A stretch of 64,000 bases of DNA from Streptococcus suis (GTDB lineage Bacteria > Bacillota > Bacilli > Lactobacillales > Streptococcaceae): NCBI GenBank assembly GCA_024583055.1, contig CP102145.1, positions 558,001 through 622,000 on the forward strand, given 5' to 3'. Under the pieces are notes generated by a model, which ran no database searches, was not told the origin of the DNA, and worked only from the letters and a program-made list of their open reading frames with translations. The position numbers and the translations under genes are program-made. This document shows, one piece after another, positions 1 through 64,000 of this stretch (position 1 is its first letter; each line of letters opens with the position of its first letter).

Positions 1-1570
1 TTGAGGCATTGAAAGAACGTGGACTAGTTCGTTTGATATAGCCAGCCTTAGTCACGCTGACAAAGGTTTCTTCTTCGACAATCAAGCTAGCAGTGTCAAT
101 TTCAATTGCTTCTGCCTGATCTTGTAACTCACTCAAACGAGGATTGCCAAACTGCTTCTTGACCTCACGCAGTTCCTTCTTCATGAGATTGAACATGGTC
201 CGCTCATCGCCGATAATGGCTGCCAAGGTCTGAATCTGCTCGCGTAGGGCTGCTTCTTCATTTTCCAAGGTCACAATATCGGTGTTTGTCAAACGGTAAA
301 GTTGCAAGGTCACGATAGCCTCAGCCTGTTCCTCGCTGAAATCATAGCTGATTTTCAAGTTTTCCTTGGCGTCAGCCTTGTTTTCAGAAGCACGGATAAG
401 GGCAATAACCTCGTCCAAGATGGAAATGACACGGATCAAACCTTCTACAATGTGGAGGCGTTTTTCTGCCTTTTCCTTGTCAAACTTAGACCGGGCAATG
501 ATAATCTCACGGCGGTGGGCAATATAGCTGGACAAAATCTTCTGCAAGCCGACCTGACGCGGTGTAAAGTTATCAATGGCCACCATGTTGAAGTTGTAAT
601 TGATTTGCAGGTCGGTGTATTTGTAGAGATAGTTGAGAATGGTTTGCTCATCGCTGTCTTTTTTCAGCTCAATGGCAATCCGCAGACCTGTCCGGTCTGA
701 CTCATCACGCACCTCGGCAATACCAGGCACCTTGTTGTTGATACGGACATCATCAATCTTCTTGACCAGAACAGCCTTGTTGACCTCATAGGGAATCTCG
801 GTAATGATAATCTGTTTCTTTCCAGCCTTTAGTTGCTCGATGTCACAACGGCTACGGACTACGACACGGCCCTTACCTGTTTCATAGGCTTTCTTGATTT
901 CATCAGCCCCTTGGATAATGGCACCTGTTGGGAAGTCTGGTCCAGGCAAGAACTCCATCAACTTTTCTAATTTAGCTGTCGGATGATCAATCATGTAGAC
1001 AACGGCATCAATGACCTCCGCTAGATTATGCGGCGGGATATCCGTCGCGTACCCTGCTGAAATTCCTGTCGCTCCATTGACCAAGAGATTAGGGAAGGCA
1101 GCTGGTAGCACAGTGGGTTCTTTTTCCGTATCGTCAAAGTTCCAGGCAAATGGCACGGTCTTTTTCTCGATGTCGGCCAGCAGATAACCTGCCATCTCCG
1201 AGAGGCGAGCCTCGGTGTAACGCATAGCCGCAGGCGGATCACCGTCCATGGAACCGTTGTTCCCGTGCATCTCCACCAAAATCTCACGGTTCTTCCAGTC
1301 CTGACTCATGCGGACCATGGCATCATAAATAGAGGAGTCACCGTGCGGGTGGAAATTTCCCATGATATTTCCGACTGACTTGGCGGACTTGCGGTAACCC
1401 TTGTCAAAGGTGTTGCCGTCCTTGTTCATAGAATAAAGAATCCGACGTTGCACGGGCTTGAGACCGTCACGAATGTCCGGCAAAGCCCGCTCCTGAATAA
1501 TGTATTTGGAGTAGCGACCAAAACGCTCTCCCATGATGTCCTCAAGGGACATGTTTTGAATATTACTCAT
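1..1570 (-). CDS. parC: DNA topoisomerase IV subunit A (partial, C-terminus outside window)
   Basis: Subunit A of topoisomerase IV, which decatenates daughter chromosomes together with ParE. The frame opens at [20 protein letters not shown] and runs off the window at base 1, giving about 523 of roughly 820 residues, so the C-terminal beta-pinwheel is missing. The catalytic tyrosine is visible in [10 protein letters not shown] (Tyr118). The quinolone-determining region reads [13 protein letters not shown] with Ser79 and Asp83, the wild-type residues. It lies downstream of parE and the DUF1232 gene on the same strand, the usual streptococcal parE-parC order with one gene in between. The end at base 1 is the window edge, not a stop codon. 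Confidence 0.96.
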
Positions 1571-1695
1571 AATATTCCTTTTTCTTATTTTCTTATTTTT
1601 TGTTAAAAAGTTTACTGCTAATTATACTTGTAACAGCATATTAATATCTATATCTTCTTTTTTCAAAGCGTTGCTCAATGGGAACATCATCTTGT

Positions 1696-2130
1696 TTAGG
1701 GTTTGTCTATATTTTCTGCCGAGCGCAGCTTCTTCCATGCCCGATAATCTTCAATGTCTTTATTAACCCAGTTCCAGCAAGTTGCTATAACCAGCGCATC
1801 ATCCATTTGACCAAAGAATGGAATCCAGTCTGGAACTACATCTACAGGCGAGAGAAAGTAGATTAAAGCCGAAATAATTGCGAGAATAGTCCTCTTAGGA
1901 ATCTTGGTATAATCTCGTTTCAAATAGCTTCGAACCATACTTATCATGATGGGAATATTTTTAAATTCCTGAGCTAAAAAGGGAATCCATTTAATTTTCT
2001 TTTCTATTTTCTCCAAGAAGGGTTCCATTTTTGAATCATCTTTCAACAGTGACTCAGCCTTCTGGTATCTCTTTTGAATTTCCTCAATTGCCTGTTTTTT
2101 AGAAAATCTTTTTTTCATCTTGTCTTCCAT
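1696..2130 (-). CDS. DUF1232 / YkvA-family small membrane protein
   Basis: 144-residue protein with a basic, helical first half (about residues 1-65) and a hydrophobic DUF1232 core near residues 80-115: LIYFLSPVDVVPDWIPFFG, containing the family's SPxDxxPD-type signature. A second start, the methionine of MKKRFSKKQ at base 2118, is equally possible because GGAAGA lies just upstream of it. The gene sits 31 bp after parE and about 125 bp before parC on the same strand, so it is probably cotranscribed with the topoisomerase genes. Function unknown; the family is thought to be membrane-associated. Family call good, role not assignable. Confidence 0.8.
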   Translation of the reverse strand: MEDKMKKRFSKKQAIEEIQKRYQKAESLLKDDSKMEPFLEKIEKKIKWIPFLAQEFKNIPIMISMVRSYLKRDYTKIPKRTILAIISALIYFLSPVDVVPDWIPFFGQMDDALVIATCWNWVNKDIEDYRAWKKLRSAENIDKP

Positions 2131-2161
2131 ACTTTCTTTGTCATAAGTGAAAAACTGTTCA

Positions 2162-4105
2162 TCAAAATACTGTGTTTTCTTCTAGCGTAAACCTAACATT
2201 ATCCTCAATCCACTTGCGGCGTGGCTCGACCTTGTCGCCCATGAGGACGGACACACGGCGTTCAGCACGGGCTAGGTCTTCAATGGTGACACGGATAAGG
2301 GTTCGCGTTTCAGGATTCATGGTTGTCTCCCATAGCTGGTCAGCATTCATCTCACCAAGCCCCTTGTAGCGCTGAAGAATCGTACCCTTGCCAAAATCCT
2401 TGCGGAGATCTTCTAATTCTCCATCAGACCAAGCATAGGCAATCTTTTCAGTCTTGCCCTTACCTTTTGACATCTTGTAGAGAGGCGGAAGGGCGATGTA
2501 AACCCGTCCTGCTTCTACTAGCGGTCGCATGTAACGATAGAAGAAAGTCAGCAAGAGGGTCTGAATGTGAGCTCCATCCGTATCTGCATCGGTCATGATG
2601 ATAATCTTGTCATAGTTGACATCCTCGATAGAGAAATCCGTCCCCACGCCTGCACCAATGGTGTAAATCATGGTATTGATTTCCTCGTTTTTGAGGATAT
2701 CCGCCATCTTGGCCTTGGCCGTATTGATAACCTTACCACGCAGAGGCAAAATCGCCTGAAACTTGCGGTCACGGCCCTGCTTGGCAGAACCACCGGCAGA
2801 ATCCCCCTCGACCAGATAAAGCTCATTCTTGGCAGGATTTTTAGACTGGGCCGGAGTCAGCTTACCAGACAAAAGCCCCTTGTCCTTCTTGTTTTTCTTG
2901 CCATTTCGGCTTTCATCACGGGCTTTACGGGCAGCCTCGCGCGCATCGCGGGCCTTAATAGCCTTGCGAACCAAATTTGAAGCCAGTTCACCATTTTCCA
3001 AAAGGAAGAAGGTCAGCTTGTCCGACACAATGCCGTCCACCACAGGACGAGCAAGTGGGCTTCCCAACTTGTCCTTGGTCTGCCCTTCAAACTGCAAATG
3101 CTCTTCTGGTACAAGGATAGAAAGGACCGCAGACAAACCTTCACGGTAGTCAGAGCCTTCCAAGTTCTTGTCCTTTTCCTTGAGCAAGTTGGTCTTGCGG
3201 GCATAGTCGTTCATGGCCTTGGTGATGGCCAGTTTCAGCCCAGTTTCATGAGTACCGCCGTCCTTGGTACGAACGTTGTTAACGAAGGACAGGATATTGT
3301 CCGAATAGCCGTCATTGTACTGCATGGCCACCTGGACTTGGAAACCAGACTCCTCTCCCTCAAAATAGAGAACTGGTGTTAAGGTCTCCTTGTCCTCGTT
3401 TAGATAAGTGACAAAGTCCTGCACCCCATTTTCGTAGTGATACTCCTCCTGCTCACCTGTTCGCTCATCTGTCAGGGTTATGGTGACCTGCTTGAGCAAG
3501 AAAGCTGATTCCTTTAGGCGCTCGGCAATGGTGTTAAACTTGAAATCAGTCGTTGAGAAGATACTATCATCGGGCATAAAGGTGACTTTGGTACCTGTTT
3601 TTGATTTTGGAGCTGTGCCGATTTTCTCCAAAGTCGTAACTGGCTTGCCGCCCTGCTCAAAGCGCTGTTTATAAATCTCTCCGTCACGGGTAATTTCCAC
3701 CTCAAGCCAGCTGGACAGAGCATTGACCACCGAAGAACCAACCCCGTGGAGACCTCCAGAGGTCTTATAGCCACCCTGACCAAACTTACCACCAGCGTGA
3801 AGAACGGTAAAGATGACCTCAACCGTCGGTTTCCCAGTTGCGTGCATACCGACTGGCATCCCCCGTCCCTTATCTGCTACCGACAAACTACCGTCCTTGT
3901 TAATGGTCACCTCAATCCGATCACCAAAACCTGACAGTGCTTCATCGACCGCATTATCGACAATTTCCCAAACCATGTGGTGCAGTCCATTGCCATCGGT
4001 CGAACCAATATACATCCCCGGACGTTTGCGAACCGCATCCAACCCTTCCAGCACCTGAATGGCATCGTCGTTATAATTATTTATGTTTATCTCTTTCTTA
4101 GCCAA
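2162..4105 (-). CDS. parE: DNA topoisomerase IV subunit B
   Basis: ATPase subunit of topoisomerase IV. At 647 residues it has the full family length. The GHKL ATPase is N-terminal (EIVDNAVDEAL, then GRGMPVGMH and GGLHGVGSSVVNAL), followed by the transducer domain. The TOPRIM domain is C-terminal, with ELYLVEGDSAGGSAKQGRDR and the metal-binding DADTDGAHI. The resistance-determining stretch LPLRGKVINTAKA looks wild type. It is divergent from plsY across about 140 bp and leads into the DUF1232 gene and parC. Choice over gyrB rests on length, parC linkage and overall similarity to streptococcal ParE. Confidence 0.96.
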   Translation of the reverse strand: MAKKEININNYNDDAIQVLEGLDAVRKRPGMYIGSTDGNGLHHMVWEIVDNAVDEALSGFGDRIEVTINKDGSLSVADKGRGMPVGMHATGKPTVEVIFTVLHAGGKFGQGGYKTSGGLHGVGSSVVNALSSWLEVEITRDGEIYKQRFEQGGKPVTTLEKIGTAPKSKTGTKVTFMPDDSIFSTTDFKFNTIAERLKESAFLLKQVTITLTDERTGEQEEYHYENGVQDFVTYLNEDKETLTPVLYFEGEESGFQVQVAMQYNDGYSDNILSFVNNVRTKDGGTHETGLKLAITKAMNDYARKTNLLKEKDKNLEGSDYREGLSAVLSILVPEEHLQFEGQTKDKLGSPLARPVVDGIVSDKLTFFLLENGELASNLVRKAIKARDAREAARKARDESRNGKKNKKDKGLLSGKLTPAQSKNPAKNELYLVEGDSAGGSAKQGRDRKFQAILPLRGKVINTAKAKMADILKNEEINTMIYTIGAGVGTDFSIEDVNYDKIIIMTDADTDGAHIQTLLLTFFYRYMRPLVEAGRVYIALPPLYKMSKGKGKTEKIAYAWSDGELEDLRKDFGKGTILQRYKGLGEMNADQLWETTMNPETRTLIRVTIEDLARAERRVSVLMGDKVEPRRKWIEDNVRFTLEENTVF

Positions 4106-4228
4106 ATCTGACCTCCATACATATCGTCTTTACTATCTTACAAGTTTTTAAGCATTTTTGCAAAAAATTTCTGCTATTTCGGCTGGAACAGGGCAAACTT
4201 GACTATTTGATGAAAAAGCCGGACAACT

Positions 4229-4238
4229 ATGCTATAAT
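4229..4238 (+). promoter_or_regulatory. Extended -10 promoter of plsY, leaderless architecture
   Basis: TATGCTATAAT at the 5' flank of plsY is an extended -10 (TG, one base, TATAAT). No good -35 lies 17 bp upstream. TATAAT ends at 4238 and the plsY ATG begins at 4245, so transcription should start at or next to the start codon. No Shine-Dalgarno sequence can fit between. Confidence 0.75.
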
Positions 4239-4244
4239 CTAAGT

Positions 4245-4886
4245 ATGTTACAGACAATTTTACTTCTAATATTAGCTTATTTACTGGGCTCGATTCCGTC
4301 AGGTCTCTGGATTGGACAAGCCTTTTTCAACATCAACATCCGAGAACATGGTTCGGGCAATACTGGGACGACCAATACCTTCCGTATCCTGGGTAAGAAA
4401 GCTGGAATGGCGGTCTTTGCCATCGACTTTCTCAAAGGTACCCTAGCGGCCCTCCTGCCAGTTTTCTTTCATGTAAATAGCCCTTCACCTATCCTATTTG
4501 GCTTGATAGCTGTTCTGGGACATACCTTCCCGATTTTTGCCAATTTCAAGGGAGGTAAGGCTGTGGCCACATCGGCTGGCATGTTGCTGGGTGTTGCGCC
4601 CCTCTTCTGCCTCTATCTGGTCTTTATTTTCGCGACTTCTCTCTACCTGACCTCCATGGTTTCCTTTTCAAGTGTCTTGGCAGCAGCCCTGGCCATGCTT
4701 GGAGCTCTGATTTTCCCAGCCCTTGGTTTCTTGGTCAATAGCTATGACTGGTTGTTCACCGTGATTATCCTATTTCTGGGTAGCTTTGTCATTATCCGAC
4801 ACAAGGACAATATCCAACGCATTTTGAAACAGGAAGAAAATCTCGTTCCCTTTGGATTAAATATAACAAAGCAAAAGAAGAAATAA
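4245..4886 (+). CDS. plsY: Acyl-phosphate:glycerol-3-phosphate acyltransferase PlsY
   Basis: Polytopic membrane enzyme that transfers the acyl group from acyl-phosphate to glycerol-3-phosphate, the first committed step of phospholipid synthesis. 213 residues, typical length. It carries the three PlsY motifs: [12 protein letters not shown], then [15 protein letters not shown] (residues about 34-48), [19 protein letters not shown] (residues about 94-112) and the C-terminal IIRHKDNI. About six or seven hydrophobic segments. The start is fixed by the N-terminus conserved in streptococcal PlsY ([14 protein letters not shown]). The gene is divergent from parE and followed by its own terminator. Confidence 0.96.
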
Positions 4887-4890
4887 TTTC

Positions 4891-4912
4891 AAGCGCCGAG
4901 AGGCGTTTTTTT
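4891..4912 (+). terminator. Terminator of plsY
   Basis: Short GC stem CGCC-gaga-GGCG followed by seven T residues, 5 bp after the plsY stop codon. Confidence 0.7.
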
Positions 4913-4990
4913 ATATCATGAAAGAAAAATAAAGCAGCTTTTTTGTAAGATTCAAAACCCTAAAACTGCTAACTTTGATAAAAAGTTCGT

Positions 4991-5016
4991 AAAAAGAAGG
5001 AGCCAACCAGCTCCTT
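4991..5016 (-). terminator. Terminator of pyrC
   Basis: Stem AAGGAG / CTCCTT with a short loop; on the minus strand it is followed by CTTTTTAC. It lies 8 bp beyond the pyrC stop codon. Confidence 0.7.
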
Positions 5017-5024
5017 CAAAACAC

Positions 5025-6293
5025 TTATTTTTCAAATACAACCTGTCCATCCGCAATGGTATAACGAACTTGGCCCATGAGCCAATCACCGACAAAGGGA
5101 GAATTGGCGGATTTAGAGGCAAAGGTTGCTGATACTTGACGATTGACTGTAGGATCAAAAATCACTAGGTCGGCCGGTCCATTTTCAGCCAGATAACCTG
5201 CATCCAAGCCATAAAGTTTGGCAGGATTGATGGTCATTTTCTCCAATAATTCTTGGAGTGTCAGATGCCCTTCTTCCACCAAATGCGTCAAACCAAGTGA
5301 TAGAGAGGTCTCCAGTCCAGTCATGCCAGACGGTGCTTGCGTCAAGTCCTCTACATTTTTTTCATCCGCATGATGAGGTGCATGGTCGGTCGCAATAACT
5401 GAAATGACGCCTGATTTTAGCCCTTCTATGACTGCCAAACGATCGCTTTCCAAACGAAGAGGCGGGTTCATCTTGGCATTTGCCCCCTTGGTCAACAACA
5501 AATCTTCTGTCCGAGAAAAATGCTGGGGAGCTACTTCTGCGGTCACACGCGCACCCATACCTTGTGCAAATTCGACCACCTTGACAGACTCAGCTTTGGA
5601 CAGATGCTGGATATGAACACGGGCACCCGTTTCATAGGCAATCATGACGTCACGAGCAATCATGCTGTATTCAGCCACACCAGTCGCGCCACAGACGTGA
5701 AAATGCTTGGCAGCGACTTGCTCGTTCAAACCTAGAATACCATTCAAATCTGGATCTTCTTCGTGGAGGCTTAGCAGGCAATCCAATTTCTTAGCCTCCT
5801 GCATAGCTTTTCGCACCACACCAGCATTTGTCAATGGAATGCCGTCATCAGAAAGAGCTACAGCACCCGCAGCTAGGAGCCCGTCAAAATCCGTCAAATC
5901 TTGGCCATTAAATTGATTGGTAATGGTTCCCACACTGTAAATATGGATGTTTTCCTTGCTGGCCGATTGCAGAACCTCATTCAAGGTGTCCACTGTCGAA
6001 ATGGTCGGATTGGTATTAGCCATCATGACAACCGAGGTAAAACCACCCGCTGCTGCCGCCAGAGCCCCTGTATGAATATCTTCCTTGTGGGTCTGACCAG
6101 GCTCACGGAAATGAACATGGACATCCACCAGGCCAGGCGCAACAACCAAGCCACTAGCATCGATAACTTGTTCCGCATCTACCTCAATCTGCTCAGCAAT
6201 CTTGATGATTTTCTTTTTTTCTATTAAAATATCAGCGACTGTATCCAGACCGGACTGCGGGTCTATGACGCGACCATTTTTAATTAACAGCAT
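5025..6293 (-). CDS. pyrC: Dihydroorotase
   Basis: Zinc amidohydrolase that cyclises carbamoyl-aspartate to dihydroorotate in pyrimidine synthesis. 422 residues, the class I length. Metal-ligand motif [17 protein letters not shown] near residue 58; further ligands are in [11 protein letters not shown] and the catalytic aspartate in [15 protein letters not shown] clear terminator follows. It is separate from the pyrF-pyrE unit about 3.7 kb away, and no PyrR-type attenuator is visible in the short gap before it. Confidence 0.96.
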
Positions 6294-6312
6294 GAATACT
6301 CCTTTTTAAATG

Positions 6313-6951
6313 CTACTGTTTAGCCACAGCTTCAACCATTTGCTCCACTTCTTGAGCACTAATCTGGTCATCTACTTCTAAGTAAAGTTCCTTAGCTCGT
6401 TCAAAATAGCTGCACTCTTTGGTGATTTCTCCCAAGACACGATTGGCACTAGCTTCCAAATAGGGAAACACAATACGAGCTGCCTCCTTGAGTACTTTTC
6501 GCATCTCTTGCTCTGCCAACTCCATATCTCCCATTAGAAAATGCAAATAGGCTTGCTCATAAGTATTACCAACAAGTTGAGACTCATTGTATTCAAATAG
6601 TAAAGATGCTTCCTCTTCAAGAAACTCCAAAGCTTGCTGATAATTGCCTGCTTCTCGCTCTACATCTGCCACCTGGCGCAAGGCCACTGGCTGCAATTCT
6701 CTCAGAAAAAATTCCTCAGCCTGGCTATGTTCTCGCGCCAAAACAAGATTAGTCTGAGCCAACTCTTTTGCCAAGTCCATTTCCTTCTCGGCAATCGCCA
6801 AATAAATCCGTTGATTTCGTAACCAAAAATGGCCTGAAATATGGGCATCATCCAGCCTTACAACTCCTTCTTCATAAAGCTGGTGAGCAAGGCTAAAGTT
6901 CTTCTCATCCAAAGCCTCAAAGAATGATATATCTCTTTCAAAATCGGTCAT
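6313..6951 (-). CDS. Hypothetical helical (TPR-like) protein
   Basis: 212 residues if it starts at MTDFERDISFFEALDEKN. That start is preferred because GAAGGA lies 6 nt upstream of the ATG; a longer frame to 6984 would overlap ung. It is almost entirely alpha-helical, with repeated tetratricopeptide-like patterns (for example YEQAYLHFLMGDMELAEQEM and SYFERAKELYLEVDDQIS) and no signal peptide or membrane segment. It begins 20 bp after the ung stop and ends 19 bp before the pyrC start, so it belongs to a glycosyltransferase-ung-hypothetical-pyrC run. No enzymatic motif was found; a protein-protein scaffold role is only inference. Confidence 0.75.
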   Translation of the reverse strand: MTDFERDISFFEALDEKNFSLAHQLYEEGVVRLDDAHISGHFWLRNQRIYLAIAEKEMDLAKELAQTNLVLAREHSQAEEFFLRELQPVALRQVADVEREAGNYQQALEFLEEEASLLFEYNESQLVGNTYEQAYLHFLMGDMELAEQEMRKVLKEAARIVFPYLEASANRVLGEITKECSYFERAKELYLEVDDQISAQEVEQMVEAVAKQ

Positions 6952-6971
6952 TTTCATTCCTTCAATTAACT

Positions 6972-7625
6972 TCATCTTCGCCAATCAATCTCTTCCTTCC
7001 CAGCCTGTTTCAAAAAGGCATTAGCCTGTGAAAAAGGCTTACTTCCAAAGAAGCCTCGGTAGGCTGAAAGCGGACTTGGATGGGCCGACTCTATAATCAA
7101 ATGTTTAGGATTGTTAATAAGAACCTTCTTCTTCCGGGCATAAACTCCCCAAAGAATGTAGACAACTGGTTGGTCCAGACTATTGACCACCTTGATTACC
7201 GCATCCGTAAAGGGCTCCCAGATTTGTCCAGCATGTCCATTGGCCTGACCGGCCGGCACTGTCAAACAAGCATTGAGTAATAGAACGCCCTGTTCAGCCC
7301 AGCTGGTTAAATCATGACCTTGTTTGACACCGACATCTTCAGCCAACTCTTTTAGGATATTTTGGAGAGATGGCGGAGCTGGAATGCTATCTGGGACTGA
7401 AAAGGATAGCCCTTGTGCTTGTCCAGGTCCGTGATAGGGATCCTGCCCCAAAATGACCACTTTTACATTTTCTAAAGCCGTCTTTTCCAAGGCTGCAAAT
7501 ACCTTTTCCCTGGGTGGATAAACAGTTCCGTCAGAATAAACCTGGTCCAAAAACTGATTGATGTTGCCAAAATAATGCTCCGGCAACAAGGCCTTTATCC
7601 GATCATGCCAAGCAGAATGCTCCAT
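6972..7625 (-). CDS. ung: Uracil-DNA glycosylase
   Basis: Family 1 UDG that removes uracil from DNA to begin base excision repair. 217 residues. Catalytic water-activating motif [20 protein letters not shown] with Asp near residue 63, and the DNA-intercalation loop [20 protein letters not shown] near the C-terminus. It starts 12 bp after the glycosyltransferase stop and is probably cotranscribed with it. Confidence 0.97.
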
Positions 7626-7637
7626 GCTGACTACCTC

Positions 7638-8558
7638 TTACTTCTTCTCTTTGATGATATAAACCGGTCGATGCTTGGTTTCCAAGAAAACCTTGGCCAA
7701 ATACTTACCTAAAATACCAATCGTCATTAACTGCAAGCCACCTAAAAAGAGGATGATACAGATAGTTGACGGCCAACCGATTGTCGGATCCCCGAAGACC
7801 AGAGTCTTAAAGACAACGACAACCATCAAAACCAAGGACAGGAGGAAAGTGAAGAAACCAGTATAGGATGCAATATTCAGCGGCGTATCTGAAAAATTGA
7901 TAATCCCTTCAATCGAGTAGGACAGCAACTTCCAGAAGGACCAGCTGGTTTCACCAGCCACCCGCTCAACATTTTCATAAGGCAGGTATTCTGTCTCAAA
8001 ACCAACCCAGGCAAAAATTCCTTTTGAAAAACGATTGTACTCTGAAACAGACAGGATAGCATCTACCATGTGTCGGCGCATGAGACGGAAATCGCGGGCC
8101 CCGTCCACCACTTCTACCTGGCTAATCTTGTTCATCAGCTTGTAGAAAAGCTTTGCAAAGAAGCTCCGAATAGGCGGCTCGCCATCACGGCTGACACGAC
8201 GGGTGCCAACACAGTCCAGTTCTGGATTAGCATCCAAGATGGACTTCATCTGGGTGAGCATTTCTGGTGGATCCTGCAAATCCACATCCATGACGGTCAC
8301 CAATTCACCCTGCGCAGCCTGCAGGCCGGCATAAAGAGCGGCCTCCTTGCCAAAATTTCTGGAAAAGGAAATGTAGCGGACACCATTGCCCTCAGCAGCC
8401 AACTGCCGAAGAACCTTGAGCGTCCCATCCTTGGAACCATCATTGACAAAAATATACTCAAATTGCTCCCTCATCTTCCTACGGACCACTTCCATGGCGT
8501 CGTAAAAATAGGGAATCGCCTCTTCCTCATTGAAACAAGGAACGATTACTGAAATCAT
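7638..8558 (-). CDS. GT2-family polyprenyl-phosphate glycosyltransferase
   Basis: 306 residues. An N-terminal GT-A fold of the DPM1/GtrB type (ISVIVPCFNEEEAIPYFYDA, YIFVNDGSKDGT, metal-binding MDVDLQDPPE) is followed by two C-terminal membrane helices (about residues 230-255 and 262-290) and a basic KHRPVYIIKEKK tail. Such enzymes move a sugar from a nucleotide donor to undecaprenyl phosphate on the cytoplasmic face, feeding glycosylation of lipoteichoic acid or other cell wall polymers. The sugar cannot be told from sequence. A promoter-like TGGTATAATG and a GAGGAG ribosome site precede it. It heads the run with ung. Confidence 0.87.
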   Translation of the reverse strand: MISVIVPCFNEEEAIPYFYDAMEVVRRKMREQFEYIFVNDGSKDGTLKVLRQLAAEGNGVRYISFSRNFGKEAALYAGLQAAQGELVTVMDVDLQDPPEMLTQMKSILDANPELDCVGTRRVSRDGEPPIRSFFAKLFYKLMNKISQVEVVDGARDFRLMRRHMVDAILSVSEYNRFSKGIFAWVGFETEYLPYENVERVAGETSWSFWKLLSYSIEGIINFSDTPLNIASYTGFFTFLLSLVLMVVVVFKTLVFGDPTIGWPSTICIILFLGGLQLMTIGILGKYLAKVFLETKHRPVYIIKEKK

Positions 8559-8648
8559 ACACTTCTCCTCATACGGTCAATTGTTTTCCCAACATTATAC
8601 CATTTTCGGGGCAATGTTCCCAGAAATCAGGCGATTTTGCTGTGAAAA

Positions 8649-9281
8649 CTAGTTCTCCAACCAAGTTTCAGGATTCTGGCGGAATTTTTTCAAGAGAGTC
8701 AAGCCATCCGCATTGATGTAGCCCTGCACTTTTGCGACTTTTATAAGTTCAGAATAATTGCTGAGCGTCACCAGTTTGACACCAGTGTTGTCAAAATTCC
8801 GGTCTGCCACAGGCAATTGGTAGGTGAAAATGGCTGCCACACCAAGTACCTCTGCTCCTTCACGTTGAGCCGCTGCCACTGCATCCAAGACAGAACCACC
8901 TGTCGAAATCAGATCTTCGATGATAACCATTTTCTGCCCCTTGACAATGCGACCTTCCAGTTGATTACCAGCCCCGTGCTCTTTTGGTTTGCTACGGATG
9001 TAAGCAAATGGCAGATTCATGCGGTCTGCAATAATGGCTCCGTGCGGAATGCCAGCCGTTGCCGTACCTGCAATCACTTCTACTTCTGGAAACTCCTCTT
9101 CAATTCGTTGAACAAAACCATCCTCAATCAGGTTGCGGGTATCCGGATAAGAAAGCGTGATACGATTGTCCGTATAAATAGGTGACTTGATGCCAGACGC
9201 CCAAGTAAAAGGCTTTTCTGGTCGCAAATGAACCGCCTTGATGTCCAACAAATGTGATGCAATTTCTGTTGCTAGTGCCAT
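8649..9281 (-). CDS. pyrE: Orotate phosphoribosyltransferase
   Basis: Converts orotate and PRPP to OMP. 210 residues. The PRPP-binding motif is [20 protein letters not shown] near residue 120, and the flexible catalytic loop is in [19 protein letters not shown]. It is the second gene of the pyrF-pyrE unit, 34 bp after pyrF, with an AAGGAGAA ribosome site. Its product feeds PyrF directly. Confidence 0.97.
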
Positions 9282-9315
9282 GATAATTCTCCTTTAGATT
9301 AGTAATATTGTTTAT

Positions 9316-10008
9316 TTAGATATTCCACTCTTCTTTGATAGCCAGGTATGCTTCATAAGGATTGGCCGCATGCGTGATGGGACGCCCGACCACGATATAG
9401 TCACTGCCAATGCTGGCCGCCTGTGCTGGAGTAACAACCCGTTTTTGATCACCCACTTCGCTACCAGCTGGTCGAATTCCTGGTGTCAGACAGGCAAAGG
9501 CCGCACCAGTGGCCTGCTTGATCAAATCGACCTCCTGAGCCGAGCAAACGACACCGTCCAGTTCTGCTTCCTGAGCCTTTTTGGCGTAGTGGACCACTGC
9601 ATCCACCAGGCTAGTCTGGATATTCTGATCCGCCTGCATCTGCTCTTCCGAAGTCGAGGTCAGCTGGGTCACAGCGATCAAGATTGGTCCAGGTCCCAGT
9701 CCCTTTCTAGCCGATTGCATCATCTCTACGCCCCCAGCTGCATGAACATTGGTCATATCAACACCCAGCTTGGCCAACACCGACATAGCCGATTGGACTG
9801 TATTGGGAATATCATGAAGTTTCAGGTCTAGGAAAATGCTGTGCCCGCGGTCTTTCAGGTCTTTGATAATAGCCGGACCTTCCGCATAGTAGAGCTCCAT
9901 TCCAACCTTGAGATAGAGTTTTTCCTGACTTGGGAAATGAGTCAAAAAATCAACGACTTCTTGACTACTTGCGAAATCCAAGGCAATAATGGGACGTTTT
10001 TCTTTCAT
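9316..10008 (-). CDS. pyrF: Orotidine 5'-phosphate decarboxylase
   Basis: Decarboxylates OMP to UMP. 230 residues from [20 protein letters not shown]; the AGAAAGGA ribosome site fixes this start. A longer in-frame extension to 10059 only reads through the attenuator hairpin and is rejected. Catalytic DxKxxD motif in [13 protein letters not shown] near residue 60, and phosphate-binding [12 protein letters not shown] near the C-terminus. First gene after the PyrR attenuator. Confidence 0.97.
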
Positions 10009-10031
10009 AGTATCCTTTCTGTACACAGAAA

Positions 10032-10124
10032 AACCCTGCCAACTCTGGACAGGGTTCACGAAATGAGCTTAGAAATTCGACTTCTAAGATGCTTACCATG
10101 ATACCTTTCCAGCCTCTCTGGACT
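10032..10124 (-). promoter_or_regulatory. PyrR-responsive attenuator in the pyrF-pyrE leader
   Basis: On the minus strand the leader carries AGTCCAGAGAGGCTGG (10109-10124), the conserved PyrR binding loop of pyr mRNAs. It is followed by a terminator stem AACCCTGTCC / GGCAGGGTT with a T run (10032-10056), immediately before the pyrF ribosome site. The known mechanism is that UMP-bound PyrR stabilises this anti-antiterminator so that transcription stops before pyrF; when UMP is low, readthrough occurs. Confidence 0.92.
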
Positions 10125-10140
10125 CAGTTAAAGGTTCTAT

Positions 10141-10493
10141 TTGACTCTATACTACTATTTTATTTGATTTCTGTCAACAGTTTTGAGAATTTCTGCTACA
10201 AATAAGGACAAAAGATGAACTTGAGGATGGAAAGTGATCTTGTTTTAGAGAGCTAAATTTGATTGTGAGGTACAAACTGGATTACAAAAATGAAAACACT
10301 CATGAAACAATCACAAGTCAACAATAGACTGCCATATTTTTGATTTACAGCTTTAAAGCAAGAAAAGCAACCAGATTTACTGATTGCTCGCTAAGTATTA
10401 AATTAGAGTGCTACACTCCTTTCGTATTGGATTTCAGAAGTAGCAACTCCGTGATACAACTGAATGAAACCCTTGTAGCATTATTATAGCATG
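10141..10493. other. Intergenic stretch between the pyrFE leader and livF
   Basis: About 350 bp without a supported gene. It holds the likely livF terminator (10361-10387) and the upstream promoter region of the pyr leader. Nothing else with coding or repeat character was seen. Confidence 0.5.
10361..10387 (-). terminator. Probable terminator of the liv operon
   Basis: On the minus strand GCAATCAG-taaat-CTGGTTGC forms an 8-bp stem with one mismatch, followed by TTTTCTTG, about 110 bp beyond the livF stop codon. Confidence 0.5.
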
Positions 10494-11204
10494 TCAGCCA
10501 CCCAGATACGCTTTTCTGACTTCATCTGATGCAAGGAGTTCTTTTCCTGTTCCAGAGAGGACAACTTTTCCTGTTTCTAGGACGTAGCCACGGTCTGCGA
10601 TTGCGAGTGCCTTGTTGGCGTTTTGTTCAATCAAGAGGACTGTAGTACCTTGTTTTTGGATATCTTGGATGATATCAAAAATTTCTTGAATGAAGATTGG
10701 TGCCAAGCCCATTGATGGTTCATCAAGGAGCAAAAGTTTTGGTTGACTCATCAAGGCACGTCCCATTGCCAACATCTGCTGCTCACCACCTGAAAGGGTC
10801 GCAGCATCTTGGTTCTTACGTTCTTCTAAGCGTGGGAAACGGTCAAAAATCTTTTTCAGATTTGCCTGATTTTCCTCACGGTTGTTACGAAGGAAGGCAC
10901 CCATTTCCAAGTTTTCCATAACGGTCAAACCCGCAAAGACGTGGCGACCTTCTGGTACTTGTGACAAGCCGTCCGCAACGATTTTACGAGCAGGAACTTT
11001 TTGGATTTCATTTCCAAGGAAAGAAATGCTTCCAGCTGATGGACGAACAAGGCCCGAGATGGTACGAAGGATAGAGGTTTTACCAGCACCATTGGCACCA
11101 ATCAAGGTGACAACTTCTCCCTCATTGACTTCAAAGCTGACATCTTTTACAGCCTCTATTGCACCGTAGTTGACAGAAAGGTCTTTAACTTCTAACATTG
11201 CCAT
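10494..11204 (-). CDS. livF: Branched-chain amino acid ABC transporter ATP-binding protein LivF
   Basis: 236 residues with a complete ABC ATPase: Walker A GANGAGKTSILR near residue 37, signature LSGGEQQMLAMGRAL, Walker B LLLLDEPSMGLAP and switch histidine-region residues in VLLIEQNANKAL (the H-loop position holds Gln-Asn, as in other LivF proteins). Its initiation codon meets the livG stop codon (11204), indicating translational coupling. It pairs with LivG as the ATPase heterodimer driving uptake through LivH/LivM. Confidence 0.93.
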   Translation of the reverse strand: MAMLEVKDLSVNYGAIEAVKDVSFEVNEGEVVTLIGANGAGKTSILRTISGLVRPSAGSISFLGNEIQKVPARKIVADGLSQVPEGRHVFAGLTVMENLEMGAFLRNNREENQANLKKIFDRFPRLEERKNQDAATLSGGEQQMLAMGRALMSQPKLLLLDEPSMGLAPIFIQEIFDIIQDIQKQGTTVLLIEQNANKALAIADRGYVLETGKVVLSGTGKELLASDEVRKAYLGG

Positions 11205-11968
11205 TAAACTTCCCCCCCAAGATATGCTTCGATAACACGTTTGTTGGCACGAATTTCTTCAGGAGTTCCATGGGCAATCAAACGGCCGTACTCCAGCACA
11301 TAAATCCGCTCAGTCACTTTCATAACCAGGCTCATATCGTGCTCAATTAAAATAATAGTTATGCCAAATTCTTTTTGAATGCGACGTATAAGCTCTGTTA
11401 ATTCTGCGGTTTCTTGTGGATTCATTCCAGCAGCTGGCTCATCCAAGAACAAAATTTTCGGTTCTGTCGCAAGGGCACGAACGATTTCCAGACGACGTTG
11501 CTGACCATAAGGAAGGTTCTTCGCCAGCGAGTCTGCATCCTTGTCTAAATCAAAAATTGCCAAGAGTTCCATAGCCTTAGCCTTCAAATCCGCCTCGCTC
11601 TGGTAATACTTAGGCAAGCGCAGGAAGGAAGCCAAGAGATGCGGTTTGTGATGATTGGCAAATCCAACCAATACATTTTCCAAAACCGTCATATCCTTGA
11701 ACAGACGAATGTTTTGGAATGTTCGTGACAAACCTAAGGAAGCAATCTTGAAGGGAGCTTTCCCATTAAGCAAGTGACCGTCAAGCGTCACAGTTCCCTC
11801 GCTCGGCTCGTAAACACCGGTCAAAAGGTTGAAGAGGGTTGTCTTACCAGCACCGTTAGGACCAATCAAGCCGACCAACTCACCTTCATTGAGCTCCATG
11901 GTAACGTCGCCAACAGCAGTCAAACCACCGAAGTGCTTGGTCAAATTTTTAATTTCCAGAAGTGCCAT
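11204..11968 (-). CDS. livG: Branched-chain amino acid ABC transporter ATP-binding protein LivG
   Basis: 254 residues. Walker [17 protein letters not shown], signature [18 protein letters not shown], Walker [14 protein letters not shown] and a normal H-loop in [12 protein letters not shown]. The C-terminal extension [11 protein letters not shown] is typical of LivG. Its start lies inside the livM coding region (20-bp overlap) and its stop touches livF. Confidence 0.93.
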
Positions 11969-12920
11969 CTTTGCCCTCCTTCGCTTTTTTCTTAAAGAAT
12001 GATGAGAAGGTTAATTCCCATGTACCGAGCAGACCACCTGGACGGAAAACCATGACCAAAATAAGAGCCAATGAGTAAATAATCATCCGAAGGTCTGAGA
12101 AATTTTGCAGGAACATATTGAGGAAACCAAGAACAAGGGCCGCCAAAATCGTACCTGTCATAGAGCCCAAACCACCAAGCACCGCGATAATCAAGTAATC
12201 AATCGAACGCATGATAGTGAAGTCTTTAGGAACAACCGTACCGATATAACCAACGTAGAGAGAACCTGCGATACTTGATAGGATAGCCGCGATAACAAAG
12301 ACTGTTACCTTGACTTTGGTTGTATTAACTCCCATGGACTCCGCAGCGATTTCATTTTCACGCACAGCGATAACCTGACGGCCAAATGAGCTCCATAAGA
12401 AGTTGAGAATCAGAACCGTCAACACTACCACAAATAGAAAGACAACTGTCCAAGTTGTATACGGCAAGATGCCTGTCAAACCAGCAGCACCGTTTGTCAA
12501 GTCACCACCATTGATAATGGCAATACGGATAATCTCAGCCACACCAAGGGTTGCAATAGCTAAGTAGTCACCCTTTAGACGAAGAGTTGGGATACCGACC
12601 ACCAGGGCTACCAGGGCAGCTACAAGACAGCCCACAAGAATAGACAGATAAAAGCCTGCATAGGTAGGATTAGCCTTGGTCAAAATAGCTGTCGCATAGG
12701 CACCAATTGCCATAAAACCAGCCTGCCCCAGCGAAAACTGACCTGAAAAACCGAGAACAAGGTTGGTTCCCAAAGCCATGATGATAGAAATTCCAATCCC
12801 CATCAAAATCTGTATATAGTAAAGCCCCAGGGCACCAGAGCCAATCAAGGCAGAAAGAACTGCAAAGATAACAAGGACAAGAGCAAGCCAGGTTAAAATT
12901 GGTTTGATATTTTGTTTCAT
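11949..12920 (-). CDS. livM: Branched-chain amino acid ABC transporter permease LivM
   Basis: 323-residue inner-membrane permease with about nine or ten hydrophobic helices. Family hallmarks are [20 protein letters not shown] near residue 50 and the EAA-like cytoplasmic loop [20 protein letters not shown] charged C-terminus ([13 protein letters not shown]) is cytoplasmic. It follows livH by 4 bp and overlaps livG. With LivH it forms the transmembrane channel. Confidence 0.93.
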
Positions 12921-12924
12921 AAAC

Positions 12925-13794
12925 TTACACCTTCTCCTTCACATTTTTACCTAAAATACCTGCTGGACGCACCAAGAGGATGATAATCAAGATACCATAT
13001 ACAACTGCATCACGGTAGCTGGAAAGACCTACAGTTACCGCCAGGGTTTCCAAGAGACCGATGATAAAGCCACCGAGAGCCGCACCTGGAATAATACCAA
13101 TACCACCGAGAACGGCCGCTACAAAGGCCTTAAGACCTGGCGCCATCCCCATCAGAGGTTCCACAGAGTTATAGTAAAGACCAATCAAGACCCCTGCCGC
13201 ACCTGCAAGAGCAGACCCAAGAGCAAAGGTAAAACTAATGGTCGAGTTGACGTTAATTCCCATGAGCTGAGCCGCGTCACTGTCTACAGAAACCGCACGC
13301 ATGGCCTTACCCATTTTGGTTTTTTGGACGATAAATTGCAGAGCCAACATGAGGAAAACAGAGACACCCAAAATCGTCAACTGAACATTGGTCACAGTAA
13401 TCGGACCAAGGTTGAATTTAACCGTCTCAAGAGCTTGAGGGAAGGCACGTGTATTGGCACCAAAGAGATAAACCATACCGTATTCAAGGAAGAAGGACAC
13501 ACCGATAGCCGTAATCAAGGCCGCAATCTTAGTTGAGTTGCGCAATGGACGGTAGGCCAAGAATTCAATCAGCACACCCAAGGCTGCTGTTAATACCATG
13601 GTCAAAACAAGCGCAACAAAGAAATTTAGCTGGAAGGCATTAATCAGATAATAACCAATAAAGGCCCCCATCATATAAAGGTCACCGTGGGCAAAGTTAA
13701 TCAACTTGATAATGCCGTAAACCATGGTATAACCCAAGGCAATCAAGGCATAGACACTTCCCAAGATAAGACCATTCACCAATTGCTGGAGCAT
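12925..13794 (-). CDS. livH: Branched-chain amino acid ABC transporter permease LivH
   Basis: 289 residues from MLQQLVNGLILGSVYALIAL, the conserved LivH N-terminus; a 16-residue longer frame to 13842 reads through the intergenic stem-loop and is rejected. About eight membrane helices. Conserved loop MRAVSVDSDAAQLMGINVN and the C-terminal LVRPAGILGKNVKEKV are typical. The ribosome site is weak. It follows livJ after 73 bp. Confidence 0.92.
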   Translation of the reverse strand: MLQQLVNGLILGSVYALIALGYTMVYGIIKLINFAHGDLYMMGAFIGYYLINAFQLNFFVALVLTMVLTAALGVLIEFLAYRPLRNSTKIAALITAIGVSFFLEYGMVYLFGANTRAFPQALETVKFNLGPITVTNVQLTILGVSVFLMLALQFIVQKTKMGKAMRAVSVDSDAAQLMGINVNSTISFTFALGSALAGAAGVLIGLYYNSVEPLMGMAPGLKAFVAAVLGGIGIIPGAALGGFIIGLLETLAVTVGLSSYRDAVVYGILIIILLVRPAGILGKNVKEKV

Positions 13795-13826
13795 ATAGTC
13801 ACCAAACTTTCTATAACATAAATAAT

Positions 13827-13854
13827 ATCTGGAGAGGTCCAAGCCTCCCCAGAT
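13827..13854 (-). other. Stem-loop between livJ and livH
   Basis: Arms ATCTGGAGAGG and CCTCCCCAGAT pair over 11 bp with one mismatch and a 6-nt loop. There is no strong T tract, so it is probably not a full terminator. It lies in the 73-bp gap directly after livJ. A stabiliser of the binding-protein mRNA 3' end or a partial terminator would explain excess binding protein over permease; this is inference. Confidence 0.6.
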
Positions 13855-13867
13855 TGCATTTTTTAGC

Positions 13868-15043
13868 TTATTCAGCGCTTACTGCTTCTGCTGAAGCTTC
13901 TGCACCGTTTTCCAATTTAACCATGATAGCAGATTTGATAGGGTTGTGGTTTTCATCGATTGAGATTGGACCAGTTACACCTTCAAAGTCTTTCAAGCCA
14001 GCAAGGTTTGTTGCTACATCTTTTGAAGTTTTTGCACCTTCTGCTGCATCAGCTGCCATGTAGACTGCATCGTAAGCAAGGGCTGCAAACATATTTGGCT
14101 CTTCACCGAACTTCTTCTTATAAGCATCAACGAAGCTTGTTGCCTTGTCAGAAAGTGCTACTTTAGTAGAGTAACCAGATACGTAGTAAACATTTGTCGC
14201 ATTCTTGCTGCCAGCACCTTCGATGAATTTAGCATCCGCAAATCCGTCAGGACCAAGGATTGGCTTGTCGATACCCATTTCACGCGCTTGTTTTGTAATC
14301 AAACCAGCTTCAGTGTAGTAACCTGGGATGATGATTGCATCAAAATCTTGATCTTTCAATTTTGTCAAAGCAGCTTGGAAGTCCTTATCGCCAGATTGGT
14401 AAGTTTCTTCAACAACGATTTCACCCTTGTAAGCTTCTTTGAAGGCTTTAGCGATACCTTTTGCGTAGTCACTTGAGTTGTCTGAGTAAAGAACAACTTT
14501 CTTAGCATCAAGTGTCTTTGTCGCAAATGTAGCCAAGACTTGACCCTGGAAGCTATCTTGGAAAGTTGAACGGAAGACATATTCTTCAACCTTACCATCT
14601 TTAGCTGTCAAATCGTCCTGTGTACCAGAAGGTGTAATCAATGGAACGCCTGCTTGTGTCGCACCTGGAGTTGCCGCAGCTACTGCACCTGATGTTGCAG
14701 GACCAATCATCGCAAGAACTTTTTCTTCTGTTGCAAGGTTGGTTGTAACAGTCGCTGCTTCAGCGTTGTCAGATTTGTTGTCTTTTGAAACAACTTCGAT
14801 TTGTTTACCGTCGACACCGCCAGCTGCATTGATTTCCTCAACAGCAAGGTCAGCACCGTTTTTCTCAGCTTGTCCGTATGCTGCTACAGCACCTGATAAT
14901 TCCAAGTTGTAACCCAATTTAATCGTGTCACCAGCTTCGTTACCAGCTGCTGATGAAGTGCTTGTTGGAGCTGCGCCACAGGCAGCAAGGAGAGCTGCTG
15001 AAGCAAATGTAGCGATTGCTACTGCAAATTTTCTTGTTTTCAT
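13868..15043 (-). CDS. livJ: Branched-chain amino acid ABC transporter substrate-binding lipoprotein
   Basis: 391-residue extracellular receptor for leucine, isoleucine and valine. The lipoprotein signal peptide ends in the lipobox LLAACG, so Cys22 is lipidated, followed by a Ser/Thr-rich linker. The mature part is a periplasmic-binding fold type I domain (IKLGYNLELSGAVAAYGQAE near residue 40, then MIGPATSGAVAAATPGATQ). First gene of livJHMGF, with a good promoter and a CodY box upstream. Confidence 0.95.
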   Translation of the reverse strand: MKTRKFAVAIATFASAALLAACGAAPTSTSSAAGNEAGDTIKLGYNLELSGAVAAYGQAEKNGADLAVEEINAAGGVDGKQIEVVSKDNKSDNAEAATVTTNLATEEKVLAMIGPATSGAVAAATPGATQAGVPLITPSGTQDDLTAKDGKVEEYVFRSTFQDSFQGQVLATFATKTLDAKKVVLYSDNSSDYAKGIAKAFKEAYKGEIVVEETYQSGDKDFQAALTKLKDQDFDAIIIPGYYTEAGLITKQAREMGIDKPILGPDGFADAKFIEGAGSKNATNVYYVSGYSTKVALSDKATSFVDAYKKKFGEEPNMFAALAYDAVYMAADAAEGAKTSKDVATNLAGLKDFEGVTGPISIDENHNPIKSAIMVKLENGAEASAEAVSAE

Positions 15044-15084
15044 GAAAATACCTTAAAACTTTCTTAAATTTTTACGATGTATCT

Positions 15085-15113
15085 AATATACAGAATTATC
15101 AGAAAATTGTCAA
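15085..15113 (-). promoter_or_regulatory. livJ promoter with embedded CodY box
   Basis: On the minus strand TTGACA (15108-15113) and TATATT (15085-15090) are separated by exactly 17 bp. The spacer contains AATTATCAGAAAATT read on the plus strand (15094-15108), one mismatch from the palindromic CodY consensus AATTTTCWGAAAATT. The box overlaps the edge of the -35, so CodY bound under amino acid sufficiency should block polymerase. Confidence 0.85.
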
Positions 15114-15195
15114 CAAAAATGATAAAAATTTTTTAAAATTTTTACAGCTCCAACAAAAAGAAAAGCAGGCTCATTTAAACCTACTCCTTCTCTAA

Positions 15196-15468
15196 TTACA
15201 AAGTAACGGGATTTTGCTCGTCCCGCCATAGATTGCCAACAAAATTCTGATCCAGTTCCTTGATGTAGGAAGGAACTACTTTTTTGACAAACTTCTCTTT
15301 TTTGAGCTTGCTCATGACTTCCTCAGCTTTTTCTGCATTAACATATAATATAACATAACGCAGGCGCTTCGAATGGTAAATCATGTCACCGTAGTGGTTG
15401 AGTTTTCTGGAATCCCGATTATAATGCAAATAAACAGTTAGGCTGGTGCGTTCTTTTTTCTCAAACAT
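15196..15468 (-). CDS. ylbG: YlbG family protein (DUF2129)
   Basis: 90 residues starting at MFEKKERTSLTVYLHYNRDS. GAGGAGAAG lies just before this ATG, while the longer frame to 15486 has no ribosome site. The RLRYVILYVNAEKAEEVMSKL core is typical of this small cytosolic Firmicutes family, with no known activity. It lies downstream of clpP on the same strand. Function not assignable. Confidence 0.85.
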   Translation of the reverse strand: MFEKKERTSLTVYLHYNRDSRKLNHYGDMIYHSKRLRYVILYVNAEKAEEVMSKLKKEKFVKKVVPSYIKELDQNFVGNLWRDEQNPVTL

Positions 15469-15552
15469 GGACTTCTCCTCAGACATTTCTATCTATAATT
15501 ATACCCTTTTCCAGGGAAAATGAAAAGGACCAAATCCAGCCCTTTCCTTATT

Positions 15553-16143
15553 TTATTTAGTTTTGCTGTTATCCATGATTTGGTCAATGAAGCCGTATGC
15601 CAAGGTTTCTTCAGCGGTCATCCAGTAATCACGCTCCGCATCCTTGTGGATTTGCTTGACTGTTTTACCTGAATTGTCAGCCAAGATTTTTTCTAATTTA
15701 TTACGGGTTTTAAGCAAGTGCTCTGCAGCAATTGCCATGTCGGTTTGTTGTGTACCGCCACCAGTTCCACCCATTGGTTGGTGGATCATGTACTCGGCAT
15801 TTGGCAACATGAAACGTTTGCCCTTGGCACCACTAGATGCAATGATGGTTCCCATAGATGCTGCTGTTCCCATAACAATTGTCTGGACGTCTGCCTTGAT
15901 AAAGTTCATGGTATCCACGATAGCAAGACCTGCTGACACAGATCCACCTGGGGTATTGACATAGAGATAAATGTCTTTAGTCGGATCTTGCGCATCGAGG
16001 AAGAGCAATTGGGCAATGATAGAATTAGCCATATTGTCCTCCACCGGTCCTGTCAACATGACGATACGGTCCTTGAGCAAACGGGAATAAATATCATAAG
16101 AACGCTCACCACGACTGGTTTGTTCAATAACTACTGGAATCAT
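15553..16143 (-). CDS. clpP: ATP-dependent Clp protease proteolytic subunit
   Basis: 196-residue serine protease forming the tetradecameric barrel that works with ClpC, ClpE, ClpX or ClpL unfoldases. Start [20 protein letters not shown] is fixed by an AAGGAG ribosome site; a 15-residue longer frame is not used. Catalytic Ser in [20 protein letters not shown], His in [13 protein letters not shown] and Asp in [10 protein letters not shown]. Expression should respond to heat through the CtsR-like operator upstream. Confidence 0.97.
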
Positions 16144-16176
16144 AAGAATACTCCTTTTCGAGATAGATATGTGCCT

Positions 16177-16206
16177 ATTATATACCAATAGTCAAAATTG
16201 GTCAAA
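16177..16206 (-). promoter_or_regulatory. clpP promoter with CtsR-like direct heptads
   Basis: On the minus strand TTGACC (16200-16205) and TATAAT (16177-16182) are 17 bp apart. Overlapping the -35, the plus strand reads AGTCAAA-ATT-GGTCAAA (16190-16206), a direct heptad repeat with 3-bp spacing matching the CtsR operator except for the middle spacer base (T instead of A). Known biology: CtsR represses clp genes until heat stress. Confidence 0.8.
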
Positions 16207-16220
16207 TATTTAACACAGAA

Positions 16221-16248
16221 AAAGAAACCAGCCGAGCTGATTTCTTTA
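16221..16248 (-). terminator. Terminator of upp
   Basis: Stem AAGAAACCAGC / GCTGATTTCTT with a cga loop and one mismatch; followed by TTTTTC on the minus strand, just past the upp stop codon. Confidence 0.75.
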
Positions 16249-16253
16249 TCTAC

Positions 16254-16883
16254 TTATTTTGTACCGAAGAGGCGGTCACCTGCATCTCCCAGACCAGGGA
16301 CGATATAGCCTTTTTCGTTGAGTTTTTCATCCAGGGCAGCTGTGTAGATGTCGATATCTGCATGAGCTTCTTGAAGAGCCTTTACACCTTCTGGAGCTGA
16401 TACGAGGGCCACAAATTTGATATTGGATGCACCACGTTTTTTCAACGAATCAACAGCAAGAATAGCTGAACCACCTGTTGCAAGCATTGGGTCCACAACA
16501 AGGATGTGGCGTTGGTCGATATCCTCTGGTAATTTCACCAAATATTCAACGGGTTGGAGGGTCTCTTCATCACGGTACATACCGATGTGACCAACTTTGG
16601 CTGCTGGTACTAGGCTGAGCAAGCCGTCCACCATACCTACACCGGCACGCAGGATTGGAACGATTGCCAATTTTTTACCTGCAATCTGCTTTTGAACCGT
16701 CTTTGTAATCGGTGTTTCGATTTCTACATCTTCCAATGGCAAGTCACGCAAGACTTCGTAGCCCATTAGCATGGCAATTTCATTAACCAGCTCACGGAAA
16801 TCTTTTGTAGAAGTTGTCGTCCGACGAAGGATAGACAATTTGTGCTGGATAAGTGGGTGTGAAATAACTTGGAATTTCCCCAT
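16254..16883 (-). CDS. upp: Uracil phosphoribosyltransferase
   Basis: Salvages uracil to UMP with PRPP. 209 residues. PRPP-binding motif [17 protein letters not shown] near residue 130 and the uracil-binding C-terminal [18 protein letters not shown]. Monocistronic between its own terminator and a roughly 165-bp gap to the maa gene; no regulatory motif was identified there. Confidence 0.97.
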
Positions 16884-17048
16884 GATGATAAAACCTCTCT
16901 TTGATGTTTATTGCGGACATTAGAGACTGTGAAGTTTCATGTCACTATATTCTACCAAAATTTCAGGAAAAATGCTTGCCAAAACCAGATTGAAATCATT
17001 TTTTCATTTTAGAAGAATGTCATCATTGTAGTTGAGAATACTTTTTAT

Positions 17049-17621
17049 CTAGTCAATGGTCTTAATAACACGGGCCGGATTGCCAGCCAGTACGACATCG
17101 TCTCCGAAAGATTTGGTCACGACAGAACCCGCTCCGACCACGACGTTGTCACCCAAGGTCACGCCAGCCAAGATAATAGCACCCCCACCAATCCAGACAT
17201 TATCGCCAATCTCAATCGGCGCTCCATATTCAGGTCCAGCAATGCGTTCCTCTGCCTTGAGCGGATGAAGGGCTGTGTAAAACTGAACATTTGGTCCCAA
17301 CATAGCATTCTTTCCGATGGTCACAGGGCAAGTATCCAAAACAGTCCAGTTGAAATTGGCATAAAAATCTTCTCCGACGTGGATATTGCAACCATAGTCC
17401 AAGGTCAGGGGTGATTCGATGTAAATCCGCTCCCCCGTTGTTCCCAGCCACTGCTTGGCAATTTCTGTTCGTTTGGAGCTGTCCAACTCTGCAGCATTAA
17501 AGGCCTGGCGGTAAACTCTGGCCTGCTGCCGCAAGGCTACCAATTCACTATCTGCTGCATTGTATATCTGCCCCGCCAGCATCTTTTCTTTTTCTGTCTT
17601 TTCTTCTCTTTTATCGTTCAA
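17049..17621 (-). CDS. maa: Maltose O-acetyltransferase-family sugar/thiogalactoside acetyltransferase
   Basis: 190 residues; an N-terminal Mac domain (MLAGQIYNAADSELVALRQQ) followed by left-handed beta-helix hexapeptide repeats (IGDNVWIGGGAIILAGVTLG, NVVVGAGSVVTKS). Catalytic His in FYTALHPLKAEER. The frame appears to start at a TTG overlapping the upstream TGA stop, with AAGGAGG about 10 nt before it; an ATG at 17582 (MLAGQ) is the alternative. It is the third gene of an overlapping operon with the PLP enzymes. The acetyl acceptor is unknown; a sulfur-metabolism acceptor such as a serine-type substrate is only suggested by context. Confidence 0.85.
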   Translation of the reverse strand: MNDKREEKTEKEKMLAGQIYNAADSELVALRQQARVYRQAFNAAELDSSKRTEIAKQWLGTTGERIYIESPLTLDYGCNIHVGEDFYANFNWTVLDTCPVTIGKNAMLGPNVQFYTALHPLKAEERIAGPEYGAPIEIGDNVWIGGGAIILAGVTLGDNVVVGAGSVVTKSFGDDVVLAGNPARVIKTID

Positions 17622-18796
17622 GCTAGACTATCCTCCTTCCCAAAGACCCTTGCAATCCGCTCACTGGCTTCTTTGATAGTATCAAAAGGTGCTGCGACAT
17701 TTAATCGTGCATGCTGCTTACCGTCGCTGCCGAAGACCAGACCGTCATTTAGGAGGACTTTAGCCTCTTTTTCTAATTTTTCCATAAGGTCAGCCTGACT
17801 CAGGCCGTAAGCTGAAAAATCTAGCCAGATTAAATAAGTCCCCTGTGGTTTCATGACCTGAATCCTGGTATGGGTTTCCAGATAATCCACTGTAAAATCA
17901 ACATTTGTTTCGATGACTTTTTTCAATTCTCCCAACCAATCGGCTCCGTAACGGAAGGCTGTTTCGGTGGTAATCAAGCCGATAGCAGGAATTTCATGCT
18001 GGTTATTGGCCAATTGACGTTTGGCAAAAATCTTCCGCAGTTCTGGATTTTCAATAATGGCAAAGCTATTTTTGGTGCCTGCAATATTGAAAGTCTTAGT
18101 CGCAGACGATAGGACAATCGAAAATTCCTTGAATCGGTCATCAACTGTATTGAAGGACTGGTGCTGATTGCCAAAGAGGGCTAAATCCTGGTGGATTTCA
18201 TCTGAAACCAGAAGGACGCCATGTTTCTGGCAGAGCTGGCCAACAGCAGCCACTTCTTCCTTGGTCCACACACGGCCACCGGGGTTGTGTGGATTACAAA
18301 AAATATAAATCTTGACCTCATTTTCGAGGATGTCTTTTTCTAATTTTTCCAAGTCAATGGTAAAAATTCCGTCTGACTTGACAAGAGAATTAGTCACCAA
18401 GTGACGGTTGTTGAGCTTGATAGTCCGCGCAAAGGGAGGATAGACAGGGGTGTTGATGAGGACTGCATCACCTTCCTTGGTAAAGGCCTGAATGGCAATA
18501 GTCAAAGCTGGTACAACTCCTTCGACCAAGAGAATGTTATCGCGCTCAATCTCGTAGCCATGCTGGTTTCTTTCCCAATCAATAATGGACTGATAAAGCC
18601 ACTCGCTGGCATAGGGATAGCCAAAAATGTGCTGGTCAGCATAGTCACGGATAGCTTGGCGGATTTCTGGTAAAGGCTCAAAATCCATGTCCGCAATCCA
18701 CAGTGGCAAGAGGTCTGAAACCTCTTCCACCTTACGCCATTTTTCTGCATGTTGGCCCAATCGGTTGGGCCGGCTGGTAAAATCATAGCTAGTCAT
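17618..18796 (-). CDS. MalY/PatB-type aminotransferase, probable cystathionine beta-lyase
   Basis: 392-residue fold type I PLP enzyme. The PLP lysine is in IVLSSATKTFNIAGTKNSF; the cofactor-binding Asn and Asp lie in IFCNPHNPGGRVW and LLVSDEIHQDL. N-terminal LPLWIADMDFEPLPEI is diagnostic of the MalY/PatB subgroup, which has C-S lyase activity on cystathionine. It overlaps the cystathionine synthase gene by 8 bp and the acetyltransferase gene by 4 bp, so the three are one transcription unit for methionine or homocysteine supply. Confidence 0.88.
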   Translation of the reverse strand: MTSYDFTSRPNRLGQHAEKWRKVEEVSDLLPLWIADMDFEPLPEIRQAIRDYADQHIFGYPYASEWLYQSIIDWERNQHGYEIERDNILLVEGVVPALTIAIQAFTKEGDAVLINTPVYPPFARTIKLNNRHLVTNSLVKSDGIFTIDLEKLEKDILENEVKIYIFCNPHNPGGRVWTKEEVAAVGQLCQKHGVLLVSDEIHQDLALFGNQHQSFNTVDDRFKEFSIVLSSATKTFNIAGTKNSFAIIENPELRKIFAKRQLANNQHEIPAIGLITTETAFRYGADWLGELKKVIETNVDFTVDYLETHTRIQVMKPQGTYLIWLDFSAYGLSQADLMEKLEKEAKVLLNDGLVFGSDGKQHARLNVAAPFDTIKEASERIARVFGKEDSLA

Positions 18797-19889
18797 CTGA
18801 TCCCTCCAAGGCTTGTTTCAAATCAGCAATCAAATCATCCGCATCCTCAATTCCAATAGATAGACGGAGTAAATCGTCTGTCAGACCATAGGAATGACGG
18901 GTTTCTGCTGGAATATCAGCATGGGTCTGGGTCGCTGGATAGGTAATCAAACTTTCCACCCCACCCAAACTTTCCGCAAAGGTAAAAATCGCAAGGCTGT
19001 TGAGAATGTGGGGAATTGTCGCCTCATCTGCAACCTTAACAGAAATCATGCCACCCTTGCCGGTATAGTAAACCTGCGTAACTGCTGGGCTATTCTCCAA
19101 ATAAGCCACAATCTTCTGAGCATTCTGAGTCGCACGTTCCATGCGGATCGACAGGGTTTTGAGACCACGCATGAGCAGGTAGGTATCCAGCGGCGACAGA
19201 GTTGGACCAGTCGTATTTTGGTCATAGAAGAGCTTGTCGTAAATAGCCTGGTCATTGGTCATGAGAACTCCAGCCAAGACATCATTGTGACCAGACAGAT
19301 ACTTGGTCGCAGAATGCAGGACCACGTCAGCACCCAGCGTCAGAGGATTTTGATAAATCGGACTGTAAAAGGTATTATCGACAATGACCTTGGCACCTTT
19401 GGCATGGGCGACAGCCGAAACCTTAGCAATGTCAAACTCCACCATGAGCGGGTTGGTCGGTGTCTCAAGGAAAACGTAGTCGGTCTGGTCGCCAATGGCC
19501 GCTAGTAGATCCTCTTCGCTATTGGCATAGGTAAAGCTGAAACGCCCCAGGCTCTCCTGCTCGTTAAACCAGCGGAAAGAACCACCGTAGAGATCACGCG
19601 CTGCCACAATTCTACTGCCGACCGGAAAGCCGTTGAAAAGCAATACCAGAGCCGCCATTCCTGAGCTGGTCACTAGGGCATAGTCCGCCTTCTCTATCGC
19701 TGCCAGAGTTTTTTCCAAACTAGTACGGGTCGGATTTTTGGTGCGGGTATAATCAAACCCTGTGGACTGGCCGAACTCCGGATGCTGGTAGGTAGTCGAA
19801 AGGTGGATAGGCGATATGAGGGCTCCCGACTTCTCGTCACTATTTATGCCCGTCCGGGCCAAAATCGTATCTATTTTTAATTCTGTCAT
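18789..19889 (-). CDS. Cystathionine gamma-synthase-like Cys/Met metabolism PLP enzyme
   Basis: 366-residue member of the Cys/Met metabolism PLP family. PLP lysine in DVVLHSATKYLSGHNDVLAG; N-terminal HLSTTYQHPEFGQSTGFDYT and ALVTSSGMAAL are typical. Likely reaction: gamma-replacement of an O-acyl-homoserine with cysteine to give cystathionine, which the next gene could cleave. A gamma-lyase specificity cannot be excluded, so no symbol is given. First gene of the operon, with GAGGTAGAG before the ATG and a MET-box about 100 bp upstream. Confidence 0.87.
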   Translation of the reverse strand: MTELKIDTILARTGINSDEKSGALISPIHLSTTYQHPEFGQSTGFDYTRTKNPTRTSLEKTLAAIEKADYALVTSSGMAALVLLFNGFPVGSRIVAARDLYGGSFRWFNEQESLGRFSFTYANSEEDLLAAIGDQTDYVFLETPTNPLMVEFDIAKVSAVAHAKGAKVIVDNTFYSPIYQNPLTLGADVVLHSATKYLSGHNDVLAGVLMTNDQAIYDKLFYDQNTTGPTLSPLDTYLLMRGLKTLSIRMERATQNAQKIVAYLENSPAVTQVYYTGKGGMISVKVADEATIPHILNSLAIFTFAESLGGVESLITYPATQTHADIPAETRHSYGLTDDLLRLSIGIEDADDLIADLKQALEGSDD

Positions 19890-19987
19890 CTTCTCTACCT
19901 CATTTCTATATCTACTAGTCTAGCAGAAATTGGCTTATTTTTGGGAAAGAAACCGAAGATTTCCTATAGGAAAAACTAGAACTTTCT

Positions 19988-20004
19988 TATAGTTTTTAGC
20001 TATA
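19988..20004 (-). promoter_or_regulatory. MET-box (MtaR/MetR-type LysR operator) upstream of the transsulfuration operon
   Basis: TATAGTTTTTAGCTATA matches the streptococcal MET-box palindrome TATAGTTTNAAACTATA except for two bases in the right arm. Position, about 100 bp before the first PLP gene, suits a LysR-type activator. The identity is by motif recognition only. Confidence 0.7.
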
Positions 20005-20095
20005 ACACCCCGTGAACTTTTGCATAAAAATCCTGGACTACATCCTTAAGAATTGATATACTATACTTGTGAAAGAGCTTTCAAAGGAGGTTCCT

Positions 20096-20359
20096 ATGAC
20101 ATTCCAAAAAGATTTTTATCGCTATTCGGAGTTTTATTGGTTGATTTTCTGGCTGATTCAGATTGGACATATCTGGCTTAGTTACCCGGAAAGTCAGTAC
20201 CTGCCTTTAAATCTGTTTTTATCTCTGACTCTGCTCATTCATGCTTATCGGGCCTTTTTCAAACCCAAGCATCGCTTTTCGAAAACCAGAACCATTTGGC
20301 TTGTCATTGCCTTGCTACTTCTGTGGCTTGGTGCTATCGTGATATGTAGGAGCTACTAA
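20096..20359 (+). CDS. Small membrane protein, first of a tandem pair
   Basis: 87 residues from MTFQKDFYRYSEFYWLIFWL; AAAGGAGG lies 5 nt before the ATG and rules out the longer frame to 20069. Three hydrophobic helices (about residues 13-28, 38-55, 66-84) separated by basic loops. The N-terminal pattern of aromatic residues after FY(R/K)Y matches the following gene, suggesting duplication and divergence. Only 1 bp separates the two. No function recognised. Confidence 0.75.
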   Translation: MTFQKDFYRYSEFYWLIFWLIQIGHIWLSYPESQYLPLNLFLSLTLLIHAYRAFFKPKHRFSKTRTIWLVIALLLLWLGAIVICRSY

Positions 20360-20360
20360 A

Positions 20361-20612
20361 ATGTTCAAACAGTTTAACAATCAGTTTTACCGCAGCCTGG
20401 ATTTTTACATGGCCATTTGCTTGATACTATATAGTTTGGGAGCTATTTTGGACAATGAATATAACTGGTGGATATACTTACAACCGATTTTGATTCCTTT
20501 CACTCTCTACCAATCCTTCTTTTCCAAGAAGGGCAATCTGAAAAAGGATTGGTTGATTTATCTTTGTGTCGGAATCGTCTTCTTGGGATTCTGGTTAGAA
20601 TTCATTGCCTAG
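20361..20612 (+). CDS. Small membrane protein, second of a tandem pair
   Basis: 83 residues with three predicted helices. NQFYRSLDFYMAICLILYSL at the start parallels KDFYRYSEFYWLIFWLIQIG in the upstream gene; the middle loops both contain a short FF(K/S)K turn. It begins 1 bp after the upstream stop, so it is translationally coupled. No export signal beyond its own helices and no enzyme motif. Function unknown. Confidence 0.72.
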   Translation: MFKQFNNQFYRSLDFYMAICLILYSLGAILDNEYNWWIYLQPILIPFTLYQSFFSKKGNLKKDWLIYLCVGIVFLGFWLEFIA

Positions 20613-20658
20613 TTACTTGCCCTCTCGTGCATTTCCCAGAGGGTTTTCTTGTCCTGAC

Positions 20659-20687
20659 TTGTCAAATGTCACTGATAGGTTTACAAT
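20659..20687 (+). promoter_or_regulatory. murE promoter, leaderless architecture
   Basis: TTGTCA (20659-20664) and TACAAT (20682-20687) with a 17-bp spacer. The ATG of murE begins at 20694, 6 nt after the -10, so no untranslated leader with a ribosome site can exist. Confidence 0.75.
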
Positions 20688-20693
20688 AGAAAC

Positions 20694-22139
20694 ATGATAA
20701 AAATTGAACGTGTAGTAGACATCTTAAAAGCGGATGACAACTTCCGCCAGATCAAACAAAATAATCAGATTGATAACACTTGGACGGATGTCCAGTTTGA
20801 CGCTCTCAGCTATGACAGCCGGACTGTTAGCCCAACGACCCTCTTTTTTGCCAAGGGTTTGGCCTTTAAGAAAGAATTTCTGGAAAAAGCTATCGAGGAT
20901 GGGCTGGCTTTTTACGTGTCTGAAATCGACTATGCGGTCGGCATTCCTGCTATCATCGTCCATGACATCAAGCAGGCCATGAGCCTGATTGCTATGGAAT
21001 TTCATGGTCATCCCCAGAAACAGCTCAAACTCCTGGCCTTCACCGGCACCAAGGGTAAGACAACGGCGGCTTATTTTGCTTTTAACATTCTTAAAATCAA
21101 CCACAAGCCTGCCATGCTTTCGACCATGAACACCACACTGGACGGCAAGACTTTCTTTAAGTCCACCCTGACCACGCCTGAAAGCCTGGACCTCTTTGCC
21201 ATGATGGCGGAGGCGGTCAAGAACGGCATGAGCCACTTGATTATGGAGGTGTCCAGCCAGGCCTACTTGGTCAAGCGGGTTTACGGGCTGACCTTTGATG
21301 TCGGCGTCTTCCTCAATATCAGCCCCGACCACATCGGCCCCATTGAGCATCCGACTTTTGAGGACTATTTCTACCACAAGCGTCTTTTGATGGACAATAG
21401 CAGAGCAGTCATTGTCAATGCTGGAATGGACCATTTTGAAGTCGTGAAAGAGCAAGTCAGCTCCAAAGACCATGACTTTTATGGACCGAGCTCTGAAAAT
21501 GAAATCACTCAGTCAGCAGGTTTTGACTTCACAGTGACCGGCAAATTAGCTGGTCACTACGACATCCAGCTGATCGGTGGTTTCAACCAAGAAAATGCCA
21601 TCGCAGCCGGCCTAGCCTGTCTCCGCTTGGGTGCAAGTCTGGAGGACATTCACACAGGAATTGCCCAAACCAATGTTCCTGGTCGCATGGAAGTCCTGAT
21701 CCAGCAAAACGGTGCCAAGGTCTTCGTGGACTACGCCCACAACGGTGACAGCGTGAAAAAGTTAATCGATGTTGTCTTGGAACACCAGACAGGTAAGGTC
21801 ATCTTGATTTTAGGCGCTCCTGGTAACAAGGGAGAAAGCCGCCGCAAGGACTTCGGTCTCCTCCTCAACAACTATCCGCAGATTGAAGTCATCTTGACAG
21901 CAGACGACCCTAACCGAGAAGATCCTGCTGCCATTGCCGCAGAAATTCGTTCCTACATGACTAGACCCAGCGACTTTATCTTGGACCGTGAAGAAGCCAT
22001 TGCAAAAGCCATGAGCCAAACGACTGGTGGTCAAGATGCGGTCATTATCGCAGGGAAAGGCGCCGATGCCTACCAGATTGTCAATGGAGAGCATGCTCCT
22101 TACGACGGCGACTTGGAAGTTGCACGGAAATATCTATAA
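20694..22139 (+). CDS. murE: UDP-N-acetylmuramoyl-tripeptide synthetase, L-lysine adding
   Basis: Cytosolic Mur ligase adding the third residue to the peptidoglycan stem. 481 residues. ATP-binding [14 protein letters not shown] near residue 119, central-domain [16 protein letters not shown], and C-terminal [14 protein letters not shown]. The specificity loop reads [10 protein letters not shown], the Lys-type DDPN rather than the DNPR found in diaminopimelate enzymes, fitting streptococcal wall chemistry. It appears to be transcribed without a leader and ends at a bidirectional terminator. Confidence 0.96.
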
Positions 22140-22141
22140 AT

Positions 22142-22174
22142 AATAAGAGCCCGGGAAAGACCTAGGCTCTTATT
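22142..22174. terminator. Bidirectional terminator between murE and gpo
   Basis: Perfect 10-bp stem AATAAGAGCC / GGCTCTTATT with A/T runs on both flanks. It overlaps the last codons of the convergent glutathione peroxidase gene. Confidence 0.8.
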
Positions 22175-22647
22175 TTCAGCAATTTTTCTATGTCCTTTTT
22201 CAACTTGCTAGGTGGAGTTATCGGCAGATAGCGCTTAACAACCCGCCCCTGTCTGTCAATCAAAAATTTGGTAAAATTCCATTCAATGCTCTTGCCCAAA
22301 AGGCTGGATTTTTCTTTTTTCAGCCATTGATAGAGCGGATCCGCCTCGGGACCATTAACCTTGATTTTTGCGAAACGAGGGAAGGTCGTACCAAAATTTA
22401 GACTACAGGCTTGGTGAATTTCTCGGTCCGTTCCACTAGCTTGATTAGCAAACTGATTGCAGGGAAAATCCAGAACCACAAATCCTTCATCTTTGTAGCT
22501 TTCGTACAATTCCTGCAATTCCTTATACTGGGGTGCCAGACCACATCCCGGTGCCGTATTGACTACCAGCAAGACTTGACCAGCAAAATCAGACAGGTCT
22601 TGCTGGCTGCCGTCCATTTTCTTCACTGAAAAATCGTATAGATTCAT
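22162..22647 (-). CDS. gpo: Glutathione peroxidase family protein (thiol peroxidase)
   Basis: 161 residues. The peroxidatic cysteine is Cys35 in NTAPGCGLAPQYKELQELY (a cysteine rather than selenocysteine, as in bacteria). The second signature VLDFPCNQFANQASG supplies the resolving cysteine, and WNFTKFLIDRQG contains the catalytic Trp and Asn. Bacterial members usually use thioredoxin or glutathione to reduce hydroperoxides. It ends inside the shared terminator with murE and lies just downstream of the pseudouridine synthase gene (10 bp), probably as an operon. Confidence 0.93.
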   Translation of the reverse strand: MNLYDFSVKKMDGSQQDLSDFAGQVLLVVNTAPGCGLAPQYKELQELYESYKDEGFVVLDFPCNQFANQASGTDREIHQACSLNFGTTFPRFAKIKVNGPEADPLYQWLKKEKSSLLGKSIEWNFTKFLIDRQGRVVKRYLPITPPSKLKKDIEKLLKIRA

Positions 22648-22657
22648 ACTTTTCTCC

Positions 22658-23374
22658 TCAATCGAAATAGGTCAGTAAATGTTGGATTTCTGTTTGGGTT
22701 AAGGTTCTGTATTGACCCAGAGGTAAATCTCCTAAAGCGAAGCCGCCAAAACTGATCCGTCGCAGATAAGTCACCTTGACTCCATAGGCTAAAAACATTT
22801 TCTTGACCTGATGAAACTTGCCTTCGGACAGCTGGATGGTCGCTCTGCTATGTTCCAAAGAAGAAAAATCAACCGTCAGCTGACAGGGCTGGCAGCGTGT
22901 GCCGTCCAAAAAGGTTACGCCTGAGGCAAAGAAAGTGGGCGCATCCTGGCTAAGCGGGCCATTGACCTCTACATAATAGGTCTTGTCCACATGGTGCTTG
23001 GGATGGAGCATCCGAAAGCCTAGAGGTCCATTGTTGGTGATGAGGACCAGGCCTTCCGTGTCCCTATCCAAACGCCCCACTGGATATAGCCCAGTCGCCC
23101 GATCCTCTGGCTGAATGCAGTCGATGACCGTCTGATGCTGGCTATCCGTCACAGCTGATACTACTCCGGCCGGCTTGTGAAGAAGAAAATAGCTAGCGCC
23201 TGCCAATGCTATCTGTTTTCCTTGGATAACAATTTCCTGCAGAGCTGGGTCCACAATCTGGCTGAGAGAATGAGCAGGTTGATCGTCAATCCATATCTGC
23301 TGGGCCTTGAATAATTTCTTTACTTGCTTGCGGGAACCAATCTTGGCCACCTCCATACATTTGTCTAATCTCAT
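22658..23374 (-). CDS. 16S rRNA pseudouridine synthase (RsuA family)
   Basis: 238 residues: an N-terminal S4 RNA-binding domain (MRLDKCMEVAKIGSRKQVKK to about residue 60) and a pseudouridine synthase domain with the catalytic aspartate in PVGRLDRDTEGLVLITNNG near residue 103. Family RsuA/RluB/RluE/RluF modifies rRNA uridines; small-subunit specificity is by similarity to streptococcal RsuA-like proteins and is not certain. Confidence 0.88.
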   Translation of the reverse strand: MRLDKCMEVAKIGSRKQVKKLFKAQQIWIDDQPAHSLSQIVDPALQEIVIQGKQIALAGASYFLLHKPAGVVSAVTDSQHQTVIDCIQPEDRATGLYPVGRLDRDTEGLVLITNNGPLGFRMLHPKHHVDKTYYVEVNGPLSQDAPTFFASGVTFLDGTRCQPCQLTVDFSSLEHSRATIQLSEGKFHQVKKMFLAYGVKVTYLRRISFGGFALGDLPLGQYRTLTQTEIQHLLTYFD

Positions 23375-23402
23375 GGGACTATTGTATCACAAATCATATA
23401 GC

Positions 23403-23430
23403 TTGACTCTTTTTGAAAAAGGTTTATAAT
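23403..23430 (+). promoter_or_regulatory. Promoter of the glutathionyl-hydroquinone reductase gene
   Basis: TTGACT (23403-23408) and TATAAT (23425-23430), 16-bp spacer, leading into a roughly 75-nt leader that contains a terminator-like hairpin. Confidence 0.75.
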
Positions 23431-23458
23431 ACTAGTTAGTGATATATTTTTTTACAAA

Positions 23459-23494
23459 GGGAATCCAATCATCCTATTGGATTTCCCATTTTTT
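23459..23494 (+). promoter_or_regulatory. Terminator-like hairpin in the leader of the glutathione transferase gene
   Basis: GGGAATCCAAT and ATTGGATTTCCC pair over 11 bp with one bulge and a short loop, followed by ATTTTTTC. It lies between a good promoter and the ribosome site AAGGGAGAA, so it could act as an attenuator or as the terminator of a short leader RNA. No known riboswitch or T-box element was recognised before it. Confidence 0.6.
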
Positions 23495-23512
23495 CAGTAA
23501 GGGAGAAAATTC

Positions 23513-24469
23513 ATGGGACTTTTACAAGATGGAAAATGGGTGGACAAGTGGTATGACACCAAGTCAACAGGTGGCAAGTTTGTTCGTACAGTCACACAAT
23601 TTCGCAACTGGATTACGCCAGACGGACAAGTGGGTCCGACAGGAACAGGTGGTTTTAAGGCCGAGTCGGGTCGCTACCATCTCTACATTTCTCTGGCTTG
23701 TCCTTGGGCTAGTCGGACCTTGATGATGAGAAAATTGAAGGACTTGGAGGACCATATCTCCCTGTCTGTCGTTCATCCACTCATGTTAGAAAATGGCTGG
23801 ACCTTTGAAGATGGACCTGGTGTCATCAAGGATTCCCTCTTTAACAGCGATTATCTCTATCAGGTCTATTTGAAAGCCGATCCAACGTACTCTGGTCGGG
23901 TGACCGTTCCTGTCCTGTGGGATAAGAAAACCAATACCATCGTCAGCAACGAGTCTGCCAAAATTATGCGGATGTTCAATACCGCCTTCAATGACATCAC
24001 GGGCAATCAGGATGATTATTATCCAGCAGACTTGCAGGCTGAGATTGATATCATGAATGACTTTGTCTATCCAAACATCAACAATGGTGTTTACAAGGCT
24101 TGCTTTTCAACCAGTCAAGCAGTCTATGAAAAAGAAGTCAAAAATCTCTTTGCTGCCTTGGATAAATTGGAAGAGCATTTGGCAGATAAGGACTATCTAG
24201 TTGGCAATCAATTAACCGAGGCTGACCTTCGTCTCTTTACCACCTTGGTGCGATTTGCCCCTGTATACTTTGGGCATTTCAAATGCAATATCAAGGCCTT
24301 GGTTGACTATCCAAACTTGTGGGATTATACCAAGCGGATTTACAACCATGCTGGTATTTCAGAAACGGTTGACTTTGACCATATCAAACAGCACTACTAC
24401 GGTAGCCACAAGACCATTAACCCAACAGGTATTGTCCCAGTCGGACCAGACTTGGACTGGACACTATAA
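23513..24469 (+). CDS. Xi-class glutathione S-transferase (glutathionyl-hydroquinone reductase)
   Basis: 318 residues. The active-site Cys is in HLYISLACPWASRTLMMRKL, the CPWA motif of the YqjG/PcpF class, which reduces glutathionyl-hydroquinones. The C-terminal all-helical GST domain includes NQLTEADLRLFTTLVRFAPVY and the RIYNHAGISETVDFDHIKQHYY-type tail region. A promoter and leader hairpin precede it, and a terminator (24475-24499) follows. It lies 140 bp from the divergent pseudouridine synthase-gpo pair, so two thiol-redox genes are neighbours. Confidence 0.92.
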   Translation: MGLLQDGKWVDKWYDTKSTGGKFVRTVTQFRNWITPDGQVGPTGTGGFKAESGRYHLYISLACPWASRTLMMRKLKDLEDHISLSVVHPLMLENGWTFEDGPGVIKDSLFNSDYLYQVYLKADPTYSGRVTVPVLWDKKTNTIVSNESAKIMRMFNTAFNDITGNQDDYYPADLQAEIDIMNDFVYPNINNGVYKACFSTSQAVYEKEVKNLFAALDKLEEHLADKDYLVGNQLTEADLRLFTTLVRFAPVYFGHFKCNIKALVDYPNLWDYTKRIYNHAGISETVDFDHIKQHYYGSHKTINPTGIVPVGPDLDWTL

Positions 24470-24474
24470 GATAT

Positions 24475-24499
24475 AAAGGGAGATGATAACCTCCCTTTT
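24475..24499 (+). terminator. Terminator of the glutathione transferase gene
   Basis: AAAGGGAG / CTCCCTTTT stem with T run, 5 bp after the stop codon. Confidence 0.7.
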
Positions 24500-24541
24500 C
24501 GTATGGTATAATAGTTCAGATTTTTTGAAAAGGAGAATGAC

Positions 24542-25648
24542 ATGTCTGAAATTATCGCAAAACGCGTATCAAACTATGAATTATTTTATGATTTGGTCTT
24601 TGTCCTGGCCACTTCTTCACTGACTGGACTTTTGCACGGTGACCATATCGGACTCAGGGAAATTCTAACATTTATCACCGCCAACCTGATTATTATGACC
24701 TTGTGGATTAATGAGACGATTTACCTCAACAAATATGGTGAACGGGATTTGTTGGATATTAGCGCGATTATTGCGTCCATGTTTGTGGTAGGACAATTAT
24801 CCCTAAACTTTAGCCATGATTTTAAAGCGACCGCTCTACCATTTACCATCTTTTTGACCCTGTCTTATCTGCTGATTTGCTTGCAGTACTACCTTCGTGG
24901 TCGGAAAATCGGTTTTACGGCAGATATAAAAAATAGTCTCTATATGTTTGGGATTTATGTGCTGGTATTTTTCTTGGCTTCGGTAGCTATTTACTTCAAT
25001 TTCTGGACCTATGATGAAAGGAGTCACTTACTTTTTTATCTTCCATTTGTCATTTCCTATTTCTTCAAGGATAAGCTCAGTCACGATGCCATGAACTTTC
25101 CACACATTGTTGAACGGTGTCAGTTGATTACCATTATTACCTTTGGTGAAACGGTCATTGCGATTTTGAAAAATTATCCGATTCAGACGCATCTGCTCAC
25201 TGGTATTCTCTTCTTCTTGACAATGGCTTTCTCCTTTATGTTTTACATTTCGCAAACCTATCTCAATATCAACCACCATCAAAAGACAAATGTAGCCACC
25301 TTACTCTATGCCCATATGGTACTGGTTTTGGGTCTCAACTTCTTCACAGTTTCTGTGGAGGTCTTACCTGGTGAGCATGCTAGTTTGGGCTTGCCTTTCC
25401 TCCTCATCGGCTACTTCCTCTACTATCTCGGAATCCTGATGACCAGTCGCTACAACCAGGACCTTTATCAACTAGATAAGATGGTTTGGCTTCAATATGC
25501 TATTGTAGTATTCACTACCATCATTCTTCTGATAGCCTTCCACCACTATCTAACCTTGATTGCCGCTATACTGGTTGCTAGTTCATTTATGATGCTGATA
25601 ATTTCTTTCCGCCACCGCAACCGTGTAGAAGTTGACCTCGAAAAATAA
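24542..25648 (+). CDS. Low temperature requirement protein A (LtrA) family membrane protein
   Basis: 368 residues with about ten hydrophobic helices. The N-terminal NYELFYDLVFVLATSSLTGL and the central LITIITFGETVIAILKNYP (GET motif) are typical of LtrA proteins. The family was linked to low-temperature growth in Listeria, but its molecular activity is unknown. Extended -10 TATGGTATAAT at 24502-24512 and AAAAGGAGAA before the ATG. Ends at a terminator shared with nagB. Confidence 0.87.
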   Translation: MSEIIAKRVSNYELFYDLVFVLATSSLTGLLHGDHIGLREILTFITANLIIMTLWINETIYLNKYGERDLLDISAIIASMFVVGQLSLNFSHDFKATALPFTIFLTLSYLLICLQYYLRGRKIGFTADIKNSLYMFGIYVLVFFLASVAIYFNFWTYDERSHLLFYLPFVISYFFKDKLSHDAMNFPHIVERCQLITIITFGETVIAILKNYPIQTHLLTGILFFLTMAFSFMFYISQTYLNINHHQKTNVATLLYAHMVLVLGLNFFTVSVEVLPGEHASLGLPFLLIGYFLYYLGILMTSRYNQDLYQLDKMVWLQYAIVVFTTIILLIAFHHYLTLIAAILVASSFMMLIISFRHRNRVEVDLEK

Positions 25649-25650
25649 GA

Positions 25651-25682
25651 AATCCGACTACCAAAAATGGTAGTCGGTTTTG
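25651..25682. terminator. Bidirectional terminator between ltrA and nagB
   Basis: Stem CCGACTACCA / TGGTAGTCGG with A and T runs on either side, between convergent stop codons. Confidence 0.85.
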
Positions 25683-25686
25683 TCTA

Positions 25687-26391
25687 TTATGCTAATTTAC
25701 TAGCTGCTGCTTCATCGATGATGAGGACAACATCATCATGGTTTTGAAGGACGCTTGCTGGGACTTGCTCTGTCACTGGTCCTTCCACTGTTGCCTTGAT
25801 GGCGTCGGCTTTTTCAGGTCCATAGGCCATGAGGACGATGGTTTTTGCCGCCATGATGTTGGCAATCCCCATGGAAATAGCCTGTTTTGGCACTTCCTCA
25901 ATGGTATCAAAGAAGCGACTGTTGGCCTCGATGGTCGAAGGAGCCAAATCAACCAAGTGAGTCTGACCGTCAAAGGGCGCCCCTGGTTCATTGAAGCCGA
26001 TGTGGCCGTTGCGACCGATACCCAGGATTTGAAAATCGATGGGTTTGTCTGCCAAAATTTTATTGTAACGGGCTGTTTCAGCTGCTGCATCCTCAGCCAA
26101 TCCATTTGGCAAGTAGGACTGCTTGAAGGGTTTGCTATTGAAGAGTTGTTCCTTCATAAAATAGATATAGGACTGATCACTTTCCTCGCCTAGCCCGACA
26201 TATTCGTCCAGATTGACCGAGGTCAGGTCAGAAAAGTCCAGGTCGCTCTCGCGGATGAGTTTGTAAAATTCCAGGGGACTAGAACCTGTTGCCAAACCGA
26301 GGACCTTGGCACCGCCGGCTAATTTTTCTTTTAATAAATTGAAGGCCAAAGCTGCGCCTTCTGCTTGATTTTCAACTACATGAACTTTCAT
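25687..26391 (-). CDS. nagB: Glucosamine-6-phosphate deaminase
   Basis: Converts glucosamine-6-phosphate to fructose-6-phosphate and ammonia, the exit step of amino sugar catabolism. 234 residues, the short Firmicutes form without the allosteric extension. [16 protein letters not shown] (phosphate loop), [10 protein letters not shown] with the catalytic Asp, and [15 protein letters not shown]. Preceded by GGAGG and by two NagR-type operators. Confidence 0.96.
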
Positions 26392-26406
26392 GGTAACCTC
26401 CTTTTT

Positions 26407-26459
26407 GGTATAGACCGTTTTCCTAATTTTATTATATGGTATATACCAATTTTTGTCAA
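26407..26459 (-). promoter_or_regulatory. nagB promoter with two NagR (GntR-family) operators
   Basis: On the minus strand TTGACA (26454-26459) and TATAAT (26431-26436) are 17 bp apart. The spacer holds the palindrome TGGTATATACCA (26437-26448). A second half-perfect copy, GGTATAGACC (26407-26416), lies in the leader just before the ribosome site. Both fit the NagR/YvoA operator. Expected logic: repression until glucosamine-phosphates accumulate. Confidence 0.85.
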
Positions 26460-26507
26460 GTCATCTTGCTTACAATTCCCGTCCTGCTAGCCTATTCCCC
26501 CTAAAAA

Positions 26508-26516
26508 TGCTATAAT
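26508..26516 (+). promoter_or_regulatory. Extended -10 promoter, leaderless architecture
   Basis: TG-C-TATAAT with TATAAT at 26511-26516; the ATG of the 56-codon ORF begins 6 nt later at 26523. Confidence 0.7.
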
Positions 26517-26522
26517 GAAGGT

Positions 26523-26693
26523 ATGTTAAAAGATTTACTCATTCTATTTTTTCTGGGAAATATCCTCTGTCTGATTGGGTATTTTGTGAAAAAACAAGTC
26601 CTGCTCAAGCGTATTCTCTATGGGATTGGTGGACTATTGATTGCATCACCATTTTTAGTTCTGGCCTACTTTTTATACGCTATTTTTTTGTAA
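26523..26693 (+). CDS. 56-residue two-helix membrane protein
   Basis: MLKDLLILFFLGNILCLIGY opens a 56-residue protein with two hydrophobic helices joined by a basic loop (FVKKQVLLKRILYG). It ends at a TAA that overlaps the queA ribosome site (TAAGGAG), so it is likely cotranscribed and coupled with queA. The -10 box lies 6 nt before its ATG, with no room for a normal ribosome site. Length, start and context support a real gene; function unknown. Confidence 0.65.
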   Translation: MLKDLLILFFLGNILCLIGYFVKKQVLLKRILYGIGGLLIASPFLVLAYFLYAIFL

Positions 26694-26702
26694 GGAGTTG
26701 AT

Positions 26703-27731
26703 ATGAAAACAACAGATTTTGATTTTGAATTGCCCGAAGAGCTGATTGCTCAAGTCCCTCTTGAAAAACGGGACAGCTCCCGCCTGCTCATCCTGGATAG
26801 GGAAAAACAGACCATGGTGGACAGCCATTTTGACCACATCATCGACCAGCTCAATCCAGGCGATGCCCTGGTTATGAACAATACCCGTGTCCTACCGGCC
26901 CGTCTCCACGGCTTTAAGCCTGAGACTGGTGGTCATGTGGAATTTTTGCTCCTGAAAAATACCCAGGGGGACCAGTGGGAAGTTCTTGCTAAGCCAGCTA
27001 AGCGGCTCAAGGTCGGCGCCACTGTTGCCTTTGGAGACGGCAGATTAACCGCCACTGTGACCCAGGAATTGGAACACGGTGGTCGCATCGTCGAATTTGC
27101 CTACGAGGGCATTTTCCTAGAAGTCTTAGAAAGCCTGGGAGAAATGCCACTTCCGCCCTATATCCATGAGACCCTAGAAGACCGCGACCGCTACCAGACC
27201 GTCTATGCCAAGGAAAATGGCTCCGCGGCGGCACCGACAGCTGGTCTCCATTTCACAGAAGAATTGCTCCAAAAAATCGAGGCCAAGGGTGTCAAGCTAG
27301 TCTATCTGACCCTCCATGTGGGATTGGGAACTTTTAGACCAGTATCAGCTGATAATCTGGATGAGCATGAGATGCACTCAGAATTCTATACCTTGACGGC
27401 CGAGGCTGCAACAATACTCAATCAGGTCAAGGCTGCTGGCGGACGCATTGTCGCTGTCGGCACCACCTCGATTCGCACCCTTGAAACCATCGGCAATAAA
27501 TTTGACGGCCGACTGGAAGCTGACTCTGGCTGGACCAATATTTTCATCAAGCCCGGCTACCAGTTCCGCATTGTCGATGCCTTTTCTACCAACTTCCACC
27601 TACCCAAATCAACCCTGGTTATGCTGGTATCTGCCTTTGCCGGCCGGGAATTTGTCTTGGAAGCTTATAAACACGCCGTAGACCACCAATACCGCTTCTT
27701 CAGTTTTGGCGATGCCATGTTTATCCAATAA
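26703..27731 (+). CDS. queA: S-adenosylmethionine:tRNA ribosyltransferase-isomerase
   Basis: Transfers the ribosyl group of SAM to 7-aminomethyl-deazaguanine in tRNA to make epoxyqueuosine. 342 residues. [20 protein letters not shown] at the N-terminus, [16 protein letters not shown], and [17 protein letters not shown] are family signatures. It lies between the small membrane ORF and argR on one strand; spacing (27 bp to argR) suggests cotranscription with the arginine regulator. Confidence 0.96.
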
Positions 27732-27758
27732 GGATTGCACTGTATAAAGGAGTTTGCA

Positions 27759-28229
27759 ATGAATAAAATTGAAAGTCGGCACCAACTCATCCTCTCCCTG
27801 GTCCTGGAAAAGAAAATCCACACCCAGCAGGAGTTACAAGATTTGCTAGAGACCAACGGTGTGACGGTCACCCAGTCCACCCTGTCGCGCGATATCAAAC
27901 AGCTCAATCTTGTTAAGGTCAATGAAGCAAACTCCGCCCACTATATCATCAATCCGATAGCGCCATCTCGGTGGGAAAAGCGTCTCCGCCTCTATATGGA
28001 GGACGCTCTAGTCGTTTTGAAACCCGTCCAACACCAGGTGGTTCTGAAGACCCTACCTGGTCTGGCCGGAACCTTTGGCTCTATCCTAGATGCCATGGAA
28101 ATTCCTGAAATCATTGCAACCGTCTGCGGAGACGATGTTTGCCTGATTATCTGTCAGGACGAGGAAGCAGCGCTGGCCTGCTTTGAAGAGCTCAAACACT
28201 ACACGCCACCCTTCTTCTTTTCCAAGTAA
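27759..28229 (+). CDS. argR: Arginine repressor ArgR family regulator
   Basis: 156 residues from [27 protein letters not shown] upstream fixes this start over the longer frame to 27735. N-terminal winged helix-turn-helix with [20 protein letters not shown] and C-terminal oligomerisation/arginine-binding domain ([20 protein letters not shown], then GDDVCLIIC). In streptococci the argR next to the arc cluster activates or represses arginine deiminase genes in response to arginine. It converges with the dipeptidase end of the arc region and has its own terminator. Confidence 0.95.
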
Positions 28230-28235
28230 GTGACA

Positions 28236-28272
28236 AAAACTCCTAGTTCCAAGTGAGCTAGGAGTTTCTTTT
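28236..28272 (+). terminator. Terminator of argR
   Basis: Stem AAACTCCTAG / CTAGGAGTTT with an 11-nt loop and TTCTTTT. Confidence 0.8.
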
Positions 28273-28307
28273 ATTAAAATACCTATTTCAGACTAGTTCA
28301 AAATAGA

Positions 28308-29924
28308 TTATTTTGTATTTTTCTTTTTGAACAAATAAACTGCGCTGGCAACTGCAGCAAGGCCCAGTAGGGCGTAAGGAAGGACATTCATAGAAGATGA
28401 TTTTTCCTCACTGGTCTCTTCTTTTTTCTCAGGCGTTGCTTCTGCTTCTAGAGTAGCAACACGCGCCTCCAAGTCCTTCTCAATCTCTTTCAGACGGGCA
28501 AAGGTTGTTTCCGCCCGCTTGATACTGGTTTCAGTGGCGTGCTTGCTTGCCTCTTCAGGATTTTCAGCTACCAGGGAAATGATTTCCTGGTTCAATACAT
28601 CCTGTTCCTTGATCCAGTCCGCTTCCAGACTCTTGACTTGGTCAATGACTTCCGTACCAAATTCATCTGGATATTGAGCTACCATATCGTTGATATGAGA
28701 AATAACCCAGTACCAAGAATCCGCACTGTATTCTGTGCTGGTGTCCTGATAGGCCTTATAGGTGTCTGTGATATTACCAAAATACGGTAGATAAGGTGCA
28801 TTGCGCGGACTTCCCATGGCTAACCACATAACTCCGCCACCGACTTCTACAGGCAATTCATCCTTGAGCTGGAAGATATGGGCCTCCATGACATTTTCAT
28901 TAGAAATCGGATAGGCATAGCCATCGACAGCATTCTTATTCTCAGGCTTGCCCTTACCGTCCAATTCCATTTGGTCCAGAGGTTTCAAATCCAAGCCTTC
29001 AAAACGGTTTCGCTGCAGGGCCATGGCATCTTCCAAGCCCAATTTTTTATCCGTCGTGTGCAATAATTCATAGTAATCATCTTCGTAGGTCACCTTGGAA
29101 TCCGGGTCCAATGACTTGATGCCTGAAAATGACCGCGAACGGTTGGCGTCTGATAGCGGTGGATTGTAGGATTGGGCAATATGAAACTGACTGTCCACTT
29201 CCTTGTAGGTACCTGCTTCTTCCGCCAAACCTTTGACATTGTCAGAAGTAATCACGCCCTCCTTATCCGAAAAATCAATATGACCTAGATAGAAGGTATT
29301 TGGAAAGACAGCAAACTTATCTGCTGGGAATTTGATGGCTACATACTGGTGACCAGACAAGATTTCCATATACCAGATGCCTTCCTTGTCCGCAAAGAGG
29401 ACAATATTCCCTTCTGCTGAGCCCTTTTCAGTCACAATTTTTGCGACCAGGTCTACAGCTTCACGGGCCGTTTTAGCATATTGGAGAACAATACTGGTCA
29501 TGGAAGATTCTGCCAATCCATCTTCTACATAGGGATCCAATTTTAGAATATCATCATTTGCCGTTGCAGAAACGGTCGCTGAAATTGACAGGCCATGTTC
29601 ATTAAAACCAGCCTCGTCGTAGACACCGTACTCCGGAGTAACATCGGGTACCGCTGTGTATTTGTGAGATACTGCTGGCAAAGGATAGGTAAAACCATTA
29701 GACTGGTCTTCCCACTTGGCCCCTTGCTCATTTTCCGTCCGTGGATAAACGCGGAAGGTCTTATTGTGATTTGGTTCCAGGTCTTCTGTCCGTCCATAAA
29801 GCCAGGAACCATCTGTGGTCAGGTCCTTACCGATGACAAAACCCGTACAGGCTGACACGATTGGCTGACCAATCCATATACTACTGCACAAAAGCAATAG
29901 TATAGCCGATAACTTTTTCTTCAT
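28308..29924 (-). CDS. Secreted, membrane-anchored C69 family dipeptidase
   Basis: 538 residues from MKKKLSAILLLLCSSIWIGQ; GGAGGAAATC before this ATG rejects the longer frame to 30026. A signal peptide ends at VSA, exposing CTGFVIGKDLTTDGSWLYGR: the Ntn-hydrolase nucleophile Cys becomes the mature N-terminus by signal cleavage alone. Ends with a coiled-coil region (about 440-505), SSSMNVLPYALLGLAAVASA helix and KKKNTK, so it is anchored by a C-terminal helix without an LPXTG motif. It likely trims peptides outside the membrane. It lies between arcH and argR and could supply arginine from peptides to the deiminase pathway (inference). Confidence 0.88.
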   Translation of the reverse strand: MKKKLSAILLLLCSSIWIGQPIVSACTGFVIGKDLTTDGSWLYGRTEDLEPNHNKTFRVYPRTENEQGAKWEDQSNGFTYPLPAVSHKYTAVPDVTPEYGVYDEAGFNEHGLSISATVSATANDDILKLDPYVEDGLAESSMTSIVLQYAKTAREAVDLVAKIVTEKGSAEGNIVLFADKEGIWYMEILSGHQYVAIKFPADKFAVFPNTFYLGHIDFSDKEGVITSDNVKGLAEEAGTYKEVDSQFHIAQSYNPPLSDANRSRSFSGIKSLDPDSKVTYEDDYYELLHTTDKKLGLEDAMALQRNRFEGLDLKPLDQMELDGKGKPENKNAVDGYAYPISNENVMEAHIFQLKDELPVEVGGGVMWLAMGSPRNAPYLPYFGNITDTYKAYQDTSTEYSADSWYWVISHINDMVAQYPDEFGTEVIDQVKSLEADWIKEQDVLNQEIISLVAENPEEASKHATETSIKRAETTFARLKEIEKDLEARVATLEAEATPEKKEETSEEKSSSMNVLPYALLGLAAVASAVYLFKKKNTK

Positions 29925-30059
29925 GATTTCCTCCATTCTGAAATCAGTGCAAAAAATAACCTGTATCCACATAGAGCCAGCAGACACAGGTTTTGATGAG
30001 AACACAATTTGGAAGTGGAATTCCAATCAGCTACTAGAAGCTGATACCTTTTCCAACTT

Positions 30060-31406
30060 CTATTGATCAGAACCTGCTAGACGATAGACCGCCTCAGCAT
30101 AGATTTCCATGGTCTTATACAAGTCTCCCAGGGGCATTCGTTCATTTTCTTGATGCTCAGTTTGTGGCGTTGATGGGAAGCAAGCCCCAAAGGCCACACA
30201 ATTTGGCATGGTCCGAGCGAAGGTTGCTCCTCCAGATGAGATGGGCTGACTGTCTAAATCACCTGTTTTTTCCTGATAAACAGCCATCAGCGTAGCCACA
30301 AGCTGGCTGTCCAGAGGGACATAAAGGGATGGGAGATAGTCAAATTCCTCATAGGTCAAACCCAAAGCTGCTGCCTTAACAGACAGAGTCTCCACCAGCT
30401 GGTCCTTATCTGCCATGACTGGAATACGAATATCCAGACGAATTTCAGACCGATGGGAATCGATGGTCAGGCCCGCAATATTGAAACTCAGAGCACCAGA
30501 CGGCTCATCACTTACATCTCCAAATAAGCCCTGAGCCGTCGCGTCCTCCCCAATCGTATTAGCAATGAAGTCCAAAGCTGGGTGCTGCTCAAACTTATCC
30601 AGAGCCTTGGCCAAGCGCACAATGGCATTGACACCCTGGGCCGCATCCTTGGCGTGTTTGGACAGACCGAGTACGACAACCCCGTCGTCATCCATTTCAT
30701 AATCAAAGCCCAATTGCTTCAACTCAGCAATAACGCTGGCCAGGAGATGGCCAGAATAGCAAGACTTTGCCGGTACGACATTGTAGGCCGTCCCAGCATC
30801 CAGGTGCAAATCTCCCTGACCTGGACCATGGAGTTTGGCCTGCAAGAGCCCCTTTTCAGCATAGGTTAGCGGGAAGGATGAATCCGGTGCAAAGCCCATT
30901 GTGGCCTCTTCTTCCAGCTGATTGTAGCGATGGAGACAACGCCAGAGCGTTTCCTCGTCCGTTCCGAAGATAAAACGCACACGTTTGGTAAAGGTCACAC
31001 CAGCATCCATCAGGGCCTTGACCGCAAAGAGCGCAGCCATGGATGGTCCCTTGTCATCCTGCACCCCCCGCCCAATCATGAGACCGTCCTTTATCACAGC
31101 CTCAAAAGGGGGCGTCTTCCACTTGGTCAGGTCACCAGCCGGCACCACATCCAAATGGCAGAGAATGGCTAAAAGTTCCTGACCCTGCCCCACCTCAGCA
31201 TAGCCGTAATATCCTGCCGGGTCCAGATAGGTTGAAAAGCCTAGCTGACGACAGAAGTCCAGGGTAAATTCTAAGGCATCCTGAATCGGTTGACCAAATG
31301 GTGTCTTGGTTTGATGTTCTTGTAAAATAGAGGGGAAGGCGACCAAATCTTGAATGGCCGCTAGACAAGCCTGCTTGTCTTCCTCTCTGATAAAATTCCT
31401 TGTCAC
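30060..31406 (-). CDS. arcH: M20 family dipeptidase (arc cluster peptidase ArcH)
   Basis: 448-residue cytosolic zinc dipeptidase. Metal-binding motifs: LLAILCHLDVVPAGD, GRGVQDDKGPSMAALFAVK and FGTDEETLWRC. Starts at a GTG with GGAGG 8 nt upstream. Gene-order match to the streptococcal arc cluster (after arcD) supports the ArcH name. It presumably hydrolyses arginine- or ornithine-containing dipeptides to feed ArcA; substrate not tested. Confidence 0.86.
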   Translation of the reverse strand: MTRNFIREEDKQACLAAIQDLVAFPSILQEHQTKTPFGQPIQDALEFTLDFCRQLGFSTYLDPAGYYGYAEVGQGQELLAILCHLDVVPAGDLTKWKTPPFEAVIKDGLMIGRGVQDDKGPSMAALFAVKALMDAGVTFTKRVRFIFGTDEETLWRCLHRYNQLEEEATMGFAPDSSFPLTYAEKGLLQAKLHGPGQGDLHLDAGTAYNVVPAKSCYSGHLLASVIAELKQLGFDYEMDDDGVVVLGLSKHAKDAAQGVNAIVRLAKALDKFEQHPALDFIANTIGEDATAQGLFGDVSDEPSGALSFNIAGLTIDSHRSEIRLDIRIPVMADKDQLVETLSVKAAALGLTYEEFDYLPSLYVPLDSQLVATLMAVYQEKTGDLDSQPISSGGATFARTMPNCVAFGACFPSTPQTEHQENERMPLGDLYKTMEIYAEAVYRLAGSDQ

Positions 31407-31471
31407 CTCAATACCTCCATTCTATCCGATAGTCGGAAAACATACATGGGTAGTTGTCTATATTGCCTAGT

Positions 31472-32974
31472 CTAGAAGAAGGTTGCTACTGCCAGAATGA
31501 GGATGGAAGCCACAATGATAGCAGCAATCAATTTACCAACGTATTTGTACCAGGTACCAATTTCGATACGTCCTAGAGCCAGGGCACCCATTACAATACC
31601 AGATGTCGGTGCTACCAGGTTAAGGACACCAGACGCTGCCTGGAAGGCTGTGATAATCAAGCTAGCAGGCACATTGACAAATTCGCCCAAAGGAGCCATG
31701 ATACCCATAGAAGCTCCTGCCAAACCTGAAGTTGATGGAATCAAGAAGGACATTGGCAGATAGAAGAGATAGGTCAGGATGATAAAGACTTGAGGAGATA
31801 GGCCTTGCAGACCAACTTCACCCCAGTTGAGGATGGTAGCTGTAATCATACCATCGTTCATAATGACCTGGATACCACGCGCCACCGCACAAATCAAGGC
31901 AACGCTGAGCAGGTCGGCTGCACCATTCAAGAAGGATTTGACCAGGCGTTCTTCTTCCATACCGTAGACAATACCAATCATAACACCGGCTACACCAAAG
32001 AGCATAGCGCCTTCTGGGAAGTACCACCATCCAAATGGATAGGTCGTAATCCCCACAATTTGACCAAGAACTGGAATGGAAATCAGCCATTCTTTGATAT
32101 CTGTAAAGAAATTCACGCCCAAGTCTTCCCAAGGAATGAAACTCAAAATCATGAATACAAAGGTTAGGAAGAAGAGGACCAGCACACGTTTTTGGGCAGG
32201 TGTCAAGGTATCATTGACCTCACGGTCTGCATTAACATTGAAATGCTCCATATCTGCTTCACGCTGGTTGTAGACCAGTGATTTGGCAGGATCCTTTTTC
32301 ACTTTTTCCGCATAAGATGCAACAAAGAACATGCCTAAACCAAGGATAACTATGAAAAATACAATCCGCCAGATCATACCATCTGCGATGGAAACCCCTG
32401 CTGCCGCTGATGCCACACCAGTCGCAAATGGGTTGACCGTTGAAGCCAAACAGCCAATCTGTGAACCCAAGAGTATAATGGCAACACCAGTCAGACTATC
32501 ATAGCCAACCGCCATCATAACCGGAATTAACAGAGGGAAGAAGGCCATGGTTTCCTCACCCATACCATAGGTCGAACCACCCAGGGCAAAGAGGAACATA
32601 AGGATGTAAATCAACCATTTTTCACGGCCCTTGAAGCGCTTCACGATAGAGGCAATCCCTACGTCCAGCGCTCCAGTTTCATTCACAACTCCCAGGAAAG
32701 CCCCCACCATCAAGATGAAGAAGGAGACATTAATGGCAGCTGATGTTGCTCCGTGGCCCAGCATAGCCCGAACCGGAGCCATAAAGACATCCCAAATACC
32801 CTGCGGATTTGAGTCCACAGCTTCATAGGTGCCTGTGATAAAGTTTCCCGCATCATCAACCTGATATTGACCCGCAGGAATAATCCAGGTCATCACTGCC
32901 ATCGCGGCAATAATGAGCATGAGTATAGTGTAAGATGAAGGCATTTTAAAGCCTTTTTTTACTTTTTCGCTCAT
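31472..32974 (-). CDS. arcD: Arginine/ornithine antiporter ArcD (YfcC family)
   Basis: 500 residues, about twelve hydrophobic segments, YfcC/C4-dicarboxylate carrier-like family (VMTWIIPAGQYQVDDAGNF, GGSTYGMGEETMAFFPLLIP, LLGSQIGCLASTVNPFATGV). In S. suis this protein type in the arc cluster is known as the arginine-ornithine exchanger. Exchange lets ATP from carbamoyl phosphate be gained without ion cost. A 315-bp gap to arcT upstream holds a MITE-like element. Confidence 0.88.
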   Translation of the reverse strand: MSEKVKKGFKMPSSYTILMLIIAAMAVMTWIIPAGQYQVDDAGNFITGTYEAVDSNPQGIWDVFMAPVRAMLGHGATSAAINVSFFILMVGAFLGVVNETGALDVGIASIVKRFKGREKWLIYILMFLFALGGSTYGMGEETMAFFPLLIPVMMAVGYDSLTGVAIILLGSQIGCLASTVNPFATGVASAAAGVSIADGMIWRIVFFIVILGLGMFFVASYAEKVKKDPAKSLVYNQREADMEHFNVNADREVNDTLTPAQKRVLVLFFLTFVFMILSFIPWEDLGVNFFTDIKEWLISIPVLGQIVGITTYPFGWWYFPEGAMLFGVAGVMIGIVYGMEEERLVKSFLNGAADLLSVALICAVARGIQVIMNDGMITATILNWGEVGLQGLSPQVFIILTYLFYLPMSFLIPSTSGLAGASMGIMAPLGEFVNVPASLIITAFQAASGVLNLVAPTSGIVMGALALGRIEIGTWYKYVGKLIAAIIVASILILAVATFF

Positions 32975-33030
32975 GGCAAAAAACCTCCTAATATATTTTT
33001 ACATGATTGTTTTTCACAGGAAAAACACTT

Positions 33031-33181
33031 AGAAGCTTTATTCACAAGCAAGGAACATTTAGACCAGAAAGTTTTTCTTATCAAGATAATTTCTTCAAGA
33101 ATACAAGATATTCTGAAAAACTAGGATGATTGACAGAAAACCAGTCATAGCCAAATGCACTGCTCTGTGAATACAGATTCC
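33031..33181. mobile_element. MITE-like element, copy 1 (degenerate), between arcT and arcD
   Basis: Left end AGAAGCTTTATTCACAAG and right end CTGTGAATACAGATTCC are inverted relatives of the family ends seen intact at 57980-58140. The interior keeps the CACAAG-AAGGAACATTT-type left border and the AATAC / TATTC hairpin region but has drifted. It fills most of the arcT-arcD gap, otherwise without a gene. No coding capacity. Confidence 0.65.
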
Positions 33182-33288
33182 TACATACAAATACACAGGC
33201 TGGAACAATCTTAGACTTAGAAAATAGATTTCTAAGCTAATCGCCAAGCCTTTTATCAAAAGAGGTTTGAGCAAGTAAATGAATAAAG

Positions 33289-34410
33289 TTAATCCAGGTC
33301 GTCAAACTGACGCAGGAAGGCAGACAGGCGCTTTAAGCCTTCTTGGAGAATCGACCGATGGGTGCAATAGCCCAGTCGCGCATAGCCCGGCATATCAAAG
33401 CGATTGCCCGGTACCAGCAAGACCCCCTCCTCCTGCAAGAGACGGAGACAGAAACTCTCCGTATCTTCTGGAATATCCAATCGAATAAAGGAAGTTGATA
33501 CCTGTTTTGGGAAGACCAGTTGCACATGGGGCTCATGCTCTACCCAATCCTGGAGAATCCGCAGATTGCCTTCTACCAGACGGCGATTGCGCTCCAGGAT
33601 GACTGCCTTATTTTTCAATACATGAGTCGCCAAGGCATCATCAATCACACCAGCACAAATCATGGTGTAATCTCGATATTTGCGGAACAAATCCGACAAT
33701 TCCTTGTTGGCTGCCACCCAACCGACCCGAATCCCAGGAATGGAATAGGTCTTAGACAGGCTATTGGTCGAAATGCCCTTTTCGTACAAATCAACGATAG
33801 CAGGCACATCCATCCCTTCTTCCAAGGGTTGATAGACCTCATCTGACAAGATATAGGCACCCACACTCCGAGCCAGTTCAACCACTTTCTCCAAAAAATC
33901 CCTGGTCATAACAGACCCCGTCGGATTGTTAGCATTATTGATACAAATCATCTTGGTATTTGGCCGAAGGAGGGACTTCAAGTCCTCCAAGTCAGGCAAC
34001 CAATCACGCTTCTCATCAATCCGCCACAAGTCTACCTCCGCCCCAAAAGAACGAGGAATATCATACAACTGTTGGTAGGACGGATAGAGAGAAATCACAT
34101 GATCTCCTGGCTGAATCAAGGCATAGATGGCCAAGTGGTTGGCCCCTGTCGCACCATTGGTCTGAAGAATCGAGTCGACACTGACTGTCTCGTATAACTT
34201 GGCAACTTCTTCCTTAAAGGCAGGTGAACCTTCTATCCAGCCGTAGTTCATCTTGGCTTGCAATAAATCCCCCATTACCGCCTGGCCATCTCCCAAAGCC
34301 AAGACCTCTTCCAAGGTCATTGAAGCAATCGAACTACCTGCAATATCATATTTGGCTTGAGTTTCCCACTCATTGAGCCATTCTTCTACACCAAAGGCTT
34401 GAATGTCCAT
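33289..34410 (-). CDS. arcT: Arc cluster aminotransferase ArcT
   Basis: 373-residue fold type I PLP aminotransferase from MDIQAFGVEEWLNEWETQAK, with GAGGGGAAG before the ATG; the longer frame to 34470 has no ribosome site. PLP lysine in STNSLSKTYSIPGIRVGWV; cofactor contacts in CINNANNPTGSVM and ILSDEVYQPL. Gene position between arcC and arcD supports the ArcT name; its substrate (ornithine, arginine or another amino acid) is unproven in this family. Confidence 0.85.
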   Translation of the reverse strand: MDIQAFGVEEWLNEWETQAKYDIAGSSIASMTLEEVLALGDGQAVMGDLLQAKMNYGWIEGSPAFKEEVAKLYETVSVDSILQTNGATGANHLAIYALIQPGDHVISLYPSYQQLYDIPRSFGAEVDLWRIDEKRDWLPDLEDLKSLLRPNTKMICINNANNPTGSVMTRDFLEKVVELARSVGAYILSDEVYQPLEEGMDVPAIVDLYEKGISTNSLSKTYSIPGIRVGWVAANKELSDLFRKYRDYTMICAGVIDDALATHVLKNKAVILERNRRLVEGNLRILQDWVEHEPHVQLVFPKQVSTSFIRLDIPEDTESFCLRLLQEEGVLLVPGNRFDMPGYARLGYCTHRSILQEGLKRLSAFLRQFDDLD

Positions 34411-34439
34411 CTTTCTTCCCCTCTTCTCTATCCAGAAGC

Positions 34440-34457
34440 TCGGACAAGTAGGTCCGA
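34440..34457 (-). other. Stem-loop between arcC and arcT
   Basis: Perfect 6-bp stem TCGGAC-aagtag-GTCCGA in the 140-bp arcC-arcT gap, without a strong T run. Possible mRNA processing or stabilising hairpin inside the arc transcript. Confidence 0.45.
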
Positions 34458-34549
34458 TTTCCAGAATCAATCCTTGTTATTATAACATAGTCCGAAATCA
34501 AGTCCTCACAATTACCCTTGGCTAGGCCCTCTTCCTTTTCATTTACTGC

Positions 34550-35497
34550 TTAACTTTTGACAATGATGGTGCCACTTTCTGATTCAATCAAGGCACCAAG
34601 ATTTTCAAGAGAGGTGATAACTGCCTGGGAGCTTGGCTTATGATTGACAAAGGCAATCGTCGCCTCTACCTTAGGCAGCATAGAACCTGGTGCAAATTGG
34701 CCTTGTTTGATGTATTCTTCCAATTCTGCCACCGTCACGCGCTCCAACTTCTCTTGATTTGGTTTGTTAAAGTTAACATAGACATAGTCCACACCTGTCA
34801 GAACGATAAAGAGATCTGCATCGACCAGTTCAGCCAGACATTGAGAGGCAAAATCCTTATCAATAACAGCCTCTACCCCTGTCAAGGTGCCATCAGCCTC
34901 CTCAATGACCGGAATACCACCACCACCTGCGGCAATAATCACTTCCCCCGCATCCAAGAGGGTACGGATGGTTCCGATTTCCTTGATACCAATTGGTTTT
35001 GGTGAGGCAACGACCTTGCGCCAACCACGACCAGCATCTTCCTTAAAGGTTGCTCCTGTTTTTTCCGCTTCAGCCTTGGCTTCCTCTTCTGTATAGAAGG
35101 GACCGATTGGCTTGGTCAGATTCTCAAAAGCAGGGTCTGCCTTGTCAACAATGACCTGGGTCACTACTGAAGCGACATCCTTCTTAATGCCTTCCTTGGC
35201 CAACTCATTTTCCAGGGCATTTTGCAACCAAAAGCCGATAGAGCCTTCGGTCATGGCCACCAGGCTATCCAGTGGAAAGGCAGGGTTTTTCTCAGAATCA
35301 GCCGCCAAATTTTGCAACAGCAGATTGCCTACCTGCGGACCATTTCCGTGTGTGATGATTAAGTCATCACCATTTTTTATCAACTTAACCAGGTGCTTGG
35401 CTGTGTCAACCAAGGCCTGCTTCTGGGCTTGGGCTGATGGATCGGATGATAGAATGGCATTTCCGCCCAAAGCCACGACAATTTTACGATTTGCCAT
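34550..35497 (-). CDS. arcC: Carbamate kinase
   Basis: Third step of the arginine deiminase pathway: carbamoyl phosphate plus ADP gives ATP, CO2 and ammonia. 315 residues. [15 protein letters not shown] at the N-terminus, [15 protein letters not shown], and the [20 protein letters not shown] and [15 protein letters not shown] regions are family signatures. Confidence 0.96.
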
Positions 35498-35668
35498 AGA
35501 GCAAAATCACTCCTCTCTTTTATTTAGGAAACCGTTTTCACGATTCTCTTGAAGGGAGGACTGACTCGTCAAAAGCCAGCCCACCCACTGCTGCTGTCAT
35601 TTCATCAACCTACTTCTCAACCTCCAATATCTCGGAGATTGGCAAGCAAGCAATTTTATACTTCTATA

Positions 35669-36682
35669 TTACACTCTTGGCACAAATGGATCACCCAAGG
35701 TCGCAGCCATGACTGCTTTGATTGTGTGCATGCGGTTTTCAGCCTGGTCAAAATGACGAGCGTATTTGCTGCGAAAGACTTCGTCTGTCACTTCCATTTC
35801 TTCTACGCCGAATTTCTCAGCAACATCCTTGCCATAAACGGTATTGGTATCGTGGAAGGCAGGCAAGCAATGCAAGAAGATGAGATTTTCGTTGCCAGCT
35901 TTTTTCACCAAATCCATGTTAACTTGGTAAGGTTTGAGCATTTTCACACGTTCTTCAAACTTAGCTTCTTCACCCATAGACACCCAAACGTCCGTATAAA
36001 GGACATCTGCGCCCTTAACTGCTTCGTCCGCATCATCCGTAATCAGGATACGCGCGCCACTTTCCTTGGCAAATCCTTGCGCCAATTCCACGACTGTTTC
36101 ATCTGGGAAGAGTTCTTTTGGTGAGAAAATATGCACATTAACACCCAGAATAGCACCAGTCACCAAGAGAGAATTAGCAACATTATTGCGGCCATCGCCA
36201 CAGTAAACCAAAGTCACGCCTTCCAACTTACCGAAGTTTTCCTTGACGGTCAAATAATCGGCCAACATCTGTGTTGGATGCCAAGCATCGGTCAAGCCAT
36301 TCCAGACAGGTACGCCAGAGAATTCTGCCAATTCTTCGACCATTTTTTGGCTAAAGCCACGGAATTCAATCCCGTCAAACATCCGGCCCAAAACTTTTGC
36401 GGTGTCCTCAGTTGACTCTTTCTTGCCCAATTGAATGTCGTTGGCACCCAGATATTCTGGATGAGCACCCAGGTCAATGGAAGCTACTGTAAAGGCCGCA
36501 CGGGTACGAGTGGACGTTTTTTCAAACAAGAGAGCAATATTTTTCCCTTCCAAATAACGATGCGGAATATTGCGCTGTTTCAAATCCTTCAAGTGTGCCG
36601 CAAAATCAATCAACCATTCCAATTCTGCGCGTGTAAAATCTTTTTCTGCTAGGAAATGTCTTCCTTTGAAAATATTTGTCAT
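35669..36682 (-). CDS. arcB: Ornithine carbamoyltransferase, catabolic
   Basis: Phosphorolyses citrulline to ornithine and carbamoyl phosphate. 337 residues from [20 protein letters not shown]; upstream in-frame codons come from a MITE-like element and are not part of the protein. Carbamoyl phosphate-binding [12 protein letters not shown], then [20 protein letters not shown] and the ornithine-side [14 protein letters not shown]. About 130 bp separates it from the GNAT gene, almost all MITE-like sequence. Confidence 0.97.
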
Positions 36683-36698
36683 TTGTCTTTCCTCTTCT

Positions 36699-36816
36699 AA
36701 AAAGCTGTATTCACAAGTGAGGTAAATGTAGATAAGAGATAGTTTTTTGCTGGAATACTGACTGTATTTCATAAAAACTGCCTTAGTTCAGGTGCCGAGC
36801 TGTGAATATAGATTCT
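36699..36816. mobile_element. MITE-like element, copy 2 (short form), between GNAT gene and arcB
   Basis: Ends AAAAGCTGTATTCACAAG and CTGTGAATATAGATTCT, inverted and matching the family. The interior keeps GGAATACTGACTGTATTTC and GCCGAGCTG but lacks about 40 bp present in copies 3 and 4. The right end supplies the stop codon of the GNAT gene (36815-36817), and the left end abuts the arcB ribosome site region. Confidence 0.8.
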
Positions 36817-37264
36817 AATAATTGTCTAATCGTTTTGACAGGGTCTGGCACCATTCCCCATCTTCCTGGTAAAGCACTGAACTGGCCACATATCCCAAAG
36901 ACTCATAAAAGGTCTTAGCCGTCAGCTCCGAATGGATATCCAAGTGGTGAATACCTGCCTCTCTGGCATAGTCTTCCAGGGCCATGATGATACTTCTAGC
37001 ATAGCCCCCCTTACCCCGATGACTGGCCAAGGTAGCAATCCGTGTCAACCGCGCTCTCCCTGAACCTATTGGAAGAAAGCGACCAGTTGAGACAGGTTCT
37101 TCATCAATCAAGAGATTCGCATAGACACGTCCTTCTTGATCATGGCTATCAAATTCATCTTCGAGATGAATCGAGCGCTCCAGGACAAAAACTTGGAATC
37201 GCACATAGATGGAACATGCCCGTTCCCAGGCCTGCGAGCCGACCACAAGTTTTTCATTCTTCAT
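36815..37264 (-). CDS. GNAT family N-acetyltransferase within the arc operon
   Basis: 149 residues from MKNEKLVVGSQAWERACSIY; the start is 1 bp after the arcA stop, so translation is coupled. Acetyl-CoA loop RIATLASHRGKGGYARSIIM, and HLDIHSELTAKTFYESLGY near the C-terminus, of the ElaA-like type. Its TAG stop lies in the end of a MITE-like element, so its last few residues may be altered compared with uninterrupted relatives. A GNAT gene between arcA and arcB is the S. suis arrangement. Substrate unknown. Confidence 0.85.
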   Translation of the reverse strand: MKNEKLVVGSQAWERACSIYVRFQVFVLERSIHLEDEFDSHDQEGRVYANLLIDEEPVSTGRFLPIGSGRARLTRIATLASHRGKGGYARSIIMALEDYAREAGIHHLDIHSELTAKTFYESLGYVASSVLYQEDGEWCQTLSKRLDNY

Positions 37265-37265
37265 C

Positions 37266-38495
37266 TTAAATATCTTCCCGCTCAAACGGCATTGACATAC
37301 AACGTGGACCACCACGACCACGAACCAATTCACTACCGCTGACCTTAATCAAGCGAAGTCCCTTGGATTCCAAAATCGCATTGGTGATGGTATTACGCTT
37401 GTAAACAACAACCACACCAGGTGCCACAGTCAAGGTATTGGAACCATCATTCCATTGCTCACGACCAGCAGCAACCAAGTCACCGCCACCGCAACGAATC
37501 AAATCAACCTTTTCAAGACCCAGATTGCTTGCCAATACTTCCGCTAAATCACCATGCTCTTCTTCGATGTGCAGGGTTTCATTTTCATAAGTCACAGAGA
37601 AGACACGCAGGGTTCCTTCAATCTCAGGGTGGATGGTAAATTTATCATAGTCCACCATGGTGAAGACCGTATCCAGGTGCATGAACTTACGGCTATTGGC
37701 AAATTCAAAGGCAATCACTTTCTTGAAGCCAACGCCACGTTCAAAGATATTGATGAGCAGTTTTTCAATCGAAGCCGCATCTGTCCGCTGAGAAATACCA
37801 ACCGCCAACAAGTCTTTAGACAAGACAAGCTCGTCACCACCCTCGATACGAGTGGTTTCATCACGATTGTAAACCAATGGCACCTTACCTGCATAGTCAG
37901 GATGGTAGGTGAAAATATATTTTCCATAAAGCGTTTCACGGTTACGAGTCTCCGCATACATGTGATTAAGAGACACCGCGTTACCAATAGTCGCAAATGG
38001 GTCACGAGTGAAATAAAGGTTTGGCATTGGATCAATGGCAAATGGATAGCTGGATTCTACCAAGTCTGTCAAACCAGTTTCTTCCTCAGGCATCGCTGGC
38101 AATTCACACTTCTGCACACCTGCCATGGTCTTTTCAATCAACTCACGATTGTCCTCAATCGCCAAGAGCAACTTGCGAATGGCTTTTTTGGTTGCACGTC
38201 CGCGGATATTTGCTTCATTCAGGTATTCATCAATGAATTGTTCCTTAACTTCTTGGCTAATCAAGGATTCCGCTGCCAATTGCTCCAGATAGAGAACCTC
38301 TACTCCTTCATCGCGCAGGGCTTGAGCAAAAGCATCGTGCTCCTTCTGAGCTTCTTCTAAGAATGGAATATCATCGAAGAGGAAGCGCTCCAAATAGTCC
38401 GGCATCAAGTTTTCAAGTTCCTTACCTGGCCGGTGCAACATAACTTTTTTCAGTTTACCAATCTCTGAAAAAACGTGAATGGGATGTGTAGACAT
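37266..38495 (-). CDS. arcA: Arginine deiminase
   Basis: First enzyme of the pathway: arginine to citrulline and ammonia, giving acid tolerance and energy. 409 residues from [20 protein letters not shown] with GGAGGTACTGAG before the ATG. Guanidine-binding [19 protein letters not shown], catalytic His in [11 protein letters not shown], and nucleophile Cys in [17 protein letters not shown] at the C-terminus. First gene of arcA-GNAT-arcB-arcC-arcT-arcD-arcH; a cre-like site lies upstream. Confidence 0.97.
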
Positions 38496-38577
38496 CTCAG
38501 TACCTCCTATTATATATTTTTTTCTTTGTGGCAAGGTTGAGTAAGTATTTCCTCGCCTGTTCACCTATACTTTATCA

Positions 38578-38592
38578 AAGAAAGCGGATGCA
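38578..38592. promoter_or_regulatory. cre-like CcpA site upstream of arcA
   Basis: AAGAAAGCGGATGCA fits the catabolite-responsive element WTGNAANCGNWNNCW except at position 2. It lies about 85 bp before the arcA ATG. Streptococcal arc operons are known to be repressed by glucose. Motif match only. Confidence 0.55.
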
Positions 38593-38921
38593 ATCATGAA
38601 GTTTTTAGCAATCAATATGAGAGGAATTTCTCATTTTCAGGAGACATGGTAGATTTTTATGCAAAAATGCGGCCAAATAATCAATATTTCTACCATTTTA
38701 GCAATGTAATCAATATTTATTTTTTTGTTAAAAGTAACAAAAAAACTCTCCTATCAGTTTTGACAATAGAGTCTATCTCCTACAGATGCGATTGGTTAAG
38801 AGGGAGGACGTTTCCAATCACATCATAAGAAGCTTAATATAATCAAGAGGAGAGGGCCCTCAGCAGATAGGGCTGACTGCTCCTACTCAATGATCCCCAT
38901 GCTAAGATGGGAAGTTGTTGC
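38593..38921. other. Non-coding stretch between the arcA promoter region and the chimeric surface gene
   Basis: Contains two AATCAATATTT motifs (about 38679 and 38709) reminiscent of FNR/Flp half-sites (TTGAT on the minus strand), a weak terminator-like inverted repeat near 38745-38775 for the chimeric gene, and otherwise nothing that looks coding. Confidence 0.4.
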
Positions 38922-39656
38922 CTAGTCTTCGCGACGACGGCGTTTGCCTGCAAGGCCAAGGGATGCAACCAGCATTGCTGCTCCGAGAACACCTGCTACT
39001 GATGAAGATTCACCAGTGTTTGGCAATTGTCCAGCTGTAAATGGTTGTGATGGAGTGTCGGAACCTGGGTTGTTACCGCCTGGGTTGTTATCGCCACCAT
39101 TTGGTCCACCTGGCTTATCATCAGTACCTGGCTCTCCTGGTTGACCATCATCCTTAACTGGTACATAAGGAATAAGTGTATCTTCACCTGGCTTTCCTGG
39201 AACTGGTGGAATGTAGCCTTTAGATGGATCTTCTGGATTTACTGGTTTCAACGGCTCATTCGCACCTGGATTAACCGAAACATAAGCTGGAACGTGTGGA
39301 ATAACTGGGACATCGCCACCTTCACCTGGTAATGTTGAATCTGCAGGAACAGTCATCGCGGAGCAATCATTCAACTTGAGATAAGAACACTTTCGGCGAT
39401 TGGTTTCATAGACACGTTGTCCACTATCAGCGAAATAGGTGCTGAAATAAGTTCGTTTCCCATTCTTATCCTGTACCTGATCTACTGAACCGCGTTTGAT
39501 TTCTCGACAGATTGTAGACCGGTGACGACCCAGAAGTCGAGCGATTTCAATTGGTTTCTTTCCCATTTTAAGATAAGCAGCAATTTCACCACGTTCTGTG
39601 GCTGAGAGATGAGAATAGGATGTTTTTCTGGTAGAATGAGTGTTGGACATGTTCAT
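38922..39656 (-). pseudogene. Chimeric ORF: IS30 transposase N-terminus fused to the C-terminus of an LPXTG surface protein
   Basis: 244 codons. Residues 1 to about 97 are the N-terminus of an IS30-family transposase (SYSHLSATERGEIAAYLKMG, then ARLLGRHRSTICREIKRG helix-turn-helix). From about residue 100 the sequence becomes a Pro/Gly-rich wall-spanning region (VPADSTLPGEGGDVPVIPHV, YIPPVPGKPGEDTLIPYVPV) ending in LPNTGE, a hydrophobic helix and KRRRRED. The junction is near 39350-39365. There is no signal peptide, so the sorting signal should not work and the transposase lacks its DDE domain. The simplest history is IS30 insertion in a surface gene followed by deletion. Whether a fusion protein is made is unknown. 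Confidence 0.85.
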
Positions 39657-39760
39657 CTGCTTTCTATGCTGAGTTGGGGAATTCTAGTATATCAGACGAA
39701 CTTGTCTTTTTTCTTGCACTTCATTTTACAACGTGGGATTTTTATGTAATAGTTTACAAT
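39657..39760 (-). mobile_element. Likely left terminus of the IS30-family element
   Basis: Upstream of the transposase start the minus strand shows GTTGTAAAATGAAGTGCAAG (39709-39735 area), followed by a TATACT -10. This resembles the terminal repeat and internal promoter of streptococcal IS30 elements. The opposite end is absent, consistent with deletion. Exact boundary not determined. Confidence 0.4.
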
Positions 39761-39764
39761 AACT

Positions 39765-39790
39765 AAAAGACAAGCCCAACGGACTTGTCT
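39765..39790 (-). terminator. Terminator of flpS
   Basis: Stem AGACAAG / CTTGTCT with T run on the minus strand, 16 bp past the flpS stop codon. Confidence 0.7.
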
Positions 39791-39805
39791 ATGAAGGAGA
39801 ATCAA

Positions 39806-40492
39806 CTAATTTAAACTTTTGAGAAAGAAAGGAACATCCTTGTAGGTCAGGCGCTTGTGGCCGTAAGCGATTTTATCAGCTTCCTTTAATTCCTTGCAGA
39901 CATGGCTAGCAGTTTCCCTAGTCGTAGCCGCCAGGCGGGCAATCTCTTGGATACTAATGTCAAACTGTAAATCCTCCAAGGACTCTCGCCGGCACATATC
40001 CCAGTAAAGTAAGGCTAGGACCTGAACCACTCGACTACTGGCCTTTGACACCATGGCATTGCGCAAACGCAGCTCCTGAAAACGCAGGATATTGGACAAT
40101 TTTCTGTTGATATAGACCAATTGCCTCGGATTGCGCATGGAATACTTTTCATAAAGAGCCATAGGAATAATAAAGTACTCCAAGTCCGTGATGGCAATGG
40201 CCGTATAATGGTAGGTCTTGTCCTGAAACATATCTCCAAAAGGAAATGAACCGCCCTGCCGAATGTAATCTAGGTAGCTGTAAGTGTCCGTCTCATCATA
40301 CTGCTCAATCCGAGCATAACCCTTGCCGATGACAAAGAGATAGTCACGCTTGTCTTCCGCATAGAAAATGACCTGACCCTTGGGAATCTTCCGAAACCGG
40401 ATTTCCTTGGCCAGCTGATCAAAATGCTCCACGGACAGCTGATTAAAGCTTGGATGATTTTTCAGGTACATATACTGGTCAGTTGTAATCAT
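39806..40492 (-). CDS. flpS: Crp/Fnr family regulator of the arginine deiminase system
   Basis: 228 residues from MITTDQYMYLKNHPSFNQLS, chosen because GAGGAG precedes this ATG. N-terminal cyclic nucleotide-like beta-roll (RKIPKGQVIFYAEDKRDYLF) and C-terminal helix-turn-helix (IQEIARLAATTRETASHVCK). No N-terminal cysteine cluster for an FeS sensor. In S. suis an FNR-like protein at this position (FlpS) activates the arc operon. Here the chimeric IS30 gene and about 1.3 kb lie between it and arcA. Confidence 0.88.
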   Translation of the reverse strand: MITTDQYMYLKNHPSFNQLSVEHFDQLAKEIRFRKIPKGQVIFYAEDKRDYLFVIGKGYARIEQYDETDTYSYLDYIRQGGSFPFGDMFQDKTYHYTAIAITDLEYFIIPMALYEKYSMRNPRQLVYINRKLSNILRFQELRLRNAMVSKASSRVVQVLALLYWDMCRRESLEDLQFDISIQEIARLAATTRETASHVCKELKEADKIAYGHKRLTYKDVPFFLKSLN

Positions 40493-40622
40493 GGCACTCC
40501 TCATCCTATTTCTCTACGGCTATTGAACATCCACGTGGTGACACCGGTATCATTTAGCTTAATTTTTAGCAATCCCTCTATTCATTATATCAAAATATCC
40601 TTAATTTTGAAAAGGAATACAC

Positions 40623-40653
40623 AAAAAGCAAGCAGGATTGAATCCCGCTTGCT
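40623..40653 (-). terminator. Terminator of the 5'-nucleotidase gene
   Basis: Stem GCAAGCAGG / CCCGCTTGC (one mismatch) with TTTTTG on the minus strand. Confidence 0.75.
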
Positions 40654-40669
40654 ATCAAGTGTAAGGAGC

Positions 40670-42760
40670 TTATTGAACTTCTTTACGCTTAATTGAAACA
40701 GCTGTACCCAGTGATACCAATCCACCCAAGCTGATAAGGAGAGCTGTCAAGTCAGATTGACCAGTGTTTGGCAATGTTTTCTCTTCCTTGCTAGCTAGAG
40801 TTGGCTTTGGTTCTGTGGTTGGGTCTATGATTGGGTCGGTTGGTCGAGTTGGTTTTTGTTCTGGTTTTGGATCAGTTGGGTCTTCTGGGGTTGGGTCTAT
40901 GATTGGGTCGGTTGGTCGAGTTGGTTTTTGTTCTGGTTTTGGATTAGTTGGGTCTTCTGGGGTTGGCTTCTCTGTTTCCTCCTGAGGAGTTGGGTCTGAC
41001 GGTGGAGTTTCTTCCTCAATTGGAGCTGGCTCTTCTTTCTCGATAAATTTCTTACGACCATAGATTTGAGCAGTGATTTTCTGACCAGCTTTTTCCAAGT
41101 CTGACAGGTATTCAACAAAGACTTCAGTATCGGGATTGATGGCCCCAATCAATTTTGCTTCCTTGAAGATAGAGAAACCATCGCCACCGCCATAGAGGAA
41201 GTCATTGATAACCAATTGATAGGTCTCAGTTGGCACTAATTCACTACCATCTGCCTTGAAGACTTTGGCTACCTTATATGGATTTTCTTCCGTTGGATTG
41301 TCCGCTACTGTGTAAATGTAGTTAAGACCTGACACTTGAAGAAAGTATTTTTCACCTTCATCGTACTGCTGGTTAAGGGCAGTGATAATTTGCTCACCTG
41401 TCATTTCCACAACTTGAAGGATATTTCCAAATGGCTGAACAGCCTGTGCAGCACCCCACGTCACTGTACCATCTTCTTGAACAGCCAAGTCTGCACGGAT
41501 ACCACCGTTATTTGTAAAGGCGAAATCAACATTGTAGCCAGATTTTCTAGCGATTTCCAGCTGGGCAGTTGTCACCAGATTTCCGACTGCACTTTCATTG
41601 AATTCATTAACTTCACGAGAAATGGCTGTTGTAGACGCCGCAGTCGCAATTTTCTTGTCTGTCACTTGTTTGACGATGGTATTTGCCTCATCGACAATGG
41701 CCTGGATGGTTGCGGACGGTGTTTTTTGATCAGGTGCTACTGCCTTGATAGTCGCCGTTGGAATAGCCACAAAGTCTGCGATGTCTGTCTCATAGATAGC
41801 ACGAACATCCGCAAAGGCCTTACCTTGTGAAGTTGCTTGGACAATCAAGGTATTGCCCGCTGTGCCATTTACTGCGACATGGTTATGACCCGCAAAGACA
41901 AGGTCCACTGAGTTTTCTGGGTAGAGGCTATTGAGTTTTTCCAGCATATCCGCTGCTGCACCAGCTGCCACACCTTCCTTACTTGTAGCGGGAACGTGGG
42001 CAAGAACAACAATCGCCTTGACACCTTGGTCGTTCAATTCCTTAGAATATTTGGCAATGGTTTCTGCCTCGTCAAGGAAGTCATATTGTTCGTAGTTTGC
42101 CTTCAAGACAAGGTTTGGAATTTCTGTTGTTACCACACCGATAAAGCCGATATTGGCAACTTTGTCATTAACAGGAATGGTCTTGATAGCATATGGTTTC
42201 CAGCCAAATGGAATTTCGCCTGTTGCCTTATCTACCACGTTTGCGATGACAATTTCCTGCGTAGAAGCCTGGCGGTCATAACTATCCACGATTGGGTTGA
42301 ATTTTCCAGCTTCTGGGGCCTGACCAGTCACGATACGGTCGAATTCTGCCAAACCTTCGTCAAACTCGTGGTTACCCAAAGTTCCGTATTCAACGCCAAT
42401 TTCATTGAAGACTTTGACAGTTGGCTCATCCTGCAAGAGGCCTGAGTTGGCTGGACTGGCACCAACCATATCACCAGCCTGAACACGGATAGATTCCGCT
42501 GGAATTTCTTTAGCTGCTGCTTCTGCTTCAAATTCTACTTGAGCATCATCCATGTAGGTATCTAGCAAGGCCGCTGTACCAGCGTTACGGACAGTTTCCC
42601 CCTCCAAACGAGCTGTACCAGTTGTATCCAATGCACCGTGGAAATCGTTGACACCCATGATTTGCACAGCCAACTCATCTGCCAGGGTGGTTTGCGTAGC
42701 TGCCACACTAAAACCAGCTACCAAGGCCAAGATACTAGACTTCAAACGAATATTCTTCAT
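40670..42760 (-). CDS. LPXTG-anchored 5'-nucleotidase
   Basis: 696 residues. Signal peptide ending near TTLADE; metallophosphatase domain (VQIMGVNDFHGALDTTG, TLGNHEFDEG, VFAGHNHVAVNG) and C-terminal 5'-nucleotidase domain (FTNNGGIRADLAV, YGGGDGFSIFKEA). A Pro-rich spacer with two 24-residue repeats precedes LPNTGQ, a helix and KRKEVQ. Surface enzymes of this type release adenosine from extracellular nucleotides; S. suis Ssads is an example, but identity with it is not shown. A Fur/PerR-like box lies upstream. Confidence 0.92.
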   Translation of the reverse strand: MKNIRLKSSILALVAGFSVAATQTTLADELAVQIMGVNDFHGALDTTGTARLEGETVRNAGTAALLDTYMDDAQVEFEAEAAAKEIPAESIRVQAGDMVGASPANSGLLQDEPTVKVFNEIGVEYGTLGNHEFDEGLAEFDRIVTGQAPEAGKFNPIVDSYDRQASTQEIVIANVVDKATGEIPFGWKPYAIKTIPVNDKVANIGFIGVVTTEIPNLVLKANYEQYDFLDEAETIAKYSKELNDQGVKAIVVLAHVPATSKEGVAAGAAADMLEKLNSLYPENSVDLVFAGHNHVAVNGTAGNTLIVQATSQGKAFADVRAIYETDIADFVAIPTATIKAVAPDQKTPSATIQAIVDEANTIVKQVTDKKIATAASTTAISREVNEFNESAVGNLVTTAQLEIARKSGYNVDFAFTNNGGIRADLAVQEDGTVTWGAAQAVQPFGNILQVVEMTGEQIITALNQQYDEGEKYFLQVSGLNYIYTVADNPTEENPYKVAKVFKADGSELVPTETYQLVINDFLYGGGDGFSIFKEAKLIGAINPDTEVFVEYLSDLEKAGQKITAQIYGRKKFIEKEEPAPIEEETPPSDPTPQEETEKPTPEDPTNPKPEQKPTRPTDPIIDPTPEDPTDPKPEQKPTRPTDPIIDPTTEPKPTLASKEEKTLPNTGQSDLTALLISLGGLVSLGTAVSIKRKEVQ
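40821..40964 (-). repeat. Two 72-bp tandem repeats in the 5'-nucleotidase wall spacer
   Basis: Units 40821-40892 and 40893-40964 are almost identical and each encodes 24 residues of the PTDPIIDPTPEDPTDPKPEQ type. Repeat number is expected to vary among strains. Confidence 0.85.
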
Positions 42761-42791
42761 CAGAATGACTCCTTGTTCTTATATTATTTTT

Positions 42792-42806
42792 ATATAATTA
42801 TCATAA
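42792..42806. promoter_or_regulatory. Fur/PerR-like box upstream of the 5'-nucleotidase gene
   Basis: ATATAATTATCATAA resembles TTATAATNATTATAA at 13 of 15 positions, in the promoter region 30-45 bp before the start codon. AT-rich background makes this only suggestive. Confidence 0.35.
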
Positions 42807-42975
42807 TCCTATTCTAAGCAAAAGGCAAGATAAAACAACGTTTTTTATAAAAATAACGATAAATGTTCGCTTTATGTGAAATTGTGGTGAAAAAAATCAG
42901 AAATAATTTGAAAACTGAGGTGAATTTCTTATTTCATTCGAGATTTTGTTTCTAGGAGCATGAACTATCATACAA

Positions 42976-43004
42976 CAAAAAACAAGCAGGTTTCCCCACT
43001 TGTT
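42976..43004 (-). terminator. Terminator of sodA
   Basis: Stem AACAAGCAGG / CCCACTTGTT with one mismatch, TTTTTTG on the minus strand. Confidence 0.75.
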
Positions 43005-43011
43005 CTGTCTG

Positions 43012-43617
43012 TTATTTAGCCGCTTTATAAAGCTCGTTTACTTTGTCCCAGTTAATGACTTCAAAGAATGCTTTAATGTAGTTTGGACGAACGTTGCGGT
43101 AGTTGAGGTAGTAGGCATGTTCCCAAACATCTAAGGCCAAGATTGGTTTCAAACCTTGCATGATCGGTGTATCTTGGTTGGCTGTTGAAATAACTTCCAA
43201 CTTGCCTTCTTTGTTAACAACCAAGAAAGCCCAACCTGAACCAAAACGAGTTGTTGCTGCAGTTGTGAAAGCTTCTTTGAAGGCATCAAATGAACCAAAT
43301 GTTGCATCGATATCCGCTGCCAATTCTGCTGAAATTTCTGTTTTTTCTGGCGAAAGCAATTCCCAGAAAAGCGTGTGGTTGAGGTGACCACCACCATTGT
43401 TGATCAAGGCTTGACGGATGTCCGCTGGAATAGACTCAACATCTGAAAGAAGAGCTTCCAAGTCTTCACCGATTTCAGGATGCTTCTCAAGCGCTGCATT
43501 GGCATTTGCCACATAAGTCGCATGGTGCTTGTCATGGTGAAGCGTCATTGTCTCTGCATCAATGTGTGGCTCCAAAGCGTCGTAAGCGTAAGGTAGGTCT
43601 GGTAAAATAATTGCCAT
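43012..43617 (-). CDS. sodA: Superoxide dismutase (Mn/Fe)
   Basis: 201 residues, cytosolic. Metal ligands in [20 protein letters not shown] (His), [10 protein letters not shown] (His) and [15 protein letters not shown] (Asp and His). Start with GATAGGAGAATT upstream. It is the only superoxide dismutase seen here; choice of manganese is expected for streptococci but not shown by the sequence. Confidence 0.97.
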
Positions 43618-43693
43618 AATCGAATTCTCCTATCAATTTGATAGTTTTATTTTACCGCTTTCTGGCAGCCTTTTCAATTTATTTGTCTGAAAA

Positions 43694-43717
43694 TCACGAC
43701 GTAGCGATTTTGAGCAG
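43694..43717 (-). repeat. Duplicated holA 3' end (att-like direct repeat, distal copy)
   Basis: On the minus strand this 24-bp stretch reads CTG CTC AAA ATC GCT ACG TCG TGA, encoding LLKIATS and a stop, the same seven residues and stop that end holA at 44108-44131 (CTG CTT AAA ATC GCT ACG AGT TGA). 20 of 24 bases match and the differences are synonymous. The sequence upstream of it does not continue holA. Confidence 0.75.
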
Positions 43718-43890
43718 AATGAGACAGTATATTAGATAGTAAAACATCAATAACTATTTTCTACCCGTTATTACAATTGTGATGGCGGGAGATAGGGACT
43801 GCTTCTACAATCCCCTTTAATTATTTTTGAAAGTACGGTGATGCCTATGCACATAGCCAATAAAATCCTATTAGAAATGAGTAACAACTT

Positions 43891-43998
43891 TTGTCCACAG
43901 CAGAGGCTTTGCAAGTGATGCTAGAGTTTGGCGGTTTTACCATCAACCTATTAACACTTGTCATAGCGCTAAACCTGCTTACAGATAAAAAGAAATAA
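43891..43998 (+). CDS. Holin-like type I toxin micro-ORF (TxpA/Hol-Tox type), TTG start or frameshifted
   Basis: The frame encodes STAEALQVMLEFGGFTINLL followed by TLVIALNLLTDKKK and a stop. This is the characteristic single-helix peptide with a basic tail of putative holin-like toxins found in type I toxin-antitoxin loci. The only start in this frame after the preceding TAA is TTG at 43891, with a weak ribosome site. An ATG frame upstream (MSNNF) would join it if one extra T were present before TGTCC, so it may be a frameshifted copy. A strong hairpin follows. Confidence 0.6.
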   Translation: MSTAEALQVMLEFGGFTINLLTLVIALNLLTDKKK

Positions 43999-44019
43999 CC
44001 GTCTTAAACGGATTTTCGC

Positions 44020-44056
44020 AGGAGTTAGTTGGAGCTAACTCCTTTTATATTTTTAT
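44020..44056. terminator. Terminator hairpin after the holin-like ORF, possibly shared with holA or an antisense RNA
   Basis: AGGAGTTAG-ttgga-GCTAACTCCT perfect stem followed by TTTTATATTTTT on the plus strand. It sits between the toxin ORF and the holA end. A smaller hairpin CCGT-cttaa-ACGG precedes it. Confidence 0.7.
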
Positions 44057-44107
44057 TATAACTTATGACTTCTTTTTTTCAAGTTTTATCATCTCCATTG
44101 CCTCAAA

Positions 44108-45139
44108 TCAACTCGTAGCGATTTTAAGCAGGGCCAAGTCAAACAGGTAATCCTTGTCCATGACTCCAGTCTTTATTTGGTAATCCGTCTCAATCAGCAA
44201 GCGCACCACCTTCTTGAGAAAGCCTACCGACAGATGCCTTGAGTCACGCAGGGCAAACTTAATCTGATAAGGATTGACCTTGCGCCCCGAAATCTCAGAC
44301 AATTCCGCCACCATCTGCTGCTCACTCCGCCCCTGCTCCTGCATGATTTGCACCTGCAGATAGGTTCGAAACTGGGTCAGCATAATCGCAATCAGTTTAA
44401 TCTCATCCTCCCCTTGCAGGCGTAAGTCCCGCACCAGGCTCCTTGCCTCATCCATCTTAGACTGGAGGACCAGCTGGGTCAGGTCGAAAATATTATCCTG
44501 CAGGGTCTTAGGAATAGCCGCATCAATGTCCTCCTGTGAAATCTGCTCCTGCCCCTTATAGGATTGGAGAAAGACTAGATTTTTACTGACTTCAGCAAAT
44601 TCAAAATTGGATTTGACCAAGAGATAGTGATAGGTCTGGGCATCTAGATTGAGCCCCAGGCGACCAATTTCTTTCTGAAAATGAGCCTTCAAATCATTTT
44701 CCTTGAGAGGATTGGCCTCCAGAATCAGTCCATCTCGTTTGAGAATTTTCACCAAACGGCGCTTGCTATCTAGCTTACCAGGGGCTAGGATGACCAAACG
44801 CGTCGTCTCAACCGGATTTTCCAAATACCCCTCAAAAAGCTTGAGCTCATCATCCGTCAAATAGCGCTTTTTATCAGACGTAATATCCGCAAAATAATCC
44901 AAAATGACCACTTTCTCATCCGAGAAAAAGGGTAGGGACACCAAATCTAAATCCACCTGGCTGTAATCCGCCTCAGACATATCAAAATAAGCATAGGTCA
45001 AGTCCGCCGGGTCAAACTCCAACTGTTGCAGCAGGCGGTCCTTGGCTATCTGGTATTGACCCACGTCCTCACCGCAGAGCACCGTCAGTAAGCCCAATTT
45101 ATCTTTTTTTACTGTTTCAATCTGTTCAATAACTGTCAT
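44108..45139 (-). CDS. holA: DNA polymerase III delta subunit
   Basis: Clamp-loader delta subunit that opens the beta clamp. 343 residues from MTVIEQIETVKKDKLGLLTV; a longer frame to 45196 crosses the -10 box and is rejected. Central AAA-like region (VVILDYFADITSDKKRYLT) and C-terminal collar domain ending ALLKIATS. The 3' end is duplicated at 43694-43717. Its start shows the leaderless pattern. Confidence 0.92.
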   Translation of the reverse strand: MTVIEQIETVKKDKLGLLTVLCGEDVGQYQIAKDRLLQQLEFDPADLTYAYFDMSEADYSQVDLDLVSLPFFSDEKVVILDYFADITSDKKRYLTDDELKLFEGYLENPVETTRLVILAPGKLDSKRRLVKILKRDGLILEANPLKENDLKAHFQKEIGRLGLNLDAQTYHYLLVKSNFEFAEVSKNLVFLQSYKGQEQISQEDIDAAIPKTLQDNIFDLTQLVLQSKMDEARSLVRDLRLQGEDEIKLIAIMLTQFRTYLQVQIMQEQGRSEQQMVAELSEISGRKVNPYQIKFALRDSRHLSVGFLKKVVRLLIETDYQIKTGVMDKDYLFDLALLKIATS

Positions 45140-45145
45140 AGGAAT

Positions 45146-45154
45146 ATTATACCA
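45146..45154 (-). promoter_or_regulatory. Extended -10 promoter of holA, leaderless architecture
   Basis: TGGTATAAT on the minus strand; TATAAT ends at 45146, 6 nt before the ATG at 45139. No recognisable -35 at the usual distance. Confidence 0.75.
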
Positions 45155-45201
45155 TGTAGATGAAAAAGGAGGCTTACTTAGCCCCCTCGATATCATATTT
45201 A

Positions 45202-46515
45202 CTATCTAGACCCTCGTCGGCCACCAGCACGCACCCTCCGGCGTTTTTTCTTGATGCGTGAAATGATAAAAAGGAGCACCAACAGACCAAAGAAAATTCC
45301 CAGTCCCAAGAGGATATAAGGCATTAGCGGAGAGGAAATGAGGGAATTAGTCGTTTCAAGAACCGTATCTACCACAGGTTTTTCTTCGACAATGTCTACT
45401 CCCTTACTTGAATCAATAGAATTTGCAAGCAAGACCTTATTGTTTTCAATAGTCAGACTTGGCTCTTCCCCCTCCTTAACCAAACCGGTCAAGGGCTGTT
45501 CAATACGGATTTCCTCACCATTTACAGTGTGTTTCCCAGGTTCAAGAACCGTTGCTTGTTTGTAGTCTGCAAAGCTTTTTTCCAAGAGGCCATTGACATA
45601 ATAATGTCGAACAAATTCACCCTCTGGATCGCCCCACTCGCTCGCTCCTAGAACTACCGTAATCAGGCGGGTATCACCCCGTTTAGCAGTGACAATCGAA
45701 TTGTAACCAGCACTTGGGCTAGAGCCCGTTTTCAGACCGTCTACCCCTTCAATTCCCATAGGATCACCAGGCAGAGAGTGGTTATAGGCCTCAAACGATT
45801 CCTCATTCGGAGTACCTTCTTTGACTGTCACCTTGGTCGCATTTGTGAATTCCAGAACCTCTGGGTGGCGTTTAATCATATGATAGCCAAGAATAGCCAA
45901 ATCCTTAGCGGTTGATTCATTGGCCAGGCTTTGATCAACTCCCTCCGGAGCATATAAACCTTCATAGGCCTCTGTAATAGCCCCCGTCGCGTTGTAAAAT
46001 ACCGTATTCTTCATTCCCAGAGCCTGGGCCGTATCATTCATCAATGTAAGGAATCCAGCGTCATCCCCTTCAAAAATCAAATGTGCCAACATCAGTGTCG
46101 CCACATTGGACGAGGGAACCAGGGTCATAGTCAGCAACTCTCTGACTTTGTAACTAACACCTGCAAGGATATTATTATTACTCAAGGCATAGATTTGGGC
46201 AATAGCCTGGTCTTGCTCTGTCGCAACCACTTCTGTGTCTAGGGTAATTTTTCCCTGACTAATGGCTTCTAGAGTCAAATACACCACCATTACCTTGCTC
46301 GTGCTTGCTGGATCGCGCACTAAATCTCCATTGTCGTCCCATAAAATCTGACCATTGTCTGCATTGATAACAATAGAGCTCTTTGGCGCAGTCTCTTCAC
46401 TAGCTGGATAACCTGCCGCCTTGGCAATGTCTACAATTGACTCTGCAGCCAAAACAGACTGTAGGGGGGTGAAGCACCAACAAACCAACAATACTAAACT
46501 AATAACCTCTTTCAT
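45202..46515 (-). CDS. dacA: D-alanyl-D-alanine carboxypeptidase (S11, low-molecular-weight PBP)
   Basis: 437 residues. Signal peptide to about residue 24 (SVLAAES). Active-site motifs: RDPASTSKVMVVYLTLEAIS (SxxK), LVPSSNVATLM (SxN) and GVDGLKTGSSPSAGYNSI (KTG). A C-terminal beta domain and a membrane helix (YILLGLGIFFGLLVLLFIIS) with the basic tail KKKRRRVRAGGRRGSR anchor it. It trims the terminal D-Ala of stem pentapeptides. Another D,D-peptidase-like gene lies 125 bp downstream. Confidence 0.93.
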   Translation of the reverse strand: MKEVISLVLLVCWCFTPLQSVLAAESIVDIAKAAGYPASEETAPKSSIVINADNGQILWDDNGDLVRDPASTSKVMVVYLTLEAISQGKITLDTEVVATEQDQAIAQIYALSNNNILAGVSYKVRELLTMTLVPSSNVATLMLAHLIFEGDDAGFLTLMNDTAQALGMKNTVFYNATGAITEAYEGLYAPEGVDQSLANESTAKDLAILGYHMIKRHPEVLEFTNATKVTVKEGTPNEESFEAYNHSLPGDPMGIEGVDGLKTGSSPSAGYNSIVTAKRGDTRLITVVLGASEWGDPEGEFVRHYYVNGLLEKSFADYKQATVLEPGKHTVNGEEIRIEQPLTGLVKEGEEPSLTIENNKVLLANSIDSSKGVDIVEEKPVVDTVLETTNSLISSPLMPYILLGLGIFFGLLVLLFIISRIKKKRRRVRAGGRRGSR

Positions 46516-46584
46516 GATTCCTCCGTCTCGAATTTACCCTTACTAGTATAGCATAGAAAAGCCTCATTTGTAAAAAGAGATGAA

Positions 46585-46620
46585 AAAACTCACTTGAATT
46601 ATGCTGAACAAGTGAGTTTT
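46585..46620 (-). terminator. Terminator of the VanY-domain surface protein gene
   Basis: Perfect 12-bp stem AAAACTCACTTG / CAAGTGAGTTTT with a 12-nt loop, 20 bp past the stop codon of the downstream reading gene on the minus strand. Confidence 0.8.
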
Positions 46621-46639
46621 GGAAAAGGTTCTAGCTCAT

Positions 46640-49600
46640 TTAAGCAATTTGAACATAGCGACGATTTCCACTATAGGCAATATAGGATAACCAGGTTTTA
46701 CCGTCTTCTTTCACCACACGGTCGTAATTGATGCTTTCACCGGCTGCGAAGGTGTAAAGAGCTGGGCTCGTAGATTTTGCTGCGTTTCGGACAACTGCTC
46801 CCTTGGTAAAACGGTAGGTTCCTTTTGCTGGCAATGGCTGAGCAGCGACATTTGTAGTACCACTGTTAGCTTGATTAGCTTGGACAGTTTGTTTCTTCTG
46901 ATAATCTCCCCCTGGAATACCGTAATATTCCTCAAGAGTCAGACCAGATTGGTAAATATCCTTGGCTTCCTTACCAACGTAACGGAGATGCCATGGCTCA
47001 GACATGTAGCCTGTCACTGCTTCTTTTCCTGGTAGGTAGCGAACAACGAAGCCATACTTGTGGGCATTGTCCTTGAGCCACTGCTCTGCTCTGCTATTTG
47101 TCAATAAAGCGCCTGAAGCATCAGTCAGGTCAAAGGCTAAGCCAGTCTGGTGCTCACTGTGACCTGGGCGAGCTGAGTAACGATCTGCCGCAGCCTGCCC
47201 ATCACGTTGAACATAGTTCAGATAGAGAGACTGCTGGGTCTCATAGCTACGGAAGCCACTGTAGGCCTTGCCAACGTTGAATCCTTGGCGAATCATGTCA
47301 TTGCGTAAGTTCTGATAAGCGTTACGAGCAGTCGGATTCTCACCTGGGTTATAGGTGGAAGCCAGCCCATGCTGTTTATTGACAATGATAACTGGACCGT
47401 ACTTGCCATCAACGCTGTAGTATTGACCGTTGAAGGTAAGCTTGGCTTGATTTGCCTGTGTCTCAGTCGAAAGATTTGAAACTGCTGGTTTGTCAGCCTT
47501 ATCAGTCAGCTTAGCCACTGGGATATAAGAACGACCGCCGCTGAAGGAAATGTAGCTCAACCACTGATGATTATCGGCTGTGATAACCTTGTCATAGTTG
47601 ACCTTCATGCCCTTGTCGTAAAAGGCAACATCTGGACTGGTCATTTTGGCTTCGCGTTTTACTCCAACACGCTCAGTAAAGGTGTAGGTGCCTTGCGGAG
47701 CTAGCTTGAGAGACGCTTCTGCGGTTTCAGTTTGGGTTGTTGCTGGGGTGACAGCCGGTTTGTCTGGTTTTGGACTTTCAACAGGTTTGTGAACGGTTGG
47801 AGTGGTTACAGACGCTATTTTAGCCACTGGAATATAAGAACGGCCGCCGCTGAAGGAAATGTAGCTCAACCACTGATGATTGTCAGCGGTGATAACCTTG
47901 TCATAGTTAACCTTCATGCCCTTGTCGTAAAAGGCAACATCTGGACTGGTCATTTTGGCTTCACGTTTGATACCTACACGCTCGGTAAAGGTGTAGCTAC
48001 CTTGAGGAGCTAATTTGAGAGACGCTTCTGCGGTTTCAGTTTGGGTTGTTGCTGGGGTGACAGTTGGTTTGTCTGGTTTTGGACTTTCAACAGGTTGGTG
48101 AACGGTTGGAGGGATTACAGACGCTATTTTAGCCACTGGAATATAAGAACGACCGCCGCTGAAGGAAATGTAGCTCAACCACTGATGATTATCGGCTGTG
48201 ATAACTTTATCGTAGTTAACTTTCATACCCTTATTATAGAAGGCTACATCTGGGCTAGACAATTTGGCTTCTCGTTTAACACCCGCACGCTCGGTAAAGG
48301 TGTAGGTCCCTTGCGGATCTAGCTTGAGAGACGCTTCTGCGGTTTTAGTTTGGGATGTTCCTGGAGTGACAGTTGGTTTGTCTGGTTTTGGACTTTCAAC
48401 AGGTTTGTGAACGGTTGGAGTGGTTACAGGTGCAACCTTAGCCACTGGAATATAATAACGACCGCCGCTGAAGGAAATGTAGCTCAACCACTGATGATTA
48501 TCGGCGGTGATAATCTTGTCATAATTGACCTTCATACCCTTATCATAAAAAGCTACATCTGGGCTAGACAATTTGGCTTCACGTTTAACACCCGCACGCT
48601 CGGTAAAGGTGTAACTACCTTGTGGAGCCAGTTTGAGAAACGCTTCTGCGGTTTCAGTTTGGGTTGTTGGTGGAGTTTGAACCACCGGAGTGACTGGTGT
48701 AGCGACTTTTGAAATGGCAATGTAACGACGAGTTCCATTGTAAGAAACATAAGAAATCCAATTATGGTCATCCGCTACCAGTGTTGAATCGTAATTGACT
48801 TTCTCACCTTTTTGATAAAAATATTCCGCTGGGCTACTCATTTTAGGCTGATTGCGGATAGGCATATCTTGAGTAAAACGATAAGTACCAGCTTTAGGGA
48901 GTTCTGATACAGGTGTGGCAGTTTCAGCAGGTTTGTGAACGGTTGGAGTGGTTACAGGTGCAACCTTAGCCACTGGAATATAAGAACGGCCGCCACCGAA
49001 GGAAATGTAGCTCAACCACTGATGATTGTCGGCGGTGATAATCTTGTCATAATTGACCTTCATGCCCTTATCATAAAAAGCAACATCTGGACTGGTCATT
49101 TTGGCTTCGCGTTTGACACCTACACGCTCGGTAAAGGTGTAGCTACCTTGAGGAGCTAATTTGAGGGAAGTCTCTGCGGTTTGAGTTTGGTTGGTTGCCG
49201 GAGTTTCCACAGGCTTATCAGTAACTAATGTAGTCGTTGGTTCTGTTTTTGTTAGCTTATTGATAGGGGCGTAGCGACGAGTACCACTGAAGGAAACATA
49301 GGAAATCCACTTATAGTCATCCGCTGTCATAACCTTATCATAGATGACTTTTTGCCCCTTATCGTAATAAAATTGATCCTGGCTAGCGATGGCAGGTTCA
49401 TTTTTGATTCCAGTCTTTTCAGTAAATGTATAAGTCCCTTGCTTAGGAAGCACTGGTACTTGAACAGTCGGAACTTCAGTCACAGCAGCCTCCGTCTGTG
49501 TCCCTACGCTGCTTGTAGCCACGCTGGCACTTGTAGTCTCCGAAATAGTTTCAACTACCTCTCTAGTCACAATCGGAGGACTAACAAGAACTGGATTTTC

Positions 49601-49750
49601 TTCACTAGGCGGCGTTGACTGAATCTCATCAGCAGCTGCAATTTGGCTAGACATAAAAGAAAGGGTTGCAAGCAAGACAGAAGCTGCACCAACAGAATAT
49701 TTGCGAATGGAGAAACGATTCTCTTGCTTAGTGTACCAACGTTTATTCAT
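46640..49750 (-). CDS. YSIRK surface protein with SH3b repeats and a VanY-type D,D-carboxypeptidase domain
   Basis: 1036 residues. YSIRK-type signal peptide (NRFSIRKYSVGAASVLLATL) and a Ser/Thr/Val-rich stretch to about residue 100. Seven SH3b-like domains of about 65 residues follow (GTYTFTERVGVKREAKMTSP to WLSYISFSGGRSYIPVAK pattern), then a peptidase M15B/VanY domain at about 790-960 (SGFRSYETQQSLY, ARPGHSEHQTGLAFDLTD, MSEPWHLRYVG) and one more SH3b to the C-terminus. There is no LPXTG motif despite the YSIRK signal, so attachment probably relies on SH3b binding to peptidoglycan. Likely removes terminal D-Ala or trims wall peptides. Confidence 0.9.
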   Translation of the reverse strand: MNKRWYTKQENRFSIRKYSVGAASVLLATLSFMSSQIAAADEIQSTPPSEENPVLVSPPIVTREVVETISETTSASVATSSVGTQTEAAVTEVPTVQVPVLPKQGTYTFTEKTGIKNEPAIASQDQFYYDKGQKVIYDKVMTADDYKWISYVSFSGTRRYAPINKLTKTEPTTTLVTDKPVETPATNQTQTAETSLKLAPQGSYTFTERVGVKREAKMTSPDVAFYDKGMKVNYDKIITADNHQWLSYISFGGGRSYIPVAKVAPVTTPTVHKPAETATPVSELPKAGTYRFTQDMPIRNQPKMSSPAEYFYQKGEKVNYDSTLVADDHNWISYVSYNGTRRYIAISKVATPVTPVVQTPPTTQTETAEAFLKLAPQGSYTFTERAGVKREAKLSSPDVAFYDKGMKVNYDKIITADNHQWLSYISFSGGRYYIPVAKVAPVTTPTVHKPVESPKPDKPTVTPGTSQTKTAEASLKLDPQGTYTFTERAGVKREAKLSSPDVAFYNKGMKVNYDKVITADNHQWLSYISFSGGRSYIPVAKIASVIPPTVHQPVESPKPDKPTVTPATTQTETAEASLKLAPQGSYTFTERVGIKREAKMTSPDVAFYDKGMKVNYDKVITADNHQWLSYISFSGGRSYIPVAKIASVTTPTVHKPVESPKPDKPAVTPATTQTETAEASLKLAPQGTYTFTERVGVKREAKMTSPDVAFYDKGMKVNYDKVITADNHQWLSYISFSGGRSYIPVAKLTDKADKPAVSNLSTETQANQAKLTFNGQYYSVDGKYGPVIIVNKQHGLASTYNPGENPTARNAYQNLRNDMIRQGFNVGKAYSGFRSYETQQSLYLNYVQRDGQAAADRYSARPGHSEHQTGLAFDLTDASGALLTNSRAEQWLKDNAHKYGFVVRYLPGKEAVTGYMSEPWHLRYVGKEAKDIYQSGLTLEEYYGIPGGDYQKKQTVQANQANSGTTNVAAQPLPAKGTYRFTKGAVVRNAAKSTSPALYTFAAGESINYDRVVKEDGKTWLSYIAYSGNRRYVQIA
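47514..48700 (-). repeat. 309-bp tandem DNA repeats encoding SH3b modules
   Basis: The marker GCCACTGG recurs at 47514, 47823, 48132 and 48441, exactly 309 bp apart, with near-identity across each unit (one SH3b domain plus a linker of the KPVESPKPDKPTVTP type). A further related unit at about 48968 is separated by a divergent SH3b. Homogeneity implies recent expansion or gene conversion. Confidence 0.88.
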
Positions 49751-49990
49751 TTTTCTAATCCTCCTTTGTAATTATTTTTACTTACTTATATTCTTATTAT
49801 AACATAGGTTTTGTAAAAATAAAAACAAAAACGTAATATTTTGAAATATTTCTGTAACATTTGTCATAATCAGACCATTACCAAATATCCCTTCACCTAT
49901 CAATTCGCAAAATTTCTCAAAAAATCTGGAAAATGTTAAATTTTTTATAAAAAAATAGAAAGTGAACCAAAAATCACTTTCTACATTTAT

Positions 49991-50374
49991 CTATTTACCT
50001 AAAACAGCAGTCGCCAAGGCCTTTTGAATAGCAATGACGGACTTGTCGCTCTTAAATTGCAGAGTCTCTGCTGGCTCTGCTGCTGAAGAAATCCATATTT
50101 TCAACTCCGCATCCAGGTCAAAATGACCGGAGGTTTCAACCGTAAATCGTGAAATCGAACGATAGGGAATAGACTTGTAGGAAACCTTCTTACCTGACAT
50201 TCCTTGTTTGTCCACCAGAATCAAGCGATACTCGGTAAAGACAATTAGGTCGCGAACCAAACTAAAGGCCATTTCTACCTGTTCCGCATCCAAAAGGATA
50301 TCTGCCAACTCTTGCTCTACCTTATCATTATTCATCTGTGAGGCATTGCCCATCAAACCTGAAAACAAACCCAT
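49991..50374 (-). CDS. Bacterial PH-domain protein
   Basis: 127 residues. Bacterial pleckstrin-homology family: a helical N-terminus (NNDKVEQELADILLDAEQVE), then VRDLIVFTEYRLILVDKQGM and KKVSYKSIPYRSISRFTVET beta strands and a C-terminal helix. Cytosolic, no membrane segment. AAGGAG precedes the start. Its terminator (50429-50457) is upstream on the other side, so it is monocistronic. Function unknown. Confidence 0.82.
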   Translation of the reverse strand: MGLFSGLMGNASQMNNDKVEQELADILLDAEQVEMAFSLVRDLIVFTEYRLILVDKQGMSGKKVSYKSIPYRSISRFTVETSGHFDLDAELKIWISSAAEPAETLQFKSDKSVIAIQKALATAVLGK

Positions 50375-50428
50375 GTGTTTACTCCTTTTTTACTTTTCCT
50401 TATTTTACCGAAAAATGTGGAATAAAAA

Positions 50429-50457
50429 AAGCAAAAACCCCAGAAGAGTTTTTGCTT
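50429..50457. terminator. Terminator after the ndk::relE remnant
   Basis: Stem AAGCAAAAAC / GTTTTTGCTT with A/T flanks, usable on either strand; on the minus strand it ends the ndk remnant transcript. Confidence 0.75.
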
Positions 50458-50466
50458 CTGTCAAAC

Positions 50467-50562
50467 TTAATAAACATCACGACGATAGCCAACAGTCACC
50501 ACAAGTACAACCAATTCATCATCAATAATATCACAAATAACCTGATACCAGCATTCAGCGTT
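50467..50562 (-). pseudogene. RelE toxin C-terminal remnant
   Basis: In a different frame from the ndk remnant, the minus strand encodes WYQVICDIIDDELVVLVVTV followed by GYRRDVY and TAA. This is the highly characteristic C-terminal strand set of RelE/ParE-family toxins (YRVI-ID-DELVVLVV-GHRR-VY). The N-terminal two thirds of the toxin and any relB antitoxin are absent. Confidence 0.85.
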
Positions 50563-50765
50563 CCACTGGTCATATAGTCCACCAATTGCGGGAAAAATGG
50601 CTTGTCCGTCAAATGGTCATAGTGGGCGGCAATCAAGTCTTCCGTCGCCGTCATCATTTTCAAATCAGAAATGGTAAAGCCACGGTGCTCGATGCGGGAA
50701 ATCATCTGCCCCACCAGCCCATGCTGGACAGCATCTGGTTTAATAATGAAAAATATACGTTCCAT
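50496..50765 (-). pseudogene. ndk: Truncated nucleoside diphosphate kinase
   Basis: MERIFFIIKPDAVQHGLVGQ through LVDYMTSG matches the first half of Ndk (about 137 residues in streptococci). After residue about 69 the frame runs into the relE remnant and ends with unrelated residues (RLFVILLMMNWLYLW). The catalytic histidine (HGSDS motif) and the nucleotide-binding second half are missing, so the product cannot be an active kinase. It lies between rexA and the PH-domain gene. Confidence 0.9.
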
Positions 50766-50788
50766 AAATCACCTCCATTTTACAGGTT

Positions 50789-53700
50789 TCAGAGGGACAA
50801 AACCTCTATCTGATTTCCGCCCAAAAGAATTAAGTATGAATCCACTCGGTCAATCGCATAGGCCTGTCTCAAGCTGGCAGCGTAGAGGGCCATTTGTTGC
50901 TGGTAACGTTCTCGTAATTGTTCCGGATGCTTGTATTTATCGGTCTTGTAATCAAACAGAACGATATGGTCCTCATAAAGGATGTAGCCGTCTATAATTC
51001 CACGCAGGACAAATTCCTCTTTAGAAGTTGCATCTTTTTGGATACTGGCAAAAGGTGCCTCTCGGTGTAGCTTGTCAGTATTGGACAAGATTTCCCGTCC
51101 CAAATCTGTATCAAAAAAGTCCAAAATCTTCTGAGTATCAATCCTGTCCTTGACAGCCTGATCAGCCTGCACACGGGCAAGAGCTTCTTTAACCGTATCC
51201 TCTGTCACCAGCCATGACAAATCAATAGCCTGCATGAGCTCATGGATGGCAGACCCAATATCAGCACCTGTCACCTGCTTGTGTTTAGTGAAATTCGGTA
51301 AGCTAAAGGAATGCTCTGTCTGTCTCGGTTCAATCACATCCAGGGCCTCATCAGATAAGACCGGCTCATAGAGTTTTTTAATCTGACTTGGCGTCCGCAA
51401 GGTCGGCAAATCAATAGCTGGCTTGTAGCGCTGATTGAGTTCTTCGACACCTTTTAGTTGCTTGATAGTATCTGAAATAGCTTTAGACTGTCGCTGGTCT
51501 TTGCCCCCAGGATTGGTCTGCTTGTCAGGCATTTCCAACTTATCCTCATCAGTAAATTCCAAATCAGTGTCTTGGATAAATCGCTTCTTGAAATGCAGGT
51601 CTTGGTCTGGAAAGGCCGCCTCAATGGCTAGCACCCAGTCTTGGAAAGAGGTCATGCTCTCTCTGCTGGCCCTTGCAAGAACGCCATCTTGACGCTTGCC
51701 ATCGTAGCGAGTAGCTAATTTTTCCTGACTGCCCTTGCCCACTAGATAGAGCTTTTTCTCCGCACGGGTCATAGCCACATAGAGCAAGCGCATTTGCTCC
51801 GATAGGTTGGCAATTTTCAGCTCCTGGCCATTTATCTGATAGGGAAGGGTGTCCATTTGCACGCGCACATGCGGGAGCGGCGTATCAAACTGGTCTTTCA
51901 TATCTGCGATAAACTGGATGCCCAGGCCATTTTCCCGACTGAGAATATAAGGCGCCCGACTTTCCATGGCATTGAACTTCTTGTCCATATTCATGAGAAA
52001 GACATACTGAAACTCCAAGCCCTTGGACTTATGGACCGTCATGAGCTGGACAGCATCCTTGGGAACAGCCACTTCTACCTCGGCCAGGTCATTGTCGCTG
52101 GCTAGAACCTTATCAATCATGCTGATGAAGCGTGACAAGCCCTTAAATCCTGTCTTTTCAAACTGATTGGCCCGCAAGCCCAGGGCATAAAGATTGGCCT
52201 GCCGCTTCTGACCATTGGGCAGAGCACCCACATAATCATAGTAAAAGCGGTCATTGAAAATCTTCCAAATCAGGTCGTGAATGGAATGAAGCTTGGCAAA
52301 TTTTCTCCAGTCTGACAAGACGACATCAAACTTCTGAACTTTTTCCAGTAAATCCTGCTCAATCAAGTCTGCATTCTCCGATTGGCCCGATAGAGCCAGC
52401 TGAATCTTGTCGTAGAAAAATCCAGTCTCTGACTGGAGAGCCAGACGAGCCAACTGGTCCTCATCAAAAGCGAACATAGGGGATTTGAGCAGGGCTACCA
52501 GGGCATAATCATTGAGTGGCTGGTTAATGGTCCGCAGGGTGTCCAGCATGACCATGACCTCCAGCGACTTGAGATAGGAAGCCATACCACCATCCGCTAC
52601 CAAGGGGATACCATGCTTTTCAAAACTGGTCAAGATAGCATCGTTGCGGGTCCGACTTGGCACCAGTAGCGTAATCTTTGAAAAAGCTACTCCTTCCTGC
52701 TTATGCAGGCGAATGATTTCCTTGGCCACCAGCTCCACCTCGCCAGCTGTTAAGGATTGCTCCTCCTGCTCCTCGTCAGATATATCCGTATTGTAAATCA
52801 AATACTCCATCTCATTATTGGGCAGGATGAGTTCTTGTTTCCCTTGCTCCTCACTACCAGCAACCAGGCTATGGGTCTCATCATACTTGATTTGCCCCAC
52901 TTCCTTGTCCATGAGACGCGTGAAAATAGCATTGGTCGCATCGATGACCTCTACCCGGCTACGGAAATTTTCCTTGAGCAGGATCAGTTTGCCAGCCTCT
53001 GGATTGGCCTGGTAGAGCTCGAACTTATCTTGGAAAATCTGAGGATCCGCCTGACGGAAACGGTAGATGGACTGTTTGATATCTCCCACCATAAAGCGAT
53101 TGTGTCCATTTGACAAGAGGTCCAGCATCCGCTCCTGGGTGTGGTTGTTATCCTGATACTCGTCCACCATGACCTCATGGTACTTTTCTTGGAAATGCTG
53201 GCGAATCTGCGTATTGCTTTCTAAAATACCGATGGCTAAATGGCTGATATCAGAAAACTCAAAAGCATTTTCCTGCATCTTGGCCTGCAAATATTGATAA
53301 GAGAAATCGCAAACAAATTCCTGCAAAATCCTCATAAGTGGCAAGACCTGGGGCTGGTAGGCAAAAATGGTCTCTAAAAACTGGAGATTCTGCAAGTGGG
53401 ATTTGAGCTGCTTAAAGACAGGGTACTTGACCCCAGCCACTGTGACATCGCTGGACGAAGGGAGGATGTCCACTAATTTGCCAGTCAATTCCGGCAGGCG
53501 GCCCGCTTCCATATGCCTATCAAATTCCTGGGCCCATTCGCGCAGACTTTGGAAAATCAATTGGTGCTTCTTGTAGGCCGCCGTATCCTCTCCCTTGGCT
53601 GTTTTTTGCTTGTAATCCGGCAAATCAGTCAAGTCCTGCAAGTCATCAGCGGCCTGAAACATGGCTGCTAGCAAACCTGTTAGGCTAGAGCTAGGCAGGC

Positions 53701-54400
53701 TCTCCCAGTCCTTATAAACTTGATAGCCCTTGAGCAAATTTTGTCGCAGCCACTTGTCTGGTGCGCTAGTTGCTTGGCTAAAGTCATAGATCTGGTAGAC
53801 CAATTCCCGAAAATTCTTATTATCCTTGCGGTTGCCGGAGAAATTCCGAACCAATTGCTCAAACGACTTGCCATCTTTTCCAGACAGATAATCTGCAAAG
53901 AGATCACCGAACACTTCATTTTTCAGCAAATCCTGCTCATTCTTATCTGTCATGATACGAAAATTGGGCGTCACGCCCAGCTCATAGCCATAGGTCGTGA
54001 CCAATTTCTGGGTAAAAGAGTCCATGGTTCCGATATCCGCATTGCCCAATTCAGCCAATTGAGCCGTCAAATGCCTGCGGATGTCCTCATCCACCGTCTC
54101 TTTGATTTCCGTGTTGAGCCTTTTCTCAATCCGCTCCTTCAATTCACCGGCCGCCTTGACCGTGAAGGTGGAGATAAAGAGCTGGTCGATATGGACACCC
54201 CGTTTGAGCTTGTCCAAAATCCGCTCGACCATGACAAAGGTTTTTCCTGAGCCCGCTGATGCAGACACCAAAATATTCTGCCCATGGCTGTAAATGGCCT
54301 CAATCTGCTCTGGAGTTCGCTTCTGGTCTTTTTCGGAAGCCAATTCCTGGGCCTGAATCTCTTTGATTTCTTCTTCGGTTAAAAATGCTTGAAAGCTCAC
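50789..54400 (-). CDS. rexA: ATP-dependent helicase/nuclease subunit A (AddA)
   Basis: 1203 residues. UvrD-type helicase: Walker A in [20 protein letters not shown] near residue 42, motif [19 protein letters not shown], motif IV-VI regions [20 protein letters not shown] and [20 protein letters not shown]-terminal RecB-type nuclease with [23 protein letters not shown] (Asp/Lys catalytic motif). It processes double-strand ends with RexB and loads RecA at Chi. Its start overlaps the rexB stop by 4 bp. Confidence 0.96.
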
Positions 54401-57400
54401 AATTGGCTCCCTCCTTTCATTCGCTCTAACCAGTCTTCTCGCCTACCACCCTTGACCAAGACACGAGCCTGGCTCAGATGCCGGTCTGCTTCAAATCCGG
54501 TAATGGCCTTGAGCTGGTCACCTGCAACGGAACGTCCATCTTCTGTATAGGGATTGATGGCAAATTCCCCCTCTAAAATGCGGCTGGCTGCCTGGCGGTA
54601 CAATTTCTCATTATGGGCCATTAGAAGCCCTAATTCCTTGCGACTATACAGACTGGCCTTGGTCTTATGATAGAGCTGGTTGAGACGATTGCTCTCCTCT
54701 TCGATAAACAAGCCCTTATAAACCAAGGATTTGTATGCTTCAGCAAGTACCTGGTTCTGCCCCTTAGTATCGGCCAATTTGACAATGGGATCCAGCAAAT
54801 GCAGATACATGGCCCCAAATACCTTATCTGTCTGCCCAGCATCCTTCATCTGACTAACGGCCGACAGATAGGTAATGAGCTGGGGACTAAGGCCATTGTA
54901 AAATCTGTCAATCTTAAAGCTATTGGCACTGGACTTGTAGTCAACCACACCCAAAGCCTGGTCTGATAGCAGCTGATCCAGGCGGTCAATCTTACCGATA
55001 ATTTGTAGCTTACGACCACCTTCTAGTTCTAAATGGGCTTGCTCGTTCTGACCAAACACTGCTTCATTGGCCAAGACTTGCACAGGATTATCGCCTCGTA
55101 AAACGAGGGAACTTGCACGCGCTACGTCCAACAAAATTTGCTCCGAATAACGACTATCGGCATTCTCACCGTATAGGGCCTGGAAATCCTTTTCCTGACG
55201 GGTTGCTGCAATGGCCTGCTCCAACTTTTCATCGAAGAAGGCACTGCTGTGGTCCATGGTCACGCGCTCAAAAATCCGATGGAGGAAATTCCCATGGCTA
55301 CGAGCATCCGGTCGAATAGAATCCTGCTCCTGCAAACGCAAGACATGCTTAATGAAAAAGAGGTATTCATTCTTGTAGAAGTCCGTCAAGCTAGACACCG
55401 ACAACCTCAAAGGCTGGTCAACTGGATAGAGGGTCGCCAGAGTTTTCTTGGCCAGCTTCTGACTGAGCAATTGGCTGGAAATTGTCGGAATGGTAACGCC
55501 CTTTTGCCTTAACTTCTTATCAAGATAACGGACAGCCGCCGACCAAAAGTTCTTGATATCAGTATCCTCTTCTGTAGCCAATTCCTCAGGATTGAGCTGG
55601 ATAACTTGGGACAGGAGACCATTAAAATGCCCGACATCCGTTGGCAGCAGGGTCTTCCTCCGACCTTTTTCAATGGATTTCACACCCAAGTCCGTCAATA
55701 GCTTCAGATAAGGAGAGACTAATTCCTGACCTTCATTGTACAATTGCGGAGCTGATAAGACCAGATGCTCAGTCGCCGAATGCAGCAAGGACATAAAGGT
55801 TGCATGGTTTTTCTTGCCATTTTCCCGACTAGGAATGTGGAACTGGGCTAGGGAGTCCGAACGTTCATTCATCCTGGCCTTCTCCTCGTCGGTCAAAATA
55901 CCTGTATTCTTGGCAACTTTTGGGAAATTCGACTGGCTCAACCCCAGGGCATAGACATACTTGGCCGTATGCGGTTCAATCAAATCATAGGACTTGACAG
56001 ACACTACATCCACCGTTGCTGGGACGGTCCGGTAATGACTAGATTGCATACCCGCCTTGAGTAGGGAAAGGAAATCCTCGACCGACAGGGTTTCCTTGGC
56101 AAACAAGTGTTGAAAAACTTCCAGAATATGGCAGAAAGCCTTCCAAACCTCTTCCTCTTTTTCAATTTGCAGCTGGTTCAGTCCCTCTGACAAGGCAGCC
56201 ATATTTTCAGCCAAGTTGATGCGACGGGCAAACTCCATGAATTTTTCTAGAAGGGATTGGCCTGACTGCGGACGAGCCTTGAAAAACTGTGTCAGAGGTG
56301 CCATAATGCTCTCTCGTAGCTGGTTCAAAACCTCCAAATCATAATTCGCTCTGCTATTGACCGTAAAATCACGAGAAAACTTAGCCTGGCCCTTGAGATC
56401 CACAAAGGTAATATAAGCGTGGAAGCGGTCCAGTTGCCCCTGCTCCAACTGGCCATAGAGACCAGATTTCAGCAAGTTAATCAGGTCCTCCGCCCGAAAA
56501 TTATAGCGTTTTAGACGCTCCAGGGACTCCACAAAATGCACCAGCGGATGGTGGCTCATTTCCTCAGCCCTGCCAAAATAGTGGGGGATTTCATATTTAT
56601 CAAAAATCTTGCCAATCTGAAGTTGGTAGCTATCCACATCACCTAGCAGGACTAGGATATCCTTATAGCGAGTCCCCTCAAACAATCTTTTACGAATGGA
56701 ACGAGCAACCGCTTCAACCTCCTCCTTTTGATTGGTAGCCTCCCAGATTTCAATGGCTGACAAATCCTCTTCAGTCAGCTCATAGGCAGGTTTGGAATAA
56801 TCAAACTGGCTTTCAATATTTTTGGATAGTTTTGCAAGGGATGGCCTCGTAACATCGCCATCATTCCTTGTCAACTTGCCTTGATCAACTCCGTCCATGA
56901 AAATGGGCTTGGTCTGGTAGCTAAAAGCCAAGTGACGGAGAAATTCAACACTGGCTTGAAAAACATTCCCCTCAAGATGAGTTGCCTGGTAGGCTTTTTT
57001 GCTGGCATAGCTGGCAATGTGTATTTCCGCTACACGCCCATGAAGGCTGGCAATTAGGGCTTCCTCTTCAGCTGAAAAACGCGTAAAACCGTCCACAATC
57101 AGGACCACCTGGCTGAGCTGGTCATCCAATTGACCTGACTCTACTTTCCGTCTGAATTGCGCCAACTTGGTCTCATTTTCATAATCCTCGTCCATGAGAA
57201 CGTCCTGCAAGGCTGACAAAATCTTGATAATATCTGCCTGCTTGGCAGAAGTCTCCAGATTTTCCAAGGCAGAAATGGGCATGTTGGAGGTTTGCAATTC
57301 CTTGTAAAGATTGACCACCTGCTCAATAAATGCCGGGTCCTTCTTCAAGCGGCCATAGACCTGCAAATCACCATCTTCAAACTGTGCTAATACTCGATAG

Positions 57401-57669
57401 ACTATCATGGACAAGCCCAAATCATCCAACGCTTTTTTGCTGTTCTCTTCATGGTAGATAAAATAACGGGCCATTTGCGCAAAGCGGGTCACCAGGATTG
57501 ATAAACTAGCCTTTCTCGGCAGGTAGGATAGGACCTTTTTTTCCTTTTCAAAGGACAAGGAGTTGGGCGCAATGTAAAATACCCGTTGAACCCGCTGGGA
57601 CTCTTCCAGTGCTAAAGCAGTCAACTTCTTGGTAATATCATTGCTGATGTCTGAATAATATAACTTCAT
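54397..57669 (-). CDS. rexB: ATP-dependent nuclease subunit B (AddB)
   Basis: 1090 residues from [20 protein letters not shown], with GAGGAAACC before this ATG; the ORF extends 5 codons further but lacks a site. An inactivated helicase-like N-terminal region ([17 protein letters not shown]), then a C-terminal RecB-like nuclease ([20 protein letters not shown] region). In streptococci RexB lacks the FeS cysteine cluster of Bacillus AddB, and none is evident here. A MITE-like element lies 40 bp upstream. Confidence 0.95.
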
Positions 57670-57708
57670 GGTTTCCTCACACAATTCTGGCGTCTATGAA
57701 CTGTTCTT

Positions 57709-57869
57709 TATAATCTGGACTCACAAGTAAGGTACATTTAGGTAAGCGATAATTTTTTGATAATTAGGACCGTTTTTTGAAGGAATACTGACTGTATTTC
57801 TAAAAAACTAACGATGAGTAGTAGAAAACTAGCCTTAGCTAAAAGTGCCGAACTGTGCGTACAGGTTCT
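57709..57869. mobile_element. MITE-like element, copy 3, upstream of rexB
   Basis: Left end is altered (ATCTGGACTCACAAGTAAGG), right end CTGTGCGTACAGGTTCT. Interior shared with copy 4: AAGTAAGGTACATTTA, AGGAATACTGACTGTATTTC, ACTAACGATGAGTAGTA and ACTAGCCTTAG-GCCGA. Same orientation as the other copies. It lies between the small RNA terminator and rexB. Confidence 0.82.
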
Positions 57870-57883
57870 TTTTCCATTATACC

Positions 57884-57908
57884 AAAAAAGCCCACCTCAA
57901 GGGTGGGC
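57884..57908 (-). terminator. Terminator of the predicted small RNA
   Basis: GCCCACC-tcaag-GGTGGGC stem followed by six T on the minus strand. Confidence 0.85.
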
Positions 57909-57979
57909 AAGGGCATCGTTTCCGATGAGGTTAGAAGGTTCACAGCATCTAACCAAGGTCCGCTCCTGCGTTTCAATTA

Positions 57980-58140
57980 AGAACCTATATTCATAAGTAA
58001 GGTACATTTATATAAGAGATAGTTTTTTGATAATCAAGGCAGTTTTTTGAAGGAATACTGACTGTATTTCTAAAAAAACTAACGATGAGTAGTAAGAAAC
58101 TAGCCTTAGATACATATGCCGAGATGTGAATATAGGTTCT
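57980..58140. mobile_element. MITE-like element, copy 4 (most intact), inside the small RNA
   Basis: 161 bp with ends AGAACCTATATTCATAAG and TGTGAATATAGGTTCT, inverted repeats of at least 14 bp. An internal inverted repeat AGTTTTTTGAAGGAATAC / GTATTTCTAAAAAAACT would make RNA across it fold into a long hairpin. No open frame, so it would need a transposase in trans. Target duplication not obvious. Confidence 0.87.
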
Positions 58141-58236
58141 ACATGAAGACCTCCCTAGCGTCGAATGTGACAAAGTCACTACTCGGCTCATCGCATGAAT
58201 CTATTCTACCATAATCTCAAGGATTTGCAAGCCTGA

Positions 58237-58524
58237 TTACTCCATTCGTTCTTGAATGGTTACTTGTACTCTATCACCAGCCTGTTTTCCAATAGCTGCT
58301 CGAATAGCCTTTTGAACGCCAATAATGTAACAGATATTGCCTGCTTCATCCTTAACTCCCATATTGACAATGGAGCCATCATAGGGATGACCATCAAATC
58401 TGGCATGTACTTTTACCCTCCCCTTGTCAAACTCTTCTCGTATATCATAGGGAAAGATGACATAGGCTCCGCCCTTATCTGGAACAGGGTGGATAGTTGC
58501 TTCAAATTCATATACTTTAGACAA
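58237..58524 (-). CDS. DUF1905 domain protein
   Basis: 95 residues: YEFEATIHPVPDKGGAYVIF, VHARFDGHPYDGSIVNMG and the C-terminal AIRAAIGKQAGDRVQVTIQE, a compact beta-barrel-like fold of the DUF1905 family, often found beside or fused to small domains of unknown role. Last gene of the lipoprotein-GNAT-AlkD-DUF1905 run (8 bp after AlkD). Function unknown. Confidence 0.85.
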   Translation of the reverse strand: MSKVYEFEATIHPVPDKGGAYVIFPYDIREEFDKGRVKVHARFDGHPYDGSIVNMGVKDEAGNICYIIGVQKAIRAAIGKQAGDRVQVTIQERME

Positions 58525-58532
58525 GATTCCTC

Positions 58533-59186
58533 CTAAATGTACTTACTAGCTTCACGAATGGATAATCCTGCCATTTGGGAACTGTACTTTTTTAGAAAAG
58601 CCCGTACCCAGTCAGGATTGGTCTTGGAATAATCTCGCAAACTCCAGCCAATCGCCTTGTTAATGAAAAATTCAATCTGATTGAGATTGTTGACCAAAAT
58701 CTTCTCAAGAAGTTCCGTATCCGTCTTTTCTTTTTGGAGAAGCTGGTGGTCAATGGCAATCCGTCTCAACCAGAAATCATCATCCAAACTCCATTCCAAG
58801 ATTGTCTGCTTGGCCTCTGGATTGTCCAAAACAATCTTACCGACTAGTTTATCTAATCCATCAATACTATCCCACCAAGACTTACTTTGAGCCAGTTTTT
58901 TCAAACGGGGTAAATCAGCTAGAACCAAGTCTTTTTTCTTGGTAACCAGATAATCAATGGCGATATATTGAAATTCACGGTAGGGCTTAGACCAGCAAGC
59001 CTCAACAAATTCCCAGTCAATTCCCTGAGCCTTAGATTCTTTGAAAAATTGCCTAGCAACTTTTCGGCGGTCAGGAGTTCGCACACCCAGAAAGTCAAAA
59101 TTGTTTTTCATATAAGTCTTCATAGGCTGGGCCTGACTGGCATCCGCCACAGCCAACAAACGTTTTTCTAATTCGTCAATCTTCAT
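58533..59186 (-). CDS. DNA alkylation repair protein (AlkD-like HEAT-repeat glycosylase family)
   Basis: 217 residues, all helical HEAT-like repeats. Conserved RTPDRRKVARQFFKE, FQYIAIDYLVTKKKDL and SWWDSIDGLDKLVGK, then DDDFWLRRIAIDHQL and INKAIGWSLRDYSKTNPDWV. AlkD-family proteins excise alkylated bases without base flipping. Start overlaps the preceding GNAT gene by 11 bp, so they are cotranscribed. Confidence 0.9.
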   Translation of the reverse strand: MKIDELEKRLLAVADASQAQPMKTYMKNNFDFLGVRTPDRRKVARQFFKESKAQGIDWEFVEACWSKPYREFQYIAIDYLVTKKKDLVLADLPRLKKLAQSKSWWDSIDGLDKLVGKIVLDNPEAKQTILEWSLDDDFWLRRIAIDHQLLQKEKTDTELLEKILVNNLNQIEFFINKAIGWSLRDYSKTNPDWVRAFLKKYSSQMAGLSIREASKYI

Positions 59187-59685
59187 TTTGCTTACCTACA
59201 AGAGATTTCTGAAGCCAGACAATATCGTGCCAGGTATCAAATTTATAACCAACGTTTTTGAAATGTGCTACCTGTTCATACCCTCTCTTCTTATGAAGAG
59301 CAAGCGAAGCTGGATTAGGAAGAGCAATGCAGGCTAAAAAATTTTTAAAGCCACGCGCCGTCAATTCTTCTTCCAAGGCATCATACAAGAGACTTCCGAT
59401 TCCTTTTCCACGTGCCTTTCTACTGACATAAACAGACAACTCAACTGTCCAATCGTAAGCAGCACGGGCATAGTAGGTCGATGCATACGCATATCCCACA
59501 ACCCGACCTTCTTCTTCTGCGACAAGATAGGGAAATTTCTCCAAGGTCTTTTTTATCCGACTAACAAAGTCTGCCACAGTCGGCACTTCTGTCTCAAAAG
59601 TAATGGCTGTAGTTTCAACATAAGGAGCGTAGATAGCCACCAAATCTGCAGCATCCTCTATCTGTGCTGACCGAATGTTTATCAT
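59176..59685 (-). CDS. GNAT N-acetyltransferase (phosphinothricin-type)
   Basis: 169 residues. INIRSAQIEDAADLVAIYAP at the N-terminus, YVETTAITFETEVPT and the acetyl-CoA loop VSRKARGKGIGSLLYDALEE near residue 100, followed by ALPNPASLALHKKRGYEQVA. This pattern is that of the PAT/YwnH group acting on small amines such as phosphinothricin or methionine sulfone. Natural substrate unknown. Confidence 0.88.
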   Translation of the reverse strand: MINIRSAQIEDAADLVAIYAPYVETTAITFETEVPTVADFVSRIKKTLEKFPYLVAEEEGRVVGYAYASTYYARAAYDWTVELSVYVSRKARGKGIGSLLYDALEEELTARGFKNFLACIALPNPASLALHKKRGYEQVAHFKNVGYKFDTWHDIVWLQKSLVGKQNED

Positions 59686-60303
59686 CTAGTTCTCCAACAA
59701 TTCTCTGTCATAAATAGTATAGTCACAACGGTAGATAATCAAACGCTTACCATCAATCAAGAGCTCAGATGTTTTTGGCGCATCAGAAGCATAAAGGGAT
59801 ACCTTATCACCAACATAGGTCGCTAATGGTGTTCCATTTTGCGAACGAATCAAAACCACCTTTGCCTTACCTGTAAAATCATTTTTGAGACTAGATACCA
59901 TACGGTTAACAAGCGGAATTGCACGATCGTAATTTGCAATATCTACTGTGGTCTGATACTTCGCATACAAGTCTTCCAAACCTTCTTCTGCTGCAATCAA
60001 AGATGAGCCTACGTGGTCAATTTCATAATTACCTAGTGTCACCTTCAAAACAGACGAATCCGCATTAGAAAAGCCTTCAGCATCCACTGAGTCGAATTCT
60101 TCATTCCGCGAAATCGATAAGGACTTACCAGACATTTCATCTATTAGCTGAGAATTCTCATCAAATGTCCGAACTGTCATTTCCAAGCCAATCCATTCTT
60201 CCTTGGTATTTTTCCACCAATTTGAAATCGACTGACAGGCTGATAAAGTAAACAAACTTGCGACTAAGACGGCACTGAGTGCTATTTTTTTATTCCATTT
60301 CAT
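59686..60303 (-). CDS. DUF5052-type lipoprotein
   Basis: 205 residues. Lipoprotein signal peptide with lipobox LSACQ at Cys23. Mature region ISNWWKNTKEEWIGLEMTVR and the C-terminal LIDGKRLIIYRCDYTIYDRE are typical of a streptococcal lipoprotein family (DUF5052) with no assigned role. First gene of the four-gene run; its stop abuts the GNAT start. Confidence 0.82.
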   Translation of the reverse strand: MKWNKKIALSAVLVASLFTLSACQSISNWWKNTKEEWIGLEMTVRTFDENSQLIDEMSGKSLSISRNEEFDSVDAEGFSNADSSVLKVTLGNYEIDHVGSSLIAAEEGLEDLYAKYQTTVDIANYDRAIPLVNRMVSSLKNDFTGKAKVVLIRSQNGTPLATYVGDKVSLYASDAPKTSELLIDGKRLIIYRCDYTIYDRELLEN

Positions 60304-60810
60304 ATAAAACCTCCAATGGTTGATACCTTATTGTACCATGAAAATCAGTAATGTAATATCTGAGAAACCTTTTCAAGCACAGCTTACTCTTTTTCGCTTA
60401 ATAATTCGCTCACTCAAAATGAGCGAATTATCTTCTAATGTTTCTGATTAGTTCATTTCAAAGTAAGACTTCCAAATTATCTTTCCTTATCTTACCAGCA
60501 AATAGCTAAACCAAAAAAGTACAAAACATTATCATTCACAACAAATTGAAATCATATCATTTCAATTTGAAAACATATCAAAACAATCATTTCATTGTAA
60601 AAACAATTTTTAAATAAGCAAAACAAACTGAATTGTTATTTTTAAACATTTATATCTTTGTATTTCGATGCAATTTCTTAAAAATAAAATTTTATTATAG
60701 GTAACTGTGCTGTTTTGACAAGTTTTAAAAAATTTTTTAAATAATTCTATTTTTTTCTACTTATTTACGAATATATAGATGACCGGAAAAAAAGATAGTG
60801 AGGTACACAA
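60304..60810. promoter_or_regulatory. AT-rich intergenic region with palindromes and a promoter
   Basis: About 500 bp without a gene. Contains a perfect 12-bp inverted repeat ATAATTCGCTCA / TGAGCGAATTAT (60401-60431), an 11-bp one CAAATTGAAAT / ATTTCAATTTG (60542-60569), neither followed by a T run, and a promoter TTGACA (60715-60720), 17 bp, TAAATA (60738-60743) reading into the next gene. The palindromes may be operators. Confidence 0.55.
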
Positions 60811-61587
60811 ATGAAAATCCGAATTCCATTATATGCACAACATCTGAATCAAGCAGAATTTACACAACTCATCACCACTAGTGTTGATACCTTGAAACAA
60901 TATAGTTCAGCCACTAATGACCCCATGGTAACGGACTTAGTCAAACAGCTTGAAGAATCCTTGCCCCTACTGAAAAAAAGTCTCAAACAAAAACGTGGCT
61001 CAGACATGACGAGTGACTTAAACAAGGCCATAAAGAATCGAAAGGCTGACTACTCTGCCTTCGTCAACGGACTCAAACTCTTTAAAAATACTCGGACACC
61101 AGAGAAATTGCAAGCCTATAACCGACTACAAGAACTCATCAAACTATACAAAAATAAAAGGTCTACCAATATGCAAGAATCATCTGCTTTAATTGATTCT
61201 TTGCTAGCCCGATTGGCGAAGCCACCCTACTCAGAAGATATTAGCCTACTGATGTTAGATGAAGCTGTTGCCAATCTCCGTGAAAGCCATGAAAGCACTT
61301 ATCGTCTCTATCTGAAAAGAAGTCAGGACACCAGCACTCGTGAAAAGATAAACAGCTTGGAAGTCCGTAAAAAAGCCTTCAATCTGTACACCCTCCTTTA
61401 TAGTCACTTGGTCAATAAAATAAGCTATGACCCAACGGCACCAGAGAAAGTTATCCTGCAAGTCTTAAATGATATTCGCCAAGATTTTTCAGAAAGAACA
61501 CGACAGAAAGATCAAACAGGAACAAGTACTGCTTCCATAAACATCGTGACAAGTCTACCACAAGGAAAAGAGTTGGAGACAAGATAG
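60811..61587 (+). CDS. Helical protein of unknown function beside type I restriction genes
   Basis: 258 residues, no signal peptide or membrane segment, strongly helical and Lys/Ser/Leu rich. MKIRIPLYAQHLNQAEFTQL opens it; the pattern recalls the DUF6261 family, a weak call. GTGAGGT precedes the ATG. It is convergent with hsdS, sharing the hairpin near 61590-61625. Its base composition is ordinary but its leader is unusually AT-rich. Not recognised as a defence gene. Confidence 0.7.
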   Translation: MKIRIPLYAQHLNQAEFTQLITTSVDTLKQYSSATNDPMVTDLVKQLEESLPLLKKSLKQKRGSDMTSDLNKAIKNRKADYSAFVNGLKLFKNTRTPEKLQAYNRLQELIKLYKNKRSTNMQESSALIDSLLARLAKPPYSEDISLLMLDEAVANLRESHESTYRLYLKRSQDTSTREKINSLEVRKKAFNLYTLLYSHLVNKISYDPTAPEKVILQVLNDIRQDFSERTRQKDQTGTSTASINIVTSLPQGKELETR

Positions 61588-61589
61588 AA

Positions 61590-61626
61590 AAAATTCCTCC
61601 TAGTCGTTTGATTAGGGGGATTTTTT
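61590..61626. terminator. Bidirectional terminator between the unknown gene and hsdS
   Basis: AAAAAATTCCTCCTAG / TTAGGGGGATTTTTT imperfect stem with A/T flanks between convergent stop codons. Confidence 0.65.
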
Positions 61627-61654
61627 CTATGTTAGCTAGTCACTTAAATATTGA

Positions 61655-62920
61655 CTACTCAACTTTAACCTGTCCATTCATGAGCATTGGCAAGAGCCAA
61701 TCACGGAGTTGGGTCAGTTCTTGGTTTTGTTTTAATTTATTTTCAATCATATCTAAAAGACTGCTAACTTGATTTGAAAACTTTTTCTGAATTTCTTCGT
61801 TCGGAATAGCAATACGAATATCTGAAAGTGTAGTTTGAGAAATGTTTTTCATTATCGTTCCAGCTGATTGATTCGACATTAACAATTCAATATTCTTCAG
61901 ATGATAGAACACATAATAAAATAGATTCATGTTGGATACAGTTGCACCTATAATAAAACCTGAGTATATTGTATTTGGTTGAATGTCAGAGACTATCCTA
62001 GTCGCCCCAGGGATTCCACTGCGCGTTATCAGAATTGTTCTATCATCAACAAGATAGCTTTCAATACGTTTTCTATCTAAAGTAATCGAGTCCAAATCAT
62101 AAGTAGTAACAAAAGTACTAGAATTTGAAATGTTTCGTACGTTTATAATTTTTGAAAGTGTGTCCCCTGTCTCAGATTTTTCATAGTTGATTCCATTTCG
62201 AAATTCGCATTTCTCCCCCAATCGCTCCACTCCCCACCCTTCTGGTATTTCTCGTTTGAGTTGGTCATTATAGACCATTTTACCACCGGAGGACTTGTAG
62301 GGCTTACCATTTTCATCAGGGAAATCAAACTGCACAAACCAATAATCATACAGCGTCTTAGCCATCGCCTCCAACTCTTCGTTTATTTGGTTATTCAGAG
62401 TGATTTTTTGGTTAAGTTTATAAAGGAAATCACCAATTCTAACTTGTTCATCATAATCAGGTAGATAGACTTCTAAATATGAAAACATTGACTCATTGAA
62501 ACTCGCTCTTAAAGTCATAGTTGTATGATTTATGATCGTTTTCCTAAAATAAGAACTTCGTAGATAGAATGCAATAAATTTCGGATATACTTTAATCTTA
62601 TTTTTGGGTCTTAATCTTTTTAAAAATCCACTATATGTAGCAAATGGATAATTATTAAGAGCTACGGATGATAAGGCTAGCTCATCTAAAGTTTCACTCG
62701 TTCTAGTTAGAAAAACATCTCCTTCAATTATTGAAAATCTTTCATGTTCCTCTTTTGTAGTTAACATTAAATCTTTTAAATTCTCTGGAATAAAGTAATT
62801 ATTAAATACAGTTGAGAATGAAAGAAATGGTGAACCTTGGCCAGCTTGAGATTTTGACGAGGAAATTCCCGAACTCATTGTGTATATTTCTGATAATTTA
62901 TATTTTTTCCACTCACTCAT
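61655..62920 (-). CDS. hsdS: Type I restriction-modification specificity subunit
   Basis: 421 residues with two target recognition domains. TRD1 (about 1-165: MSEWKKYKLSEIYTMSSGIS) is followed by the central conserved helix LNQKITLNNQINEELEAMAK and FPDENGKPYKSSGGKMVYND; TRD2 (about 225-385: GWGVERLGEKCEFRNGINYE) by the distal helix ENKLKQNQELTQLRDWLLPM. Only one hsdS is visible in the window, so no inversion partner is seen. Overlaps hsdM by 8 bp. Confidence 0.93.
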   Translation of the reverse strand: MSEWKKYKLSEIYTMSSGISSSKSQAGQGSPFLSFSTVFNNYFIPENLKDLMLTTKEEHERFSIIEGDVFLTRTSETLDELALSSVALNNYPFATYSGFLKRLRPKNKIKVYPKFIAFYLRSSYFRKTIINHTTMTLRASFNESMFSYLEVYLPDYDEQVRIGDFLYKLNQKITLNNQINEELEAMAKTLYDYWFVQFDFPDENGKPYKSSGGKMVYNDQLKREIPEGWGVERLGEKCEFRNGINYEKSETGDTLSKIINVRNISNSSTFVTTYDLDSITLDRKRIESYLVDDRTILITRSGIPGATRIVSDIQPNTIYSGFIIGATVSNMNLFYYVFYHLKNIELLMSNQSAGTIMKNISQTTLSDIRIAIPNEEIQKKFSNQVSSLLDMIENKLKQNQELTQLRDWLLPMLMNGQVKVE

Positions 62921-64000
62921 ACCTCACCCTCCTCAACTGCTTCTCAATTTCCTTTTCCAATTCATGCGATTGGGCAAAGAGATTGGCTAGGCGGTCTTGG
63001 TAGCCCTGCATTTTTTCTTCAAATTCTTCTGGGCTGATATCGACGTAGTCAATCTTGATGTCAAAGTACTGACCTGCACTGAGGGAGTAGTTCTTATCCG
63101 TAATCTCCTCATAGCTGACCTTGACAGAGAAGTCTTCGACAACTTCTTTGTTAATAAAGGTCTGAATGATTTGGCTTTCTTCATCAGGGCTAAGGACTGT
63201 CTTTTGGTTCTTGCCTTCCTTGACCTTGGTCCCAAGATTAGAAGCGTCAATCAAGACCACATCGTCCTTATTCTTCTTATCAATAAAGAGGATAGAGACA
63301 TTGGTCCCTGTGGTCGCAAAGATATTGGACGGCATGGACACAACACCTGCCAACATCTTCTCATCGACCAGGTGTTGACGGATTTTCTTGTCAATACCTG
63401 ACTGCGCAGTGATAAATCCTGTCGGCAAGACAATGGCCGCCTGTCCATCTTCCTTCAAACTATGGATGATGTGCTGGATAAAGAGTTGGTAGATAGCCAT
63501 ACTCTCTTTTTTCTTGTTGGGAATCTTTGGCACGCCTGCAAAGAAGCGTTCACTGCTATTTGGCAGGCTTTCTACCTGATCTCGCCACTCAGAAAAATCT
63601 AGTTTGAAAGGAGGATTGGATACGATATAGTCCATCTTCTCCACATGACGATTGTTGAGGATGGTATTTCCCTGTACAATATTGTGAATGGAATGCTGCA
63701 AGCCATTGAGAATCAAGTTGAGTCGCAAGAGATTGGAGGATTTTTGAGAAATGTCCTGACTGTATACGCTGGTACGGTCGGTTCCAATCTGACTGGCCAG
63801 GTTCATCAAGAGAGTCCCCGAACCAGCAGAAGGATCGTAAATTTTGACGTTACTTGGTTGGTCATTTCCCACCAAAATAGCCGCAATGATTTTGGCAACA
63901 GAGTGAGGTGTGTAGTATTCCGCATACTTTCCACCACCGTCTTTGTTATAGTCCTTAATCATGTACTCAAACAAGGTGGAGAAAAAGTCAAAGCCCTGTG
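62913..64000 (-). CDS. hsdM: Type I restriction-modification methyltransferase subunit (partial, N-terminus outside window)
   Basis: The frame continues in phase through base 64000, so only the C-terminal about 362 residues are seen. N6-adenine methyltransferase: SAM-binding YDPSAGSGTLLMNLASQ and catalytic YIVSNPPFKLDFS (NPPF). The C-terminal helical tail (MQGYQDRLANLFAQSHELEK) mates with HsdS. hsdR is not in the window. Confidence 0.95.
   Translation of the reverse strand, partial: QGFDFFSTLFEYMIKDYNKDGGGKYAEYYTPHSVAKIIAAILVGNDQPSNVKIYDPSAGSGTLLMNLASQIGTDRTSVYSQDISQKSSNLLRLNLILNGLQHSIHNIVQGNTILNNRHVEKMDYIVSNPPFKLDFSEWRDQVESLPNSSERFFAGVPKIPNKKKESMAIYQLFIQHIIHSLKEDGQAAIVLPTGFITAQSGIDKKIRQHLVDEKMLAGVVSMPSNIFATTGTNVSILFIDKKNKDDVVLIDASNLGTKVKEGKNQKTVLSPDEESQIIQTFINKEVVEDFSVKVSYEEITDKNYSLSAGQYFDIKIDYVDISPEEFEEKMQGYQDRLANLFAQSHELEKEIEKQLRRVRYE

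Follow-up and report, generated by a model that had tools for sequence, protein, structure and literature searches.

A probable MITE family with IS5-type ends and a hairpin interior in streptococci

A 64,000-nt stretch of the Streptococcus suis chromosome (hereafter the window) holds four short segments that resemble one another and raise the question of whether they are mobile DNA or members of a conserved RNA family. The initial annotation proposed that they are miniature inverted-repeat transposable elements (MITEs). Our analysis supports this interpretation with high confidence: the family very probably consists of non-autonomous MITEs that enclose a hairpin and whose ends are those of an insertion sequence (IS) of the IS5 family, IS1031 type, which presumably mobilizes them. 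This is an ordinary kind of element, a MITE with an IS5-family partner, but one with an unusual, structurally conserved interior. A literature search of limited depth yielded no publication that we recognized as describing the 159-bp element.

Four copies, their ends and their target

All four annotated copies were recovered on the + strand, at 33031–33181, 36700–36816, 57710–57869 and 57980–58140. Each scores far above background under a model called R2, with E-values of 1e-11 to 2e-36; the best background score, 20.7 bits, comes from a further 657 kb of fetched sequence, a large part of which was chosen for a word resembling the terminal inverted repeat (TIR). R2 was built from 14 diverse copies and has none of the four window copies in its training rows. 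An earlier model, R1, was built from 13 copies including three of the four, and its scores for those three are not independent. The copy at 33031 was not among the BLASTN matches when BLASTN was used alone. TIR-like 15-mers occur nine times in the window, against 1.9 expected.

The best copy has a 159-bp core (57981–58139, + strand) that folds over its whole length into a single hairpin (−54.4 kcal/mol, z −8.3; R2 score 157.4 bits). It is bounded by a left TIR, GAACCTATATTCATA, at 57981–57995 on the + strand and by a right TIR, GAACCTATATTCACA as read on the − strand, at 58125–58139. Inverted ends of at least 14 bp had been reported for this copy, and we indeed observe a perfect 14-bp inverted repeat; the TIR of the family is 15–16 bp. 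The left target triplet, TAA (57978–57980), is assigned from the sequence and from empty alleles in relatives, and the right triplet, TAC (58140–58142), is interpreted as the duplicated TAA with its last base altered; neither triplet is given a strand. A second full-length copy (57711–57868, +, 137.7 bits) lies 110 bp to the left and is flanked by TTA (57708–57710) and TTT (57869–57871). An internally deleted copy (36701–36815, +, 65.6 bits), which lacks about 44 bp of the interior, has identical TAA flanks (36698–36700 and 36816–36818) and is located between an acetyltransferase gene and an ornithine carbamoyltransferase gene. The diverged copy (33032–33180, +, 56.6 bits) is flanked by TTA (33029–33031) and CTA (33181–33183) and separates a gene for a DcuC/YfcC-type transporter from an aminotransferase gene.

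The interior segment described as common to the copies, GGAATACTGACTGTATTTC, is present in three of the four, and the 33031 copy has diverged there. The uniform orientation holds throughout, as every copy is on the + strand and the open reading frames (ORFs) on both sides of each are on the − strand. The placement between genes holds in general, with the reservation that the 36700–36816 copy overlaps the predicted start of ORF 35669–36772. Because matches of this ORF to ornithine carbamoyltransferases start only at residues 33–39, the real gene probably begins beyond the copy. Across the streptococcal copies, 6 of 45 overlap an ORF of at least 90 amino acids by more than 30 bp.

The streptococcal element as a whole reads GAACCTGTATTCACA, about 129 bp of interior, and TGTGAATACAGGTTC, with a core of 159 bp. 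An A and a T that border the element could be mistaken for end sequence; they come from the target, a TNA triplet present on each side. This was established with 48 non-orthologous insertions, collapsed from 61 full-length places and including three from viral contigs (L060, L067 and L073); the set excludes reverse-strand duplicate rows as well as copies that are short, broken or interrupted. The triplet is TNA on the left in 40, on the right in 37 and on both sides in 29 insertions, and in 25 of these 29 the two triplets are identical. In 39 of the 48, the two triplets have the same middle base, compared with a permuted mean of 21.4 and no equally high value among 20,000 permutations. An earlier set of 35 insertions, short copies included, gave 25 agreements against 15.2 expected. 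Target duplications of 2–39 bp were tested as longer alternatives and none was found. Several copies lie directly after an intrinsic terminator; a loose test for such terminators as a preferred target revealed no enrichment (23 of 94 flanks against 677 of 3,000 TNA sites).

Dispersal, occupancy and a probable partner insertion sequence

R1 finds 26 distinct places in the 2.19-Mb genome at E-values up to 0.001, with lengths of 49 to 176 bp; the underlying 38 rows include reverse-strand duplicates, and the weakest places rest on rough E-values. The element is patchily distributed, being present in 50 of 284 streptococcal genomes. Copy numbers from this survey, and from a survey of 398 Bacillota genomes described below, are lower bounds, as strict filters were used with at most 10 and 7 candidates per genome, respectively. 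Three very short TIR-like pairs of 35–49 bp with hardly any interior were also paired by eye in the home genome (G000:C1 287676–287710, 694395–694443 and 1778964–1779010), and are perhaps end-to-end deletion products.

The initial annotation had held that copies fixed at the same sites in all strains, with no empty alleles, would speak against mobility. Instead, occupancy varies, and the copies differ in site and in neighbours. We searched 31 related genomes, picked from the 50 element-bearing ones, with ten joined flank pairs as queries. Among the matches listed, at least 24 of the 31 have an empty 57980 site. At base level, 17 of 28 fetched loci have a contiguous join that retains one TAA (TTAAATG in 4, CTAATG in 8 and TTTAATG in 5), and genome G023 has a small deletion at the join. 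The 1231629 site is spanned in five loci, each with three to seven extra bases, and sites 1307424, 1598616 and 819424 are spanned at 71–76% identity only. In all, empty joins were seen for five of the ten queried sites, and the other five were not clearly spanned, among the matches listed. Some insertions are old and shared, as one is filled in six genomes (L004, L035, L036, L043, L044 and L038). Filled and empty sites could be used as typing markers. About 23 bp to the right of the empty 57980 site, extra DNA occurs in loci L442 and L443 (G674 and G669) and also in G671, G670, G022 and G014, amounting to about 155 bp in G669; that in L442 and L443 has no R1 match.

Plasmid records gave no match to the elements beyond weak ones judged to be chance. 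Among phage records there is one copy, in S. suis phage phiJH1301-2 (L021:3001–3162), which has the same flanks as a chromosomal copy of this genome (L023); a cat gene is present in the same stretch of phage DNA.

Through IMG/VR contigs in which the 15-mer lies close to the ends, we reached a fragment of an IS5-family transposase. Its relatives, as named among the 120 listed of 872, come from Kingella, Neisseria, Wielerella, a Roseburia metagenome-assembled genome and Streptococcus pluranimalium. Homologues of the partner transposase carry PF13340, among the matches listed, and the transposase belongs to the IS5 family; the viral-contig fragment itself scores 81.9 bits against NF033580 (IS5 family transposase), below the cut-off of 110, with only an orfA piece as the query. 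A search with the S. pluranimalium protein located the IS in 13 of the 284 streptococcal genomes. The full-length transposon with the same ends whose existence the MITE proposal called for is therefore present in related species. It is 811–812 bp long in 13 of the 20 copies scored with both ends, and is flanked by TNA on both sides in 19 of the 20, identically in 12. In one example (L326), both ends equal the exact 15-mer and the IS has ORFs of 87 and 147 amino acids.

As far as the published account of the IS1031 subgroup extends here (PMC12016507), its members are marked by ends that start with GAACCTGT and by a 3-bp TNA duplication, and both features are found in this family. The subgroup member ISLrh has the inverted repeat GAACCTGTCTAGTATCT and a 3-bp TNA repeat, and it carries orfA and orfB, just as the partner IS carries two ORFs. 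In contrast to ISLrh, the element has no transposase, its 130-bp hairpin interior is unrelated and the remainder of its TIR differs.

The dispersed copies, the TNA duplication, the empty sites and the IS with the same ends together sustain the MITE interpretation. Under this model, the transposase of an IS5-type IS would recognize the 15-bp ends of the element, which would then be excised or copied and inserted at a TNA triplet, with duplication of that triplet. Mobilization would thus occur in trans, by the partner IS. In the home genome, no inverted pair of IS size was seen among TIR-like sites with three or fewer mismatches, and the partner protein (P0052) was not found; PF13340 was absent from all eight element-bearing genomes tried. 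With no partner found there, the home-genome copies look stranded, presumably left by the past activity of an IS now missing from this genome. Given 13 genomes with the IS and 50 with the element, chance alone would place the two together in about 2.3 of the 284; they co-occur in 4 (G443, G445, G484 and G562).

The TIR alone is shared; when the interiors of three streptococcal copies were compared with that of the IS, shuffled sequences matched just as well. For the viral-contig element L067, about 29 bases of the interior match that of the IS (score 29 against a shuffle mean of 19, with 0 of 200 shuffles as good). A DDE_Tnp_4 fragment, L061 (G022:C1:482022–482330), was considered as a partner and rejected. 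It is an IS5-type transposase fragment with a match to NF033581 below the cut-off, and its streptococcal relatives have TTA-like flanks. Its intact relatives, which we take to be IS1515-like, have ends that read GACTTGTTCGGTAAC, and L061 therefore belongs to another IS.

A hairpin maintained by compensatory changes

The interior is a long hairpin maintained by compensatory changes, and not a shortened IS gene. In 14 diverse copies, 93.4% of the cells form pairs. Changes on both sides of a pair occur in 29 of 54 pairs, compared with 12.3 in shuffles and at most 16 in slid versions; counted by cell, the values are 68, 17.1 and at most 26. Because the alignment was fitted to the structure, these counts are biased in its favour.

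The hairpin is also asymmetric between strands. Of the two, the + strand gives the more stable fold in 46 of 48 copies, with a mean gap of 13.2 kcal/mol; the exceptions are L368 and the window copy at 33031 (L026). The same asymmetry is seen with DNA energies, and so does not separate RNA from single-stranded DNA. Under symmetric scoring, the 48 copies contain 275 G-U pairs and 140 A-C mismatches; G-U predominates in 38 copies, A-C in 5. Measured against the consensus in 46 of these copies (155–165 bp), changes of any frequency comprise 118 G-U and 80 A-C (p 0.008), and changes private to one copy comprise 4 G-U and 11 A-C (p 0.12), with no pairing preference. Selection in spreading lineages followed by decay once a copy is inserted is an unproven reading of these counts. 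We infer that the hairpin matters for the spread of the element and not for the host at each site.

Copies between tandem genes are antisense to those genes in 26 of 36 cases (p 0.011), as are all four in the window; the test covered 45 places, 43 of them with genes on both sides, and used longest-ORF calls in place of annotation. This bias would be consistent with selection that disfavours the stable strand within messages, with replication direction not separated from it.

The same hairpin between other ends

Some elements on IMG/VR contigs agree with the streptococcal one in ends, size and TAA flanks but have very different arms (L067, the same element being present in L083 and L099, and L073), and two similar ones (L065 and L291) are cut by contig ends. 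The L067 form was not found in phage records. In addition, R2 detects the hairpin in four of 398 Bacillota genomes besides the home genome, with six copies in G109 and one each in G391, G415 and G348. These score 48 to 83 bits against the best background of 20.7, with rough E-values of 1e-16 to 4e-8. The strict TIR pattern, searched over the same 398 genomes, occurs in the home genome only. All nine distant copies (L454–L462, element from 1501 to 1652–1666) are 152–166 bp long and fold better on the strand chosen by the model, with 53 G-U pairs against 29 A-C mismatches. By eye, their basal stems are unlike one another (for example, GTACTCTGTAACACTTAA in L455, GGGCGTGTCTAAAAACTC in L456 and CACTGTTAACCCTAATTC in L457), and each of the six copies in G109 has its own basal stem, some running into the flanks. 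Most of 16 aligned elements nevertheless hold in common the motifs ATTTT, AAGGC, AATACT...TGTATT and AACG; L073 is an exception at the tip and L456 at AACG. No match to the core of these distant forms was found in viral contigs.

The hairpin, its strand asymmetry and its relatives beyond Streptococcus are additions to the initial annotation. The hairpin may be a module of its own. More tentatively, and with the odds somewhat against it, we propose an independent, structure-conserved module of about 100–160 nt, that functions on one strand, either as RNA or as single-stranded DNA, and is packaged between the ends of different transposons or in arms made anew at each site across Bacillota. The streptococcal MITE would be one such packaging, and the module would owe its spread to a factor, from the host or a transposase, that recognizes its internal loops (CAAGGC / AACG) and its AATAC...GTATT tip.

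These structural features bear on what the family is. A strong hairpin with covarying pairs, one strand more stable than the other and relatives in distant genomes are what would be expected of a conserved, immobile host family of non-coding RNA genes, whether paralogous small RNAs or cis-regulatory hairpins. That explanation is very improbable, being largely refuted by the empty sites; TNA duplications, patchy presence, private changes that show no pairing preference and the mostly antisense position of copies between tandem genes also disfavour it, as does the lack of any Rfam match above the gathering threshold on the elements, in the window and in relatives. At least as improbable, and in our estimate slightly more so, is identity with RepSU1, the BOX-type repeat of S. 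suis, which in the published description available to us has modular length (PMC3049150). The four copies align to a BOX sequence no better than shuffles do, and a BOX end is absent from the window, with a BOX sequence used for both comparisons in place of the published RepSU1. BOX-like ends do occur elsewhere in related loci, once within an interrupted copy (position 1621 of L058). Such ends, as judged by the same BOX sequence, lie inside or beside the copies L058:1501–1662 and L392:997–1157, as would result from insertion of one repeat into the other.

A further explanation is compatible with the MITE reading and concerns the hairpin alone: palindrome arms could be kept matched by template switching or gene conversion, as a by-product without function. 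Two-sided changes would then arise without selection, and private changes would show no pairing preference, as observed. What this leaves unexplained is the excess of G-U over A-C, both in the 48 copies and in the nine distant ones, and the internal-loop motifs common to most of the 16 elements with different arms; the counts are partly inherited and not independent. We consider this by-product explanation unlikely but a good deal more credible than either immobile RNA genes or RepSU1.

With the family read as MITEs, its place among known repeats can be outlined. It is short, non-coding, dispersed and multicopy, with terminal inverted repeats, target duplication and variable occupancy. The RUP element of Streptococcus pneumoniae is a MITE of about 100–160 bp linked to IS630-Spn1, and is thus alike in size and in having an identifiable IS type, but differs in IS family and target. 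BOX and RepSU1, of S. pneumoniae and S. suis, are likewise small dispersed streptococcal repeats that fold as hairpins; as far as their published description indicates (PMC3049150), they are modular, whereas the present element is one module with deletions and has no similarity to the BOX sequence used here. ERIC sequences of enterobacteria and Correia elements of Neisseria are described, in the account consulted (PMC10969869), as dispersed MITEs of many species whose transcripts can be cleaved by RNases. Set against that description, two features distinguish the present element: the agreement of its ends with a known IS type, and the occurrence of its inner hairpin between ends of other kinds.

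For a repeat family carried by 50 of the 284 sampled streptococcal genomes, this provides an identity, ends, a target and a likely driver. If the hairpin is a module common to elements with different ends, selection on small mobile DNA acts on something besides the ends, and the question of why bacterial MITEs retain stable hairpins becomes testable. In G109, copies of the hairpin lie, as judged by eye, near genes that resemble smpB, dnaA and dnaG.
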